Shown here: piece by piece, positions 1 through 64,000 of the stretch
Position numbering within the stretch: the first letter of the stretch is position 1
Layout: each line of letters starts with the position of its first letter
Source: Candidatus Alistipes intestinigallinarum
GTDB taxonomy: Bacteria; Bacteroidota; Bacteroidia; Bacteroidales; Rikenellaceae
Reading direction: 5' to 3'
DNA length: 64,000 nt
Assembly (NCBI GenBank): GCA_019115745.1
Contig: DXDA01000065.1
Location: 1-64,000, forward strand
Program-made: the position numbers and the translations under genes
Notes under the pieces: model-generated
Database searches by the model: none
What the model saw: the letters and a program-made list of their open reading frames with translations, nothing else
What the model was told of the DNA's origin: nothing

Positions 1-135
1 TTAAATAATATTATTTCAGACATATTCCTCCACAAATATATTTTAAATATGATTTATTAATCCTATTTCACATAAAAAAGTGCATTTTTTCGCTAAAAAA
101 TCGCATTTATGTATTATTTATATCAAATTAATAGC

Positions 136-143
136 TATATTTG
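136..143 (+). promoter_or_regulatory. Bacteroidota -7 promoter element TATATTTG upstream of nan operon
   Basis: TATATTTG matches the TAnnTTTG consensus, 78 nt before the likely nanL start; no clear -33 element seen. Confidence 0.5.
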
Positions 144-220
144 TTCCGAGAGTGATTTTTCAACCTTTTTACACAAGCAGGACAGTTTATACCAAAATAT
201 ATATAAAAACAGATTCTATT

Positions 221-1135
221 ATGGAAAAAATCAAAGGTCTGATCGACGCCCCGTTCACCCCGATGCTGGCAAACGGAGACGTAAATCCCGCTCCGATTCC
301 GGCCTATGCCGCCATGCTGGCGAAAAACGGCCTGAAGGGCGTATTCATCAACGGCTCATCGGGCGAGGGATACATGCTGACACCCGAAGAGCGGATCCTG
401 CTGGCCGAGAAATGGATGGAGGCCGCCCCTGCCGGTTTCAAGGTGATCGTACACGTGGGCAGTTGCTGCCTGCGCGAAAGCGTCCGCCTGGCAAAACACG
501 CCGCACAAATCGGAGCCTGGGGCATTGGCGCCATGGCACCCCCGTTCCCGAAGATCGGACGCATCGAGGAGTTGGCAGCCTACTGCGAGACCATTGCCGC
601 CGCAGCTCCCGAACTGCCCTTCTACTACTATCACATTCCGGCTTTCAACGGGGCTTTCCTGCCGATGACCGAGCTGCTGAAGGCCGTGGATGGGCGTATT
701 CCCAACTTTGCGGGCATCAAGTACACCTTCGAGAGCCTCTATGAGTACAACCAGTGCCGCCTCTACAAGAACGGAAAGTACGACATGCTCCACGGCCAGG
801 ACGAGACGATCCTCCCGAGCCTTACGCAAGGAACCGAAGGCGGCATCGGCGGCACGACCAACTACAACGGACGCGAACTCACCGGCATCATCGAGGCCTG
901 GCAGCGCGGCGATCTGGAGACCGCCCGCGAGAAGCAGAACTTCGCACAGGCGGTCATCAACGTGATCTGCAACTATCGCGGCAACATCGTCGGCGGCAAA
1001 CGGATCATGAAACTCATCGGATTCGACCTCGGGCCGAACCGCATCCCGTTCCGAAACATGACGGACGACGAAGAGGCCGCCATGAAACGGGAGCTGGAAG
1101 CAATCGGCTTCTTCGAGCGTTGCAACAAATTCTGA
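221..1135 (+). CDS. nanL: N-acetylneuraminate lyase (DapA/NAL family)
   Basis: Protein from internal ATG: MEKIKGLIDAPFTPMLANGDVNPAPIPAYAAMLAKNGLKGVFINGSSGEGYMLT, with a NAL-type GIKYT active-site region; in a cluster with nanE, nanT and sialidases. ORF track start at 80 is an over-extension. Confidence 0.93.
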   Translation: MEKIKGLIDAPFTPMLANGDVNPAPIPAYAAMLAKNGLKGVFINGSSGEGYMLTPEERILLAEKWMEAAPAGFKVIVHVGSCCLRESVRLAKHAAQIGAWGIGAMAPPFPKIGRIEELAAYCETIAAAAPELPFYYYHIPAFNGAFLPMTELLKAVDGRIPNFAGIKYTFESLYEYNQCRLYKNGKYDMLHGQDETILPSLTQGTEGGIGGTTNYNGRELTGIIEAWQRGDLETAREKQNFAQAVINVICNYRGNIVGGKRIMKLIGFDLGPNRIPFRNMTDDEEAAMKRELEAIGFFERCNKF

Positions 1136-1163
1136 CAAACGGTAACCTCTAAAACTACGAACC

Positions 1164-3263
1164 ATGAACAAATTTTATCTCCTTGTCGCAGCATCCTGTC
1201 TGTTGGGGGCCTCTTGCAGCGAAGAGTCCTACAAGCAGGATTTTTCGACGCCCGGGACGAACCGCATTTCGTTTTCGTGCACGGCGGAGAAGAGTGACGG
1301 AAGCCTGACAATCTGGGATTCCGACAGCCAGATCGGTTTGTTCTGCGAGCAGACCGGCACGAACAATCAGAAGCTTACCATCTCCGCGGCCTCGGCCGGG
1401 AGCGAAACCGCCCTGTTCTATACCGATCTCGAATGGAGGAGCGGCGCCCACAAGTTCGCACTGTACACCCCCTACGATGAGACAAACACGTCGACAGTCA
1501 TCGGGGGAACACTCCCGACAACCTATGCGCAAACCGGCACTTCAGCCGACTACCTCGCCCGCTACAACCTGACCTACGGGCTCGTTGAGAGCGCTCCGAC
1601 GGAGAAGAACACACCGGTAGCAGTGACGATGAAGTCGATGCTCAAGCCGGTGGAGATCCACATCCAGTCCTCGAACTACACCTCCGGCTGGACCGTCGAG
1701 CAAATCACGATCGAAGCACCGGCCGATCAGGTGCTGGCCGGCGACTACACCTTCGATCTGGCAACCGGGGAGCACGAATTCACCGCCGGACAGGTCTCCA
1801 AGGTAACGATCAATCTGCCGAGCCTTCCGATGTCGGAGGAGGGCGTACGCGCCTACATGCTGGCAGCCGCCGAAGAGGCGGTAACCTCGTCCTGCTCGTT
1901 CGAAATAACCCTCGCCAGCGAAGAGGAGGGCAACCTGCTGCTGCGCGGCACGCATGCGCTGGCCGCAACAACGGAGCTCTCCGTCGATGAATTCGACGCC
2001 ACCATTGTCGACGACAATGCCATCGACCTGAGCAAACTGAACGGCCGGGACGAAACGGCCAACTGCTACATAGCATCCCAGCCGGGCGTGACCTACAAGT
2101 TCCCGGCCACGGTGATGGGCAACGGCTATACGACTCCGGCCGTTCCGGGCTACACCACCAACGACGGCATGGCTCCGGGCATTACGCCGGCACGTCTCGA
2201 CCCGAAATCGGCCCAGGTACTCTGGCAAACGGAGCCCGATCTGGTCAGCAACATCAAGCTGCGGAACGGGTACGTCTACTTCACGCTCAACGGAGAAGCC
2301 GAAGGTGGTACGTTGACCGCCGGAAATGCCGTGATCGCCGTCTACAGCGACGCCGGAGCCGCCGGAGATATCCTCTGGAGCTGGCACATCTGGGTGACGG
2401 ACGCCGACCTCGATAATCTGCTCCAGACCTGGACCGTACACGCCGATGCCGCCCAATACTCTTCCTACTGCGATCCGCAGCTCATGGACCGCAACCTCGG
2501 GGCTCTGACCTCGGCGGAGTTCAGCGAATCGGGAACCAACGAATCGCACGGCCTGCACTACCAGTGGGGCCGCAAGGATCCCTTCATCGGAGCCGATAAT
2601 TCGGGCAGCCAGAGCCGTATCGCCGCTCCGACCTACGACAGCCAGAACAAGGAGCTGGGTGCCATGACGAAAGCCTCGTCGTTCTCGTCGGCCGCCGTCT
2701 GGACCCATGTGGACCAGAAACTTTCTCGGAGCGACATTGCGAAGTATCCGATGGCCTTCGTCGCAGGAGCGGACAACCACTTCTGGATGGAGGAGACGGC
2801 CCACGACCTGTGGGGGCTTCCGATCAGCGGCATCGAGTCCAACGATCTCGGGCACAAGACCATCTACGATCCTTGTCCTCCGGGTTATCGTGTGATGAAT
2901 CCCTACGCCATGTCGGGTGTCACGTCGGCAATGGCCGGAGGTGCGCTGAAGAGTCTTACCCACCGGGTACTGAACGCCGCAACCTACCGTGACGATCAAA
3001 CCGGGCTTCAACTCTACTGCGACGAGGCCCGCACAACAATCGCAAAACTTCCGGCCGGAGGTCTCGTCTATTACGAAAAGGCGGACAACTTCTTCCCCTT
3101 CGACCGAACCGGAACCTATGGATATTACTGGACGACGACGATGATGTCCTCGGGCAACAGCTTCCAGGCCTGCCGGATGCACTTCGACTGGAACAACTTC
3201 GTCTCGATCGAGAAAGCCTACGCCTCCTACGGGCACAACGTACGGTGTGAAAAGATCAAATAA
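1164..3263 (+). CDS. Fimbrillin/Mfa-like surface lipoprotein with C-terminal FISUMP-type domain
   Basis: Lipoprotein signal (LLGASCSEE), fimbrillin-like N-terminal region, C-terminal YDPCPPGYRVMNPYAM...YYWTTTMM...GHNVRCEKIK typical of FISUMP-type domains. Confidence 0.75.
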   Translation: MNKFYLLVAASCLLGASCSEESYKQDFSTPGTNRISFSCTAEKSDGSLTIWDSDSQIGLFCEQTGTNNQKLTISAASAGSETALFYTDLEWRSGAHKFALYTPYDETNTSTVIGGTLPTTYAQTGTSADYLARYNLTYGLVESAPTEKNTPVAVTMKSMLKPVEIHIQSSNYTSGWTVEQITIEAPADQVLAGDYTFDLATGEHEFTAGQVSKVTINLPSLPMSEEGVRAYMLAAAEEAVTSSCSFEITLASEEEGNLLLRGTHALAATTELSVDEFDATIVDDNAIDLSKLNGRDETANCYIASQPGVTYKFPATVMGNGYTTPAVPGYTTNDGMAPGITPARLDPKSAQVLWQTEPDLVSNIKLRNGYVYFTLNGEAEGGTLTAGNAVIAVYSDAGAAGDILWSWHIWVTDADLDNLLQTWTVHADAAQYSSYCDPQLMDRNLGALTSAEFSESGTNESHGLHYQWGRKDPFIGADNSGSQSRIAAPTYDSQNKELGAMTKASSFSSAAVWTHVDQKLSRSDIAKYPMAFVAGADNHFWMEETAHDLWGLPISGIESNDLGHKTIYDPCPPGYRVMNPYAMSGVTSAMAGGALKSLTHRVLNAATYRDDQTGLQLYCDEARTTIAKLPAGGLVYYEKADNFFPFDRTGTYGYYWTTTMMSSGNSFQACRMHFDWNNFVSIEKAYASYGHNVRCEKIK

Positions 3264-3271
3264 TCACAACC

Positions 3272-4462
3272 ATGACCGAAGAAAATCTGAATTATCTGGA
3301 AAAGTGCCGGGAGCGCTGTGCCTCGGACCTGGTCGGCAACATCCTCCCCTTCTGGATGGAGCACGGACTCGACACCCGCAACGGCGGCATCTACACCTGC
3401 CTCGACCGCGAAGGAACACTGATGGATCCGACCAAATCGGTCTGGTTCCAGGGACGGTTCGGCTACATCGCCGCCTGCGCCAGCCTCTTCGACCGGAGCC
3501 ATCCCGAATGGCTCGCAGCCTCGAAATCCGCCATCGACTTCCTCGAAGCCCACTGTTTCGACAAGGACGGACACATGTTCTTCTCCGTCACGGCCGACGG
3601 ACAGCCGATCCAGAAGCGCCGCTACGTCTTCTCGGAGTGCTTCGCGGCCATGGCCATGGCCGAATACGCCCTGGCAGCCAATGACCGCAGCTATGCGGAG
3701 AAGGCCGCGGAGCTCTTCAAACGCATTCTCACGATGCTGGATACGCCGGGATTCCTCGAACCGAAATATCGGTTCGAGGCCCGGGGACACTCGATCACGA
3801 TGCTGCTCATCAACGTGGCGAACGTCGTCGGGCAGGTCAGCGACGACCCCGCGCTGGAGGCTCAGATCAACCGCTCGATCGACGAGCTGAAACGCTACTT
3901 CATGCACGAAGAGTACCGGACCATTCTGGAGTGCGTCGGCCCGCAGGGCGAATTCATCGACACGGGAATCGGCCGCACGATCAATCCCGGGCACTGCATG
4001 GAGACCGGGTGGTTCATCCTCGACATCGCCCGCAAACGGGGCTGGGACCCCGCGCTGGTCGAGATGGGCACGACGATCATCGACTGGGCCTGGGACTGGG
4101 GTTGGGATGAGGCCTACGGCGGAATGATCAACTTCCGCGACTGCAAGCTCTTCCCGCCGCAGGACTATTCGCAGGACATGAAGTTCTGGTGGCCGCAGTG
4201 CGAGACGATCCTTGCCTCGCTCTACGCCTGGCAGGCCACGGGCAACGAGAAGTACCTGCAGATGCACCACCGGGCCTTCGAATACGCCTTCGGGGCCTTT
4301 CCCGACCCGGTCTTCGGCGAGTGGTACGGCTACCTCCACCGCGACGGCACGGTGGCACAACCGGCCAAGGGCAACCTCTTCAAAGGTCCGTTCCACATTC
4401 CGCGGATGATGCTGATCGCCACCCGGCTCTACGACGAAATTCTTACACCAAACAAGCAATGA
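3272..4462 (+). CDS. nanE: N-acylglucosamine 2-epimerase (AGE family)
   Basis: AGE-type (alpha/alpha)6 barrel sequence: FWMEHGLDTRNGGIYTCLDREG, GHCMETGWFILD, KFWWPQCETI. Confidence 0.9.
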   Translation: MTEENLNYLEKCRERCASDLVGNILPFWMEHGLDTRNGGIYTCLDREGTLMDPTKSVWFQGRFGYIAACASLFDRSHPEWLAASKSAIDFLEAHCFDKDGHMFFSVTADGQPIQKRRYVFSECFAAMAMAEYALAANDRSYAEKAAELFKRILTMLDTPGFLEPKYRFEARGHSITMLLINVANVVGQVSDDPALEAQINRSIDELKRYFMHEEYRTILECVGPQGEFIDTGIGRTINPGHCMETGWFILDIARKRGWDPALVEMGTTIIDWAWDWGWDEAYGGMINFRDCKLFPPQDYSQDMKFWWPQCETILASLYAWQATGNEKYLQMHHRAFEYAFGAFPDPVFGEWYGYLHRDGTVAQPAKGNLFKGPFHIPRMMLIATRLYDEILTPNKQ

Positions 4463-5694
4463 CCATGAAAAACTACTTGATCGGATTGAACCTCATAATC
4501 ACCCTTTCGAGCCTCCCGCTTCTGGCGATGTCGTGCTCGGAGGAGATCACCCGCCCGGAGGTCACCACCCCGCTGATGCCCGACCTGGGACCCGAAGGGA
4601 CCGGCGGCAGCGTCGGACTGAGCAACGTGACCCGGACAACGATCTGCCAGGCCGGCACCAATGCCGACGTCTACCGCATTCCGTCGATCATAACGGCCCG
4701 GGACGGCTCGCTGCTGGTCTTCTGCGAGTGGCGCCACGAGTCGTGGCGCGACAAGAGCTACACCGACATCGTCGTACGGCGCAGCACCGACGACGGCAAG
4801 ACGTGGAGCCAGGCCCAGAACCTGACGGGCAGCATCAACAGCGGAGAATTCGCCTACATGGATCCCACGCCGGTGGTGGATGAGCAGACCGGGGAGATCT
4901 TCCTCTTCTGCACGCGCTGGAACGAACTCGATACGGACGCCACCAAAAACCGGGCTTTCCGTATCTCCTCGACGGACCACGGTGTGACGTGGAGCTCCCC
5001 GAAGGATGTCTCGGACGAGATCATCGTCCCGGGGCTTTACAGCGGCGGTTTCGGCCCGGGCCACGGCATCACGATCCGCGAAGGCCAGCACGCCGGGCGC
5101 CTGGTGGTCATCACGCGCCAGAGCAACGGCAGCCGCAATACGGGCTACGCCATCTACTCCGACGACCACGGCAAGACGTGGCACTACGGAGCCTCGACAA
5201 ACGGAGCCGAAAGTCAGATTGCCGAATCGGGTGCCAACCGGCTCTATCTGAATCTGCGCCAGGGCGAATCGCGCTATACGACCACGTCGGTCGACGGCGG
5301 TGAGAGCTGGTCTCCGGCGATGATCGACAATTCGCTGCCGGTCGTCTCGGGCGGCTGCCAGGCCAGTGTCCTCGGGACGGGCAACAACATGGTCTTCTAC
5401 TGCGGTCCGAAGGGCGGCGTACGAACCGACACCAACGACAACCGCAGCGGTCTGACGCTCTTCCGCAGCGCCGTGGGCGGCAGCGCCTGGACGCGCAAAC
5501 AGGAGCTCTACACCCTGGCGTCGGGATACTCCGACATGACGCTGCTTCAGGACGGGCGTCTGGCCATCGTCTTCGAAGCCGGACCGGAACAGGGCTTCAC
5601 GCTGAACGCCCAGCGCCCGGCGGGATGGATGCGCCTCGACCTGATCATCTGCCCGAAGGAAATCACGGATTACGACTACTGGTTCGAACAATAA
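4459..5694 (+). CDS. Exo-alpha-sialidase (GH33), lipoprotein
   Basis: YRIP motif (DVYRIPSI) and Asp boxes STDDGKTW, STDHGVTW, SDDHGKTW, SVDGGESW; lipobox LLAMSCSEE. Start ATG 4459 overlaps the nanE stop (ATGA). Confidence 0.92.
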   Translation: MTMKNYLIGLNLIITLSSLPLLAMSCSEEITRPEVTTPLMPDLGPEGTGGSVGLSNVTRTTICQAGTNADVYRIPSIITARDGSLLVFCEWRHESWRDKSYTDIVVRRSTDDGKTWSQAQNLTGSINSGEFAYMDPTPVVDEQTGEIFLFCTRWNELDTDATKNRAFRISSTDHGVTWSSPKDVSDEIIVPGLYSGGFGPGHGITIREGQHAGRLVVITRQSNGSRNTGYAIYSDDHGKTWHYGASTNGAESQIAESGANRLYLNLRQGESRYTTTSVDGGESWSPAMIDNSLPVVSGGCQASVLGTGNNMVFYCGPKGGVRTDTNDNRSGLTLFRSAVGGSAWTRKQELYTLASGYSDMTLLQDGRLAIVFEAGPEQGFTLNAQRPAGWMRLDLIICPKEITDYDYWFEQ

Positions 5695-5707
5695 AGCACT
5701 TACGATC

Positions 5708-8700
5708 ATGAAAAACATCATACGGTTGATAACCGCTGTATTGACAGCGATATGCCTGTTCGTGTCGGTCGACGTGGCGGCCAAGGGACAGGTCCGGGTT
5801 TCGGGACGGATTCTCGATTCGTCGGGGAATCCGGTGGTCGGCGTGGCCGTCATCGAGAAGGGCACGGCCAACGGCACGATCTCCGACAGCGAAGGCAATT
5901 ACACCCTGACGGTCGAAGGATCGGAGGCGGTCCTGACGTTCAGCTGCCTGGGGTACATCGGGCAGGATCAGACGACGGGCAATCGCTCGCTGATCAACGT
6001 CACAATGCAGGAGGACACGCTCAACATCAACGAGGTAATCGTCACGGGATACGGACAGACGGTGACCAAGGACAAACTGACGGCAGCCATCTCGAAGGTT
6101 TCGAGCGAGGTGCTGGAGCGCGGCGCCCACAGCAACGTCCTGCAGGCACTCTCGGGAAGCGTTACGGGTACGCGCATCTCCACAACGACCGGACAGCCCG
6201 GCTCGTCGCCCTCGATCGTCATCCGCGGCGGTGCGGCCCTCGACGGCAGCGGCACGCCGCTCTACGTGATCGACGGCATCCAGAAGCCGGACCTCTCGGA
6301 CATCAACAGCAACGACATCGAGTCTATCGAGATCCTGAAGGACGCCGCCGCCACGGCACTCTACGGTGCAAAGGCCAATGCGGGCGTGGTGCTGGTGACC
6401 ACCAAGCAGGGCAAACGCGGCATGGCCGAGATCTTCTTCAAGGCCAAAGTGGGTCTGAGCTACCTGCGCAACACCTCGGAGTTCCTCGCAGCCGACGACT
6501 ACCTCTACTACCTGCGACTGGCAGCCTATCGTTCGGGGAATACGGCCTCGCTCTCGGCCCCGGGCCCCTACGGTACGGGCAACGTCTATGAAGCGGACGG
6601 CAACGCCTCGTCCGAGGGTGTCTACAGCACGATGTTCCTCACCGACGAGAACGCCTTCCTGCTCGACCAGGGCTACAAGAGCATGGTCGACCCGATCACG
6701 GGCAAGACGATCATCTACAATGAATTCTCGTCGCGGGACGTCTCGGTGCGCGACGTGGCCATCACCCAGGACTACAACATCTCGGCATCGGGAGGCAACG
6801 ACCGCGGCAAGTATTACGCCAGCATCGGCTATTACGACGAGCAGGGTTTCCCGGTAATCTCCGGGTACAAGCGCATCTCGATGCTCGGCAACGGCTCCTA
6901 CAAGATCACGCCGTGGCTCGAATCCACCTCGTCGTTCAACTTCAGCCAGTCGGACAAGCTCGGGGTTTCGGACTACATCAGCGGCGGTGAGAAGAACTTC
7001 TTCGGCATCATGTACTCGGCACCCCCGACCATGCGCCGGTACAACCTCGACGGCGAGGAGATCATCTGCACGACGAACTGGGAAAACGGCAACTGGGCGG
7101 CAGCACAGGACTTCTTCTACCGCCGCCACACCAACTACCGCTTCACGTTCAACCAGGGTCTGAAGTTCAACCTCACGAAGCACCTCTCGCTCAAGCTCAA
7201 CGGAATGCTCTACATGAACATGACCGAGGTCGAGAAGTCGAACAAGGCCTACCTCTCCAAACCCGGCATCTGGAACGAGGACCGCGGGCGTTCGGACAGC
7301 TACGCCCGGGGCGTGACGCAGACCTACAACGCGATCCTCGGTTACGAGAACTCGTGGGGCGACCACAACCTGAACGTCATTGCGGGTTACGAATACTATG
7401 ACAAGTACAATTTCGGGTTCAACGCCTACGGCCAGGGGGCCGATTCCGACGACTTCATCAGCCTGGGCTATTTCGACAAGACCGAGGAGGCGAACATCGC
7501 CAAGATCTCAATGAACTCGACGCACGTGCGCGAACGCAGCATGTCGTTCTTCGGGAACGTCATGTACGACTATCAGGGGAAATACCTCGCCTCGTTCTCG
7601 GCGCGTTACGACGGTTACTCGAAGCTAGTGAACAACAAGTGGGGCTTCTTCCCGGGTATCAGCGCCGCGTGGAACATCCACAAAGAGGATTTCATGAGCG
7701 ACACCTACGACTGGCTGTCGAGTCTCAAGCTCCGGGCCGGTTTCGGACAAAACGGCAACGTGAACATCCTCTCGGGGGCCTACGACCTGCAGGGCAACTA
7801 CGGCAAGACGGGCAACTACAACGGTACATACGGTATCTTGATCAACAAACTCCCCTATCCGGACCTGACGTGGGAGAAGACCACCTCAGTGGACGTAGCT
7901 CTCGAAGCGGTCTTCTGGAACCGGCTCAGCGCCTCGGTCGGCGTCTACAACAAGGTAACCTCCGACCTGCTGGCGACGGTGCCCTACCCCAGTTCGAGCG
8001 GCGTAGGCTCGCAGTACACGAACAACGGCAAGGTACGCAACCGCGGTCTGGAGCTCGAACTCGACGCCACGCTCTACCAGAGCAAGGACTGGATGGTCCG
8101 CATGGGCGTGAATGCAACCTACATGCGGTCGAAGATCCTCCAACTGCCCGACAACGGCAACGAGAACAACCGCCAGGGCGGCGAGCAGGTCTATGATCCG
8201 CATACCGGCAAGCTGATCTGGGTCGGCGGCAAGCAGGAGGGACAGGAGTACGGTGCGGCCTATGCCTTCCGCATGACGGACATCATCCGCAGCAACAAGG
8301 ACCTCGAACGCTACGCCTGGTACAAGGACGTGACGCCGGCCGGCGGTACGATCTACGGCCCGGGGATCTGGGCGACGCTGACGGCCGAGGAGCAGCAGAA
8401 AGGACAGTTGCTGCAGCCGGGCGACGCAGTGTTCTACGACGTGAACGGAGACCAGGTCATCGACCAGTACGACCGGGTCTACATGGGCAATCTGATCCCG
8501 CGCTGGATCGGCGGACTCAACTTCTCGGTAGCCTGGAAGGGGCTCGAACTCTATGCGAAGTTCGACTATGCCCTGGACTACGTGGCAGTCAACTCGCGCA
8601 AGCGCTGGTACATGGGACTCTTCCAAGGGACCTTCAACACGATCAAGGAGAGCAAGGACACCTGGTCGGAGCAGCGTCCCGACGCCACGTACCCGATCCT

Positions 8701-8980
8701 GATGTATGCCGACAACAAATACCGGAACAACTACCGTGTAAGCGACATCTTCTACGATGACTGCAGCTACCTCTGCGCCCGCGACATCACGCTGAGCTAC
8801 ACGCTGCCGGACAAGATCTGCAAAGCGATCCGGATGAAGCGTCTAACACTCTCGGTGACGGGTCAGAACCTCTTCTATCTGACGAAATCGTCGCTCTACA
8901 GCCCGGAATACGGGGCCGATGACGAAAGCGGATACGGCATTCCGCGCACGGTGCTCTTCGGCATCCAGGCAACCTTCTAA
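5708..8980 (+). CDS. SusC/RagA family TonB-linked outer membrane protein (NanO-type)
   Basis: Carboxypeptidase-like N-terminal domain (VSGRILDSSGNPVVGVAV), plug PLYVIDGIQ, IESIEILKDAAATALYGAKANAGVVLVTTK, C-terminal aromatic end ATF. Confidence 0.95.
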   Translation: MKNIIRLITAVLTAICLFVSVDVAAKGQVRVSGRILDSSGNPVVGVAVIEKGTANGTISDSEGNYTLTVEGSEAVLTFSCLGYIGQDQTTGNRSLINVTMQEDTLNINEVIVTGYGQTVTKDKLTAAISKVSSEVLERGAHSNVLQALSGSVTGTRISTTTGQPGSSPSIVIRGGAALDGSGTPLYVIDGIQKPDLSDINSNDIESIEILKDAAATALYGAKANAGVVLVTTKQGKRGMAEIFFKAKVGLSYLRNTSEFLAADDYLYYLRLAAYRSGNTASLSAPGPYGTGNVYEADGNASSEGVYSTMFLTDENAFLLDQGYKSMVDPITGKTIIYNEFSSRDVSVRDVAITQDYNISASGGNDRGKYYASIGYYDEQGFPVISGYKRISMLGNGSYKITPWLESTSSFNFSQSDKLGVSDYISGGEKNFFGIMYSAPPTMRRYNLDGEEIICTTNWENGNWAAAQDFFYRRHTNYRFTFNQGLKFNLTKHLSLKLNGMLYMNMTEVEKSNKAYLSKPGIWNEDRGRSDSYARGVTQTYNAILGYENSWGDHNLNVIAGYEYYDKYNFGFNAYGQGADSDDFISLGYFDKTEEANIAKISMNSTHVRERSMSFFGNVMYDYQGKYLASFSARYDGYSKLVNNKWGFFPGISAAWNIHKEDFMSDTYDWLSSLKLRAGFGQNGNVNILSGAYDLQGNYGKTGNYNGTYGILINKLPYPDLTWEKTTSVDVALEAVFWNRLSASVGVYNKVTSDLLATVPYPSSSGVGSQYTNNGKVRNRGLELELDATLYQSKDWMVRMGVNATYMRSKILQLPDNGNENNRQGGEQVYDPHTGKLIWVGGKQEGQEYGAAYAFRMTDIIRSNKDLERYAWYKDVTPAGGTIYGPGIWATLTAEEQQKGQLLQPGDAVFYDVNGDQVIDQYDRVYMGNLIPRWIGGLNFSVAWKGLELYAKFDYALDYVAVNSRKRWYMGLFQGTFNTIKESKDTWSEQRPDATYPILMYADNKYRNNYRVSDIFYDDCSYLCARDITLSYTLPDKICKAIRMKRLTLSVTGQNLFYLTKSSLYSPEYGADDESGYGIPRTVLFGIQATF

Positions 8981-9007
8981 ATCCACGACCGTTTAGACGA
9001 ATCGACC

Positions 9008-10531
9008 ATGAAAACCATTCGAAACATCATACTGGCCCTCTCCGGCCTGCTCATGGGAGCCTGCAACGCCCTGGAGCTGGGGCCCATCGACCAATATTCG
9101 ATCAACAACTACTGGAACACCGAAGAGCAGTGCGAACGCTTCATGATCGGCCTCCACTACCGCCTGAAGGAGAAGATGGAGACCATCATGGTCATGGGCG
9201 AGCTGCGCGGCGGAACGCTCTCCACCGAGGCCGTCACCTCGACCGGCGAGGCAGCCTCGAACCTCGAAGCCGTGAGCAACAACCTCTCGGTCTCGAACCC
9301 CTGCCTGACGAACTGGGGCGACTTCTACATGGACATCTACCAGATCAACCACGCCATCGAGAAGATCTCCGGCGAGTGTGACTTTCTGCGCGACGAGACG
9401 CGGAAGACCTATCTCGGACAGTTGTACGGTCTGCGGGCGTTCTACTACTTCCACCTGTTGCGCACGTGGGGCGGGGTGCCGCTCTGCGACAAACCCGACG
9501 TGCTGCAGACGGGCGACCTGACCACGCTCAACAAGAAACGCGCAAGCGAACAGGAGACCTGGAACTTCATCCGCAAGGACATCGACACGTCGTGCGACAT
9601 GTACGCCGAACTGGCCTACGGGAACTACAACGGAGCGAACTGCTACTGGAACAAGGCGGCGTCGCAATGCCTGAAGGCCGAAGTCTACCTCTGGGGTGCA
9701 AAGGTGAAGCCCATCGGGGGCACGGGAGTTCTGTCGCCCGATCCGGCCGGAGACCTGCAGGCGGCAAAGGCGGCTCTCGAAAAGGTCGAGCCGCACTACA
9801 GCTACAATGCGAAGTTTGCCAACGCCTTCTCGCCGAAGGACAAGGACGCCAATCCGGAGACGATCTTCGCAGCCCGCTACATGCTCAACGAGAGCACGAA
9901 CTACTTCGTGAACTTCACCTACAACATCGCCATCTTCACGAAATATTTCGATGCCGAGGGGAACAAGCTCGGGAACGTGCTCAACATCGGCAGCGGCTAC
10001 ATGCGCTACGAATATTCGCAGGCCTTCTACGACTCGTTCGAGGAGGGTGACACGCGCCGCGACGCCACCTTCCTGCAATTCTACCTCAAGGATACGGACA
10101 ACGAACTCTACCCGGCGGGCCGGAGCCTGCGGAAGTTCCTCGGCGACGTGAGCAACGGAAAGGTGCAGTACACGAACGACGTGCCGGTCTACCGCTACAT
10201 GGACGTGGTGCTGATGCTGGCCGAGATCTGCAACGAGCTCGACGAACCGGGCGACACGAAGAAGTGGATTGACATCGTGCGCAAGCGCGCCTTCGGCAAG
10301 GACCAGCCCTTCATCTACACGAGCAAGGATGCTGCCGAGGAGGCGATTCTTCGGGAGCGGAACGCGGAGTTCGTCGCCGAGAGCAAACGCTGGTACGACG
10401 TACGACGGATGTGCGGCGGGAAATACGCCCTGGAGCTGGTCGGCGGCGACGAACGGCGACTGCTGTGGCCGATCGACTCGGGCGTCCTCTCGAAAGATCC
10501 GCTCGTCGAGCAGAACGAAGCCTACAAGTAA
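9008..10531 (+). CDS. SusD/RagB family lipoprotein (NanU-type)
   Basis: Lipobox GACNALELGP; LRAFYYFHLLRTWGGVPL; VPVYRYMDVVLMLAEICNE; immediately follows SusC. Confidence 0.94.
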   Translation: MKTIRNIILALSGLLMGACNALELGPIDQYSINNYWNTEEQCERFMIGLHYRLKEKMETIMVMGELRGGTLSTEAVTSTGEAASNLEAVSNNLSVSNPCLTNWGDFYMDIYQINHAIEKISGECDFLRDETRKTYLGQLYGLRAFYYFHLLRTWGGVPLCDKPDVLQTGDLTTLNKKRASEQETWNFIRKDIDTSCDMYAELAYGNYNGANCYWNKAASQCLKAEVYLWGAKVKPIGGTGVLSPDPAGDLQAAKAALEKVEPHYSYNAKFANAFSPKDKDANPETIFAARYMLNESTNYFVNFTYNIAIFTKYFDAEGNKLGNVLNIGSGYMRYEYSQAFYDSFEEGDTRRDATFLQFYLKDTDNELYPAGRSLRKFLGDVSNGKVQYTNDVPVYRYMDVVLMLAEICNELDEPGDTKKWIDIVRKRAFGKDQPFIYTSKDAAEEAILRERNAEFVAESKRWYDVRRMCGGKYALELVGGDERRLLWPIDSGVLSKDPLVEQNEAYK

Positions 10532-10552
10532 CGGTCTGAAAAACGAACGGCC

Positions 10553-13225
10553 GTGAAACGCTTCATTCTCTCATTTGCATTGCTGTACATCGGGTTGGCC
10601 GTCACGGCCGGAAACCGGGTGGAGATCTTTACCCCCGGGATCCCGGTCGTGACCGGCCGCGGGTACGGTATCGTCACGGAGATCTGCATCGAGTCGGACG
10701 GACGGGCAGATACGCTCGAAAGGATCGACCTGACGGTAGCGGATCTCGACCCCGCGCTGCTCCGCTCCGCACGCCTCGTCTACACGGGCACCCTGTCGGC
10801 CATCCGGTCGCGGACAACCTCCTATGTGCTCAGGGACCAGGGGAAGCGTCTGGGCGGCGGACAGACGCTCTACGCCGACAAAGGGTTCGGAATCGTGCAG
10901 AGCATCCTCCATCCGACGGAACCGGTCTTCGGATTTCCGGTCGGCAAGGCGCTCGTGAAGGGGCGCAACTACTTCCACGTCAGCCTCGACATCACACCCC
11001 GCACCGCCGGGGAACTCGCCCGACCCTTCACGCTGGAGGTTGAACGAGTGATCGTAAACGGGAGCGAACGCCCCCTCAACCGGCAAGGTGCCGTCAACTC
11101 ACGGCTGGGCGTGAGCGTCCGCCAGCACGGTGACGACGGAGTCTGGGCCTACCGGATTCCGGGTCTGGTGACGACAAACGCCGGAACGCTGCTCGGGGTC
11201 TACGACGTGCGCCATACGTCGAGTCTCGACCTGCAGAACGACATCGACGTCGGAGTCAGCCGCAGCACCGACGGCGGCGTAAGCTGGGAACCGATGCGCA
11301 TCGCCCTCGACATGGGCGAATGGGGCGGTCTGCCCGAAGCGCAGAACGGAGTCGGGGACCCGGCCGTCCTGGTGGACACGCAGAGCGGCGAGATCTTCAT
11401 TCTGGCGGTCTGGACCCACGGCTGCGGAGGCGACCGGGCCTGGACGTCCGTCGGCGACGGGCTCGCCCCGGAAGAGACGGCGCAACTGATGCTCACCTCC
11501 AGCCGGGACGACGGCCGGAGCTGGTCCGCCCCGCGGAACATCACCCGGCAGATCAAACGCCCGGAGTGGTTCCTGACGCTTCAGGGCCCGGGGCGCGGCA
11601 TCTGCATGAAGGACGGCACGCTGGTCTTCCCGATCCAATTCATCGGAGCCGACCGCATCCCCTGTGCCGGAATCATCTACAGCAAGGATCACGGCCAGAC
11701 GTGGCACTTCCACACCCCGGCCCGGAGCAATACGACCGAATCGCAGGTTGCCGAACTGCCCGACGGGTCGCTGATGCTCAACATGCGGGACAACCGCAAA
11801 ACGGGCCGTGCGGTGAGCGTAACGCGCAACCTGGGCCGCACGTGGCAGGAGCATCCGTCGTCGGGCGGGTTGATCGAGCCGGTCTGCATGGCGAGCCTGC
11901 TGAGCATCCCGGCCGAGCGGAACGTGCTCGGGCGCGACCTGCTGCTCTTCTCGAACCCCGCGACAACCAAGGGACGGCACAGCATGACGATCCGCGTCAG
12001 CCTCGACGGCGGATACACCTGGCTGCCGGAACACTCGCTGCTGCTGGATGCCGAGGAGAACTGGGGCTATTCGTGTCTGACACAGATCGACGCCGCGCAC
12101 ATCGGCATTCTCTACGAAAGCAGCGTCTCGCAGATGCTCTTCCAGGCAATCCGGCTGACGGACCTCGTCCGGGAGGAGCCCACGGAGCGAATCCGTTTCG
12201 CGGCCATGCCGGAGATTCCCGCCACCGCGAAAGGTTACGCCGACGGCGTCTCGGCCGCCTGCTGCGGAATTGCGAACGGGCGGCTGATCGTGGCCGGAGG
12301 GGCCAATTTCCCCGGCGACCCGCTGGCCGCGGATGCGAAAAAACACTTTTACAACGACATCTGGATGGTGAATCCCGGCGCCGCAACACCGGTCTGGTGC
12401 CACGCCGGAACGCTGCCCGACGAGGTGGCCTATGCGGCAAGCTACGTCTGCGGCGACCGGGTGATTGTGGCCGGAGGCGCAGGACCCGACGGATGTTCGG
12501 ACCGGGTATACGCCCTTACGGTCAAGCGGAACCGGGTCGTCGTCTCATCACTGCCGCCACTTCCCTTCCCGGTGGAGCAGGCCGCAGCAGCACAGCTCGG
12601 GAACCGGCTCTTTCTGGCCGGGGGCCTGACCCCCGACGGGGCAAACGGGAAGCTTCTGGTCTGCGACCTCGACGCCGGAGCGCACTGGCAAGTGCTGGCC
12701 GAACTTCCGGAACGCATGGTACAGCCTCTTGCCGCCGCGTCGCACGACGTCCTCTACCTCTGGGGCGGTTTCGATCCGGTGACGAAACGCTGCTCGGAGA
12801 AGGGGTACCGGCTGGACCTCGCCACGGGAAGCTGGCACCCGACGGCTCCGGTTCCGGAGGGGGCAACCCTCACGGGCTCCACGCTCCTCGGAGCCGATGC
12901 CGCGGGAATCCTGGTCTCGGGAGGTGTGGACCGGAAGCGCTTCGAAACAGGGCTGGCGGCCTCCACCGCAAAGGAGCAGGCCGCCTATCTGGCGATGCCG
13001 CCCACCCACTACGCCTTCAACAACCGGATCCGCTACTTCCGCTTCGCCGACGAGACATGGCTGGAGCTGGGCCGCTCGGGGCGCTGTGCCCTGGCGGGAG
13101 CCGCAGCCGCCACAGACCGCAATCGTGGGGTGCACTACCTCGTCGGCGGGGAGATCAAACCACGGGTCAGAAGTCCGAAAATCTGGAAAATAGAAGTTTA
13201 TGGAATCCCTGAAAAGACAAAATAA
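10553..13225 (+). CDS. Sialidase (GH33) fused to C-terminal NanM-like cyclically permuted mutarotase (Kelch)
   Basis: N-terminal half: WAYRIPGLVT and Asp boxes STDGGVSW, SRDDGRSW, SKDHGQTW, SLDGGYTW. C-terminal half: MPEIPATAKGYADGVSAACCGIANGRLIVAGGANFPGDPLAADAKKHFYNDIWMVNPG plus Kelch blades. GTG start at 10553. Confidence 0.9.
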   Translation: MKRFILSFALLYIGLAVTAGNRVEIFTPGIPVVTGRGYGIVTEICIESDGRADTLERIDLTVADLDPALLRSARLVYTGTLSAIRSRTTSYVLRDQGKRLGGGQTLYADKGFGIVQSILHPTEPVFGFPVGKALVKGRNYFHVSLDITPRTAGELARPFTLEVERVIVNGSERPLNRQGAVNSRLGVSVRQHGDDGVWAYRIPGLVTTNAGTLLGVYDVRHTSSLDLQNDIDVGVSRSTDGGVSWEPMRIALDMGEWGGLPEAQNGVGDPAVLVDTQSGEIFILAVWTHGCGGDRAWTSVGDGLAPEETAQLMLTSSRDDGRSWSAPRNITRQIKRPEWFLTLQGPGRGICMKDGTLVFPIQFIGADRIPCAGIIYSKDHGQTWHFHTPARSNTTESQVAELPDGSLMLNMRDNRKTGRAVSVTRNLGRTWQEHPSSGGLIEPVCMASLLSIPAERNVLGRDLLLFSNPATTKGRHSMTIRVSLDGGYTWLPEHSLLLDAEENWGYSCLTQIDAAHIGILYESSVSQMLFQAIRLTDLVREEPTERIRFAAMPEIPATAKGYADGVSAACCGIANGRLIVAGGANFPGDPLAADAKKHFYNDIWMVNPGAATPVWCHAGTLPDEVAYAASYVCGDRVIVAGGAGPDGCSDRVYALTVKRNRVVVSSLPPLPFPVEQAAAAQLGNRLFLAGGLTPDGANGKLLVCDLDAGAHWQVLAELPERMVQPLAAASHDVLYLWGGFDPVTKRCSEKGYRLDLATGSWHPTAPVPEGATLTGSTLLGADAAGILVSGGVDRKRFETGLAASTAKEQAAYLAMPPTHYAFNNRIRYFRFADETWLELGRSGRCALAGAAAATDRNRGVHYLVGGEIKPRVRSPKIWKIEVYGIPEKTK

Positions 13226-14444
13226 CATTTATCCCTGGATCGTCGTGGGCCTGCTGTGGGTCGTCGCACTGCTGAACTACATGGACCGACAGATGCTCTC
13301 TACGATGAAGGAGGCCATGCAGATCGACATTGCCGAGCTGACCACGGCCACGAATTTCGGCCGGCTGATGGCCGTATTTCTCTGGATCTACGGCTTCGTG
13401 AGCCCCTTTGCCGGGGCCGTTGCCGACCGGATCAGCCGCAAATGGCTGATCGTCGTCTCCCTGCTGGTATGGTCGCTGGTCACCTACCTGATGGGGTACT
13501 GCACGACCTTCGGGCAGCTCTACTGGCTGCGGGCCCTGATGGGCGTGAGCGAAGCGCTCTACATCCCGGCGGCCCTCTCGCTGATCGCCGACTACCACAC
13601 GGGACGCTCGCGCAGTTTCGCCATCGGCATCCACATGACGGGCCTCTATCTGGGACAGGCACTCGGCGGATTCGGAGCCACAATCGCCGAGAACCACTCC
13701 TGGCAGGAGACCTTCCACTGGTTCGGTATCATCGGCATCGTCTACGCCCTCGTACTGGTTCTCTTCCTGCGGGAAAAGAGCCCCGAACCGGCTCCGGCCG
13801 CCGCGACCGACCCGCAACCGGTACGCATCCCCTTCCTGAAGGGTTTCACGCTGCTCCTCACGAACATCTCGTTCTGGGTCATCCTCTTCTTCTTCGCCTC
13901 CGTCTCGCTGCCGGGCTGGGGCACGAAAAACTGGCTGCCGACGCTCTTCGCCGAGAGCCTTGGGGTGCCGATGTCGGCCGCGGGCCCGATCTCCACGATC
14001 ACGATCGCCGTCTCGTCCTTCCTGGGCGTGATGATCGGCGGCCCGCTCTCCGACCGGTGGGTGAGCCGCAACCTGCGCGGACGGGTCTACACGAGCGCCA
14101 TCGGGCTGGCGATGATGATTCCGGCGCTGATTCTCGTCGGGCTCGGGAAAGGGATGTTCTGCGCCGTGGGTGCCGGACTCTTCTTCGGCATCGGATACGG
14201 CATGTGGGACACGAACAACATGCCGATCCTGTGTCAGTTCGTCTCCTCGAAGCTCCGTGCCACGGCCTACGGCATCATGAACATGATCGGCGTGCTCTCC
14301 GGAGCGGGATGTACGATACTGCTCGGGAAGTGGGCCGACGGCGGCAATCTCGGCGTGGCCTTCGCCGTGCTGGGCGCCGTAACGCTCCTCGCCCTGCTCT
14401 CGCAGCTTCTCTTCCTGAAACCCACAACGGACGACATGCCCTGA
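13200..14444 (+). CDS. nanT: MFS transporter, NanT-like sialic acid transporter
   Basis: MFS signature LNYMDRQMLS...ADRISRKWLIVVSLLVWS; overlaps the end of the sialidase-NanM gene. Confidence 0.85.
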   Translation: MESLKRQNNIYPWIVVGLLWVVALLNYMDRQMLSTMKEAMQIDIAELTTATNFGRLMAVFLWIYGFVSPFAGAVADRISRKWLIVVSLLVWSLVTYLMGYCTTFGQLYWLRALMGVSEALYIPAALSLIADYHTGRSRSFAIGIHMTGLYLGQALGGFGATIAENHSWQETFHWFGIIGIVYALVLVLFLREKSPEPAPAAATDPQPVRIPFLKGFTLLLTNISFWVILFFFASVSLPGWGTKNWLPTLFAESLGVPMSAAGPISTITIAVSSFLGVMIGGPLSDRWVSRNLRGRVYTSAIGLAMMIPALILVGLGKGMFCAVGAGLFFGIGYGMWDTNNMPILCQFVSSKLRATAYGIMNMIGVLSGAGCTILLGKWADGGNLGVAFAVLGAVTLLALLSQLLFLKPTTDDMP

Positions 14445-14452
14445 AACGCACC

Positions 14453-16552
14453 ATGAAACGAAGTCTGTTTCTCCTTCTTTGCCTGCTCGGCTTGCCGACC
14501 GCAGTGTCGCAGGCCGCCGAACCGCCCCTGCGGGTCGCCTGCATCGGCAACAGCATCACCTACGGCTCGGGAATCGCCCATCGGGAGCAGGACTCCTATC
14601 CGGCGGTCCTGCAACGGTTGCTGGGCGACGGTTACGTCGTGGGAAATTTCGGAAAACCCGGCGCGACGCTGCTTCTTCGGGGCCATCGCCCCTATCTGAA
14701 GCAGGAGGAGTTCCGCCGGGCGATGGAGTTCCGGGGCGACATCGCGGTCATCCACCTCGGCATCAACGACACCGATCCGCGAGACTGGCCGAACTACCGC
14801 GACGATTTTGTCGGGGACTACCTGACACTGATCGACTCGCTGCGGGCCGCGAATCCGCGGGTGCGGGTGCTCATCGCGCGGATGACGCCGCTGACGCATG
14901 AACACCGCCGGTTCCGCTCCGGAACCCGGCAATGGCACGAGGAGATCCAGGCGGCGATCGAGATCGTCGCCCGGGCCGCCGACGTCGAACTCATCGACTT
15001 CCACACGCCGCTGTATCTCCATCCGGACCTCTTCCCGGACGCCGTGCACCCCAACGAACAGGGGGCCCGCATCCTGGCTGAGACGGTCTATTCGGGGATT
15101 ACGGGCGACTACGGAGGGCTCCGGATGGGGATCCTCTACTCCGACAACATGGTCCTGCAACGCGGCGTTCCGCTGGAGATTCACGGCATGGCGAATGCCC
15201 GTGAAACGGTAAGCGTGCGCTTCAACGGACAGCGGCGCAAGACCCGGGCCTCCGCCACGGGACACTGGAGCGTGCGTCTCGATCCGATGGAGGCCGCCGA
15301 GGGGCTGACCCTCGAAATCGCTACGCCGCACCGCCGCCTCACCTACCGCAACGTCGCACTGGGCGAGGTGTGGCTCTGCTCCGGGCAGTCCAACATGCAG
15401 TTCCGCGTCGCGTCGAGCCGCGACCCGCTCGACACGGCAGCCTTCACAAACCCGTCGCTGCGGCTATTCGACATGAAGGGGCGCTGGGAGACCAACAACG
15501 TCGCCTGGCCGCAGGAGGTCACGGATTCGGTGGCCCGGCTGGAATACTTCGCCCCGACCGTCTGGCAACCCAGCAGCCGGGAGCAGGTCCTGCGCTTCTC
15601 GGCCGTAGGCTACGCCTTTGCCCGGATGCTGCAGGACAGCCTGCGGGTACCCGTCGGGGTTATCTGCAATGCGGTCGGGGGTTCGACGGCCGAGTCCTGG
15701 ATCGACCGGCATACGCTGGAGTGCACAATCCCGGACATTCTCACCGACTGGCTGCAGAACGACTTCATCCAGGAGTGGGCCCGCCAGCGGGCCGCCCGGA
15801 ACATGAGCCGCTCGACCGCCCGTCACAAACGCCACCCCTACGAGCCGTGCTACCTCTTCGAAGCGGGCATTCTGCCGCTCGACCGCTATCCGATCCGAGG
15901 CGTCATCTGGTATCAGGGCGAATCGAACGCCCACAACTTCGAGGCGCACGAACGGCTGTTCAAACTGCTGGTCGGGAGTTGGCGAGCGTATTGGAACAAC
16001 ACCACGATGCCCTTCTACTACGTACAACTGTCGAGCCTGAGCCGACCGTCGTGGCCGTGGTTCCGCGACAGCCAGCGTCGGTTGCTCGCCGAGATAGACC
16101 ACACGGGTATGGCCGTGAGCCTCGACCGGGGCGATTCGCTGGATGTCCACCCACGCCGCAAGGCCGACATCGGACACCGTTTGTGCCGCTGGGCGTTGAA
16201 CCGCGATTACGGATTCGACCTGCTGCCTTCGGGCCCGCTGTTCCGGAGTGCCGAGGGGAAAGAGGGCAGCGTAGAGGTCGCCTTCGACTACGCCGAAGGA
16301 CTGAAAGCCGCTGACGGCGACGCCATCCGCGGCTTCGAACTGGCCGGAGCGGATTGCCTCTTCCACCCCGCCACAGCCACCATCCACGGTAACCGGGTAC
16401 ACCTCCATTCGCCGGAGGTTCCTCACCCCGTCCATGTCCGCTACGCCTGGGCGCCCTTCACCCGAGCGAACCTCGTCAACCGGGACGACCTCCCGGCCTC
16501 GACCTTCCGGGCCGAAATCGGCACCGGAATCTCCCCACAGCAACAGGAGTAA
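14453..16552 (+). CDS. Sialate O-acetylesterase with two SGNH-type domains (NanS/EstA-like)
   Basis: N-terminal GDSL-like IGNSITYGSG...HLGINDTD...DAVHPNEQG; C-terminal MGILYSDNMVLQRGVPLEIHG...LCSGQSNMQF...WYQGESNAHN typical of sialate 9-O-acetylesterases. Confidence 0.88.
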   Translation: MKRSLFLLLCLLGLPTAVSQAAEPPLRVACIGNSITYGSGIAHREQDSYPAVLQRLLGDGYVVGNFGKPGATLLLRGHRPYLKQEEFRRAMEFRGDIAVIHLGINDTDPRDWPNYRDDFVGDYLTLIDSLRAANPRVRVLIARMTPLTHEHRRFRSGTRQWHEEIQAAIEIVARAADVELIDFHTPLYLHPDLFPDAVHPNEQGARILAETVYSGITGDYGGLRMGILYSDNMVLQRGVPLEIHGMANARETVSVRFNGQRRKTRASATGHWSVRLDPMEAAEGLTLEIATPHRRLTYRNVALGEVWLCSGQSNMQFRVASSRDPLDTAAFTNPSLRLFDMKGRWETNNVAWPQEVTDSVARLEYFAPTVWQPSSREQVLRFSAVGYAFARMLQDSLRVPVGVICNAVGGSTAESWIDRHTLECTIPDILTDWLQNDFIQEWARQRAARNMSRSTARHKRHPYEPCYLFEAGILPLDRYPIRGVIWYQGESNAHNFEAHERLFKLLVGSWRAYWNNTTMPFYYVQLSSLSRPSWPWFRDSQRRLLAEIDHTGMAVSLDRGDSLDVHPRRKADIGHRLCRWALNRDYGFDLLPSGPLFRSAEGKEGSVEVAFDYAEGLKAADGDAIRGFELAGADCLFHPATATIHGNRVHLHSPEVPHPVHVRYAWAPFTRANLVNRDDLPASTFRAEIGTGISPQQQE

Positions 16553-16635
16553 TCGAACGCCTCGCCACTCGGGAAACGCCGCTCAGGCATCCCCGAACGG
16601 TGCGGCCTGATGAAAATCGCTGGAAGCCGCCAAAA

Positions 16636-16674
16636 CAAAGCGGAGGCCCGGAACGATTCCGGGCCTCCGCTTTG
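16636..16674. terminator. Long perfect hairpin between convergent genes (bidirectional terminator candidate)
   Basis: CAAAGCGGAGGCCCGGAA-CGA-TTCCGGGCCTCCGCTTTG: 18-bp perfect stem, 3-nt loop, in the gap between converging CDSs. Confidence 0.75.
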
Positions 16675-16700
16675 CCGCAAGAAAAGGGAGGGGATTTCCG

Positions 16701-19331
16701 TCAGAGGGTGAACTCATGCACCCCGCCGCCGACCGTGGCAACCGTTTCTCCGTCGATGCGGACCTCACCCGTCGTCCCGGCCGGAAGGGTCACCTTCAAC
16801 AAGACCTTACCGCCCTTGCGGAGCCACTCCGAGCGGATTTCACCCCGGACCGAGCGGTAGGAGGCTCCGGCCCAGTCGAGCCCCTCCACGAAGTGCGGTG
16901 CAAAGAGAACGTGCCCGAACCCGGGAGCCTGCGGATCGAAATTGATCCCCGCCAGGTCGTTGACGTACCAGGCCGCCACATCACCCAGGAAGACGTGGTC
17001 GATCGAAGCATCGCGCCATTCGGGCGACAACAGCCACGTCTCGGCCAGCGTCGTGAAACCCTGCTTGACCCACCAGCCCCACGACGGGGCTTCGGTCTTC
17101 GCGGCCATCCGATAGGCCGTCCCGGCGTGTCCGTAGCGGGTCAGCATCCGCAGGACCGTTTTGCTGCCGATGGTCCCGAAATCCAGGAAACAGTCATTGG
17201 CAACAACCATCTCATTGAGGTTGTCGGCCACCCGCTGCGCCTCCGCCTCGGGAACGATCCCCAGGTAAAGTGCCACGCCCTGCGCCGCCTGCGAGCCGTT
17301 GGCATAGAGGCCCCGTTCGGCATCGTAATATTTCGAGTTGATCAGATTACGCAACTCGACGGCTTTCCGTGCGTAGCGGCTTCCGTCCCGGCCCAGAAGT
17401 TCGGCGAAGCGTGCCATCAGCACCTGATCGTAATAGTAATAGCAGGTCGAAGTGTAGTCGGTCGGGGTCTGGGCGCGGTATGAGAGCCAGTCGCCGATTC
17501 CGTAGGTTACGCTCCCGTCCGGGTCCTCACGCGCGGCCAGAAAATCCAGATAACGCTCGCAAAGAGGCCACATCTTCTCGATGGGGCGCAAATCGCCGTA
17601 ATAGTTGTAGAGCGTATAGGGGATGATGAAGGCTGCAGCGTCCCAAACGGGGCCGATCCAGTCGTCGTACCCCCATCCGGCCGTAGGGATAATCCCCGAA
17701 ATGCGCCCTTCGGGGGTCTGGTTGTCGATGAAATCGTCGAGCCACTTCTCGTAGAAGGTGATCCCGTCGTAGTTGAGCAGGGCCATCTCCAGCGCCAGGT
17801 AGGCATCGGCCGTCCAGCCGTTCTTCTCGCGCTGCGGGCAGTCGGTGGGGATCGACATGAGGTTGTTCAGGTAGCTCTGGCACGTCATCTCCCAGATACG
17901 GTTGAAGAGCGGGTTCGAGCAGGCGAACTCCCCGACCGGCTTCACGTCGGTGTGCATGAAGAGGGCCGTGAGGCTCCCGGCATCGAGTTTCAGCGGAGCG
18001 CTCGACACGAGCTCCACATAACGGAAACCGTGGTAGGTGAAATCCGGCGCCCAGGTCTCCCGTTCTCCGCCGCGCAGGATGTAGGTATCGGTCTGAAAGG
18101 CATAGCCCGGCCGGGGATGGAAATAGGGGTTGATGTTGCGCATCTCGATCCGTCCCGAGGGCTGCAGCAATTCGCCGTGCGTCAGGGTCACGCGGGTTCC
18201 CGGCTCCCCCTCGACCGCAAGGCGGCAGACTCCCGAAATGTTGGTCCCGAAGTCGAAAACCCAGACCGTATCGCCGAACGACCGCACTTCAACGGGCTTC
18301 AACTCGCGCGTCACGCGGATCGGCGGCATCACCTGCGCCTTCAACCGCGGCGAGGGGGCCTCGACCTCCACGGCCTGCGCCCACGCGCCGTCGTCGAATC
18401 CCGGACGCTCCCACCCCGGGATCTCCCGCCGGGCATCGTACGTATCGCCGCTGTAAATGTCGTTGGAGAGATAGGGCCCGTCGGCCGAGGTGCGCCACAA
18501 GGAGTCGGAGCAGACCACCTCGTGTCCGCCGTCGGCGTAATCGAGATGGAGTTCGCAGATCATCCGGGCGCGGTTGCGCCAGCGAGCATTCTCGAAGTTC
18601 CACACCGCAAGGGGCTGGAGGGCGTTGTAGAATCCGTTTCCGAGCACGGCTCCGAGAAGATTCTCCCCTTCCTGCAGCAGCGGCGTCACATCGTGCACCG
18701 TGTAGAGATTGCGGCGGTCGTAGTGCGTATAGCCGGGGTCGAGGCGGTTTTCGGAGACGGGTTCTCCGTTCAGAAAGAACTTGCCGTAGGCTGCCGCCGA
18801 GGCATAGAGCCGGGCGCGGACAACCCCCGACTTCACCCGAAAGGAGCGGCGGAACATCGGGGCCGGGACGCAATCGCGGCCGCAGGAGTCCGTGATCCAG
18901 CGGGCCTGCCATTCGGAGGGGTCGAGCAGGGCGGTTTCGAATCCGGCAACGGGCGACACGACACGCTCCCCGGCCTCGTTCCAGACCTCCACACGCCACC
19001 AATAGGCGGTCCGGGACTTCAGCGCCCCGGAGTCAGCCATCACGACCTGCGGGCGTTCCGCCGCGATCTTCCCCGAATCCCAGACATCGGGGTCATCGAG
19101 TTTTCCGGGCTCCGTAGCCACACAAAGGCGGCAGACGGACGGCACAAACTCCTCCTCGCCGACATAGGTCCACGTAAAGCGCGGCGAACGGGTATCGATA
19201 CCGAGAGGTGCGACGAGGTATTCGCAACGCAGGTCGCCGATTGCGACGCGGCGTCCGCAGGAAGCGATCATCAACGTCAGGAGGCAGAGCGACAACCAGC
19301 ATCCTGCCTTTCGGAGTTTTTCAGCATTCAT
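16701..19331 (-). CDS. Alpha-L-rhamnosidase (GH78), lipoprotein
   Basis: LIASCGRR lipobox; RFTWTYVG...WQARWIT; DCPQREKNGWTADAYLALEMALLNYDG catalytic-domain motif. Confidence 0.93.
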   Translation of the reverse strand: MNAEKLRKAGCWLSLCLLTLMIASCGRRVAIGDLRCEYLVAPLGIDTRSPRFTWTYVGEEEFVPSVCRLCVATEPGKLDDPDVWDSGKIAAERPQVVMADSGALKSRTAYWWRVEVWNEAGERVVSPVAGFETALLDPSEWQARWITDSCGRDCVPAPMFRRSFRVKSGVVRARLYASAAAYGKFFLNGEPVSENRLDPGYTHYDRRNLYTVHDVTPLLQEGENLLGAVLGNGFYNALQPLAVWNFENARWRNRARMICELHLDYADGGHEVVCSDSLWRTSADGPYLSNDIYSGDTYDARREIPGWERPGFDDGAWAQAVEVEAPSPRLKAQVMPPIRVTRELKPVEVRSFGDTVWVFDFGTNISGVCRLAVEGEPGTRVTLTHGELLQPSGRIEMRNINPYFHPRPGYAFQTDTYILRGGERETWAPDFTYHGFRYVELVSSAPLKLDAGSLTALFMHTDVKPVGEFACSNPLFNRIWEMTCQSYLNNLMSIPTDCPQREKNGWTADAYLALEMALLNYDGITFYEKWLDDFIDNQTPEGRISGIIPTAGWGYDDWIGPVWDAAAFIIPYTLYNYYGDLRPIEKMWPLCERYLDFLAAREDPDGSVTYGIGDWLSYRAQTPTDYTSTCYYYYDQVLMARFAELLGRDGSRYARKAVELRNLINSKYYDAERGLYANGSQAAQGVALYLGIVPEAEAQRVADNLNEMVVANDCFLDFGTIGSKTVLRMLTRYGHAGTAYRMAAKTEAPSWGWWVKQGFTTLAETWLLSPEWRDASIDHVFLGDVAAWYVNDLAGINFDPQAPGFGHVLFAPHFVEGLDWAGASYRSVRGEIRSEWLRKGGKVLLKVTLPAGTTGEVRIDGETVATVGGGVHEFTL

Positions 19332-19368
19332 TGTTTTTGGGCATTTATGAGGGTCATTGCATGGGTTT

Positions 19369-20313
19369 TCACGATTCGGGCAAGCCCTCCTCCTCGCCGG
19401 TCCCGGCAGGTTCGCATCCGAAGCCGAAGCGCATCCGGTATTCGACGGGCGTCATGCGCAGATGACGGCGGAAGAGGTTCGAGAAGTAGGAGGCGTCGCC
19501 GCAATTGATTCGGAAGGCGATCTCTTTGATGCTCAGCGATGTGCCGGACAACAGACGGCAGGCCTCCTGCAGCCGGAGCTGCTGCATGTAGCGGGCCGGG
19601 GAGAGGTTCGTGTAGTCGCGGAACATCTTCCGGAACCACGAATAGCTCATGTTCACACGGCGGGCCACCTCCTCGGGAGAGATGCCGGTCGAAAACTCGT
19701 CGCGCATGATGCGCCGGGCACGGTCGATCTGCCCGACGACCTCCTGCGACACGAACTGGTGGTTGGCGTGGTAATACATCGCCATCCCCAACAGCAGATT
19801 GGCAATCCCGGCCAGATACTGCTGATAGGAGGAGCGCTCATTCTCGGCCACCTCCCGGGCCTTGTCGTAGAGGTCGACGATCTCCTCGCGGACCCCGACG
19901 CGGAAAACCTCCAGATTATCATCGAAGAAGTCGTTGCGGAAGCGGGCGTCGACGTTCGGGCCCCGGAATCCGATCCAGTACTCGTGCCATCCCGTTTCGC
20001 GGTCGGGTCTGTAACTGTGCCAGCGGTTCGGGCGCAGGAGGATCATGTCTCCGGGTCCGATCTCGATCCGCTCCCGCGAACAACCATAGAAGAGGCCCCG
20101 CCCGGAGGTGATGTAGAGCAACTGGCAGCTCTCCAGAATGCGGCCCTTGCCAACATCAAAATAGAAACCCGAAGGGTGTCCGACCCGCGGTGGATAGACC
20201 TCGTAGCCGGGCGGTACGGTCTGGCTGCCGACGGTATCGACGGTAATTCCCCACATTTGGTCCTTACCGCTGCTTACCAGGTATTTATGACCGCTTTCCG
20301 ATTTCATTTGCAA
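19369..20313 (-). CDS. AraC family transcriptional regulator (candidate rhamnose regulator)
   Basis: C-terminal HTH: SPEEVARRVNMSYSWFRKMFRDYTNLSPARYMQQLRLQEACRLL...IAFRINCGDASYFSNLFRRHLRMTPVEYR; divergent from rhaB. Confidence 0.9.
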   Translation of the reverse strand: MQMKSESGHKYLVSSGKDQMWGITVDTVGSQTVPPGYEVYPPRVGHPSGFYFDVGKGRILESCQLLYITSGRGLFYGCSRERIEIGPGDMILLRPNRWHSYRPDRETGWHEYWIGFRGPNVDARFRNDFFDDNLEVFRVGVREEIVDLYDKAREVAENERSSYQQYLAGIANLLLGMAMYYHANHQFVSQEVVGQIDRARRIMRDEFSTGISPEEVARRVNMSYSWFRKMFRDYTNLSPARYMQQLRLQEACRLLSGTSLSIKEIAFRINCGDASYFSNLFRRHLRMTPVEYRMRFGFGCEPAGTGEEEGLPES

Positions 20314-20483
20314 GGCGTTCCGACCGGGGAACGAGGTTTACACCTACAAATATAAGGAAAAGTACACCTTCCGCAATCGTCGGGCGAAATAAAGATCAAA
20401 AATAACAACTCATCCGTCATATTGCAACGTCGGAACGGCAAAAAAAAGCGTTCTTTTGTAGAAACCTAAAACTCGGACCCGAC

Positions 20484-21968
20484 ATGCAACCCAAACACTT
20501 CGTCGCCTTCGACCTGGGGGCTACCAGCGGCCGGACAATTCTCGGCACACTCCGCGACGGGGAACTCGCGCTCAAGGAGCTGACGCGTTTCCCGAACGCC
20601 GTGCTCCGCCTCGGCGACCACTACCACTGGAACATCTTCTCACTCTACGAACACCTGCGCGAAGGCCTCCGGGCCGCAGCCCGCGAAGGGGTCGAGATCG
20701 CGTCGGTCGGCATCGACACCTGGGGCGTGGACTTCGCCTTCGTCGGGCGCGACGGCTCCCTCATGGGACTCCCCTACGCCTACCGCGACCCCCACACCGA
20801 CGGGATTCCCGAAGCCTACTTCTCCGAAGTGCTCTCCCGCGAGGAGGTCTATGCCGCAACGGGCATTCAGATCATGCCCTTCAACTCGCTCTACCAGCTC
20901 TACGCCCTGCAACGCGAACACTCGTCGCAACTGGCCGCCGCCCATCGGCTGCTCTTCATGCCCGATGCGCTGTCGTATCTGCTCACCGGCGAGATGGTCA
21001 CCGAATACACCATCGCCTCGACCTCGCAGTTGCTGAATCCCCGCACGAAACGCATCGAAGGAGGGCTACTGGAGCGGATGGGGCTCTCGCCGGAGCTCTT
21101 TCCGCCCGTCGTCATGCCCGGGCACCGGATCGGAACCCTGCGTCCGGAACTGGCTGCCGAATGCGGCCTGCCGACGCTGCCCGTCATCGCCGTGGCGGGG
21201 CACGATACGGCCTCGGCCGTCGCCGCCGTTCCGGCCGAAGACGAACGCTTCGCCTACCTCTCGTCGGGAACCTGGTCGCTGATGGGCATCGAGGTGCCCG
21301 ACCCGGTGATCGACGAGCGGACCTTCGCCTGCAACTTCACCAACGAAGGGGGCGTGGAGGGGACGACACGCCTGTTGAAGAATATCACCGGCATGTGGAT
21401 TCTCGAACAATGTCTGAAACGCTGGAAGGCCGACGGCCGCGACTACTCCTACCCGGAGATCGTGCGCATGGCCTCGGAAGCCGCCCCATTCGCCGCAATG
21501 ATCGACCCCGACGACGCCTCGTTCGCCGCCCCGGGTGACATGCCCGCCGCCATCCATGCCTACTGTACCCGTACGGGCCAGCAAGCGCCCGCCGACGACC
21601 GGGCGATGATCCGTACGATCTTCGAGAGCCTGGCCCTCAAGTACCGGCTGGTCCTCGGACGCTTCCAGCGGATCGCACCTTTCCCCATCGAACGGCTGCA
21701 CGTCATCGGCGGCGGCTCGAAAAACGCCCTGCTGAACCGGTTCACGGCCGATTCGATCGGCTTGCCGGTCGTGGCCGGGCCTTCGGAGGCCACGGCCGTG
21801 GGCAATCTCATGATTCAGGCACGGGCTGCGGGGTGCGTCACGACGCTGCGCGAGATGCGCGCGCTCATCGCCCGCTGCATCCCCACCGAGCGGTTCACTC
21901 CGCATCACGACGCAGCCTGGGACGAAGCCTACGACCGCTTCCGCCGCCTCACGAACAACCCCAAATAA
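20484..21968 (+). CDS. rhaB: Rhamnulokinase
   Basis: FGGY kinase: FVAFDLGATSGRTILG; SVGIDTWGVDFAFV; SSGTWSLMGIE; HVIGGGSKNALLNRFTAD. Confidence 0.94.
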   Translation: MQPKHFVAFDLGATSGRTILGTLRDGELALKELTRFPNAVLRLGDHYHWNIFSLYEHLREGLRAAAREGVEIASVGIDTWGVDFAFVGRDGSLMGLPYAYRDPHTDGIPEAYFSEVLSREEVYAATGIQIMPFNSLYQLYALQREHSSQLAAAHRLLFMPDALSYLLTGEMVTEYTIASTSQLLNPRTKRIEGGLLERMGLSPELFPPVVMPGHRIGTLRPELAAECGLPTLPVIAVAGHDTASAVAAVPAEDERFAYLSSGTWSLMGIEVPDPVIDERTFACNFTNEGGVEGTTRLLKNITGMWILEQCLKRWKADGRDYSYPEIVRMASEAAPFAAMIDPDDASFAAPGDMPAAIHAYCTRTGQQAPADDRAMIRTIFESLALKYRLVLGRFQRIAPFPIERLHVIGGGSKNALLNRFTADSIGLPVVAGPSEATAVGNLMIQARAAGCVTTLREMRALIARCIPTERFTPHHDAAWDEAYDRFRRLTNNPK

Positions 21969-21992
21969 CAAACCCATAAAACACATACCGAC

Positions 21993-23249
21993 ATGAAACA
22001 GGAACAGATCACACGTGCTTATGAAATCGCCCGGGAGCGCTATGCGGCCATCGGCGTAGATACGGAGAAGGCTCTTGCGGCGCTGCAAGGCATCTCGCTG
22101 TCGCTCCACTGCTGGCAGGCCGACGACGTGACGGGATTCGAGAAGCTGGGCGGAGAGCTCACGGGAGGCATCCAGGCTACGGGCAACTACCCGGGCAAGG
22201 CGCGCAACATCGACGAACTGCGCGCCGACATCCTCAAGGCCCAATCGCTCATCCCGGGCAAACACCGCCTAAACCTCCACGAGATCTACGGCGAATTCGG
22301 CGGCGAATTCGTTGACCGCGACCAGGTCGAGCCGCGCCACTTCCAGGGCTGGATCGACTGGGCGAAGGCCCACGACATGAAGCTGGACTTCAACTCCACG
22401 TCGTTCTCGCACCCGAAGTCGGGCGACCTCTCGCTGGCGAACCCCGACCCGGCAATCCGCGAATTCTGGATCGAGCACACGAAGCGCTGCCGCGCCATTG
22501 CCGAGGAGATGGGCAAGGCGCAGGGCGACCCCTCGATCATGAACATTTGGGTGCACGACGGTTCGAAGGACCTCACGGTCAACCGCATGAAGTACCGCGA
22601 ACTGCTGCGCGACTCGCTGGACCGCATCTTCGAGACGGAGTACACCCACATGAAGGATTGCATCGAGTCGAAGGTCTTCGGCATCGGGCTGGAGAGCTAC
22701 ACCGTGGGCTCGAACGACTTCTACATCGGCTACGGCACCTCACGCGGCAAGATCGTCACGCTCGACACGGGCCACTTCCACCCCACGGAGTCCGTCGCCG
22801 ACAAGATCTCGTCGCTGCTGCTCTTCACCCCGGAGGTGATGCTGCACGTCTCGCGCCCCGTGCGCTGGGACTCGGACCACGTGACGATCCTCAACGACGA
22901 CACGCTGGAGCTCTGCAAGGAGATCGTGCGCTGCGACGCCCTCGACCGCGTACACATCGGGCTCGACTATTTCGACGCCTCGATCAACCGCATCGGCGCC
23001 TACGTCATCGGCTCGCGGGCCACGCAGAAGGCCTTGATGCAGGCGCTGCTCGAACCCCTCGCCCAACTCCGCGCATACGAGGCCAACGGACAGGGTTTCG
23101 AACGCCTGGCCCTGCTCGAAGAGTCGAAATCGCTGCCCTGGAACGCCGTCTGGGACGAGTTCTGCCGCCGCAACGACGTGCCCGTCGGCGAAACGTTCAT
23201 CGCCGACGTCCAGCAGTACGAACGCGACGTAACCTCCAAACGCGGATAG
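21993..23249 (+). CDS. rhaA: L-rhamnose isomerase
   Basis: LSLHCWQADDVTGFE; GNYPGKARNIDELRADI; LDFNSTSFSHPKS; WVHDGSKD. Confidence 0.95.
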   Translation: MKQEQITRAYEIARERYAAIGVDTEKALAALQGISLSLHCWQADDVTGFEKLGGELTGGIQATGNYPGKARNIDELRADILKAQSLIPGKHRLNLHEIYGEFGGEFVDRDQVEPRHFQGWIDWAKAHDMKLDFNSTSFSHPKSGDLSLANPDPAIREFWIEHTKRCRAIAEEMGKAQGDPSIMNIWVHDGSKDLTVNRMKYRELLRDSLDRIFETEYTHMKDCIESKVFGIGLESYTVGSNDFYIGYGTSRGKIVTLDTGHFHPTESVADKISSLLLFTPEVMLHVSRPVRWDSDHVTILNDDTLELCKEIVRCDALDRVHIGLDYFDASINRIGAYVIGSRATQKALMQALLEPLAQLRAYEANGQGFERLALLEESKSLPWNAVWDEFCRRNDVPVGETFIADVQQYERDVTSKRG

Positions 23250-23253
23250 CCCT

Positions 23254-24282
23254 ATGGAGATCTTCATCGGTTTGCTGATCATCGCCCTCGGTTCGTTCGG
23301 GCAGTCGAGTTCCTACGTGCCGATCAACCGCGTGCGCGAATGGAGCTGGGAGAACTTCTGGATGGTGCAGGGCATCTTCGCATGGCTTCTCTTCCCGCTG
23401 CTCGGGACTCTGATCGCCGTCCCCGCGGGGAGTTCGCTCTTCGCCCTGCTGGGCGAGGGCGGCGCACTCCGCGCCATCGTCTACGGCGCGCTGTGGGGTG
23501 TCGGCGGCCTGACGTTCGGGCTCTCGATGCGCTACCTCGGCGTGGCACTCGGGCAGTCGATCTCGCTCGGCACCTGCTCGGCATTCGGTACGCTGCTCCC
23601 GGCCCTCTTCGCCGGAACGGACCTGCTGCACGGACCGGGGCTCATCCTCCTGATCGGCGTCGGCATCACCCTGGCCGGCATCGCCGTGATCGGCTACGCC
23701 GGGTCGCTGCGCGCCGCAACGATGAGCGAGGAGGAGAAACGCGCCGCCATCCGCGACTTCGCCCTTACAAAAGGGCTCGTCGTAGCCCTGCTGGCCGGCG
23801 TGATGAGCGCCTGCTTCGCCCTGGGGCTCGACGCCGGGGCGCCGATCAAGGCCGCGGCTGCCGCACAGGGCGTTGCCCCGCTCTTTGCCGGGTTGCCCGT
23901 CATCCTGCTCGTCACCACCGGCGGATTCGTCACCAACGCCACCTACTGTCTCTACCAGAACGTGCGCAACCACACCGCCGGGGAGTATCTCCGCGTCAGC
24001 CGCTCCACGCTGGTCAACAACCTGCTGTTCTGCGCCCTGGCCGGCTTGCTGTGGTACTCGCAGTTCTTCGGGCTGGAGACGGGCAAGAGTTTTCTCACCG
24101 GATCGCCCATTCTCACGGCCTTCTCGTGGAGCATCCTCATGTCGCTGAACGTCCTCTTTTCAAACCTTTGGGGCATTCTGCTCAAGGAGTGGAAGGGGTG
24201 CAGCCCCCGCACGCTGGCGACACTCGTTGCGGGACTCGTCCTGTTGCTTTTCTCGATATTTTTCCCATCTTTGTTCCAATAA
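23254..24282 (+). CDS. rhaT: L-rhamnose/proton symporter
   Basis: Polytopic protein with RhaT-like GLSMRYLGVALGQSISLGTCSAFGTLLP; located between rhaA and rhaD. Confidence 0.9.
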   Translation: MEIFIGLLIIALGSFGQSSSYVPINRVREWSWENFWMVQGIFAWLLFPLLGTLIAVPAGSSLFALLGEGGALRAIVYGALWGVGGLTFGLSMRYLGVALGQSISLGTCSAFGTLLPALFAGTDLLHGPGLILLIGVGITLAGIAVIGYAGSLRAATMSEEEKRAAIRDFALTKGLVVALLAGVMSACFALGLDAGAPIKAAAAAQGVAPLFAGLPVILLVTTGGFVTNATYCLYQNVRNHTAGEYLRVSRSTLVNNLLFCALAGLLWYSQFFGLETGKSFLTGSPILTAFSWSILMSLNVLFSNLWGILLKEWKGCSPRTLATLVAGLVLLLFSIFFPSLFQ

Positions 24283-24292
24283 ACCCCCATTC

Positions 24293-25096
24293 ATGAAATC
24301 CATACTCGAAAACCGTCCGGAACTGGCCCGCCGGGTCGCCGAAGTGGCCGAAGTGGCCGGATACCTCTGGCAAAAGGGCTGGGCCGAACGCAACGGCGGC
24401 AACATCACGATCAACGTCACGGAGTGCATCGACGACGACGTCCGCGCCCTGCCGCCTCTCAGCGAGCCGATTCCGTTCGGCATGACCCTGCCCCGGCTCA
24501 AAGGTTGCTACTTCTTCTGCAAGGGGACGAACCGCCGGATGCGCGATCTGGCCCGCCGTCCGATGGAGAACGGCGCGGTGATCCGCATCCTCGACGACGG
24601 AGCCTCGTACGAAATCGTCGCCGACGAGCCCGTGCGCCCGACCTCCGAGCTGGCCTCGCACCTGGCCATGCACGAGCAGATGCTCGCCGCAGGGAACGGC
24701 TACCGTGCGGCGATCCACACCCATCCGATCGACCTGGTGGCGATGACCCACAACCCGGCCTTTCTCGAAAAGGACGTGCTGACCCACCTCCTGTGGTCGA
24801 TGATCCCCGAGACGCGGGCATTCTGTCCCAAGGGTCTCGGAATCGTCCCCTACGCCATGCCGTCCTCCGTGGAGCTGGCCCGGGCAACGATCGAGCAGTT
24901 GAAGGAGTACGACGTGGTGATGTGGGAGAAGCACGGCGTCTGCGCCGTGGGGCCCGACGTCATGGAGGCCTTCGACCAGATCGACGTCCTCTCGAAATCG
25001 GCCCAGATCTACCTCACGGCCAAGTCCATGGGATTCGAACCCACAGGAACGACTCCCGAGCAGATGGACGAACTCAAACGCGCCTTCAACCTCTGA
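24293..25096 (+). CDS. rhaD: Rhamnulose-1-phosphate aldolase
   Basis: Class II aldolase: WAERNGGNITINVTE; AIHTHPIDLVAM; VMWEKHGVCAVGPD. Start ATG at 24293; ORF track start 24227 is over-extended. Confidence 0.93.
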   Translation: MKSILENRPELARRVAEVAEVAGYLWQKGWAERNGGNITINVTECIDDDVRALPPLSEPIPFGMTLPRLKGCYFFCKGTNRRMRDLARRPMENGAVIRILDDGASYEIVADEPVRPTSELASHLAMHEQMLAAGNGYRAAIHTHPIDLVAMTHNPAFLEKDVLTHLLWSMIPETRAFCPKGLGIVPYAMPSSVELARATIEQLKEYDVVMWEKHGVCAVGPDVMEAFDQIDVLSKSAQIYLTAKSMGFEPTGTTPEQMDELKRAFNL

Positions 25097-25215
25097 TGCC
25101 CCGGCCCGGAGCGGCAGGAGGAGGGCCTCCCGGAAACGGCACTCCATCCCGGGCCGCAAACGATTCAGCCCTCACGAAACGGTCCGATCCTACGAAAACG
25201 ACCGAATATCCACGA

Positions 25216-25247
25216 AAACGCCCCCGCAGGAAGCTGCGGGGGCGTTT
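25216..25247. terminator. Bidirectional intrinsic terminator between rhaD and DUF4465 gene
   Basis: AAACGCCCCCGCAG-GAAG-CTGCGGGGGCGTTT, 14-bp stem with A/T-rich ends on both sides. Confidence 0.85.
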
Positions 25248-25272
25248 ATTTTCAGAATTGCCGGGAGCTGGA

Positions 25273-26106
25273 TTACTCCTTCACAAGCGCGATTTCGTCG
25301 ATGCAGAAATAAGAGGGGTCCTGCGTAATGTCGATACCCGCCACCTTAAAGACCAGTTTATCGACGGCTCCGAACGAAGCCAAATTCACCTTGCGCCATC
25401 CGGAGAGCTTCGTCGAACCCGAAATCAGCGTCTCGGTCGTCGAGCCCACTTCGGTGTCACCCTTCCATCCGGTGATCTTCACCTGGAACAAGTCGCCCTC
25501 TTCGCCTTGAAAGTAATTGTAGACATAGGTCGAATTGGCGATGTAGAGGTGATCGACAACCCGGGGCTGTGCAAGGGTGAAGGTCGGATAGCCCGATTTG
25601 CTCATATACTCGGGATATCCCTCCGAAGGGGTATTCGAGTCGTAGCAGACGGCATAAGTCGGCGTATTGTTGGCACCGCCTTCGGCCCAAACGGAGAACT
25701 GCTGTTTTGAAGAACCGGCGGCTGACCTCATATCGGGCATGGCGGCCACAGCGATGCCGTTCCAGTAGTCAAAGCCGAAAGCATAGTAAGAGAGGAACTT
25801 CACCGAGCCGTCGGCGGTCATGAAAAGCGGACCGTCATAGTTTTCCGTCGTAGCGTACTCCTTGCCGCAGTAGATGGAGGAAAAAGTGAAGTCGGCAGAT
25901 CCAGTACCTTCATAGAGGCTCATGGTGACGCTTTTCAGCACAATTTCTTCGCCGTTGATGTCGACCATGTGTTCCGAGGGCTCGAAGGAGATCACATCGT
26001 ACTCCGGCGCCGGTTCACCCTCATCATCATCCGAGCAGGCAGCCACAGAGGCTACACACAGCGTCGCCAGAAAAAAGCGAGACAAGAGTTTCATATTCAA
26101 TTTCAT
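25273..26106 (-). CDS. DUF4465 domain-containing lipoprotein
   Basis: Lipobox VAACSDDDE; body IVLKSVTMSLYEG...SVWAEGG...PRVVDHLYIANSTYVYNYFQ...YFCIDEIALVKE; strongly similar to the upstream paralogue. Confidence 0.8.
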   Translation of the reverse strand: MKLNMKLLSRFFLATLCVASVAACSDDDEGEPAPEYDVISFEPSEHMVDINGEEIVLKSVTMSLYEGTGSADFTFSSIYCGKEYATTENYDGPLFMTADGSVKFLSYYAFGFDYWNGIAVAAMPDMRSAAGSSKQQFSVWAEGGANNTPTYAVCYDSNTPSEGYPEYMSKSGYPTFTLAQPRVVDHLYIANSTYVYNYFQGEEGDLFQVKITGWKGDTEVGSTTETLISGSTKLSGWRKVNLASFGAVDKLVFKVAGIDITQDPSYFCIDEIALVKE

Positions 26107-26133
26107 ATTCGCAAAATTTATTTAATAAAAGTC

Positions 26134-27240
26134 TTACTCTTTCACCAGCGCGATCTCATCCAGGCAGAAATAAACCGGATCGAGATCCACGTTGGGATTG
26201 ATACCCTCGGGCGCGAAGGTCAGGTTGTCGACCTGCCCCAGCGACGAGAGATCGACCTTGACCCATCCGGCCTCCACCGTGCTGTTCTTCACCAGCATCA
26301 CATCTACCGTACCGGTCGATTCTCCGTTCAACGACCCGGTGATCCGGAATCCGCACGTGCGATCCTTGGCGGCCGTAAAATCGTACTTATAGTAGGTGTA
26401 AAACATCGTCGAGGGAGCCATGTGCAAATAAGCGACCGTCCGGGGTTCCACAAATTCAATAACCGGATTGGAATAGGTACCGCCCACCATCGAGCGGAAG
26501 CAATAGGCGGCAGCAAACACCTTGCTGGAGTTGGCGCCCGACTCGGCATAGACGGAGAACTGATCGGCATAGGAAGACGAGGTAGCGGTCGTATTATAAC
26601 TCTGCGACAACACGAAACCACCCCATGAATCCATCTGACCGCCACCCCATCCGGTACAGTCGCTGTAGAAGGAGCCGAACCAGACATGCTCATCTGCCGT
26701 GGAGAAGAGCGGATTATCGAATGTCAACCCATTGAAATTAGCTGGATCTCCATATTCCTCCGCATATTTTTTTGCACAGAAAAGATTGTGATAAAGGCCC
26801 TCATTGACACCGCCGTCCAGTTTCACATCACCCAACGTGACGGCATTGCCCACGAAGTCCTTTATCCCCTCTTCCGCCTCAAAGGAGATGATGTCATACT
26901 CTGCAGCGGGCTCGGCAACCTCGATGGTGCACGTTGCCGACACACTGCCGCAAACCGCCTTGATAACCGCCGTACCCGGCGCTACGGCCGTCACCAGACC
27001 CGTTTCCGAAACCGTGGCCACGGTCTCCTCGTCCGAACTCCACACCACCGGATCCGTCGTATCGGACGGAGCGGGCGTTGCCGTCAGTTGCAGGGTCTCC
27101 CCCACGCCGAGCGTCTTGCTCTCCACGTCCAGCACAACGGCCGTTGCCGGCACCGAGCCATCGTTGTCATCATCCGCACAGCCGACAAAAGCCAGCGCCG
27201 CCACCAGCACAAAAGCCGAAGCAAATAAAAATCGTTTCAT
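26134..27240 (-). CDS. Lipoprotein with Big2-type Ig domain and DUF4465 domain
   Basis: Lipobox FVGCADDD; Big2-like VVLDVESKTLGVGETLQLTATPAPSDTTDPVVWSSDEETVATVS...VTAVAPGTAVIKAVCG; DUF4465 body ending YFCLDEIALVKE. Start MKRFLFAS at 27240. Confidence 0.8.
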   Translation of the reverse strand: MKRFLFASAFVLVAALAFVGCADDDNDGSVPATAVVLDVESKTLGVGETLQLTATPAPSDTTDPVVWSSDEETVATVSETGLVTAVAPGTAVIKAVCGSVSATCTIEVAEPAAEYDIISFEAEEGIKDFVGNAVTLGDVKLDGGVNEGLYHNLFCAKKYAEEYGDPANFNGLTFDNPLFSTADEHVWFGSFYSDCTGWGGGQMDSWGGFVLSQSYNTTATSSSYADQFSVYAESGANSSKVFAAAYCFRSMVGGTYSNPVIEFVEPRTVAYLHMAPSTMFYTYYKYDFTAAKDRTCGFRITGSLNGESTGTVDVMLVKNSTVEAGWVKVDLSSLGQVDNLTFAPEGINPNVDLDPVYFCLDEIALVKE

Positions 27241-27270
27241 AATCGTTTGGTTAAAATAGGTATAAAAACA

Positions 27271-27299
27271 AAAAAAATCCGGTCCCGGGCCTCCCGAGA
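27271..27299 (-). terminator. Second terminator-like hairpin between riboswitch and start codon
   Basis: Minus strand TCTCGGG-AGG-CCCGGGA-CCGGA-TTTTTTT. Confidence 0.4.
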
Positions 27300-27396
27300 T
27301 CGAATCCTCCGTTTTCGACGTATCGCACCAAACAAACACCCGTTTTGCGGCCTGACGCCGAGTTCCACGATGCTCCGTTCTCCGCAGATGCGCTCG

Positions 27397-27420
27397 AAAA
27401 AGAGTCTTCCCTCCGGGAAG
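27397..27420 (-). terminator. Terminator-like hairpin just 3' of the riboswitch (candidate expression platform)
   Basis: Minus strand CTTCCC-GGA-GGGAAG-ACTC-TTTTT, 4 nt after the riboswitch core. Confidence 0.5.
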
Positions 27421-27423
27421 TGC

Positions 27424-27600
27424 AAGGCAGGTCTTCTGGCTCATCCCTGCCGCAACGCCTTCCCGGTCCTGCGGGACCAGTGGCCAGCGTGTTGCGGCAA
27501 TTTGCGGGACTTACAGCAGCGGGAACTGCTGCCGACTTTCACGGCATTCCCTTTTCATCACACGGAGCCCCACCCCCCCCTGCATACTCCATACAGGCTC
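27424..27600 (-). ncRNA. Cobalamin riboswitch (approximate bounds)
   Basis: Minus-strand sequence: AAAAGGGAATGCCGTGAAAGTCGGCAGCAGTTCCCGCTGCTGTAAG ... GCCACTGGTCCCGCAGGACCGGGAAGGCG ... GATGAGCCAGAAGACCTGCC, matching the conserved B12-box elements. Confidence 0.94.
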
Positions 27601-27630
27601 GGCATGGGCCCTTTGTGAACCTTGGCGGTG

Positions 27631-27662
27631 CAAAGTTAGAAAATAAATTCGTATCTTTGCAA
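27631..27662 (-). promoter_or_regulatory. Promoter for riboswitch/DUF4465 operon
   Basis: Minus strand TTG-N21-TAACTTTG (-33/-7 type). Confidence 0.55.
27652..27659 (+). promoter_or_regulatory. Promoter -7 element TATCTTTG upstream of fabD
   Basis: TATCTTTG matches TAnnTTTG, 29 nt before the fabD ATG. Confidence 0.6.
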
Positions 27663-27688
27663 CCGCTAAACCAAAAAACACGAAAATC

Positions 27689-28570
27689 ATGAAGCACGCT
27701 TACGTGTTCCCGGGCCAGGGCGCCCAGGCCGTCGGGATGGGCAAGGACCTCTACGACAACGTTCCCGAAGCAAAGGAACTCTTCGAGAAAGCCAACGAAA
27801 TACTCGGATTCCGCATTACCGACATCATGTTCGCCGGAACGGACGAGGAGCTCAAGCAGACGAAGGTTACCCAACCGGCCGTATTCCTCCACTCAGTGAT
27901 CATGGCCAAGGCCCTCGGCGTAAAACCCGATGCCGTTGCCGGACACTCGCTGGGTGAATTCTCGGCGCTGGTCGTTGCCGGAGCCCTTTCGTTCGAGGAC
28001 GGTCTGAAGCTCGTTTCGAAACGTGCCATGGCCATGCAGGCCGCCTGCGAGGCCCAGCCCGGCACGATGGCCGCCATCCTCGGACTGGACGACAAGACCG
28101 TCGAGGAGATCTGCGCATCGACCGACGGTGTGGTCGTTGCCGCCAACTACAACTGCCCGGGACAGTTGGTGATTTCGGGAGCCGTCGAGGCTGTCGAGGC
28201 CGCCTGTGAGAAGGCCAAGGCTGCCGGAGCACGCCGTGCGCTGCGTCTGCCCGTGGGCGGAGCCTTCCACTCGCCGCTGATGGAGCCCGCCAAGCAGGAG
28301 CTCGAAAAGGCCATCCACGAGGCTCCGTTCCAGACCCCCACGTGCCCGATCTACCAGAACGTCGACGCAAAACCCTATACCGATCCCGCCGCCATCAAGG
28401 CCAACCTGATCGCCCAGTTGACGGCCCCGGTGCGCTGGACCTATATCGTCAAGAACATGCTGGCCGACGGCGTGACGGAGTTCACCGAGCTCGGCCCCGG
28501 CACGGTGCTCCAGGGTCTGATCCGCAAGGTCGACGCCAACGCCACCGTCGAGTCGAAATCGACGCTGTAA
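27689..28570 (+). CDS. fabD: Malonyl CoA-acyl carrier protein transacylase
   Basis: FPGQGAQAVGMGKDLY; AGHSLGEFSALV; QGLIRKV. Confidence 0.95.
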   Translation: MKHAYVFPGQGAQAVGMGKDLYDNVPEAKELFEKANEILGFRITDIMFAGTDEELKQTKVTQPAVFLHSVIMAKALGVKPDAVAGHSLGEFSALVVAGALSFEDGLKLVSKRAMAMQAACEAQPGTMAAILGLDDKTVEEICASTDGVVVAANYNCPGQLVISGAVEAVEAACEKAKAAGARRALRLPVGGAFHSPLMEPAKQELEKAIHEAPFQTPTCPIYQNVDAKPYTDPAAIKANLIAQLTAPVRWTYIVKNMLADGVTEFTELGPGTVLQGLIRKVDANATVESKSTL

Positions 28571-28701
28571 TTCCCTCACGGAAGCGGGGTTGCGTGCAAT
28601 CCCAAGAGAAGGGTCCGGTGCCAATTCCAGGAGAGGCGGGGCTGCAGACGGGTCGTTCCGAATGCCGCCGCTGCCGCCCGAACAACGCTCCGCCCCGGTC
28701 C

Positions 28702-28740
28702 AAAAAAATAACGGCCTGACATCCAGGCCGTTATTTTTTT
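28702..28740. terminator. Bidirectional intrinsic terminator after fabD
   Basis: AAAAAAATAACGGCCTG-ACATC-CAGGCCGTTATTTTTTT. Confidence 0.85.
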
Positions 28741-28808
28741 ATTGTCCTTTAAGGTGGAAAATTTATTAAATTACTTAAAAAGTTATTGCATTTTTTAATT
28801 TAAGTCGC

Positions 28809-28816
28809 TATATTTG
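28809..28816 (+). promoter_or_regulatory. Promoter -7 element TATATTTG upstream of ROK regulator
   Basis: TATATTTG, 30 nt before ATG 28846. Confidence 0.6.
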
Positions 28817-28845
28817 CATTGTTACTTAAAAAACAGCCTCGAAGG

Positions 28846-30078
28846 ATGACATCACTCACCGAATTTTTCAACAAACACGAAGACGAGGCCCTGAAGGGCA
28901 TTTCCCACAAAAACAGCATCATCAAGCGCAACATCATCGCACACATGGCCGTCAACGGCGAGTGCACGCTCTCGGAACTGACCAAAGAGCTGCATATCAG
29001 TGTCCCGACGATCACCAAACTGGTCCAGGAGCTTGTCGACGAAAACATCGTCACGGATCTGGGCAAGGTCGAGACCCCGGGTGGCCGCCGTCCGAACATC
29101 TTCGGACTGGCCAATTCGGCCATCTACTTCGCCGGCGTGAATGTCGGCCGCGACAACATGCGCTTCCTGATCACCGACCTGCAGAACAACATCATCAAGG
29201 AGGAGAACGACTTCACGTTCGAACTCATCGACCGCCCGCAGTGCATCGAACGCATCTGCTCGAACATCGAGAACTTCATCGCCAACTGCGGCATCGACCG
29301 TGCGAAGATCCTCGGACTGGGCGTCTGCATGACGGGTCGCGTGAACCCCGCCACGGGCCGCAGCTACAAATACTTCACATCGAGCGAACAGTCGCTGCGC
29401 GACATCCTCGAAGAGCGGGTCGGCATCCGCGTGCTGCTGGAGAACGACACCCGGGCCCGCTGCTACGCCGAGTACACGTGCGGCAAGTCGAAGGACGAAA
29501 GCAACGTCCTCTACCTGCACATGGGCCGCGGTGTGGCCATCGGCATCGTGGTCGACGGACAGCTCTACTACGGCAAGAGCGGCTTCGCGGGCGAGTTCGG
29601 CCACATTCCGTTCTTCGACAACGAGATCATCTGTTCGTGCGGCAAGAAGGGGTGTCTGGAGACCGAGGTTTCGGGTATCGCCATCGAGGACAAGATGTGC
29701 CACCTGATCGAGAAGGGTGTCAACACGATCCTCAAGGAGAAGTACGACCAGCAGAAGAGCATCCACATCGACGATATCATCCAGGCGGCGAAGAACGACG
29801 ACAACCTCTCGATCGAACTGATCGAGGAGGCGGGCGAGAAGGTCGGCAAGGCCGTGGCCTTCCTGATCAACACCTTCAACCCCGAGACGGTGATCGTGGG
29901 CGGCAACCTCGCGGCGGCGGGCGACTACATCATGCTGCCGCTGAAGTCGGCGACGAACAAATACTCGCTCAACCTGGTCTACAAGGATACGAAGTTCCGC
30001 GTCTCGAAGATGAGCGAGAATGCGAACGCCTGGGGCGTAGCGATGCTGATCCGCAACAAGGTCATCGGACTGCGATGA
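28846..30078 (+). CDS. ROK family transcriptional regulator
   Basis: N-terminal wHTH (LSELTKELHISVPTITKLVQELVDENIVTDLG), ROK domain GFAGEFGHIPF and CSCGKKGCLET zinc motif. Confidence 0.93.
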   Translation: MTSLTEFFNKHEDEALKGISHKNSIIKRNIIAHMAVNGECTLSELTKELHISVPTITKLVQELVDENIVTDLGKVETPGGRRPNIFGLANSAIYFAGVNVGRDNMRFLITDLQNNIIKEENDFTFELIDRPQCIERICSNIENFIANCGIDRAKILGLGVCMTGRVNPATGRSYKYFTSSEQSLRDILEERVGIRVLLENDTRARCYAEYTCGKSKDESNVLYLHMGRGVAIGIVVDGQLYYGKSGFAGEFGHIPFFDNEIICSCGKKGCLETEVSGIAIEDKMCHLIEKGVNTILKEKYDQQKSIHIDDIIQAAKNDDNLSIELIEEAGEKVGKAVAFLINTFNPETVIVGGNLAAAGDYIMLPLKSATNKYSLNLVYKDTKFRVSKMSENANAWGVAMLIRNKVIGLR

Positions 30079-30605
30079 CCTTGACGGGGAGGCTGGTTCG
30101 CCTGCGGGCCGTGGAACCGGCGGATGCCGAACTCCTCTACGCGTGGGAGAACGACCCGGCGGTCTGGGCCGTAAGCGGCACGACGGAGCCCTTTTCGCGG
30201 GAGCAGATCGAGCGCTTCATCGAGCGGCAACTGGAGGGCGGCGACCTGTTGCGGACCGGACAGTTGCGGCTGATGATCGAGGTGCCGGAGAGGTCCCGCA
30301 CAATCGGGACGCTCGACCTGTTCGAATACGACCCGCTGCACGGACGCGCCGGGCTGGGAATCCTGATCTACGACACAGAGCAACGGGGCAGAGGGTATGC
30401 AGCCGATGCCGTAGAGACGCTCTGCCGCTATGCCCGCGAGGGGTTGCGGATGCACCAGTTGTGGTGCAATGTCGGAGCCGACAACGCGGCGAGCCTCGGA
30501 CTGTTCCGCAAACTGGGATTCCGGGAGGTCGGCACGAAACGCGACTGGCTCTGGACGCCCGACGGCTACCGCGACGAGGTCCTCTTCCAGAAATTGCTGG
30601 ACTGA
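30075..30605 (+). CDS. GNAT family N-acetyltransferase
   Basis: RAGLGILIYDTEQRGRGYAADAVETLCRYA...NAASLGLFRKLGFREVG; start overlaps the ROK gene stop (ATGA). Confidence 0.9.
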   Translation: MTLTGRLVRLRAVEPADAELLYAWENDPAVWAVSGTTEPFSREQIERFIERQLEGGDLLRTGQLRLMIEVPERSRTIGTLDLFEYDPLHGRAGLGILIYDTEQRGRGYAADAVETLCRYAREGLRMHQLWCNVGADNAASLGLFRKLGFREVGTKRDWLWTPDGYRDEVLFQKLLD

Positions 30606-30660
30606 CAACAAGACGACCCGCCCCTCCCGGAAAAAAGACAACCCTCCCCTCCCGGAGAGT

Positions 30661-30758
30661 CGATTGCCACCGGCCAACACCCTTCCGGCAAACCGATTGC
30701 CACCGGCCAACACCCTCCCGGCGAACCGACTGCCACCGACAGATACTCCCCGGCGAAC
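30661..30758. repeat. Three tandem copies of a ~33-bp GC-rich intergenic repeat
   Basis: 30661-30693 CGATTGCCACCGGCCAACACCCTTCCGGCAAAC; 30694-30726 CGATTGCCACCGGCCAACACCCTCCCGGCGAAC; 30727-30758 diverged copy CGACTGCCACCGACAGATACTCCCCGGCGAAC. Confidence 0.9.
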
Positions 30759-30800
30759 CGCCCCCCGATCGGCACCCGCTCCGGAGCCCGACACAAACAA

Positions 30801-30833
30801 AAAAATCCCGGTCCTGCAGAGACCGGGATTTTT
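30801..30833. terminator. Bidirectional intrinsic terminator between GNAT gene and galK
   Basis: AAAAATCCCGGTC-CTGCAGA-GACCGGGATTTTT. Confidence 0.88.
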
Positions 30834-30850
30834 CCTATGCAGACAAGCCG

Positions 30851-31981
30851 CTACTCCAGGCGGCGCGAACCGTCGGAGATCACCACGTCGTAAACCTGCG
30901 GTTCATGGCCGTATTTGGCGTTGAACTTCTCCTTGGCCGTAGCGATGAACCGGTCGTAGATTTCGTCTTTCACGAGGTTGATCGTGCAGCCGCCGAATCC
31001 GCCGCCCATGATGCGCGAACCCGTCACACCGCACTCCTGGGCCACTTCTGCCAGGAAGTCCAGCTCCTCACACGATACTTCGTAATCCTTCGACATGCCC
31101 CAGTGGGTCTCGTACATACGCTTGCCGACGGTCTCGTAATCGCCCTTTTCGAGCGCATCGCAGACATCGAGCACACGGCGCTCCTCACCGATCACATAGC
31201 GGGCGCGCTTGTAATCCTCCTCGGAGATCTGTCCCTTGATGGCATCGAGCTGCTCCATCGTGGCACCGCGCAGGAACTCCTGCCCGAGCGCCTTGGCGAC
31301 ACGCTCGCACGAAGCGCGGCGATCGTTGTAGGGCGAGCCGACGAGTTCGTGCTTCACGCGCGAATCCAGCAGGACGAGCTTGTAGCCCTTGGGATCGAAC
31401 GGGAAGTAGGCGTACTCCATCGAACGGCAGTCCAGACGCATCAGGCACCCCTTCTTGCCGAATACCGAAGCGAACTGGTCCATGATGCCGCAGTTCACGC
31501 CGCAATAGTTATGCTCGGTAGCCTGACCGATGCGGGCCAGTTCGAACTTGTCGATTCCGCAGTTGAAGAGGTCGTTCAGCGCAAAGGCGAAGGTCGACTC
31601 CAGCGCTGCCGACGACGACATGCCGGCACCCAGGGGCACGTCCCCGGCAAAAACGGTGTCGAAACCGCCGATTTTGCCGCCGCGCTTCTGCACCTCGCGG
31701 CAAACTCCGAAGATATAGCAGGCCCAGCTTTCGGCGGGTTTGTCCTCCTCGCGCAGCCCGAACTCCGTCGATTCGCCCAGGTCGTAGGCATAGGCGCGGA
31801 CCTTGTCGGTACCGTTGAGACGGATGGCGGCGACGATGCCCTTGTCGACGGCTCCCGGGAAGACGAATCCTCCGTTGTAGTCGGTATGCTCACCGATCAG
31901 GTTGATTCGACCGGGCGATGCGAAAAGAATGGCGCCTTCGCCATAGAGTTCCTGGAACTTCTTGCTGACTTTTTCCTTCAT
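30851..31981 (-). CDS. galK: Galactokinase
   Basis: ASPGRINLIGEHTDYNGGFVFP; PLGAGMSSSAALE; MGGGFGGCTINLV. Confidence 0.96.
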   Translation of the reverse strand: MKEKVSKKFQELYGEGAILFASPGRINLIGEHTDYNGGFVFPGAVDKGIVAAIRLNGTDKVRAYAYDLGESTEFGLREEDKPAESWACYIFGVCREVQKRGGKIGGFDTVFAGDVPLGAGMSSSAALESTFAFALNDLFNCGIDKFELARIGQATEHNYCGVNCGIMDQFASVFGKKGCLMRLDCRSMEYAYFPFDPKGYKLVLLDSRVKHELVGSPYNDRRASCERVAKALGQEFLRGATMEQLDAIKGQISEEDYKRARYVIGEERRVLDVCDALEKGDYETVGKRMYETHWGMSKDYEVSCEELDFLAEVAQECGVTGSRIMGGGFGGCTINLVKDEIYDRFIATAKEKFNAKYGHEPQVYDVVISDGSRRLE

Positions 31982-32171
31982 GGTTCTTATTTGTTTGTGG
32001 TTTTAGTGATTCAAGTCGCACGAAGATAGGAAAAAATCCGCATCGCCGGATGCATTTTTGTTTCAATTAATGGCAAAATGATTTCATTCCGCAGTTCCCG
32101 GGCCCGAAAACGGAGTGCCGGCCCCAAAATGACATTGCGATGAAAAAGGATCGCCCGATCGGAGTTTCGGG

Positions 32172-32201
32172 TTGTAATTCCGAAAATATTCGTTACCTTT
32201 G
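32172..32201 (+). promoter_or_regulatory. Promoter upstream of GDPD gene
   Basis: TTG-N19-TACCTTTG. Confidence 0.6.
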
Positions 32202-32245
32202 TAGAAGTTTCGTTTCACAAGAATCAACCCAAACACATCCACAAT

Positions 32246-33013
32246 ATGAAAACTCGACTTGTCATTGCCGCCGCCCTGCTCTTCGCCGCAGGGACGGCCG
32301 CCGCCCAGCCCAAAGTCATCGCCCACCGCGGTTACTGGACCGCCCCGGGCTCAGCCCAGAATTCGCTCTCGTCGTTTGCCAAGGCCGATTCGGTCGGCGT
32401 CTACGGTTCGGAGATCGACGTATGGCTCACGGGCGACGACCGGTTGGTCGTCAACCACGACCGCGTCTACAAGGGCACCGACATCGACATGGAGAAGGCC
32501 TCGGCCCGGGAGATCATGCAGATCGTGCTCCCCAACGGAACGGAAAACATCCCCTCGCTGGATGCCTACCTCGAACTGGTCGCCTCGAAACCCGACACAC
32601 GGCTGATCCTCGAAATGAAGTCGCTCTCGGATCTCAACCGCGAGGACCTCGCCGCCGAGAAGATCGTCCGGGCGCTGCGCAAGCACGGCGTGCTGGAACG
32701 CACCGACATCATCGCCTTCTCGATCAATGCCTGCCTGGCCTTCAAGAAACTCCTTCCCGAGACGAAGATCTACTACCTGAACGGCGACCTGCCGCCCAAA
32801 AGTATCCAAAAATTGGGGCTGGCGGGAATCGACTACTCGGTGAAGACCCTGCGGAAGCATCCCCAGTGGGTGAAACAGGCGCACGACCTGGGACTGGAGG
32901 TCAACGTCTGGACCGTGGATTCGGAGGAGGACATGCGCTACTTCATCGACCTGGGCGTGGATTACATCACGACCAACTATCCCGAGCAGTTGCAGGCGCT
33001 GCTGAAAGAGTAA
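32246..33013 (+). CDS. Glycerophosphodiester phosphodiesterase (secreted)
   Basis: Signal peptide; VIAHRGYWTAPGSAQNSLSSF; EIDVWLTGDDRLVVNHD; VNVWTVDSEEDMRYFIDLGVDYITTNYPE. Confidence 0.94.
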   Translation: MKTRLVIAAALLFAAGTAAAQPKVIAHRGYWTAPGSAQNSLSSFAKADSVGVYGSEIDVWLTGDDRLVVNHDRVYKGTDIDMEKASAREIMQIVLPNGTENIPSLDAYLELVASKPDTRLILEMKSLSDLNREDLAAEKIVRALRKHGVLERTDIIAFSINACLAFKKLLPETKIYYLNGDLPPKSIQKLGLAGIDYSVKTLRKHPQWVKQAHDLGLEVNVWTVDSEEDMRYFIDLGVDYITTNYPEQLQALLKE

Positions 33014-33033
33014 CGACAGGCGAAAAAACTCGA

Positions 33034-33067
33034 AAAAAGGGGCGGCTATTCGACAGCCGCCCCTTTT
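33034..33067. terminator. Intrinsic terminator between GDPD and DeoR-type gene
   Basis: AAAAAGGGGCGGCT-ATTCGAC-AGCCGCCCCTTTT. Confidence 0.85.
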
Positions 33068-33088
33068 TCGATCGGTTCCGATCCGGAA

Positions 33089-33883
33089 TCAGACATCCAC
33101 GACCGTCACCTCGATACCGCGTTCGCGCAGGCGCTCCAGATAGAGCGGCTGTGCGCCGCTGTCGGTGATGATCCGGTCGACGGCCTCCAGGTCGCAGATC
33201 TTGCTGAAACCCCGGCGCCCGAATTTCGAGCTGTCGGCCAGGACAACGACCTTCTGTGCCGCTTCGATCATCGCCCCGTTGAGCGAGGCTTCGAGCATGT
33301 TGGTGGTCGTCAGTCCGAACTCCAGGTCGATGCCGTCCACGCCGATGAAGAGTTTGCTGCAGTTGAAGTTGCGCAGCATCGACTCGGCAAAGGGGCCCAC
33401 CACCGACACCGAACTGCTGCGCGTGATCCCGCCCAACTGAATCACATCCATATCGGGATTCTGCGAGAGGATCTGCGTCACGGGCACCGACGCCGTAATG
33501 ACGGTCAGATGCCCCTGCGGGCGGATCTCGCGGGCCAGGAAGGCCATCGTAGTCCCCGAAGCGATGATAATCGAATCGTCGTGAGCGATCAGGGCGGCGG
33601 CAGCGGCCCCGATGGCGCGTTTTTCGGCGACGTTGCGCTTCTCCTTCTCGTTGACGTGGCGGTCGCTGATGTAGGGGCTGATCAGGATGGCGCTGCCGTG
33701 CGTCCGGTAGAGCTTCTTCTGCTGTTCGAGGTAGGAGAGGTCCTTGCGGATGGTCACCTCCGAGACGCGGAACAGGTCGGCGAGTTGCGTCACCGAAATG
33801 GAGCCGTTTTGCTGCAAAAGCGTCAAGATCCGATTATGCCGTTCCGGAAGGCTCAAAAGGGGTTCTTCTGTGATTTTATTCAT
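33089..33883 (-). CDS. DeoR/GlpR family transcriptional regulator
   Basis: RHNRILTLLQQNGSISVTQLADLFRVSEVTIRKDLSYLEQQKKLYRTHGSA; DeoR sensor domain. Confidence 0.93.
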   Translation of the reverse strand: MNKITEEPLLSLPERHNRILTLLQQNGSISVTQLADLFRVSEVTIRKDLSYLEQQKKLYRTHGSAILISPYISDRHVNEKEKRNVAEKRAIGAAAAALIAHDDSIIIASGTTMAFLAREIRPQGHLTVITASVPVTQILSQNPDMDVIQLGGITRSSSVSVVGPFAESMLRNFNCSKLFIGVDGIDLEFGLTTTNMLEASLNGAMIEAAQKVVVLADSSKFGRRGFSKICDLEAVDRIITDSGAQPLYLERLRERGIEVTVVDV

Positions 33884-33997
33884 GGTGCGGCGTGCAAATA
33901 TTCGTATTCCGAGAGACCAAGTTACGAAATTTATTCGGAAAAACATACGCCGGAGGGATAATTTTAGCTTCTTTCCGGAAGCAAAAAAACAGTCATC

Positions 33998-34029
33998 ATT
34001 TCAAAATAAAAGACACAGTATTTTGAAAT
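33998..34029. promoter_or_regulatory. Perfect 11-bp inverted repeat, candidate operator of the DeoR-type regulator
   Basis: ATTTCAAAATA-N10-TATTTTGAAAT; right arm contains the putative -33 TTTG of the glpT promoter. Confidence 0.7.
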
Positions 34030-34052
34030 AGCAAAAAACATTCGTACTTTTG
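34022..34052 (+). promoter_or_regulatory. glpT promoter
   Basis: TTTG-N19-TACTTTTG. Confidence 0.7.
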
Positions 34053-34117
34053 TTGCGAACCGAAACGACACTTTCGACCCGATGCGCGCACCGGGCCCCA
34101 AACAGAACCCTACAACC

Positions 34118-35506
34118 ATGTGGAAACTACTCCAACCCCCGGCCTATAAGCCGGAAATCGCGGCCGAGCAGGTCGATTCGAAGTACAAATGGATGCGCCT
34201 GCAGGTCTTCATCGGCATCTTCGTCGGATACGCCGGCTATTACCTCGTGCGCAAGAACTTCTCGATGGCCATCCCGGAATTGGGACTGCTGGGCTTCGAC
34301 ACGAGCGAACTGAGCATCGTCCTGTCGATGAACGCCGTGGCCTACGCCCTCTCGAAGTTCCTCATGGGAAGCGTCTCGGACCGCAGCAACGCCCGGGTTT
34401 TCCTGCCGCTGGGACTGATCCTGGCCTCGCTGTCGATGATGTTCATGATCGTCCCGGTGCGGCTGCTCGGCCCCGACCACAAGGAGCTGGCCATCGTCAT
34501 CATGGCGGTGCTGAATTTCCTGGTGGGCTGGTTCAACGGCATGGGATGGCCTCCGTGCGGACGGGTCATGACCCACTGGTTCTCGCAGAACGAACGCGGC
34601 ACGAAGATGTCGATCTGGAACTGCGCCCACAACGTCGGCGGCGCTCTCGTAGGCCCGATGGCCGTCTACGGAGCCCTGTGGTTCGGGTCGTGGTTCTACG
34701 GCTCCCACTCCGAATACTACTTCCTCATCGGTACGTACCTCTTCCCGGCCGTCGTGTCGATCTTCATCGCCCTGGTGGCCTACGTGCTGATCCGCGACAC
34801 GCCGCAGTCGTGCAGCCTGCCCTCCGTGGAGAAGTGGCGCAACGACTACCCGAAAAACTACAGCGCCAAGCAGGAGGAGGTGCTCACCACGCGGGAGATC
34901 TTCTTCAAATACGTACTCAACAACAAGCTGCTGTGGTTCATCGCCATCGCCAACGCCTTCGTCTACATGGTGCGCTACGGCTGCCTGGACTGGGCGCCGA
35001 CCTACCTGCGCGAAGCCCAGGGCTACGACATCAAACAGGCCGGCTGGGCCTATTTCGCCTATGAGTTCGCAGCCATCCCGGGGACGCTGATCTGCGGGTG
35101 GATGAGCGACCGCTTCTTCCACGGACGCCGGGCCCTGCCGACAATTCTCTTCATGGCCATCGTGGCGGTTTTCATCTTCCTCTACTGGCAATTCTCCTCG
35201 AACTACATCGTCGTAACGCTGTCGCTGATCGCCATCGGGTTCTTCATCTACGGGCCGGTGATGATGATCGGCGTGCAGGCGCTGGACCTGGCGCCGAAGA
35301 ACGCCTCGGGAACGGCCGCCGGACTGACGGGATTCTTCGGCTACTTCCTCGGCACGGCGATCCTGGCCAACATCGTTCTGGGTACGGTGGCCGAGAAGGC
35401 GGGCTGGGACTGGACCTTCGTGCTGCTGATCGGAGCCTGCGTGCTGGCGATCGTCTTCATGGGCTTCACCTACCGGGAAGAGAAGGAGCGTTCGAAGAGA
35501 CAATAA
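34118..35506 (+). CDS. glpT: Glycerol-3-phosphate transporter (MFS, GlpT-like)
   Basis: GYAGYYLVRKNFSMAIPEL; GWFNGMGWPPCGRVMTHWFSQNERGTKMSIWNCAHNVGGAL; alternative start at 34082. Confidence 0.92.
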   Translation: MWKLLQPPAYKPEIAAEQVDSKYKWMRLQVFIGIFVGYAGYYLVRKNFSMAIPELGLLGFDTSELSIVLSMNAVAYALSKFLMGSVSDRSNARVFLPLGLILASLSMMFMIVPVRLLGPDHKELAIVIMAVLNFLVGWFNGMGWPPCGRVMTHWFSQNERGTKMSIWNCAHNVGGALVGPMAVYGALWFGSWFYGSHSEYYFLIGTYLFPAVVSIFIALVAYVLIRDTPQSCSLPSVEKWRNDYPKNYSAKQEEVLTTREIFFKYVLNNKLLWFIAIANAFVYMVRYGCLDWAPTYLREAQGYDIKQAGWAYFAYEFAAIPGTLICGWMSDRFFHGRRALPTILFMAIVAVFIFLYWQFSSNYIVVTLSLIAIGFFIYGPVMMIGVQALDLAPKNASGTAAGLTGFFGYFLGTAILANIVLGTVAEKAGWDWTFVLLIGACVLAIVFMGFTYREEKERSKRQ

Positions 35507-35597
35507 TCACCGGCTGCGCGATCCGCAGCGCGGCCTCGGATCACCCATCGGTTCGGCCGGGCCACTCCGCCGCCGACAGAACGGACTCCGAGTTTCC

Positions 35598-35633
35598 AAA
35601 AGCCTTCCGGATTGCACTCCGGGAGGCTTTTTT
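35598..35633. terminator. Intrinsic terminator after glpT
   Basis: AAAAGCCTTCCGG-N8-CCGGGAGGCTTTTTT. Confidence 0.75.
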
Positions 35634-35733
35634 CGGCGGTATGTGCCGCCTTGTTCCACCTCTCCGGCCATCGGGGATGCGTCCCGAAACGACAAAAAAG
35701 GACCTAAATAGTTGCCTTTTCATCGGGAATCGC

Positions 35734-35741
35734 TATATTTG
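35734..35741 (+). promoter_or_regulatory. Promoter -7 element TATATTTG upstream of ECF sigma gene
   Basis: TATATTTG, 22 nt before ATG. Confidence 0.55.
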
Positions 35742-35762
35742 CGGAATAGGTTGGGTTAGAAA

Positions 35763-36320
35763 ATGGGGGATTCTTTCGACATATCGGACAATCGCCGGAC
35801 CGTACTCGCGTTAAAATCCGGAGATGAAGCGGCATTCAAGGCTGTCTACATGGCCTGGAGTACCGCCTTGTGCCGTTATGCCGATACCATCCTCCACAAC
35901 GAGACCGATGCCCGGGAACTCGTTCAGGAGCTCTTCGTCTCGCTGTGGCTGCATCGCCGCCGCCTGGACGAAACGAAATCCCTGCGCAACTACCTGCTGC
36001 GCGCCATCCACAACAACGCCCTGCGCGAATGCCAGCGCCGCGAGATCCGGCGCCGACGGGAAGAGCTGTTTCAAAACGAACAGAAAAGACAGCTCCAGCC
36101 GGAGACCGCCATCGACGAGAGAAACGCCTGTCCGGAAGAGCTGCTGCTCCCGGCCATCGCCCGACTCCCCCGCCAAAGCCGCCGGGTCGTGGAGATGAAC
36201 TACCTCGAAAACAAAAAACACGCCGCCATCGCCTCCGAACTCTCGATCTCACGGCGTACCGTGGAGACGATTCTCTACAAGGCGTTGCGCCGTCTGCGGG
36301 GCGAAATCAAAAAAAATTGA
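35763..36320 (+). CDS. ECF-type RNA polymerase sigma-70 factor
   Basis: DARELVQELFVSLWLHRRRL; IARLPRQSRRVVEMNYLENKKHAAIASELSISRRTVETILYKALRRLR. Confidence 0.93.
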   Translation: MGDSFDISDNRRTVLALKSGDEAAFKAVYMAWSTALCRYADTILHNETDARELVQELFVSLWLHRRRLDETKSLRNYLLRAIHNNALRECQRREIRRRREELFQNEQKRQLQPETAIDERNACPEELLLPAIARLPRQSRRVVEMNYLENKKHAAIASELSISRRTVETILYKALRRLRGEIKKN

Positions 36321-36377
36321 ATTCCCGGTACGTAGTTTTACCTCCGATCATATTTATTCGGTAAAGAAGGTTACCGA

Positions 36378-37451
36378 ATGAACAGGAACGAACACCAGAT
36401 TCCGCATCGTGAAATCGATGCCGATGAGGATGAACTGCTCGACCGGCTCTGGGAGCAAACCGCCGGAAACGAGTCGTCGCATCCCGTCCCGAACGGATTT
36501 GCCGAACTTCAGGAACGGATTCGCCGTCGGATCCGCCTGCGGAGAATCCGCAGACTCGCCTGTACAGGCATGGCCGCCGCCGTGGTGACGGCCGCCGTGC
36601 TGCTCGTCGGAGGTCCGGCTCCGGACGCTCCCGATGCATTCGAACAACTGGCCGAGATGGGCGTTGAAATCGACCGCCGGGAGGTCGTAATGACCACCGA
36701 CGACGGACAGCGCATGAATCTCGATGAGGCAGCCCGCCTCGAACGTCACGAAACGGGAGAAATGGCCCTCAACACCGCCCACGAAAGCATCGCCATTCCG
36801 GCCGAACGGCGGATGAAAATCGAGGTGCCCCGCGGAAAGGAGTTCCACCTGACACTCGCCGACGGAACCGAAGTCTGGCTCAATGCCGGCTCGACGTTCG
36901 AGTACCCGGCCTCGTTCGAAGGGGCCTCCGAACGGCTCGTCACCCTCACGGGCGAAGCCTTCTTCGACGTACAACGCGACACGTGCCGGCCGTTCCGCGT
37001 AGAGATGCCCGGCGGAGAGAGCATCCGCGTCCTGGGCACACGCTTCAACGTCCACGCCTACACCGAGTCACGCGAACACGTCACCACCCTGGTCGAAGGA
37101 CGTATCGCCTATCGTGCCGCCGAAACATCCGACTACCTGGAACTGCAGCCCAACCAGCAGGTACGCCTCGATTGCGACACGGAAAAGGCCCGCATCCGGG
37201 AGGTCGACGCCGAAGTCTATGCAGCGTGGACGGAAGGCTGGCTCTGGTTCGAGGCCGAACCGTTGTCCGAACTTGCCGAACGTTTCGAACGTACGTACGG
37301 AATCCGGATCGTCGTCGCCGAACCGCTGCGCAACTACACCTTCTCGGGCAAAATCCGCCGTGAACGCGGCATCGATTACATTCTCGACCTGCTGGCCGGG
37401 ACAACAGGCATCCGCTGCGAAGTGAACGACGGCGTAATGTACCTCCGCTAA
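36378..37451 (+). CDS. FecR family anti-sigma factor
   Basis: TM segment; VPRGKEFHLTLADGTEVWLNAGSTFEYPASF...RLVTLTGEAFFDVQRD...GTRFNVHAY; DUF4974-like C-terminus. Confidence 0.94.
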   Translation: MNRNEHQIPHREIDADEDELLDRLWEQTAGNESSHPVPNGFAELQERIRRRIRLRRIRRLACTGMAAAVVTAAVLLVGGPAPDAPDAFEQLAEMGVEIDRREVVMTTDDGQRMNLDEAARLERHETGEMALNTAHESIAIPAERRMKIEVPRGKEFHLTLADGTEVWLNAGSTFEYPASFEGASERLVTLTGEAFFDVQRDTCRPFRVEMPGGESIRVLGTRFNVHAYTESREHVTTLVEGRIAYRAAETSDYLELQPNQQVRLDCDTEKARIREVDAEVYAAWTEGWLWFEAEPLSELAERFERTYGIRIVVAEPLRNYTFSGKIRRERGIDYILDLLAGTTGIRCEVNDGVMYLR

Positions 37452-37521
37452 GGAAAATCAGGGGCCGCAGACCGCTCCGCATACAAAAACGAATCGAATA
37501 ACCAGTCAAAGAGCGTTCCAT

Positions 37522-40500
37522 ATGGACAAAACATGGACTACAACCCGTTTCGGGGGGGGGATTTTTTACCGCCTTCGTAACATTTTACTGCTCGCGCTGC
37601 TTGCGTTGTGGCTGCCCGCGTCGGGGGCCGACATGCCGCGTATCACGCTCCGGCTGGAGGGTGTCACGCTCAGCGAGGCGCTCCGCCGGGTAAGCAACGC
37701 CGCAGGCTACGAATTTTTCTACAATTCGGGGCAACTGCACGACATCGACAAACGCATCGACGCCTCGTACACCAATACGCCGTTGCAGGAGGTCCTCGAC
37801 GAAATCTTCGCCGACACGCCCTTTGCAGCCCGCATTCAGGAGCGGACGATCGTCGTCTACAGCCGTCCGGCCTCCAGTCCGCAGAAGGCCCCCGCACAGG
37901 AGGAGCAGATCACGCTGGCAGGTACGGTCTGCGATGCCGCGAACCGGCAGCCGATGGTCGGCGTAACGGTCGTCGTCGAGGGTTCGACGGTCGGCACGGC
38001 CACGGACGCCTCCGGGCAGTGGTCGCTGACCCTTCCGCCGGGAGTATACAACGTTCTCTTCTCGTTCGTGGGCTACGAGCCCCACGTCCGCCACTACAAC
38101 GGCCGCAATGCCTCGGAATTCCGCGAGGTGAAACTCATGCAGTCGACCGTCGAGGTGGGCGACGTGGTGGTCACGGGCGTCTATCAGCGCAAGAAGGAGA
38201 GTTTCACGGGTTCGGCCACGACGTTCAAGAGCAAGGAGCTGATGGCCGTCGGCACGCAAAGCGTGCTGCAGAGTCTGGCGACGCTCGACCCTTCGTTCAA
38301 GATCACGGAGAGTGTCCAGTTCGGTTCGGACCCGAACCGGATGCCGGATTTCGAGATCCGCGGCAAGAGCAGCGTCGTGGGACTCAAGGAGGAGTACGGC
38401 ACCGACCCGAACCAGCCGCTGTTTATCCTCGACGGTTTCGAGACGACGCTCGAAACGGTCATGAACCTCAACATGAACCGCGTGGCGTCGGTGACACTGC
38501 TCAAGGATGCGGCATCGACGGCCATCTACGGATCGAAGGCGTCGAACGGCGTGGTGGTCATCGAGACCAAAATGCCCGAACGCGGCCGGCTGCAACTCTC
38601 CTACAAGGGAGACTTCAGCGTCACGACCGCCGATCTGACGGACTACAACCTGATGAACGCCTCCGAGAAGCTGCAGTTCGAGACCCTGGCTGGCGTCTAC
38701 ACCGACACCAGCGACATGTCGAACCAACTGCGTCTGGACAATCTGCGCAACGAACGCCTCAAGGGCATTGCCCAGGGCATCGACACCTACTGGCTGAGCG
38801 AACCCCTGCGTACGGGTTTCACCCACAAGCACAACCTCTACGCCGAAGGCGGCGAGGAGAAGATCCGCTACGGCATCGGCCTGAGCTACGGCGGGGTGCA
38901 GGGTGTGATGAAGGGTTCGGACCGCGAGACCATCGGCGGGAACATCGACCTCATCTACCGTACGGGGAAATTCCAGTTCAGCAACAAACTCACGATCGAC
39001 TACCAGAAGACGAACGACCCGACCGTCTCATTCGCGGAGTATGCCGCCGCCAACCCCTACTACAAGAAGACGAACGAAAACGGAGAGATCGAAAAGTATC
39101 TCTATTACTACCGGAACGAAGAGACGGGCGAGACCGAAGCGATCGGGAATCCGCTCTGGAATGCCCACCTGAACAACTACGACAAGGGTGACAAGTTCGG
39201 GTTCACGAACAACTTCATCCTCGAATGGTTCGTCATGGACGATTTCCGCGTGCGCGGCAAATTCGGAATCACCCATTCGAGCGCCACCAGCGAAAACCGG
39301 CTTTCACCGCTACACACGGATTTCGACGACCTGGAGGAGACCGAAAAGGGACTCTATTCGCATTCGCAGACCAAAAGCACCAGTTACGAAGGCGACATCA
39401 CGGCCACTTACGGACGCCTGTTCGGGGGCAAACACATGGTCAATGCGGTGGCAGGATTCAATTTCAGTTCGAACCGGTCCGTAAGCAACGGCTACAAGGC
39501 AAGCGGATTCACCGACGACCAGTTCGGAGCGCCGTCGTTCGCCAACGGGTACCCGGAGGGCGGGAAATCGACCTATACGCAGACTCAAACCCGGGCTGCA
39601 AGTTTCTATTTCAACGGAGGTTACGCCTATGACAACCGCTATCTGCTCGATGTGAACTACCGCAGCGACGGGGCCTCGATGTTCGGCACGAACAACCGCT
39701 TCCGGACAACCTGGTCGGCAGGTATCGGCTGGAATATCCACAACGAGGCATTCATGCGCGGGACGAACTTCTTCCAGTTGCTGAAACTCCGCGCCTCGGC
39801 CGGCAATCCGGGCAACCAGAATTTCGCGGCCTACCAGGCATTCTCGACCTACGTCTTCAACGGCTGGATGACCAACATCTTCGGCACGGGCGTGGTGCTG
39901 AACCAACTCGGGAACGAGGATCTGGCCTGGCAGCAGACCATCAACTACGACGCGGGATTCGATGCGACGATGTGGGGCAACCGCATCAATGTGACGTTCG
40001 ACTACTATGTAAAGATCACCGACCCGCTGCTGGCGATCATCACCACCCCGGGATCGATGGGTATCACCTCGCTGGCGATGAACGCCGGGCAGCAGAAGAC
40101 CAACGGCGTGGAGCTGACGTTCCGCATCTCTCCGATTTACCGTCCCGAGGAGCGGATCAACTGGAACATCAGCCTCAACGGCACCCATGCCAAGGCTCGT
40201 TACGCCAAGATCGGCAACGCCTTCGCCTCGCTCAACGAAGAGGGCCGCAACTCGCTTTCGGGAACGACCCGCTACTACGACGGCGGCAGTCCGACGGCCA
40301 TCTGGGGCGTTCGCTCGGCCGGCATCGACCCTGCAACCGGAAAGGAGCTTTTCATCAAGAAGGACGGCAGCTATTCGTTTACCTACGACACGGCGGACGA
40401 GGTGGTGCTGGGCGATACGGAGCCCAAACTCGAAGGCGTTCTCGGCACGACCTTCTACTACAAGGGATTCACCCTGGGCGCCTACTTCCGCTATGCCCTC

Positions 40501-40881
40501 GGGGGACAGATCTTCAACACGTCGCTGTTCGAAAAGGTCGAGAATATCTCCACGGCGGATGTCTATCAGAACCAGGACAAACGGGCGCTCTACGACCGGT
40601 GGTCCCCCGACAATCGGGAGGCCTATTTCAAGGGGATCTCGCTCGTTCAGAAGACCGACAAATCGTCGCGCTTCGTCATGGACGAGAACTACATCGAGGG
40701 AGAGTCCTTCTCGATCGGTTATGAATTCACGCAGAAATTCGTCAAACGGCTGGGGCTCTCGGCCCTGACCGTACAGGCCTACATGAACGACATGTTCCGA
40801 CTCTCGACGGTCAAGAACGAACGGGGTATCGACTATCCCTTTGCCCGGACGGTTTCGCTCTCCGTCTCGGCCACCTTCTGA
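37522..40881 (+). CDS. SusC/RagA family TonB-linked outer membrane protein with N-terminal STN domain
   Basis: STN region ITLRLEGVTLSEALRRVSNAAGYEFFYNSG; CarboxypepD-like domain; PLFILDGFETTLETV; VTLLKDAASTAIYGSKASNGVVVIETK; C-terminal VSATF. Confidence 0.95.
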   Translation: MDKTWTTTRFGGGIFYRLRNILLLALLALWLPASGADMPRITLRLEGVTLSEALRRVSNAAGYEFFYNSGQLHDIDKRIDASYTNTPLQEVLDEIFADTPFAARIQERTIVVYSRPASSPQKAPAQEEQITLAGTVCDAANRQPMVGVTVVVEGSTVGTATDASGQWSLTLPPGVYNVLFSFVGYEPHVRHYNGRNASEFREVKLMQSTVEVGDVVVTGVYQRKKESFTGSATTFKSKELMAVGTQSVLQSLATLDPSFKITESVQFGSDPNRMPDFEIRGKSSVVGLKEEYGTDPNQPLFILDGFETTLETVMNLNMNRVASVTLLKDAASTAIYGSKASNGVVVIETKMPERGRLQLSYKGDFSVTTADLTDYNLMNASEKLQFETLAGVYTDTSDMSNQLRLDNLRNERLKGIAQGIDTYWLSEPLRTGFTHKHNLYAEGGEEKIRYGIGLSYGGVQGVMKGSDRETIGGNIDLIYRTGKFQFSNKLTIDYQKTNDPTVSFAEYAAANPYYKKTNENGEIEKYLYYYRNEETGETEAIGNPLWNAHLNNYDKGDKFGFTNNFILEWFVMDDFRVRGKFGITHSSATSENRLSPLHTDFDDLEETEKGLYSHSQTKSTSYEGDITATYGRLFGGKHMVNAVAGFNFSSNRSVSNGYKASGFTDDQFGAPSFANGYPEGGKSTYTQTQTRAASFYFNGGYAYDNRYLLDVNYRSDGASMFGTNNRFRTTWSAGIGWNIHNEAFMRGTNFFQLLKLRASAGNPGNQNFAAYQAFSTYVFNGWMTNIFGTGVVLNQLGNEDLAWQQTINYDAGFDATMWGNRINVTFDYYVKITDPLLAIITTPGSMGITSLAMNAGQQKTNGVELTFRISPIYRPEERINWNISLNGTHAKARYAKIGNAFASLNEEGRNSLSGTTRYYDGGSPTAIWGVRSAGIDPATGKELFIKKDGSYSFTYDTADEVVLGDTEPKLEGVLGTTFYYKGFTLGAYFRYALGGQIFNTSLFEKVENISTADVYQNQDKRALYDRWSPDNREAYFKGISLVQKTDKSSRFVMDENYIEGESFSIGYEFTQKFVKRLGLSALTVQAYMNDMFRLSTVKNERGIDYPFARTVSLSVSATF
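37552..37560 (+). repeat. G9 homopolymer tract within the 5' end of the SusC coding sequence
   Basis: CCCGTTTCGGGGGGGGGATTTTTTACC, codons 11-13 region. Confidence 0.9.
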
Positions 40882-40907
40882 CCGCTAACCGCCAAACACC
40901 GAAGCAC

Positions 40908-42359
40908 ATGAAACACATCATAACAACTTGCCTGATCGCCGCTGCGACACTCGGCAGCGGATGCAGCAACTGGCTCGACGTACAGCCCTACGACCAGATC
41001 TCCGAGGAGCAGCTTTTCAGTTCGGAGGAGGGATTCCAGAAGCTGCTCAACGGCATCTACATCGAACTCAACTCCACGGAACTCTACGGCGGATCGCTCG
41101 GTCCCGAGATGATCGAGGTCATGGGCGGCGCCTACGAGATCGGCGACGAAGCCGTCAAATGGGGCAACTACCCGGATCTGAAGCGCTACGACTATGCCAG
41201 CGATTATTGGCGCGACCGCCTGGACGTAACCTGGAACAAGGCCTATGCGCTGATTCTGAACTGCAACAAGCTGCTCGAAGGACTCGAAGGGCGGGAATCG
41301 CTTTTCGCAGCGGGCCACGCCGCCATCATCCGCGGGGAGGCTTTAGCTCTGCGCGCCATGCTCCATTTCGATCTGCTGCGGCTTTTCGGTCCGGTCTACT
41401 CGCAACACCCCGAAGCGGCCTCGATTCCCTACTACACCTCACGGACGACGACTCCCGAGCCGTGTCTGGCGGCCAGCGAGGTCATCGCCCGCATTCTGAC
41501 AGATCTGACCCAGGCCCGCAGGGAGTTGGCCAACGATCCGGTGATCAGCGAAGGCACACTCATGAGTGCCGATCCGAGCGGGGGCTCCTCGTTTTTACGC
41601 TACCGGGCGCTGCGTCTGAACTATTATGCCGTCACGGCGCTCGAAGCGCGAGTCCAGCTCTATGCGGGGAATCGGAGCGAAGCCCTGAACCGGGCGCTCG
41701 AAGTGATCCGGGCCGCCGACAAGGGCATCTTCCCCTTCGTGGACCGCACGGCGGTCGTGGGAACGGACGACCCGGACCGGATCTTCTCCACGGAAGTTCT
41801 CTTCGCCCTTTCGCACAGCAGCCGCAACCAGATCTTCCTCGACTATTTCAGCCCCACGCGCACGACGTTCGTCTTCAAGATGGAGTCAGCGCTCATCAGC
41901 CAGGTGATCTACGGCGGCGGACAAACCACCGGGGGTTATCAGGACGACTACCGCAACCGGGTTGGCTGGAGCACCTCGGGGACCAACCGCTACTTCTACA
42001 AATATGCAGACATGGCGGCCAGCGGTTCGATCGAGAATACGATGATTCCGATGCTGCGATTGGGTGAGATGTACCTCATCGCCGCCGAAGCGCAATCGGA
42101 CGTGCTTGCCAACGGAGCCTCGTACATCAATATCCTGCGCCGCGCCCGGGGCATCAGCACCACCCTGCCGACCCTTACGCAAGAGCTGCTCATCTACGAA
42201 TACATCCGCGAACTCTACGGGGAAGGGCAGCTCTTCTACCTCTACAAACGGCTCTACACGACGATCATCCGCTCGGCGACGGAGAATCAGAACACACCCC
42301 CGAGCAGCAACGTCTTCGTCGTTCCGCTTCCCGATTCCGAAACCGACAACATTCAATAG
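40908..42359 (+). CDS. SusD/RagB family lipoprotein
   Basis: Lipobox GSGCSNWLDVQPYDQISEEQLFSSEEGFQKLLNGIY; EALALRAMLHFDLLRLFGPVY. Confidence 0.94.
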   Translation: MKHIITTCLIAAATLGSGCSNWLDVQPYDQISEEQLFSSEEGFQKLLNGIYIELNSTELYGGSLGPEMIEVMGGAYEIGDEAVKWGNYPDLKRYDYASDYWRDRLDVTWNKAYALILNCNKLLEGLEGRESLFAAGHAAIIRGEALALRAMLHFDLLRLFGPVYSQHPEAASIPYYTSRTTTPEPCLAASEVIARILTDLTQARRELANDPVISEGTLMSADPSGGSSFLRYRALRLNYYAVTALEARVQLYAGNRSEALNRALEVIRAADKGIFPFVDRTAVVGTDDPDRIFSTEVLFALSHSSRNQIFLDYFSPTRTTFVFKMESALISQVIYGGGQTTGGYQDDYRNRVGWSTSGTNRYFYKYADMAASGSIENTMIPMLRLGEMYLIAAEAQSDVLANGASYINILRRARGISTTLPTLTQELLIYEYIRELYGEGQLFYLYKRLYTTIIRSATENQNTPPSSNVFVVPLPDSETDNIQ

Positions 42360-42368
42360 TCCTCACAC

Positions 42369-43127
42369 ATGAAACTGCGAACGCTAACGATACTTCCGGC
42401 GCTGCTCCCGCTGCTGCTGCCAATGGGATGCCAGGAGCGCCTCCCGCAACACTTCGAGTCCATCGAGGGGATCTACTTCAACAACCAGCAAAACAACGGT
42501 ACGCTCGTCGACAGCGCCTCGTACACGTTCATCTACGAGGATCGGGACGAGATGGAGGTTACGGTGCGCATTCAGCACCTGGGACGTCTGTCCCAGACAC
42601 CGCGGCCGGTCAACCTGCGGGTCACGTCGGCCAATGCCAGCGAAGGGGTGGATTATGCGGTTACGGGCGAGGCTCTGCTGCCGGCCAACGCCACGAATTT
42701 CGACTTTCCGATCCGGCTTTACCGCACCGAAGCGCTGAAGAGCGAGACCAAACAACTGGAGATCGCACTCTCGGCCAACGACTTTTTCTGCATTCCGTTC
42801 ACGGAGCAGATTCTGTCGGGAGGCGATACGGTCTCGACGGTGCGTTACAGGATCTATTTTTCGGATCAGTTCACGGCGCCGCCGAAGGGGTGGCAAACGC
42901 TGTTCATCGGCGCCTTCTCGCAACAGAAGTTCGAACTTATCTGTGACGTAATGGAGATTTCACGATCGGATTTCAACGAAGAGGGGAAGATCTCCTCCGC
43001 CAAATGGATGTACATCCAGAGTACGATGATCAATTATGTAGCCGAACAGGAACGGCTGCGCGATGTCGGACAGGAGTACGACGAACGTGCTTTCGACGAA
43101 TCGGGCGCACCGTTGACATTCGCATAA
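42369..43127 (+). CDS. DUF4843 domain-containing lipoprotein
   Basis: LPMGCQER lipobox; GIYFNNQQ...SYTFIYEDRDEMEVTVRIQHLGRLSQTPRPVNLRVTSANASEGVDY. Confidence 0.8.
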   Translation: MKLRTLTILPALLPLLLPMGCQERLPQHFESIEGIYFNNQQNNGTLVDSASYTFIYEDRDEMEVTVRIQHLGRLSQTPRPVNLRVTSANASEGVDYAVTGEALLPANATNFDFPIRLYRTEALKSETKQLEIALSANDFFCIPFTEQILSGGDTVSTVRYRIYFSDQFTAPPKGWQTLFIGAFSQQKFELICDVMEISRSDFNEEGKISSAKWMYIQSTMINYVAEQERLRDVGQEYDERAFDESGAPLTFA

Positions 43128-43146
43128 CCTTCGCAACGAGAAAAAG

Positions 43147-44715
43147 ATGAAAATCAAAAATTGGATAATTGCCCTGACGGCGGGTTCCCTGCTGGCGTCG
43201 TGTGCGGGCGATCTGGGGAATTACGATTACCACGCGCTGAAGGAGCCCGTCATCACGGGCATCGAGGCGGATCTTTCGGTCCTGACCCATACACGACTGA
43301 GCCTGCACCCCGATCTGGGTTCGGAAGCATTTCCCGACAGCGACTACACCTTCGAATGGCGGGCCCTTTCGCTGAGCGACAACACGACCATGACGGTACT
43401 GGGTCAGACGCGCGATCTGGAGTATGATGTGGAGTTGTTTCCGGGGAGTTACCTGTTGCTGTTCCGGGTGATCGAGCGCGCCACGGGGATCTTCTGGCAG
43501 GCGGAATACAACCTGCAGGTGAGCGAATCGACCTCCGAAGGGTGGATGGTTCTCTGCGCCGAAGGTCCCGAGAAACGGGCCCGGCTGGACATGGTCTCGA
43601 AGGTTACGGGCGAGACCTATCTCGACGTTCTGTCGGAAAACGGAATGCCCGAACTCCGGAATCCCTATCGCATCCAGTGGTCGCGCTTCGCGGACAGCGA
43701 ATCCCCCTACTATCTGCTTACGGGAGACGGAGCGACCCGTTTGGGGCGCAGCGGTTTCGAATGGAAGGAGGAGTACCGCCTGCAGTACGAGATGGGGAAT
43801 TCGGACATCCCGGCCCCGGAAGCCGTCACCGACGTAACGGCGGCCAAGATGATGGTCTACGGATCAAAGGTTTACTATGCGGAGTGTCTGGTCGGAGTGG
43901 GTCTTTTCGGTCCGGTTTCCGGAGTCTCGTTCCGCACCGCGCCGGTCATCGGCTGCAACATCTCGACACAGAATATCGTAGTCCCGGCAGCCATGTTCTA
44001 CGATCTGGACAATCGCCGCTTCATGGCCTACGCCCCGAATCTGCGGAGCAACGATGTCGGCGGTTATGAGGCCCTGCACGAGATGAACGACCTGATCACG
44101 CTGCTGGGCGAGATGGACAACGGCGGCAAGGTGACCGGCACGGCCTTCGAACGCTTTCCCCAGGGGAAGGAGTTCGTCTGGATGGAGAATACGAAGTACG
44201 ACCCCAACAACACCTCCGCGGGCATCATCTACACGGTATTGCGGGACGGGGAGGAGTACACGCTCTACGGCACCCAGCTCGGCGAATTGTGGAGTGCCGT
44301 CAGTCTGGGCGGTCCGGCCTTTGCCGTGGGGCGTGCCGCCTGGGCCGACTTGTCGGCCTGTCCGCAGATCGGTCAGGCGAGCCAGTTTGCCTTCAGTTCG
44401 CTGCGGAGCATGATGTACTACGCCGTCGGCGGGAGCGTCTATGCCGTCGATCTGTCCCAGACGCCCGTACAGACCACGCGTCAATTCTCGCTTCCGGACG
44501 AGGAGATCGTCTGCATGAAGTTCAACATCTACCGCCAAAGCGAGAACCTCAACCGCTCGTACGACCTGGTTGTCGGGAGTGTGAAAGGCGACGAAGGGAC
44601 GTTGCGGGTCTATGAAGGGTTCGAATCCGACGGTGATTTCCGCAACGTAACCCCGGAGGTCTATCCGGGACTTGGGCGGATTGTCGACGTCACCTACCGG
44701 GAAATGCTGAAATAA
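43147..44715 (+). CDS. PKD-like family lipoprotein
   Basis: LLASCAGDLGNYDYHALKEPVITGI...YTFEWRALS; position after DUF4843 typical of this gene set. Confidence 0.75.
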   Translation: MKIKNWIIALTAGSLLASCAGDLGNYDYHALKEPVITGIEADLSVLTHTRLSLHPDLGSEAFPDSDYTFEWRALSLSDNTTMTVLGQTRDLEYDVELFPGSYLLLFRVIERATGIFWQAEYNLQVSESTSEGWMVLCAEGPEKRARLDMVSKVTGETYLDVLSENGMPELRNPYRIQWSRFADSESPYYLLTGDGATRLGRSGFEWKEEYRLQYEMGNSDIPAPEAVTDVTAAKMMVYGSKVYYAECLVGVGLFGPVSGVSFRTAPVIGCNISTQNIVVPAAMFYDLDNRRFMAYAPNLRSNDVGGYEALHEMNDLITLLGEMDNGGKVTGTAFERFPQGKEFVWMENTKYDPNNTSAGIIYTVLRDGEEYTLYGTQLGELWSAVSLGGPAFAVGRAAWADLSACPQIGQASQFAFSSLRSMMYYAVGGSVYAVDLSQTPVQTTRQFSLPDEEIVCMKFNIYRQSENLNRSYDLVVGSVKGDEGTLRVYEGFESDGDFRNVTPEVYPGLGRIVDVTYREMLK

Positions 44716-44732
44716 CGAAATTGCAAGATACC

Positions 44733-45887
44733 ATGAAACGACCCATGAAGAGATTCTGGATTCTGCCGACGCTGCTGTTTGCAGCCACGGCCTGTGCGCC
44801 GCAAGGGGGTTATACGCTCATCGGCGAAGTTCCCGAGGTATGGGAAGGGAAAAGCGTCGTGCTCTATGCCGTTGACGGCGGGAGTGCCGAGCCTCTCGAC
44901 AGTACGACCGTTTCCGGCGGGCAATTCCGGCTGAAGGGGGTCCTCGCCACTCCGCGGCGCTGCCGGGGCGTCGTCTACCTGAATCCGAACGACCGCACCG
45001 CGCGTGACACGCGGATTTCATTCGAGGTGCTGCTCGACAGCACGCAGGTCACAGCCCGCTATGACGCCCTCCAGGGTCAAGAAGCATTTACGCTGTCGGG
45101 CGGTGCCACCCAGGAGGCCATGCAGGAGTTCCGCCGCGAACAGGCCGCGCTGAGCGGAGCATACGACCGCCTGTTTGACGAATACATCGACACGTTCTAC
45201 CATCGCTCCGACCGTCAGAAGGGCATTGCGCTGGCGCGTCGTCTCACGCAGCTCAATGAACAGATTCTCAGCCGCAAGATCGACTACATCCGCAGCCATC
45301 CGAACTCGGGAGTAAGCCTGCAACTGGCCGATGAAGTGGCGCACAACGCGGCCATCCCGACACGGGACACGCTCACGGCGCTGATCGGAATGCTCGCACC
45401 GGACCTCCGCGCCTCGGCCGCGGGACAACGGCTCGCAACGCTGGCCCGCAGCAAACGGATGCTGTGCGGCGAGCAGCTTCCCGATCTGACGGTCATCGAC
45501 CCGCAGGGGCAGCCGCATTCACTTTCGGAGCTGCTGCTTCCGGGGCACTGTACGCTTGTGGAGATCTGGGCCTCGTGGTGTTCACCGTGCCGCGACGACA
45601 TTCCCTACTTGCGGGAGGCGTATGCCCGCTACCACGATCGGGGATTCGACATCGTCGGCATTTCGATCGACACCCAATGCGACGCCTGGCAACAGGCCCT
45701 CGCCTCGGAGAAGATGGCATGGCGTCAATACAACGATCCCGAGCGGAGGAGTTTCGGAGCCTTTGAGACCGGCTCCGTTCCGACATCGATTCTGGTCGAC
45801 GAACAGGGTCGGATTCTGCTGCTGGAAGCCCGCGGCGGCTGGCTGGGCGCCGCACTCGAAACCAGGTATGACAAACAAAGGAAATAG
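44733..45887 (+). CDS. TlpA/DUF4369-type thioredoxin-fold lipoprotein
   Basis: Lipobox ATACAPQG; DUF4369-like N-terminus; CTLVEIWASWCSPCRDDIPYLREAY. Confidence 0.88.
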   Translation: MKRPMKRFWILPTLLFAATACAPQGGYTLIGEVPEVWEGKSVVLYAVDGGSAEPLDSTTVSGGQFRLKGVLATPRRCRGVVYLNPNDRTARDTRISFEVLLDSTQVTARYDALQGQEAFTLSGGATQEAMQEFRREQAALSGAYDRLFDEYIDTFYHRSDRQKGIALARRLTQLNEQILSRKIDYIRSHPNSGVSLQLADEVAHNAAIPTRDTLTALIGMLAPDLRASAAGQRLATLARSKRMLCGEQLPDLTVIDPQGQPHSLSELLLPGHCTLVEIWASWCSPCRDDIPYLREAYARYHDRGFDIVGISIDTQCDAWQQALASEKMAWRQYNDPERRSFGAFETGSVPTSILVDEQGRILLLEARGGWLGAALETRYDKQRK

Positions 45888-45893
45888 CCAATC

Positions 45894-47252
45894 ATGAAGA
45901 GACTGTTGATTCTCCCGTTGCTGGCGCTGGCCTCGGCCTCCTGCGCCCCGCAACAACCCGAGGAGGCTCACCTCCGCATCGAAGTGACGAACCCGACGCT
46001 TTCGAGCGTCGGACTGCTCGTCGACCGCACGACGGCCTACACGGCCGAATTGGACAAACACGGCCGGGCAACGATCACCCTGCCGGGCGTCGAATACCTC
46101 TACGCCCGACTCGTCTATGGCGAACAGACGCGTCCGTTATTCATCCAGCGGGGCGACGGTGCAACGGCCCGTTTCGACGGATTGCACTTTGCCGAGAGCC
46201 TCGAAGTCGACGGCAAGAACCGGGCCGCCAACGACTATCTGCGTACGACAACGCTGCCCGAAGGGCCTTCGTATGACGTCTCGTGGGATGAGTTTGCGCA
46301 AGGGCTCCAGGAGCAATGCACGGGCATCGCCCGGCTCCTCGAAGTCCGGGGACTCGACAGTTTGTGTCCGGATTTCGCCCGCATCGAGCGGCTTCGTCTG
46401 CGTTATGCCTATGCCCAGCCGATGCTGGTTTACGAGATGGGGCACCGGATGATGACCGGAGACACGACCTTCCGGGTCGGGCCGGCGCTGACGGATTCGG
46501 TCCGCAAGCTGGTAGTTGCCCGCGAGGAGCTGGCCGACGTTCCGGAGTATCGGGATTTCCTGCGCTTCGGGATTCCGTTACTGCTGCAGGACGAAGGGGT
46601 TGCGATCGAAAACTCCTACGACCGCACGGTAGCCACGATGCGTTACATCGGCGAACGGTTCCCGGACGGACGGGTCAAGCAGTCGATGCTTCGTTCGCTG
46701 GCGCTCGAATACCTCCAGGCCGAGGGGGTCCGCAACACCGGGGAGCTGCAGAATCTGGCCAACAGCTATCTGACCGATCCCCGGATGCTGGCCGACTACC
46801 GGGCCGAGATTTCGCGTCACGACCTGACGGCTGCCGGGCGTCCCTCGCCGGACTTCACGGCTGTTGACCGTACGGGCCGGCGCTATACGCTGTCCGACTT
46901 CCGGGGGAAATACCTCTATATCGATCTGTGGGCATCCTGGTGTGGGCCCTGCAAGCGGGAGCTTCCTCATCTGAAACGCCTTTCCGAGCGTTTTGCGGGC
47001 CGGGAGATTCTTTTCCTGGGGCTTTCGGTGGACAGTGAGCGCGACGACTGGGAGAAGGCTCTCGACAGCGAGGAGCTTCCGGGGACTCAATTGTGGCTGG
47101 ATCCGTCGAGCAGTTTTGCGGCCGACTACGGAGTTGACGGCATTCCCCGCTTCATTCTGTTGGACAAGGAGGGGCACATCGTAGAGTCCAATATGCTGCG
47201 TCCGTCCTCCGAAAGAATCGATTCCTATCTCGAATCGCTGAAAGACATTTGA
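45894..47252 (+). CDS. TlpA family thiol-disulfide oxidoreductase lipoprotein
   Basis: Lipobox ASCAPQQP; YLYIDLWASWCGPCKRELPHLKRLSERF. Confidence 0.9.
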   Translation: MKRLLILPLLALASASCAPQQPEEAHLRIEVTNPTLSSVGLLVDRTTAYTAELDKHGRATITLPGVEYLYARLVYGEQTRPLFIQRGDGATARFDGLHFAESLEVDGKNRAANDYLRTTTLPEGPSYDVSWDEFAQGLQEQCTGIARLLEVRGLDSLCPDFARIERLRLRYAYAQPMLVYEMGHRMMTGDTTFRVGPALTDSVRKLVVAREELADVPEYRDFLRFGIPLLLQDEGVAIENSYDRTVATMRYIGERFPDGRVKQSMLRSLALEYLQAEGVRNTGELQNLANSYLTDPRMLADYRAEISRHDLTAAGRPSPDFTAVDRTGRRYTLSDFRGKYLYIDLWASWCGPCKRELPHLKRLSERFAGREILFLGLSVDSERDDWEKALDSEELPGTQLWLDPSSSFAADYGVDGIPRFILLDKEGHIVESNMLRPSSERIDSYLESLKDI

Positions 47253-47304
47253 CCCTCATATCAAAATTCTCTAAATCTCTGTTAAACCTCAAACATTTGC
47301 AACC

Positions 47305-48780
47305 ATGAAAAAATTATGGCTTTTGTTGCTGGCAGCAGGCGCGATGACGTTTGCTCCGGCATGTAGCGATGACGACGACAACGGGCCGAGCTGTCCGGTA
47401 AAGTGTACGGTTCCGGCCACGGCCGAGATCGGCAGCGAACTGACCATCACGGGTCAAGGGTTCGATGCGGCGGCAGAAATAGCTCTTCGCGACGATTCGG
47501 GAGTGGAGAGCAAGCTCGAAAACCCGCAAATCACCGCCACGAGTTATACGGGAACGGTTCCGCTTACGCTGACTCCGGGGTCCTACACGGTGGTACTTTA
47601 CCAGGAGGGTATCTGGGAGCTTGGCTCTGTACAACTGACGATGGCAGCAGACAAGGATTGTCCGGTGCTGAGCATCACCGTTCCGGAGACCATTCGTTTG
47701 AACGAAGAGTTGGAGATTGCCGGAGCCGGTTTTACGTCGGACATGCAGATTCTGCTGGAGAACACCGCCGATCAGTCGCGTAAGGAGTTGACCGTCACGC
47801 TCTCGGGCATCGGGGTTACGTGTACGATTCCGGAGGGGGTTTCCGCGGGTCTTTACAACGTGATACTCAAGCAGGGCGCCTACGAGTGGAAGATTGCGGA
47901 ATCGGTTCCGGCCGGCATCTACAAACGGCTGAAGAGTGTCACCGTCAATGTCTCGATCGAATGTGAGACCGTCACGGTCGAGGAGCTTGCCCAATACCTC
48001 TATGAAAGTTCTCAGGACACGGGGGTTACCATGGATGAGGCTACAGCTCAGATGTATGCCGAATATTATATCTCGAACGGTGCATTTGATCCCATGACCA
48101 ACACAGCCGCATACACCTTCACCTATGATGCGCAGGGGAATCCTGCCAGCTCAACAAAGAAAGGCTTATACGACGAAGAAGTCAGCGATTGGCTTGCCTT
48201 CACAGTAGACGGCAACCAGCTTTCGGCCACCAACAAAGATTTCGAAGAGGGGACAGATGGCATCCGCTCGTTTGTCTGGACGCTGGACAACGGACGGATC
48301 GAAGCGTCGACCATCTCTTATGAGAAACGGGATGTCAACTATCGCTGGGTCTACGATGCACAGGGGCTGTGGAGCGGAGTGAATTACGCCAGCGACAACA
48401 GTGCCTATCTGACGTTGACGTACAATGCCGGCAAATTCCTGGGTAATGGCTCCAACACCATGTTCACCTACACCGACGCGCCGCAGCAGAATGCCATTTT
48501 CGGTGTTGACATGGCCAAACTCTTCTTAGGGATGCAAACCATCAACATCATCGAAGCCGACCATTTGGCAGCCATCTGCCTGAATTTGGCAGGAACTTCC
48601 TCGACAGCCCTTCCGGCAACCGTCGTGGAGATGGACGGTTCGACCCCGACCATCACCTACACCTTCGACAACGACGGGTACGTGACCGGAGTCAACTGGG
48701 AGGTAGTCAACGGTAAGGATCCGAACTTCCAACACTTCGACGCAAGCAATAAGACCTCGTATACCCTCGTATACGAATAG
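47305..48780 (+). CDS. Lipoprotein with IPT/TIG-like repeats, function unknown
   Basis: Lipobox APACSDDDD; two Ig-like segments (ELTITGQGFDAAAEIALRDDSG; ELEIAGAGFTSDMQILLENT). Confidence 0.7.
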   Translation: MKKLWLLLLAAGAMTFAPACSDDDDNGPSCPVKCTVPATAEIGSELTITGQGFDAAAEIALRDDSGVESKLENPQITATSYTGTVPLTLTPGSYTVVLYQEGIWELGSVQLTMAADKDCPVLSITVPETIRLNEELEIAGAGFTSDMQILLENTADQSRKELTVTLSGIGVTCTIPEGVSAGLYNVILKQGAYEWKIAESVPAGIYKRLKSVTVNVSIECETVTVEELAQYLYESSQDTGVTMDEATAQMYAEYYISNGAFDPMTNTAAYTFTYDAQGNPASSTKKGLYDEEVSDWLAFTVDGNQLSATNKDFEEGTDGIRSFVWTLDNGRIEASTISYEKRDVNYRWVYDAQGLWSGVNYASDNSAYLTLTYNAGKFLGNGSNTMFTYTDAPQQNAIFGVDMAKLFLGMQTINIIEADHLAAICLNLAGTSSTALPATVVEMDGSTPTITYTFDNDGYVTGVNWEVVNGKDPNFQHFDASNKTSYTLVYE

Positions 48781-48802
48781 GTCATCACCCTATTGACACG
48801 AC

Positions 48803-48828
48803 AAACGCCCGGCTGATGCCGGGCGTTT
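48803..48828. terminator. Intrinsic terminator at end of the sigma/SusCD locus
   Basis: AAACGCCCGGC-TGAT-GCCGGGCGTTT followed by TTTT. Confidence 0.88.
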
Positions 48829-48852
48829 TTTTGAAAGCGGAGGGTGTTCGAA

Positions 48853-49482
48853 TCAAGCGGTTGTAAAACGCCGCAATTCGCGGTTGAGTTCCTTTTCGCG
48901 TCCGCCGACCAAACGGTCCAGCAACGCATGGAAACGCGGCGAATGGTTGTGATGGACCGTGTGGCAGAGTTCGTGGAGGATGACGAAATCGCGCAGATGC
49001 TCGGGCAGCGTCATCAGGAAGAGACTCAACGAGATATGGTTCTGTCCCGAACAACTCCCCCACTTCGTGCGCGAGGCGCGGATCGAGAGTTTTTCGTAAC
49101 GCAGCCCCGTTGCGGCCGAAAGCCGGGCAATACGCTCCGGGAGGTCCTCCCTGGCGGCCCGGCGTAACTCCTCGATGCGGGTTTTCTGCTCCGCGGGCGG
49201 GAGTTGCGGCGGCAGGGCGGCACGTCTGCGGGCCAGCCGCTCCCGGGTGGCGAAAATCCAGTCGGCCTTCTCGTCGAGGAACGCCAACGCCCGCCGCCGC
49301 GACACCCCGAAGGGGTACGCGAGCCGCACGGCTCCCGTGGCCCGCACGCGGATCGAAACCCGCCGGGCCCGGGGCGACTGCGCAAGGGTCACCTCTCCCA
49401 GACGCGGATGGTCGATCACTTCGGTCATTTCAACCCGTCCAGCGCGCCCTGCCGCCCCGCTCTTCCGGCCCCAACCGATCAT
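48853..49482 (-). CDS. YgjP-like metal-dependent hydrolase/metallopeptidase
   Basis: KWGSCSGQNHISLSLFLMTLPEHLRDFVILHELCHTVHHNHSPRFHALLDRL; ATG 49482 overlaps the upstream stop. Confidence 0.88.
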   Translation of the reverse strand: MIGWGRKSGAAGRAGRVEMTEVIDHPRLGEVTLAQSPRARRVSIRVRATGAVRLAYPFGVSRRRALAFLDEKADWIFATRERLARRRAALPPQLPPAEQKTRIEELRRAAREDLPERIARLSAATGLRYEKLSIRASRTKWGSCSGQNHISLSLFLMTLPEHLRDFVILHELCHTVHHNHSPRFHALLDRLVGGREKELNRELRRFTTA

Positions 49483-51209
49483 CGCAGCCACAGGGAATGC
49501 ACCGTCAGCGAGGTAATTACATCAACCGAATCACGCCGTTCGACCGAGAGATGATCGAAGAGGATGCAGCAGCGATCGTCGCGGTAGTTCAGCAGGCGCA
49601 ACGCCTGTTCACGGGAGGGTTCCAGGCCCGTCGAGAGATCAAAACCGCTCTGTCCGAGCTGTTTTTTCAGCACCTCCGCACCCGTGACTTCAAGCACGGG
49701 ACGCTCCTCGCCGAGATAGAAACGCAGCGTATCGTTCCCGAAGGAATAGCTTTCCGGATTCCATACGGTCAGATTGACATAACAGCGCGAGTAACTGCCA
49801 TCGACCTCAAACCCGGCATTTTGAGGCAAATAGACCTCGACGGAGGGATTCGCCTCGACCACCTCCCCGACGGCCGGTTTCCACCCCCACTGCACATAGT
49901 CGTGCATCACCGCGGGGAGGATCTCCACCAGATCGTTCACCTCTTCCACTCCGAAGCGGGCAAACGCGGCGCTGTCGCGCTCGACATACGCCAATGCCTC
50001 GTAGAGTTCGCGGTACTCCTTCCGATGCACCGTATCGGCCAGCGACGCGGGCGCGAGCGAGAGCCGGCCCGATGCGGCGTCGAGCCGCCCGAGCCGATCG
50101 GCAATCCGCTCGACGCGACGGGTCTGCGAGCGCAGAGCGGCGCGTTCGGGCTCCAGGGCCGGGATATAGGCCACGGCGGCGAAGGCGATCAAAGCGGCCA
50201 GCACAACCCACAAGTAACGTCCGGCCCGACGCGAAAGGAAAAACAGGATGCAAAGCGTCATCAACCCGCCGCAAACCAGCAGGTAGATGCGCGGGACGGT
50301 CAGCCCGTACTCGCCGACGCGGCGGGCGACGCCGACCCAGAACAACGCCACGAGGGGCAGTGCCACAAGGCTGAAACGGTCGTAAAACCAGTCGAGGGTC
50401 CGTTTTTCGAGGGGCAGCCGCAGGGCCTTGACCAGCAGTGCGGTGATCGTGAATCCGAAGACGAGATAGGCCACGCCGCCCTCGGGCAGCGTCCACGTAA
50501 AGAGGATTTTCAGCAGATAGAGATAGAGGATTGCGGCATAGATGGCCACGGCGGGCGTGACGACCCAGTTCAGCAGCACTTCGAGGACGCGCGACGAGCC
50601 GAAACGGGCCTCCTCCCAGCGGTCGAGCATCATCATGAAGAGCGTCGGCACGGCGAAGAACTGCGTCACGAAGAAGAGGTCGGCGGAGAGGTGCGCCACC
50701 CAGCGGGCGTCGCTGAACCCGAAGATGTAGGCCGCCGACCAGAGGATCGCCTCGAAGAGCCCGTAGGCAACGTAGGCGAAGAGCATGGCCAGCACGCCCG
50801 AACGCAGATAAACGAGGGCATCGGCAACAAACCGTTCATTGACCACGGCGCGCCGACAGGCCAGCAGCGCCAGCGGCGTGAGGATCGTGAAGGTGACGAT
50901 GGCCTGCGCGGATTCGACCCATCCGGACAACCCGGGCCACAGAAAGAGCGGCACGAGAGGTGCCCACGCCACCCAGTAGATGCGGCGCCAGACGCTGCGC
51001 CCGGCCAGCCGGTTGACGATGAGCAGCAGCAGGGCGCCCCACCCCAGCACCAGCATTCGGGGACCGTTGGGGTCCTCGTCGATTTCCAGGCAGACGATCA
51101 GCGTCACGGTCAGGGCCAGCAGGAGCAGCAGTTCCAACGGATGGCGGCGCAGGACGGTCAGCAAGCCTGCACGGAACTCGGCAAGACGTTCACGGAGATT
51201 CAGTTTCAT
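49479..51209 (-). CDS. DUF4153 family membrane protein
   Basis: Multi-TM protein with FTWTLPEGGVAYLVFGFTI and WFYDRFSL-type motifs. Confidence 0.75.
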   Translation of the reverse strand: MKLNLRERLAEFRAGLLTVLRRHPLELLLLLALTVTLIVCLEIDEDPNGPRMLVLGWGALLLLIVNRLAGRSVWRRIYWVAWAPLVPLFLWPGLSGWVESAQAIVTFTILTPLALLACRRAVVNERFVADALVYLRSGVLAMLFAYVAYGLFEAILWSAAYIFGFSDARWVAHLSADLFFVTQFFAVPTLFMMMLDRWEEARFGSSRVLEVLLNWVVTPAVAIYAAILYLYLLKILFTWTLPEGGVAYLVFGFTITALLVKALRLPLEKRTLDWFYDRFSLVALPLVALFWVGVARRVGEYGLTVPRIYLLVCGGLMTLCILFFLSRRAGRYLWVVLAALIAFAAVAYIPALEPERAALRSQTRRVERIADRLGRLDAASGRLSLAPASLADTVHRKEYRELYEALAYVERDSAAFARFGVEEVNDLVEILPAVMHDYVQWGWKPAVGEVVEANPSVEVYLPQNAGFEVDGSYSRCYVNLTVWNPESYSFGNDTLRFYLGEERPVLEVTGAEVLKKQLGQSGFDLSTGLEPSREQALRLLNYRDDRCCILFDHLSVERRDSVDVITSLTVHSLWLR

Positions 51210-51263
51210 GGCTAAAGATTGGTTGAAGGAGGGACAAAACGGAGGCTGCCGCCCGCAGGATGT

Positions 51264-51995
51264 CTACTCGCCGATGCGCTGACGCACCACCTCGAACAAC
51301 ATTACGGCTGCGGCGGCCGAGACATTGAGCGACTCGATGTGGCCGATCATCGGGATGGCCAACTGCTCGTCGCAGAGTTTCAGCACCTCCTTCGAGATAC
51401 CGGTATCCTCGGCGCCCATGACGAGGACCGTCGGGCGGCGGAAATCGGCGTCATAGAGCAACTTGCGGCTCTTTTCCGTGGCGGCGACCACCTGAAATCC
51501 TTCGGCCTGCAACTGCTTGAGGGTGTTACGGATCGAGCCCACACGGCAGACGGGGATCGTCGTCAGCGCCCCGGCCGACGAACGGATCGCCTCGGCATTC
51601 ACCGGAGCCGAATTCTTGAGCGGCGTGACGAGGCCGTGGGCCCCGGCACACTCGGCCGAGCGGGCGATGGCCCCGAAGTTGCGGACGTCGGTCACGCCGT
51701 CGAAGACAACCACCAGCGGCGTTTCGTCCTCGGGGACCCGTTCGAGAATATCCGTCAGTTCGACATACTCGATGGCGGCGGTCTGTGCCACGACGCCCTG
51801 GTGGTTGCCGCGCGTGAGGCGGTTCAACTTCTCGACAGGCACCTCCTGCCAGCGAATACGGTGGCGAATGCAAAGGTCGCGGAACTCCTGCATCAACGGC
51901 CCCTCGGCCCCCTTGCGGATGTAGAGTTTTTCGAGTTGCCGACCGGCTTCGATGGCCTCGGCCACGGGACGAATCCCGAAAATCAGGTTATCCAT
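51264..51995 (-). CDS. rlmB: 23S rRNA (guanosine-2'-O-)-methyltransferase, SpoU/TrmH family
   Basis: MDNLIFGIRPVAEAIEAG; DGVTDVRNFGAIARSAECAGAHGLV; LVMGAEDTGIS; IPMIGHIESLNVSAAAAVMLFEVVRQR. Confidence 0.93.
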   Translation of the reverse strand: MDNLIFGIRPVAEAIEAGRQLEKLYIRKGAEGPLMQEFRDLCIRHRIRWQEVPVEKLNRLTRGNHQGVVAQTAAIEYVELTDILERVPEDETPLVVVFDGVTDVRNFGAIARSAECAGAHGLVTPLKNSAPVNAEAIRSSAGALTTIPVCRVGSIRNTLKQLQAEGFQVVAATEKSRKLLYDADFRRPTVLVMGAEDTGISKEVLKLCDEQLAIPMIGHIESLNVSAAAAVMLFEVVRQRIGE

Positions 51996-54015
51996 TGTAT
52001 TGTTCTTCGGTGATTTCCAATTCATAGGAGGCCTTTTCCCACTCGTGCATCTGATGGTCGTAACGGGCCTTCAGGTCGTTGTAGGCCTTGTAATCGGCCT
52101 CGTTGTAGTCGGTTGCGGCGGCAAATTTCGCATCGTATTCGGCGATCTGCTTCTCCAGTCCGGCCAGCTCCGCCTCGACGGTCTCCACCGCCTTGCGCAA
52201 CTTGCGCAACAGCTTCTCCTGCTCCTTTTTCTGCTCGTAGGAGGCCTTTCCGGAGAGGGTTGCGGGTTTCTCCTCCGCGCCGTTTGCGGCATTGGCTCCT
52301 CCGGCGCCGTTCACCCCCTTCGCTCCCGCACCCGAACCGGTTTTCGGGGCCGTTTTCGAGGCCGTCTTGGCCGGAGCATCGCGGCGCTCGATCTCCTGCA
52401 GCGACTCCAGCTTGCGCTTTTCGAGGAAGTAGTAGATCCCCCCGAGGTACTCCTTGACACCGCCGTCGCGGAATTCGTAGACCTTCTCGACCATGCCGTC
52501 GAGGAACTCACGGTCGTGCGAAACAACGACCACCGTTCCGTCATACTTCAAAATGGCATTTTTGAGGATGTCCTTCGAGCGCATGTCCATGTGGTTCGTG
52601 GGCTCGTCCAACACCAGCAGGTTGCGGGGTTCCAGCATCATGCGGGCCATGGCCAGCCGCGCCCGCTCACCGCCCGAGAGGACCTTGACCTTCTTGTCGA
52701 TGTCCTCGCCGCGGAAGAGGAACGCCCCGAGGATGTCGCGCAACCGCGTACGGATGTCGCCCACGGCCACGCGGTCCAGCGTGTCGTAGACCGTGAACTC
52801 GCCGTCCATCAGATCGTCCTGGTTCTGGGCATAGTAGCCGATGTTGACGTTGGCGCCGAGGCGGATCGACCCCTCCGTGGGGGTCAACTGCCCGACGAGC
52901 ATCCTCGCCAGCGTGGTTTTGCCCTCGCCGTTGCGCCCGACGAAGGCGATGCGGTCCCCCTTCTCGATGACGAAATTCGCACCGCTGAAGACGTGCTTCG
53001 CGCCGAACGACATCCCGGCCTCGTTGATCTCGGCAACGATCTGTCCCGAGCGCGGTGCGGGCGGAAACTTGATGTTCAGCGTGGCGAGGTCCTCCTCCTC
53101 GACTTCGAGGCGTTCGAGGCGCTCCAACTGCTTGATGCGCGACTGCACCTGATTCGATTTCGTGGGCTTGTAGCGGAACTTCTCGATGAACTCCTCGGTC
53201 TTTTCGATCATCCGCTGCTGGTTTTCATAGGCGGCCAACTGCTGCGCACGGCGTTCGGCGCGCAGGACGACGTATTTCGAATAGGGGACCTTGTAGTCGG
53301 TGATCTTGCCCAGCGAGAGCTCGACCGTGCGGTTCGTGACGTTGTCCAGGAAGGCCCGGTCGTGCGAAATCAGCAGCACGGCCCCGTTGTAGTTTTTGAG
53401 GTACTCTTCGAGCCACTGGATCGACTCGATGTCGAGGTGGTTCGTAGGCTCGTCCAGCAGGAAGATCGAGGGGCGCCGCAGGAGCAGTTTCGCCAGCTCG
53501 ATCCGCATCCGCCAGCCTCCGGAGAACTCGCTCGTGGCGCGGGAGAAGTCCTCACGCTTGAATCCCAGGCCGAGCAACGTCTTCTCAATATCGGCATCGC
53601 GGGTCTCGCCGCCGAGGATGTGGTAGCGGTCCTGGGCGTCGTTCAGCCGGTGCAGCAACTGTTCGTAGGAAGCCGATTCGTAATCGGTTCGTTCGGCGAT
53701 TTCGCGCGTGAGGTCGGCGATTTCGGCTTCGAGGCGCAGCACCTCGTCGAAGGCCTTGGCGGTCTCCTCGACGAGCGTCGTGGTGTCGGCCACGCGCATC
53801 GTCTGCGGGAGGTAGCCGATCGTGCACTCGCCGTTGATCGTCACGGCACCCGACGTGGGCTGCTGTTCGCCGGTGATGATGCGCAGCAGCGTGGTTTTTC
53901 CCGCGCCGTTCTTGCCGACCAGGCCGATGCGGTCCTTGGGATTGATCAGGAACGAGATATTGTCGAAGAGGGTCCAGCCCCCGTAGCTGACGGTCAGATT
54001 GTCGAGTGAAATCAT
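51988..54015 (-). CDS. ABC-F family ATP-binding protein
   Basis: Two Walker A motifs (GLVGKNGAGKTTLL; AFVGRNGEGKTTLA), signatures LSGGERARLAMARMMLEPRNLLVLDEPTNHMD; C-terminal coiled coil. Confidence 0.95.
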   Translation of the reverse strand: MISLDNLTVSYGGWTLFDNISFLINPKDRIGLVGKNGAGKTTLLRIITGEQQPTSGAVTINGECTIGYLPQTMRVADTTTLVEETAKAFDEVLRLEAEIADLTREIAERTDYESASYEQLLHRLNDAQDRYHILGGETRDADIEKTLLGLGFKREDFSRATSEFSGGWRMRIELAKLLLRRPSIFLLDEPTNHLDIESIQWLEEYLKNYNGAVLLISHDRAFLDNVTNRTVELSLGKITDYKVPYSKYVVLRAERRAQQLAAYENQQRMIEKTEEFIEKFRYKPTKSNQVQSRIKQLERLERLEVEEEDLATLNIKFPPAPRSGQIVAEINEAGMSFGAKHVFSGANFVIEKGDRIAFVGRNGEGKTTLARMLVGQLTPTEGSIRLGANVNIGYYAQNQDDLMDGEFTVYDTLDRVAVGDIRTRLRDILGAFLFRGEDIDKKVKVLSGGERARLAMARMMLEPRNLLVLDEPTNHMDMRSKDILKNAILKYDGTVVVVSHDREFLDGMVEKVYEFRDGGVKEYLGGIYYFLEKRKLESLQEIERRDAPAKTASKTAPKTGSGAGAKGVNGAGGANAANGAEEKPATLSGKASYEQKKEQEKLLRKLRKAVETVEAELAGLEKQIAEYDAKFAAATDYNEADYKAYNDLKARYDHQMHEWEKASYELEITEEQYNG

Positions 54016-54181
54016 AGGGTAACACGTTAAGGGAGCCGCCGCCGGGCCGCTCCGGAAAACACCGCAAAGGTAACGTTTTTACAGGATATTTTCGTCATCG
54101 GAGCGCTCCGACCCGCATTTTCGGGGAGATTTTCCCGACACCGGGACTCACCGCCGGTCCTTCGGGACAATTCCCCCCCCC

Positions 54182-54246
54182 GAAACCGGACTCTTCAAAC
54201 GCCGACCTTACAGCCTCTCCCGGAACCGACTCCTCCAAACGCCGTC
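54182..54246. repeat. Two imperfect ~25-bp direct repeats, 40-bp period, intergenic
   Basis: GAAACCGGACTCTTCAAACGCCGAC (54182-54206) and GGAACCGACTCCTCCAAACGCCGTC (54222-54246). Confidence 0.7.
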
Positions 54247-54263
54247 CCTTTTCCGCCCGGGCG

Positions 54264-54914
54264 TCACGCTTCGAGGATGCGCCGGATCTCGGCCTCGGGG
54301 TCCGCCGCCTTGAAGACGGCGCTTCCGGCCACGAGCACTTCGGCCCCGGCCTCGAACACCTCACGGGCATTGGCCGCCGAGATGCCGCCATCGACCTCGA
54401 TGATGGTTGCAAGGCCCGATTCATCGGCCAGGGCGCGCAGTTCGCGGATCTTGTCGAGCGACCCCGGGATGAAGGACTGCCCGCCGAACCCCGGCTCGAC
54501 ACTCATCACCAGCACCAGATCGACCATCGGCAGCCACTCGCGCAGTGCCTCAACCGGCGTGGCGGGTTTGATCGAGACGCCGACCTTCGCTCCGACTTCG
54601 CGGATGCGGGCGATGCACCCGGCGGGGTCTTCGGTGGCTTCGAGGTGGAAGGTCACCAGATCGGCCCCGGCCTCGACGAAGCGTGCCACGTACTTCTCCG
54701 GGGAGACGATCATCAGATGCACGTCGAGGAACTTCGACGTCGCCTTCCGGATGGGCTTCATCACGGGGAATCCGAATGAGATGTTCGGGACAAACACCCC
54801 GTCCATGACATCGATATGGACCCATTCGGCGGCGCTGCGGTCGATCATCCGCGTATCGCGTTCCAGGTGGCCGAAATCGGCCGAAAGCATCGAGGGGGCT
54901 ACTGTACGTTGCAT
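54264..54914 (-). CDS. rpe: Ribulose-phosphate 3-epimerase
   Basis: PSMLSADFGHLERD; VHIDVMDGVFVPNISFG; LVMSVEPGFGGQSFIP; IEVDGGIS. Confidence 0.96.
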   Translation of the reverse strand: MQRTVAPSMLSADFGHLERDTRMIDRSAAEWVHIDVMDGVFVPNISFGFPVMKPIRKATSKFLDVHLMIVSPEKYVARFVEAGADLVTFHLEATEDPAGCIARIREVGAKVGVSIKPATPVEALREWLPMVDLVLVMSVEPGFGGQSFIPGSLDKIRELRALADESGLATIIEVDGGISAANAREVFEAGAEVLVAGSAVFKAADPEAEIRRILEA

Positions 54915-54971
54915 GAGCTTCGCGTTTTTTAATTATTTGAACAAATATACGAAAAATTACTCAAAAGACGC

Positions 54972-54979
54972 TATCTTTG
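54972..54979 (+). promoter_or_regulatory. Promoter -7 element TATCTTTG upstream of rmuC
   Basis: TATCTTTG, 5 nt before ATG 54985. Confidence 0.6.
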
Positions 54980-54984
54980 TAGAC

Positions 54985-56430
54985 ATGAATACCGCCACAC
55001 TTCTCATCCTTCTCCTACTGGCTTGTCTCTGTGCGGTTTCGGGGGTTACGATTGCGACCCTTCGCCGGGCCGTGTCCCGCCTGCGGAACGAAAAGGAGAG
55101 CGCCGAGGCCGCCCGCAACGACCTCAGCCAAAAACTCGCCGCCACGGAAACCCTCCTGACGGAGACCCGCCAAAGCCGCGACACGGCCGAAGGCGACCTG
55201 CGCACGCTGCGCGAAGAACACCTCCGCACACGGACCGAACTGGCGGCCCTGCAGGCCTCGTCCGAATCGGAGATCGCCTCCCTGCGGGCGAAAAATGCCG
55301 AGGAGCGCGAAGCCGAACGTGCCGCACGCGAAAAGCTGGAGGAGCGTTTCCGTCTGGAGTTCAAAAACCTCGCCACGGAGATCCTCGGCGAGCAGTCCCG
55401 GGAATTCAAACAGACGAACAAGGAGTCGCTGGACCTGCTGCTGAAGCCCTTCCGCGAGAACATCACGGAGTTCCGCGAGCGGGTCGAACGCATCTACTCC
55501 CACGAGAACGAGCAGCGCGGCGAGCTGAAGAACGAACTCAAGCGCCTCATGGAACTCAACCAGCACATTTCGGCCGATGCCCGCAACCTGACCGACGCCC
55601 TGAAGGGCAACTCGAAGGTGCAGGGCGACTGGGGCGAGATGCTGCTGGAGACGATCCTCGACAGCTCGTCGCTCTCGAAGGGGATCCACTACGAGACGCA
55701 GTACAACATCAAGGACGACGAGGGCCGCAACCTGCGGCCCGACGTGGTGCTGCACCTGCCCGAGAAGAAGGATATCGTCATCGACTCGAAGGTCTCGCTC
55801 ACGGCCTTCGTCAACTACACCGCGGCCCAGAGCGAGGAGGAGCGGCAGCGCCACCTGGCGGCACACGTCGCCTCGGTGCGTCAGCACGTCGTCGAACTCG
55901 GCCGCAAGGAGTACCAGCGGCGGCTGAATTCGCCGGATTTCGTCATCATGTTCGTGCCCAATGAACCGGCCTTCCTCGCGGCGCTGCAGAGCGACCCGAA
56001 GATCTGGTCGGACGCCTACGAACGAAAGGTGATCGTCTCGTCGCCGACGAACCTCTTCGCGCTGCTGAAGCTCGTGGCGGACCTCTGGAAATACAACGAC
56101 CAGGACAAGAACACCAAGGAGATCGCCGCCTGCGGACTGAAACTCTACGAGCAGTTGGTAGCCTTCACCGCCTCGCTCGAAGGGATCGGCACGGCGCTCG
56201 GCAAGGCGCGCGAAGCCTACGACGACGCCTACAAGCGGCTCTGCACGGGCAACGACAACATCATCCGCGTGGGCGAACGGCTGCGCCGCACGGCCCGGCT
56301 GCAGACCAAGCGGCAGCATACCCCCCGCACGCTCGAACTCGCAGGAAACGACCTCGAAGCGGAGATTCCGAACAATTCCGACAACCCGAGCAATCCGGGC
56401 AATCCGGGCGAATCGGCTTCAAGCAACTGA
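54985..56430 (+). CDS. rmuC: DNA recombination protein RmuC
   Basis: Coiled coil then GNSKVQGDWGEMLLETILDSSSLSKGIHYETQ; RPDVVLHLPEKKDIVIDSKVSLTAFVNY. Confidence 0.95.
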   Translation: MNTATLLILLLLACLCAVSGVTIATLRRAVSRLRNEKESAEAARNDLSQKLAATETLLTETRQSRDTAEGDLRTLREEHLRTRTELAALQASSESEIASLRAKNAEEREAERAAREKLEERFRLEFKNLATEILGEQSREFKQTNKESLDLLLKPFRENITEFRERVERIYSHENEQRGELKNELKRLMELNQHISADARNLTDALKGNSKVQGDWGEMLLETILDSSSLSKGIHYETQYNIKDDEGRNLRPDVVLHLPEKKDIVIDSKVSLTAFVNYTAAQSEEERQRHLAAHVASVRQHVVELGRKEYQRRLNSPDFVIMFVPNEPAFLAALQSDPKIWSDAYERKVIVSSPTNLFALLKLVADLWKYNDQDKNTKEIAACGLKLYEQLVAFTASLEGIGTALGKAREAYDDAYKRLCTGNDNIIRVGERLRRTARLQTKRQHTPRTLELAGNDLEAEIPNNSDNPSNPGNPGESASSN

Positions 56431-56467
56431 TCTTTCGACAAACATTTTAAAAACTACTTTAATACCC

Positions 56468-59092
56468 ATGAAACGACTCTCCACCCTTCTGGCGGCCCTG
56501 GCCTTCGTACTTCCGGGCGTCGCCGCAGCCGGGAATCCGCAGGCCGATTCCCGGGCCGTCGTCACGGTGCAGAATGCCCGCTTCACCATCCTCACGCCGC
56601 AGCTCATCCGCATGGAGTGGAGCGCCGACGGGAAGTTCGAAGACCGTGCGACACTCGCGTTCGTCAACCGCGAGCTGCCCGTTCCGGAGTTCCGCGTGCG
56701 CGACAGCCGCACGAAAGTGACGATCCAGACCTCGGCCCTGACGCTGACCTACCGCAAAACGGGCAAGTTCACGGCCGAGAACCTGCAGGTGACCTTCACG
56801 CTCAACGGCAAGCCGGTGACCTGGACCCCGGGTCTGGAGGATCCGCAGAACCTCCTGGGAACGACCCGCACGCTGGACGGCTGCGACGGCGACAAGCTCC
56901 GCAACGAACCCATGGAGCAGGGCATCCTCTCGCGTTCGGGCTGGGCCGTGGTCGACGACAGCCGGCGCCATGTCTTCATTCCGACCGATTCGCACTGGAA
57001 GGAGTGGGTCGAGCCGCGCCCGGAAGGCGACCGGCAGGACCTCTACCTCTTCGCCTACGGACACGACTACAAACAGGCGCTGGCCGATTTCCAGCAGATT
57101 GCCGGACGGGCACCGCTGCCGCCGAAATACACCTTCGGCTACTGGTGGAGCCGCTACTGGCAGTATTCGGACAACGAATTCCGGGACCTGATCGGGAAGT
57201 TCCGCCAGATGAACATCCCGATCGACGTGCTGATCGTCGACATGGACTGGCACGAGACCTGGGGGATGCGCCGTCACAACACGCCGCTCGACGAGTACGG
57301 ACAAACGATCGGCTGGACGGGCTACACGTGGCAGAAGGAGCTGTTTCCCTCGCCGGCCAACTTCCTGAAATGGACCGAAACCGAGGATCTCAAGGTGGCG
57401 CTGAACCTCCACCCGGCTTCGGGGATCCAGCCCTACGAGGCCCCCTATGAGGCGTTCGCAGAGGCATACGGCTGGAAGGAGAAGGGCAAGAGCGTCCCGT
57501 TCCACATCGACGACCCGAAGTGGGCCGACGCCTATTTCGACACGGTACTGGGCCCGATGGAGCAGGAGGGTGTCGATTTCTGGTGGCTCGACTGGCAGCA
57601 GTGGCGGGAATCGAAATTCACGCCGGGGCTCTCGAACACCTTCTGGCTGAACCACACCTTCTTCCGCCACGCCGAAGAGAGCCAGCCCGACCAGCGGCCA
57701 TTCATCTACCATCGCTGGGGCGGTCTGGGTTCGCACCGCTACCCGCTGGCCTTCTCGGGCGACACCTTCGCCACGTGGCCGACCCTGGCCTTCCTGCCCT
57801 GGTTCACGGCCACGGCCTCGAACGTCAACTACGGCTACTGGGGCCACGACATCGGCGGCCACCAGTTCCACGGCAACCAGCCCTACACCGACCCGGAGCT
57901 CTACACGCGCTGGCTGCAGTACGGGGTCTTCACGCCGATCTTCAAGACCCACTCCACGAAGGACCCGCGCATCGAGCGTTACATCTGGTCGTTCCCGAAC
58001 CACATGTTCTACATGCGCGACGCCATCTGCCTGCGCTATACGCTGGCACCCTATATCTATAACGCCGCACGCCAGAACTTCGACACGGGCATCGGCATCT
58101 GCCGCCCGCTCTACTACGACTACCCGGAGACCGAGGAGGCCTACAGCAACCGGGAAGAGTTCCTCTTCGGCGACGACATCCTCGCCACGGCGATCACGCA
58201 GCCGGTGGATTCGCTTTCGGGGCTGGCCGAGCGGAAGATCTGGTTCCCGGAGGGCAGCCGCTGGTACGACTGCGCCACGGGGGCGATGTACGACGGCGGA
58301 ACAAGCCGCACGCTGCACTACACCGTGGGTGAGAATCCCTGGTACGCACGCGCCGGAGCGATCCTGCCGATGAACCCCGAGGGGGTACAGAACCTCCAGC
58401 AGCCGTGCGACACGCTGGTTCTGACCTTCATCCCGGGCGGCGACGGGGAGCTGCGCTACTACGAGGACGACGGCATCAGCCAGCGCTACACCACGGAGTT
58501 CGCCACCACGCGGATCACCAAACGCCAGGAGGGTGCCGTCATCCGGGCCGAGATCGCAGCCCGCGAAGGCAGCTACGCCGGAGCCCCGGCCGCCCGCAGC
58601 TACGAACTGCGTTTCCCGGCGACCTTCCCGCCGCAGCGCGTGACGATCAACGGGGTGGAGATCCCCTACTCGCGCTTCCCGAAGGCCGGCGAGTGGACCT
58701 ACGACGCCTACACGCTGGCTCCGGTGATCTACACGGCACCGGAGGCGTGCGACCGTCCGCTGACCGTTGAGCTGACGCTCGACGCCGCGGCGCTCCCGAA
58801 ACAGGAGGCCCTCTACGGCAAGAGCGGCATCTTCAAACGCTGCCTGGACCTCACCGTGGAGTTCAAGCTCGAACAGGGACGTTTCGGGGAGACCTACAAG
58901 TTGCTGCCGCAGGAGTACCTGCGCATTTCGCAGTGCCCGAACTTCATCCTCGAACGCCCGGAGCTGACGCTGGAACTGATTTCGCAATTCGACGAGACCC
59001 GCGCGAAGATGTTCGAGACGACCGACAAGATGGAGATTCTCGGTCCTGCCTTCAAGGAGAAGCTGCACCGGCAGCTCGGCGGCGAGGAGTAA
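56468..59092 (+). CDS. Glycoside hydrolase family 31 protein, secreted
   Basis: Signal peptide; FGYWWSRYWQYSDNEFRDLIGKFRQMNIPIDVLIVDMDWHETWG; GYWGHDIGGHQFHG; FTPIFKTHSTKDPR. Confidence 0.95.
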   Translation: MKRLSTLLAALAFVLPGVAAAGNPQADSRAVVTVQNARFTILTPQLIRMEWSADGKFEDRATLAFVNRELPVPEFRVRDSRTKVTIQTSALTLTYRKTGKFTAENLQVTFTLNGKPVTWTPGLEDPQNLLGTTRTLDGCDGDKLRNEPMEQGILSRSGWAVVDDSRRHVFIPTDSHWKEWVEPRPEGDRQDLYLFAYGHDYKQALADFQQIAGRAPLPPKYTFGYWWSRYWQYSDNEFRDLIGKFRQMNIPIDVLIVDMDWHETWGMRRHNTPLDEYGQTIGWTGYTWQKELFPSPANFLKWTETEDLKVALNLHPASGIQPYEAPYEAFAEAYGWKEKGKSVPFHIDDPKWADAYFDTVLGPMEQEGVDFWWLDWQQWRESKFTPGLSNTFWLNHTFFRHAEESQPDQRPFIYHRWGGLGSHRYPLAFSGDTFATWPTLAFLPWFTATASNVNYGYWGHDIGGHQFHGNQPYTDPELYTRWLQYGVFTPIFKTHSTKDPRIERYIWSFPNHMFYMRDAICLRYTLAPYIYNAARQNFDTGIGICRPLYYDYPETEEAYSNREEFLFGDDILATAITQPVDSLSGLAERKIWFPEGSRWYDCATGAMYDGGTSRTLHYTVGENPWYARAGAILPMNPEGVQNLQQPCDTLVLTFIPGGDGELRYYEDDGISQRYTTEFATTRITKRQEGAVIRAEIAAREGSYAGAPAARSYELRFPATFPPQRVTINGVEIPYSRFPKAGEWTYDAYTLAPVIYTAPEACDRPLTVELTLDAAALPKQEALYGKSGIFKRCLDLTVEFKLEQGRFGETYKLLPQEYLRISQCPNFILERPELTLELISQFDETRAKMFETTDKMEILGPAFKEKLHRQLGGEE

Positions 59093-59230
59093 TCCGCCGG
59101 GGGGGGGTCTCGCCCGTTCTGAAACCTACCCACCGGGCGCTCCGGCCCGGTCAAGGGCACCCTCATCGGGCACTCCAACCCGTTCCGAGAAACCCCTCAT
59201 CGAGAGCCCGTCAGGGCTGCACCCACCAAC

Positions 59231-59262
59231 AAAATTCCCGTCCAGGTTTGGACGGGAATTTT
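59231..59262. terminator. Bidirectional intrinsic terminator
   Basis: AAAATTCCCGTCCA-GGTT-TGGACGGGAATTTT. Confidence 0.85.
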
Positions 59263-59321
59263 TATGTTCCGACCGGGGAATCCGAGATGGCCCAACGGGC
59301 CCGGCAACCAGCGCACAAAGG

Positions 59322-59876
59322 CTACCGCCAACTCCGCCGCAGACGGCTCACGATTCCGGGCGAAGCTCCGGCCGCCTGGGCCTCCACCAGATCCTCCCAA
59401 CACTCGTCGACCCATCCGATGCGGCCGCGGCACACCTTCAGCACCTCCATGGCCCAGACCCGGACGGCCACCTTCGATCCGGGTTCCACGGCCCATTCGG
59501 CCGCCGTTTCGGCGATGCGTTCCAGCACCTCGGGATCGAGGCATACCCGCCGCAGGAGTTCGATCATGATCTTCCTGAAATGGCGCCGGACACTCGGGTC
59601 CGTACAGGCGGGGAAGGCCCGGCGGCAGAAATCCTCCGCAAAGGGCAGGAATGCCGTCCACGACCTCAGAGAGACCCGTTCCAGCACATAGGCGGCCCGG
59701 AAACCGATCTTGCGCCGCTCGGGCTTCGGGAGCGTCCCGAGCCGGTCGTCCGGACCGGCCGCAATCCGATACAGCACCCCGACGGCCTCCGCGGCACACA
59801 CCCGCCGGGCCATTTCGTCGGCAAAATGCTCCTGCCAACGATCCGACAACGCCCCGATCAGCTCCTCCTCGGTCAT
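59322..59876 (-). CDS. Helical-repeat protein of unknown function (possible HEAT-like/DNA-alkylation-repair-like fold)
   Basis: All-helical 184-aa sequence; conserved-looking RRKIGFRAAYVLERVS; coding strand agrees with downstream genes. Confidence 0.6.
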   Translation of the reverse strand: MTEEELIGALSDRWQEHFADEMARRVCAAEAVGVLYRIAAGPDDRLGTLPKPERRKIGFRAAYVLERVSLRSWTAFLPFAEDFCRRAFPACTDPSVRRHFRKIMIELLRRVCLDPEVLERIAETAAEWAVEPGSKVAVRVWAMEVLKVCRGRIGWVDECWEDLVEAQAAGASPGIVSRLRRSWR

Positions 59877-59910
59877 TCCGATACGGTCCGGAGTTTTCCC
59901 CCCCCCTCGT

Positions 59911-60618
59911 TCAGAAGAGTCGCTTCTTCGAGGTCGTGACGACGAAATCCTTCAGGTAGAAGGGCTCGAAATAGGCAATGTCCTCCGTGCGGCCCTCGTC
60001 GAGCGCCTGTTGGGCCAGCCGGGCCAGGCCGCGGGCCGAAGGGGTCACCTCGACGAGTGTTGCACCCGCCAGCAGATCGGCACACTTGCGGGCGCCGTTT
60101 CCGAAGATCACGAACGGACGGCCGTCGTTGCGATACGACGCGAAACTCTCCTCCGTGACCACTTCGGCCGCCACGTCGCTCAGCGCCCTCCCTTCGGTAT
60201 CGAACACCTGGGCGTAGACCTCCATGCGGCGGGCATCGACCATCGGACAGAGCCGGGCTTCGGCCCAGTTGTCGACGGAGATGATCCCGGCCTCGTAATC
60301 CTCGCGGGCCACCTCGACCAGCGCGTCGAGCGACCCGACGGCCAGCAGCGGTTTCTGCAGACCGTAGCAGAGTCCTTTGGCGAACGAAACGCCGATGCGC
60401 AATCCGGTATAGGATCCGGGGCCCTTTCCGACGGCCACGGCATCCAGATCATCGGGGGCGATACCGGTTTCGCGCAGCAGTTCGTCGACGAAAACCCCGA
60501 CCTTGCGGGCGTGGTCGCGCCCCTCGTCGCTCTCACGCAGCGACAGCAACTCGCCATCCTTGGCAATCCCCACGGAGCAGATATCCGTGCCGGTTTCAAT
60601 GCAGAGAATCAATGACAT
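59911..60618 (-). CDS. tsaB: tRNA threonylcarbamoyladenosine biosynthesis protein TsaB
   Basis: LILCIETGTDICSVGIAKDGELL; AVAVGKGPGSYTGLRIGVSFAKGLCYGLQKPLLAVGSL. Confidence 0.94.
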   Translation of the reverse strand: MSLILCIETGTDICSVGIAKDGELLSLRESDEGRDHARKVGVFVDELLRETGIAPDDLDAVAVGKGPGSYTGLRIGVSFAKGLCYGLQKPLLAVGSLDALVEVAREDYEAGIISVDNWAEARLCPMVDARRMEVYAQVFDTEGRALSDVAAEVVTEESFASYRNDGRPFVIFGNGARKCADLLAGATLVEVTPSARGLARLAQQALDEGRTEDIAYFEPFYLKDFVVTTSKKRLF

Positions 60619-60662
60619 ATCTTTTCGTTTTTTGTTTTACCATTTCCGCAGCGTCCGGGGTA

Positions 60663-61460
60663 TTACCTCGACACGTCCGCGCCATCGATCACGCCGAAAT
60701 GCTCCAACGCCCGACGGATCCCGTCGTCGTCGACCGTTGCGGTCACCCAGTCGGCGGCCTGCAGCGCCTCGTCGCACGCCCCGCCCATGGCGACACCCAC
60801 TCCGGCGGCCCGCAGCATCGGAGCGTCGTTGCCACCGTCGCCGAAGGCCATCGCCTCTCCGATCTCGAATCCGCCGCGCGCCGCGAACTCCGCCATTCCG
60901 GTGGCCTTGTCCACGCCGCGGACATTCACGTCGGAGAAGATCGGGCACCAGCGGGTCGCCACCAGCGACGGCAGTTGCTCCATGATGCGCGCCCCGAGTT
61001 GCGGATCGACGTAGAAACACATCTGGCAGCAGTCGCCGCGCTCGAACAGCCGCCGCAGATCGACCGCCTCCGGGACGGGATGAGCGATCATACGGGCCAG
61101 CTCCTCGACGATGGGAGTCACACGGTTCACGAAGATTCCGTCGTTCAGCTCCAGCCCGACGGGGAAATTCCACGCATCGGAGAGCGCCAGGGCGTGTTCG
61201 AAAGCCTCCCGCGGAATCGGATGCCGGACGACGACCCGCCCGTCGCGCAGGACGCATTCGGCGCCGTTGAGCGCCACAACCCCCTCGTAAGGGATCGGCT
61301 CCAGCAGTTCAAGATCCGTCACGGCACGCCCCGTAGCGATGAAGAGCCTTACACCGCGATCATGCGCACGCCGCAGGGCCTCCACGGCCGACGCGGGGAC
61401 CCGGTGGGTTCGGAAGCTGATGAGCGTTCCGTCGACGTCGAGAAAAATGGCTCGAATCAT
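60663..61460 (-). CDS. Cof-type HAD-IIB family hydrolase
   Basis: [60 protein letters not shown]. Confidence 0.93.
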
Positions 61461-61921
61461 CGCCGGAAGTTTTTCATCGCCTGATCCATCTCGCGGCGGG
61501 CGTCGTTCGCCTTGAGGTACTCGCGCTTGTCGTAGGACTTGCGGCCGCGGGCCAGTCCGATGACGACCTTCACCAGCCCGCGTTCGTTCAAGAAGAGGCG
61601 CAAGCCGACGATCGTCAGTCCGCGGTCCTGCGACGCACGCTGGAGTTTGTCGAGTTCGCGGGCCGTCAGCAGGAGTTTGCGGTCACGGCGCGGGGCGTGG
61701 TTGTTGCACGTTCCCCAGGCATACTCGGCGATATTGACGCCGCGGATCCACAGCTCACCCTTGTCGAAATAGCAGAACGAGTCCACCATCGAGGCCTTGC
61801 CCGCACGGATCGACTTGATCTCGGTTCCGACGAGCACGATGCCCGCAACGTACTCTTCGAGAATCTCATAGTCGAACGTCGCGCGCTTGTTCCGGATATT
61901 TATCTTCTTCTGTTCGTTCAT
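61457..61921 (-). CDS. smpB: SsrA-binding protein
   Basis: [56 protein letters not shown]. Confidence 0.96.
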
Positions 61922-62110
61922 ATAGGCAAAAACGGCATACAAATTGCGAAATCTATTCGCGGGGGTGGGAATCGGTCAAGGTAACTAATTCTTTTATCTT
62001 CGATATGTTTTACACATCTTTCTGTTTATTTTCTGTTTGCACACGGTACGCGCAGTGATGCGTGTACGACCCGAGACCCGCCCCCTTTTTTCTGACAACG
62101 CCCATCGGTA

Positions 62111-64000
62111 TCACAGGATCAGACGCTGAAGTTTCCGGGCAATGGCCACCTTCACGCGGTTGTAGTTGTTGAGCCGCTGCACCAGGTCGGACTCCTCCTC
62201 TTCGGAGAGTCCTTCGACGGCGAGCCGGGTCTGCAACTCCTTGATAAGCGACTCGATGACCTTCGACTTGTAGAGCGTCACGGCCTTGGGAACCCCGACG
62301 GCCAGCATCTCGGCATCGCTTTCGACGTGCACCTCCTTGCGTTTCCAGAGTTCGCTGGGAACGTAGTTGTCGTCGGCCGTAAGCAGGTCCACGGCCCGGT
62401 TGCACACCTCGGGGTCGATGTGGTTCAGGAAGAGATGGGCCGGGACCTCGACGCCCGTTCCCAACTGCTCCCACTGCTCGCGGTAGACGGCCATGATCTT
62501 GGCATAGACCGGGTTGCGGAAGACAATCTGATCATCGGACAACTCACTGAAGATGACCTCGGCGACGTTGCAGGGCACCATCGTGCTCCCCTCCTTGAAA
62601 TCGAACGTGCAGTGCCCGTACTTGAGCAGGTACTTGACGATCTCGCGCTCCAGGGCCTCGAAACTGCTCCCGGCCTCGACCTTCGGCGTATACTCCGCCT
62701 CGGGGCGCACGCCCGGATCGGCCTCGCGCTGCCGGACGGCGGCCTGCCGGCGCAGGAAATCGTCCGTTTCGCGGTCTCCGGAGGAGGTGAGGCGCTTGCG
62801 GGCCACCTCCCCGATGAGGATCTGCTCGTCGATATCCATGGTCCGCGCACACTCCTTGATGTAGACCGAGCGCTGAATCGAATCGGGGATCTGCGCGATG
62901 GACTGCACCATGTCGCCGATCAGCGCGGCCTTTTTGATCGGATCGCCCTGCGCATCCTTCAACAGCAGCCGGGCCTTGAACTCCAGGAAGTCCTGCTCGT
63001 TGGCACGAATGTACTCCTGGACCTCGGCGGCGGAGTGGCTTCGGGCGAACGAGTCGGGGTCCTCGGGTTCGGGCAGCAGCACCACGCGGACATTCATCCC
63101 CTCCTTGAGAATCATGTCGATACCGCGCAGTGAGGCGTGAATGCCGGCCGAATCGCCGTCGTAGATCACGGTGATGTTCTTGGTGAAGCGTCCCAGCAGC
63201 CGGATCTGCTCCGTGGTGAGCGACGTGCCGGAGGAGGCGACGACATTCTCGATCCCGGCCTGGTGCATGGAGATCACGTCGAGATACCCCTCGACCATGA
63301 TGGCGAAATTGAGCTGCTGGATGGCCTTCTTGGCGAAGTAGAGGCCGTAGAGTTCGCGCTTCTTGCTGTAGATCTCGCTCTCGGGGGAGTTCTGGTATTT
63401 GGCGACCTGCTTGTCGGTGCGCAGGGTGCGGCCTCCGAAGGCGACGATCCGTCCCGAGATGTTGTGCACGGGGAAGATCACGCGGTCGCGGAAGCGGTCG
63501 TAGAGCCCCCCGTTTCGCTCGCTCACCAGCGAGAGTCCCGTCGAGAGGAGGAACTCCTGCTTGTACCCGGCCGCGAGGGCATCCTGCGACATGCGGTCGC
63601 CCTTCGAGGGGCAGAATCCGAGCCCGAATTTTTTGATCGTGGCGTCGGTCAGGCCTCGTTTCTGGCGGAAGTAGGACAACCCGACGTTGATTCCCTCGCT
63701 GTCGCGGTGGAGGAAGTTGGCGAAATAGTCGGCGGCCCAACTGTTGAGGGCGAACATCGACTCGCGGTCGTCGTTGCGGCGGAGCTCCTCTTCGGAGAGG
63801 GCCTCCTCGTGGACCTCGATTCCGTAGCGTTTGGCCACCATCTTGAGGGCCTCGGGATAGCTGACCGACTCCTGCTCCATGACGAAGGTGACGGCATTTC
63901 CGCCCTTTCCGCATCCGAAACACTTGTAGACGCCCTTCGAGGGGGATACGACGAACGAGGGGGTCTTTTCGTTGTGGAACGGACAGCAGGCGACATAGTT
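62111..64000 (-). CDS. dnaG: DNA primase, truncated at window edge
   Basis: Zinc-ribbon NYVACCPFHNEKTPSFVVSPSKGVYKCFGCGKGGNAVTFVM read through to the edge; Toprim VEGYLDVISMHQAGIENVVASSGTSLT; IYDGDSAGIHASLRG. Confidence 0.97.
   Translation of the reverse strand, partial: NYVACCPFHNEKTPSFVVSPSKGVYKCFGCGKGGNAVTFVMEQESVSYPEALKMVAKRYGIEVHEEALSEEELRRNDDRESMFALNSWAADYFANFLHRDSEGINVGLSYFRQKRGLTDATIKKFGLGFCPSKGDRMSQDALAAGYKQEFLLSTGLSLVSERNGGLYDRFRDRVIFPVHNISGRIVAFGGRTLRTDKQVAKYQNSPESEIYSKKRELYGLYFAKKAIQQLNFAIMVEGYLDVISMHQAGIENVVASSGTSLTTEQIRLLGRFTKNITVIYDGDSAGIHASLRGIDMILKEGMNVRVVLLPEPEDPDSFARSHSAAEVQEYIRANEQDFLEFKARLLLKDAQGDPIKKAALIGDMVQSIAQIPDSIQRSVYIKECARTMDIDEQILIGEVARKRLTSSGDRETDDFLRRQAAVRQREADPGVRPEAEYTPKVEAGSSFEALEREIVKYLLKYGHCTFDFKEGSTMVPCNVAEVIFSELSDDQIVFRNPVYAKIMAVYREQWEQLGTGVEVPAHLFLNHIDPEVCNRAVDLLTADDNYVPSELWKRKEVHVESDAEMLAVGVPKAVTLYKSKVIESLIKELQTRLAVEGLSEEEESDLVQRLNNYNRVKVAIARKLQRLIL

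Follow-up and report, generated by a model that had tools for sequence, protein, structure and literature searches.

The locus and its neighborhood

The window analyzed here is a 64-kb stretch of an Alistipes MAG (G000; 2.64 Mb, about 89% complete). It carries a cobalamin riboswitch and two lipoprotein genes (a and b), flanked on one side by the convergent RhaK-RhaA-RhaT-RhaD genes and on the other by the divergent fabD. The features of this unit, in the order in which they would be transcribed, are the following:

27631..27662, minus strand: putative Bacteroidetes-type promoter, TTGC (27662-27659), 20 nt, TAACTTTG (27638-27631), read from the sequence
27409..27587, minus strand: riboswitch aptamer (RF00174, 27587-27409), 98.1 bits, E 2.8e-23, full length (positions 1-189)
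27270..27305, minus strand: leader hairpin ATTCGATCTCGGG-AGG-CCCGGGACCGGAT with T-run, likely riboswitch attenuator (hairpin conservation)
26134..27240, minus strand: gene a, 368-aa lipoprotein (Cys21) with Big_2 (33-105) and DUF4465/BtuJ (about 115-367) domains (Pfam, AlphaFold, Foldseek, dN/dS)
26107..26133, minus strand: intergenic gap between a and b, 27 nt (sequence)
25273..26106, minus strand: gene b, 277-aa lipoprotein (Cys24, SDDDE export-type signal) with a DUF4465/BtuJ domain (Pfam, AlphaFold, Foldseek, dN/dS)
25215..25244, minus strand: intrinsic terminator CGCCCCCGCAG-CTTC-CTGCGGGGGCG-TTTT between gene b and the convergent rhaD, read from the sequence

The aptamer is the sole Rfam match in the window, complete and above the covariance-model threshold of 31.5 bits. 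It is not a chance match, because the fabD-adjacent arrangement with a riboswitch of 89–111 bits recurs in other Alistipes. Bacteroidetes promoters follow the consensus TTTG/TAnnTTTG, and a sigma-70 promoter scan is uninformative for the phylum of the window's host; a promoter-like TTGCAAAGATACGAATTTATTTTCTAACTTTGC-type stretch is retained in several related leaders. Gene a plausibly starts at the ATG at 27240 rather than at the ORF start at 27444, and the short gap that separates it from gene b (26133-26107) suggests that the two would form one operon.

An earlier note on this DNA had described a canonical minus-strand B12 riboswitch governing a stand-alone pair of DUF4465 lipoprotein genes, arranged in tandem with a gap of 27 nt and one of them fused to Big2, with a terminator after the pair and no transport gene beside it. 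This description was borne out by the Rfam match, the Pfam scores given below, the 11-bp GC hairpin and T-tract at 25244-25215, and the absence of BtuB from the locus, the importer being encoded on another contig.

Family assignment of the lipoproteins

Both proteins pass the gathering cut-off of PF14717 (DUF4465; 25 bits), gene a with 60.3 and gene b with 74.9 bits; the second Pfam domain of gene a is Big_2 (58.3 bits), and NCBIfam returned no name for either protein. The DUF4465 family is BtuJ, shown in papers of 2025–26 to bind B12. BtuJ1 and BtuJ2 of Bacteroides thetaiotaomicron (B. theta) have nano- to picomolar affinity for B12, which they carry on vesicles (PMC12751083), and eight divergent DUF4465 proteins were shown to bind it, one of them from Rikenellaceae, to which Alistipes belongs, even at identities as low as 16% (PMC13398666). 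The function of the family is already known, and the cobamide-capture role proposed for the pair in the earlier note agrees with these reports.

The same note had suggested that DUF4465 might correspond to BtuH, an identification that is rejected: BtuH has a different fold, the papers name DUF4465 BtuJ, and the true BtuH of this genome is a separate protein encoded elsewhere (L008 8320-9234; match to 7biz/BtuH2, E 3.9e-59). PDB searches with both window proteins gave no match to BtuH (7BIZ C-terminal domain).

Predicted fold, ligand pocket and selection

Lipoprotein signal peptides occur at both N-termini (MKRFLFASAFVLVAALAFVGC-ADDD and MKLNMKLLSRFFLATLCVASVAAC-SDDD); these peptides and their lipobox Cys, identified by inspection of both sequences, are conserved in relatives. 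AlphaFold models (mean pLDDT 86.3 for gene a and 86.0 for gene b) matched the augmented beta-jellyroll fold in Foldseek searches of the PDB. The top nine matches of the gene a model are all DUF4465 structures, followed by Big_2, and those of gene b are likewise all DUF4465, including BtuJ1, BtuJ2, and D5EK51; B12 complexes of these three proteins are among the top matches of both models. The Foldseek TM-scores are just 0.4–0.7, and sequence similarity to PDB entries is weak, single-clade profiles giving E-values of about 1e-4 to 1e-3.

In profile alignments the HI-loop Tyr of the pocket (BtuJ1 Y245) is kept as Y357 in a and Y266 in b, and is nearly invariant in A1. The DE-loop Tyr (BtuJ1 Y146) corresponds to Y194 in b and to M279 in a, and the HI-loop Asn-Thr (BtuJ1 N241, T242) to Gln-Asp in b and Leu-Asp in a. 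A Tyr lies near the position of the AB-loop Tyr in a and none in b, in a region where the alignment register is uncertain. From sequence and models we infer that a and b bind cobamides, possibly with different preferences. That one or both paralogues bind some other ligand (incomplete corrinoids, cobamides with other lower ligands, or a non-corrinoid tetrapyrrole) would fit the changes at conserved B12-contact positions (M279 for Y146 in a, Asp for T242 in both, the differing AB-loop Tyr), but is unlikely given that B12 binding persists in the family at the low identities cited above (PMC13398666) and that the pair is under B12 riboswitch control.

Both genes are under purifying selection. Between the window genome and its orthologues dN/dS is about 0.29 for gene a and 0.17–0.22 for gene b, values which exceed that of fabD.

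The leader hairpin and regulation

The leader hairpin lies about 30 nt upstream of the start codon, and hairpin and T-tract are found in 11 species, with 89.5% of the cells of the alignment paired. Covariation in the hairpin was no better than in shuffles, so that the attenuator reading draws on conservation only; this conservation suggests transcription attenuation by termination. B12 would repress the locus, since known cobalamin riboswitches of B. theta act in this way (PMC12751083, PMC8941943).

B12 import and use in the same genome

Genome-wide statements are based on searches across the contigs of the window genome. A riboswitch-BtuG-BtuH-BtuB operon, with a DUF5074 BtuG and a BtuB-like TonB receptor, is located on another contig (C32), and the genome has four cobalamin riboswitches in total. 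Judged from their sequences, MetH and methylmalonyl-CoA mutase are encoded, and the organism would therefore use B12. A FecCD (BtuC) match was not found in the window MAG, and a clear one is present in each of four better-assembled congeners. Further DUF4465 genes, including the B12-linked ones for which the earlier note had proposed a search, were not found in the 2.64 Mb assembly.

Other loci of this genome are recorded here in their own right. A cobalamin riboswitch at L007 10001-10196 (+) lies upstream of a solitary gene (about 10425-10793, +) whose 122-aa product (MNILLYGVPTG...) matches nothing in Pfam or NCBIfam, the next genes being oppositely oriented. Another, at L008 971-776 (-), precedes a gene at the contig end (605-3, -) whose sequence, with an ATP-cone at its start, resembles an anaerobic ribonucleotide reductase. 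At L007 14428-11913 (-) a TonB receptor is found beside genes for a small hydrophobic protein that looks like the membrane component of a transporter and for Fe-S/aldo-keto reductase proteins.

Detachment from the importer across Alistipes

The fabD-adjacent tandem pair also occurs in G176, G177, and G179, and in many more species the same spot is filled by a single DUF4465 gene and its riboswitch; the locus divergent from fabD recurs in over 25 species of Alistipes. Among 55 fabD loci examined, 15 of which were chosen for having a DUF4465 match, 27 have a B12-box motif together with DUF4465 (at a distance of about 3 kb from fabD in G195). One locus has a BtuG-like gene, three have a riboswitch motif without evident cargo gene, and two lie on contigs that stop too soon. 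Of the 54 DUF4465 genes in 37 congeneric genomes, 15 follow a riboswitch and have no BtuB on the same contig at a distance of up to 8 kb, a figure somewhat inflated by short contigs.

The window genome and several of its relatives are draft MAGs, from which assembly artefacts might mimic detachment or differences in cargo. This is highly improbable and largely refuted by G177, a closed single-contig genome with the same pair and synteny, in which the nearest of the other cobalamin riboswitches (four in all) lies about 208 kb from that of the pair. Moreover, the locus of G183 is bordered on its two sides by rha and fabD and sits about 42 kb into a contig of 223 kb, and the cargo types recur in several independent genomes. 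The detachment of the pair from the importer is genuine, and the earlier claim of a detached locus extends across species.

Variant arrangements were also observed. In G196, G199, and G197 (L090, L092, L085 about 380-1000) the riboswitch beside fabD is kept with no capture gene after it; G197 has an integrase-type gene about 2 kb farther downstream. Other pair layouts exist: in G188 and G163 (L062 1196-1476, L063 2203-2417) a cobalamin riboswitch is placed between two DUF4465 genes, in G163 followed by a BtuH gene.

A locus that lacks its own importer could also encode mainly a vesicle-borne or surface trap (a decoy, a store or a competition factor) instead of feeding the importer of the same cell. 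In B. theta, BtuJ1 and BtuJ2 associate with vesicles, and vesicles served as a source of B12 only when they bore BtuJ (PMC12751083). Yet cells can use vesicle-bound B12 (PMC12751083), which makes trap and feeder roles overlap, and BtuBGH is retained in the genome; this explanation is a serious possibility that falls somewhat short of even.

Cargo exchange behind a fixed leader and signal peptide

In the gene tree, the proteins at the fabD locus fall into three lineages with good support (a, b, and c), which do not follow the leaders that precede them. The leaders of G176 and G183 are 100% identical over 453 nt and their mature proteins 42%; for G177 and G183 the values are 99 and 43%, whereas the cargos of G183 and G032 are 89% identical and their leaders only 93%. 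In DNA alignments identity breaks off around codon 24, right behind the lipobox Cys, and is regained shortly after the last stop codon. Silent-site divergence between G000 and G177 is likewise uneven (dS 0.48 for gene a, 0.23 for gene b, 0.18 for fabD). Drift is rejected as the cause of the mismatch, given leaders up to 100% identical ahead of mature proteins at 42–43%; recombination is the explanation to which these sequence comparisons point.

A further replacement is that of G023, in which leader and signal peptide are kept and the mature protein is a DUF5074 (BtuG-family) propeller (168 bits), related to solved DUF5074/YncE-type surface proteins. The difference from G032 is confined to the coding core, both flanks aligning at about 87%. 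As one B12-binder has here been replaced by another, a shared ligand is supported. Riboswitch and signal peptide form the conserved unit and the secreted domain is exchanged between species, an arrangement that seems new. A phase-variable shufflon was considered and rejected: inverted repeats of at least 16 nt were not found in 24900-27700, and the genome holds no spare DUF4465 cassette.

Exchange of the domain could alternatively be an escape from recognition of the surface protein by phages or antibodies, with the ligand unchanged. The constancy of leader and signal peptide ahead of a wholly replaced secreted domain would fit, as would the dN/dS of a and b above that of fabD and the fact that the G023 replacement is another predicted B12-binding fold. 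The pocket residues differ too, however, and a change of ligand would explain this equally well; escape with a constant ligand is a tentative and rather doubtful explanation. The broader proposal is that a fixed slot swaps entire secreted domains for cobamide binding, also between unrelated folds (from DUF4465 to a BtuG-type propeller), which would tune or disguise capture while the vitamin would be delivered in trans to a remote BtuBGH; it appears to us evenly balanced.

Proposed mechanism and significance

The reading that we consider likely is that of a B12-repressed surface cobamide-capture module working apart from the importer. At low intracellular cobalamin the riboswitch would let transcription through the leader terminator, and the two BtuJ-type lipoproteins would be made. 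After lipidation they would probably be shown on the outer surface or on vesicles, bind cobamides in the loop pocket of the beta-jellyroll and pass them in trans to the BtuB-BtuG-BtuH system encoded elsewhere. In evolution, the riboswitch and signal peptide are conserved as a unit, behind which recombination has swapped the binding domain between species, among the a, b, and c lineages of DUF4465 and in one case for a BtuG-type propeller.

Searches for literature joining Alistipes with cobalamin riboswitches or BtuG returned nothing relevant and, as far as the searchable literature goes, a detached, cargo-exchanging locus is undescribed. Whether surface B12-binding lipoproteins can serve importers from other loci was left open (Nat Commun 2023; PMC10404256), and a naturally detached, riboswitch-driven binder makes service to importers at remote loci directly testable. 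The exchange of whole domains behind a constant switch and signal peptide suggests that cobamide capture, or its exposure at the surface, is under strong selection in this major gut genus.

Comparison with known systems

Linkage of DUF4465 genes to B12 transport genes is frequent but not obligatory (source paper), and is lacking at the window pair, which has no BtuB in its locus. BtuJ1 and BtuJ2 of B. theta (BT_1491, BT_1957) resemble the pair in Pfam family (PF14717/IPR027828), predicted fold, lipoprotein signal, and cobalamin-riboswitch control. They are, however, found inside operons with BtuB/BtuG/BtuH, whereas the Alistipes pair stands alone beside fabD, is tandem with one Big_2-fused member, and has altered pocket residues. 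D5EK51 (Coraliomargarita; 9HMU) and "656" (A0A928FT42, from a Rikenellaceae bacterium and hence from the same bacterial family as Alistipes) are DUF4465 proteins for which B12 binding was demonstrated. BtuH2 of B. theta (7BIZ), a surface B12-binding lipoprotein, has N-terminal Ig-like domains before its C-terminal binding domain, an organization analogous to Big_2 plus DUF4465, although the binding domains are unrelated. BtuG, a DUF5074 beta-propeller and usual partner of BtuB, differs in fold from DUF4465; a BtuG-type protein fills the identical riboswitch and signal-peptide slot in G023.
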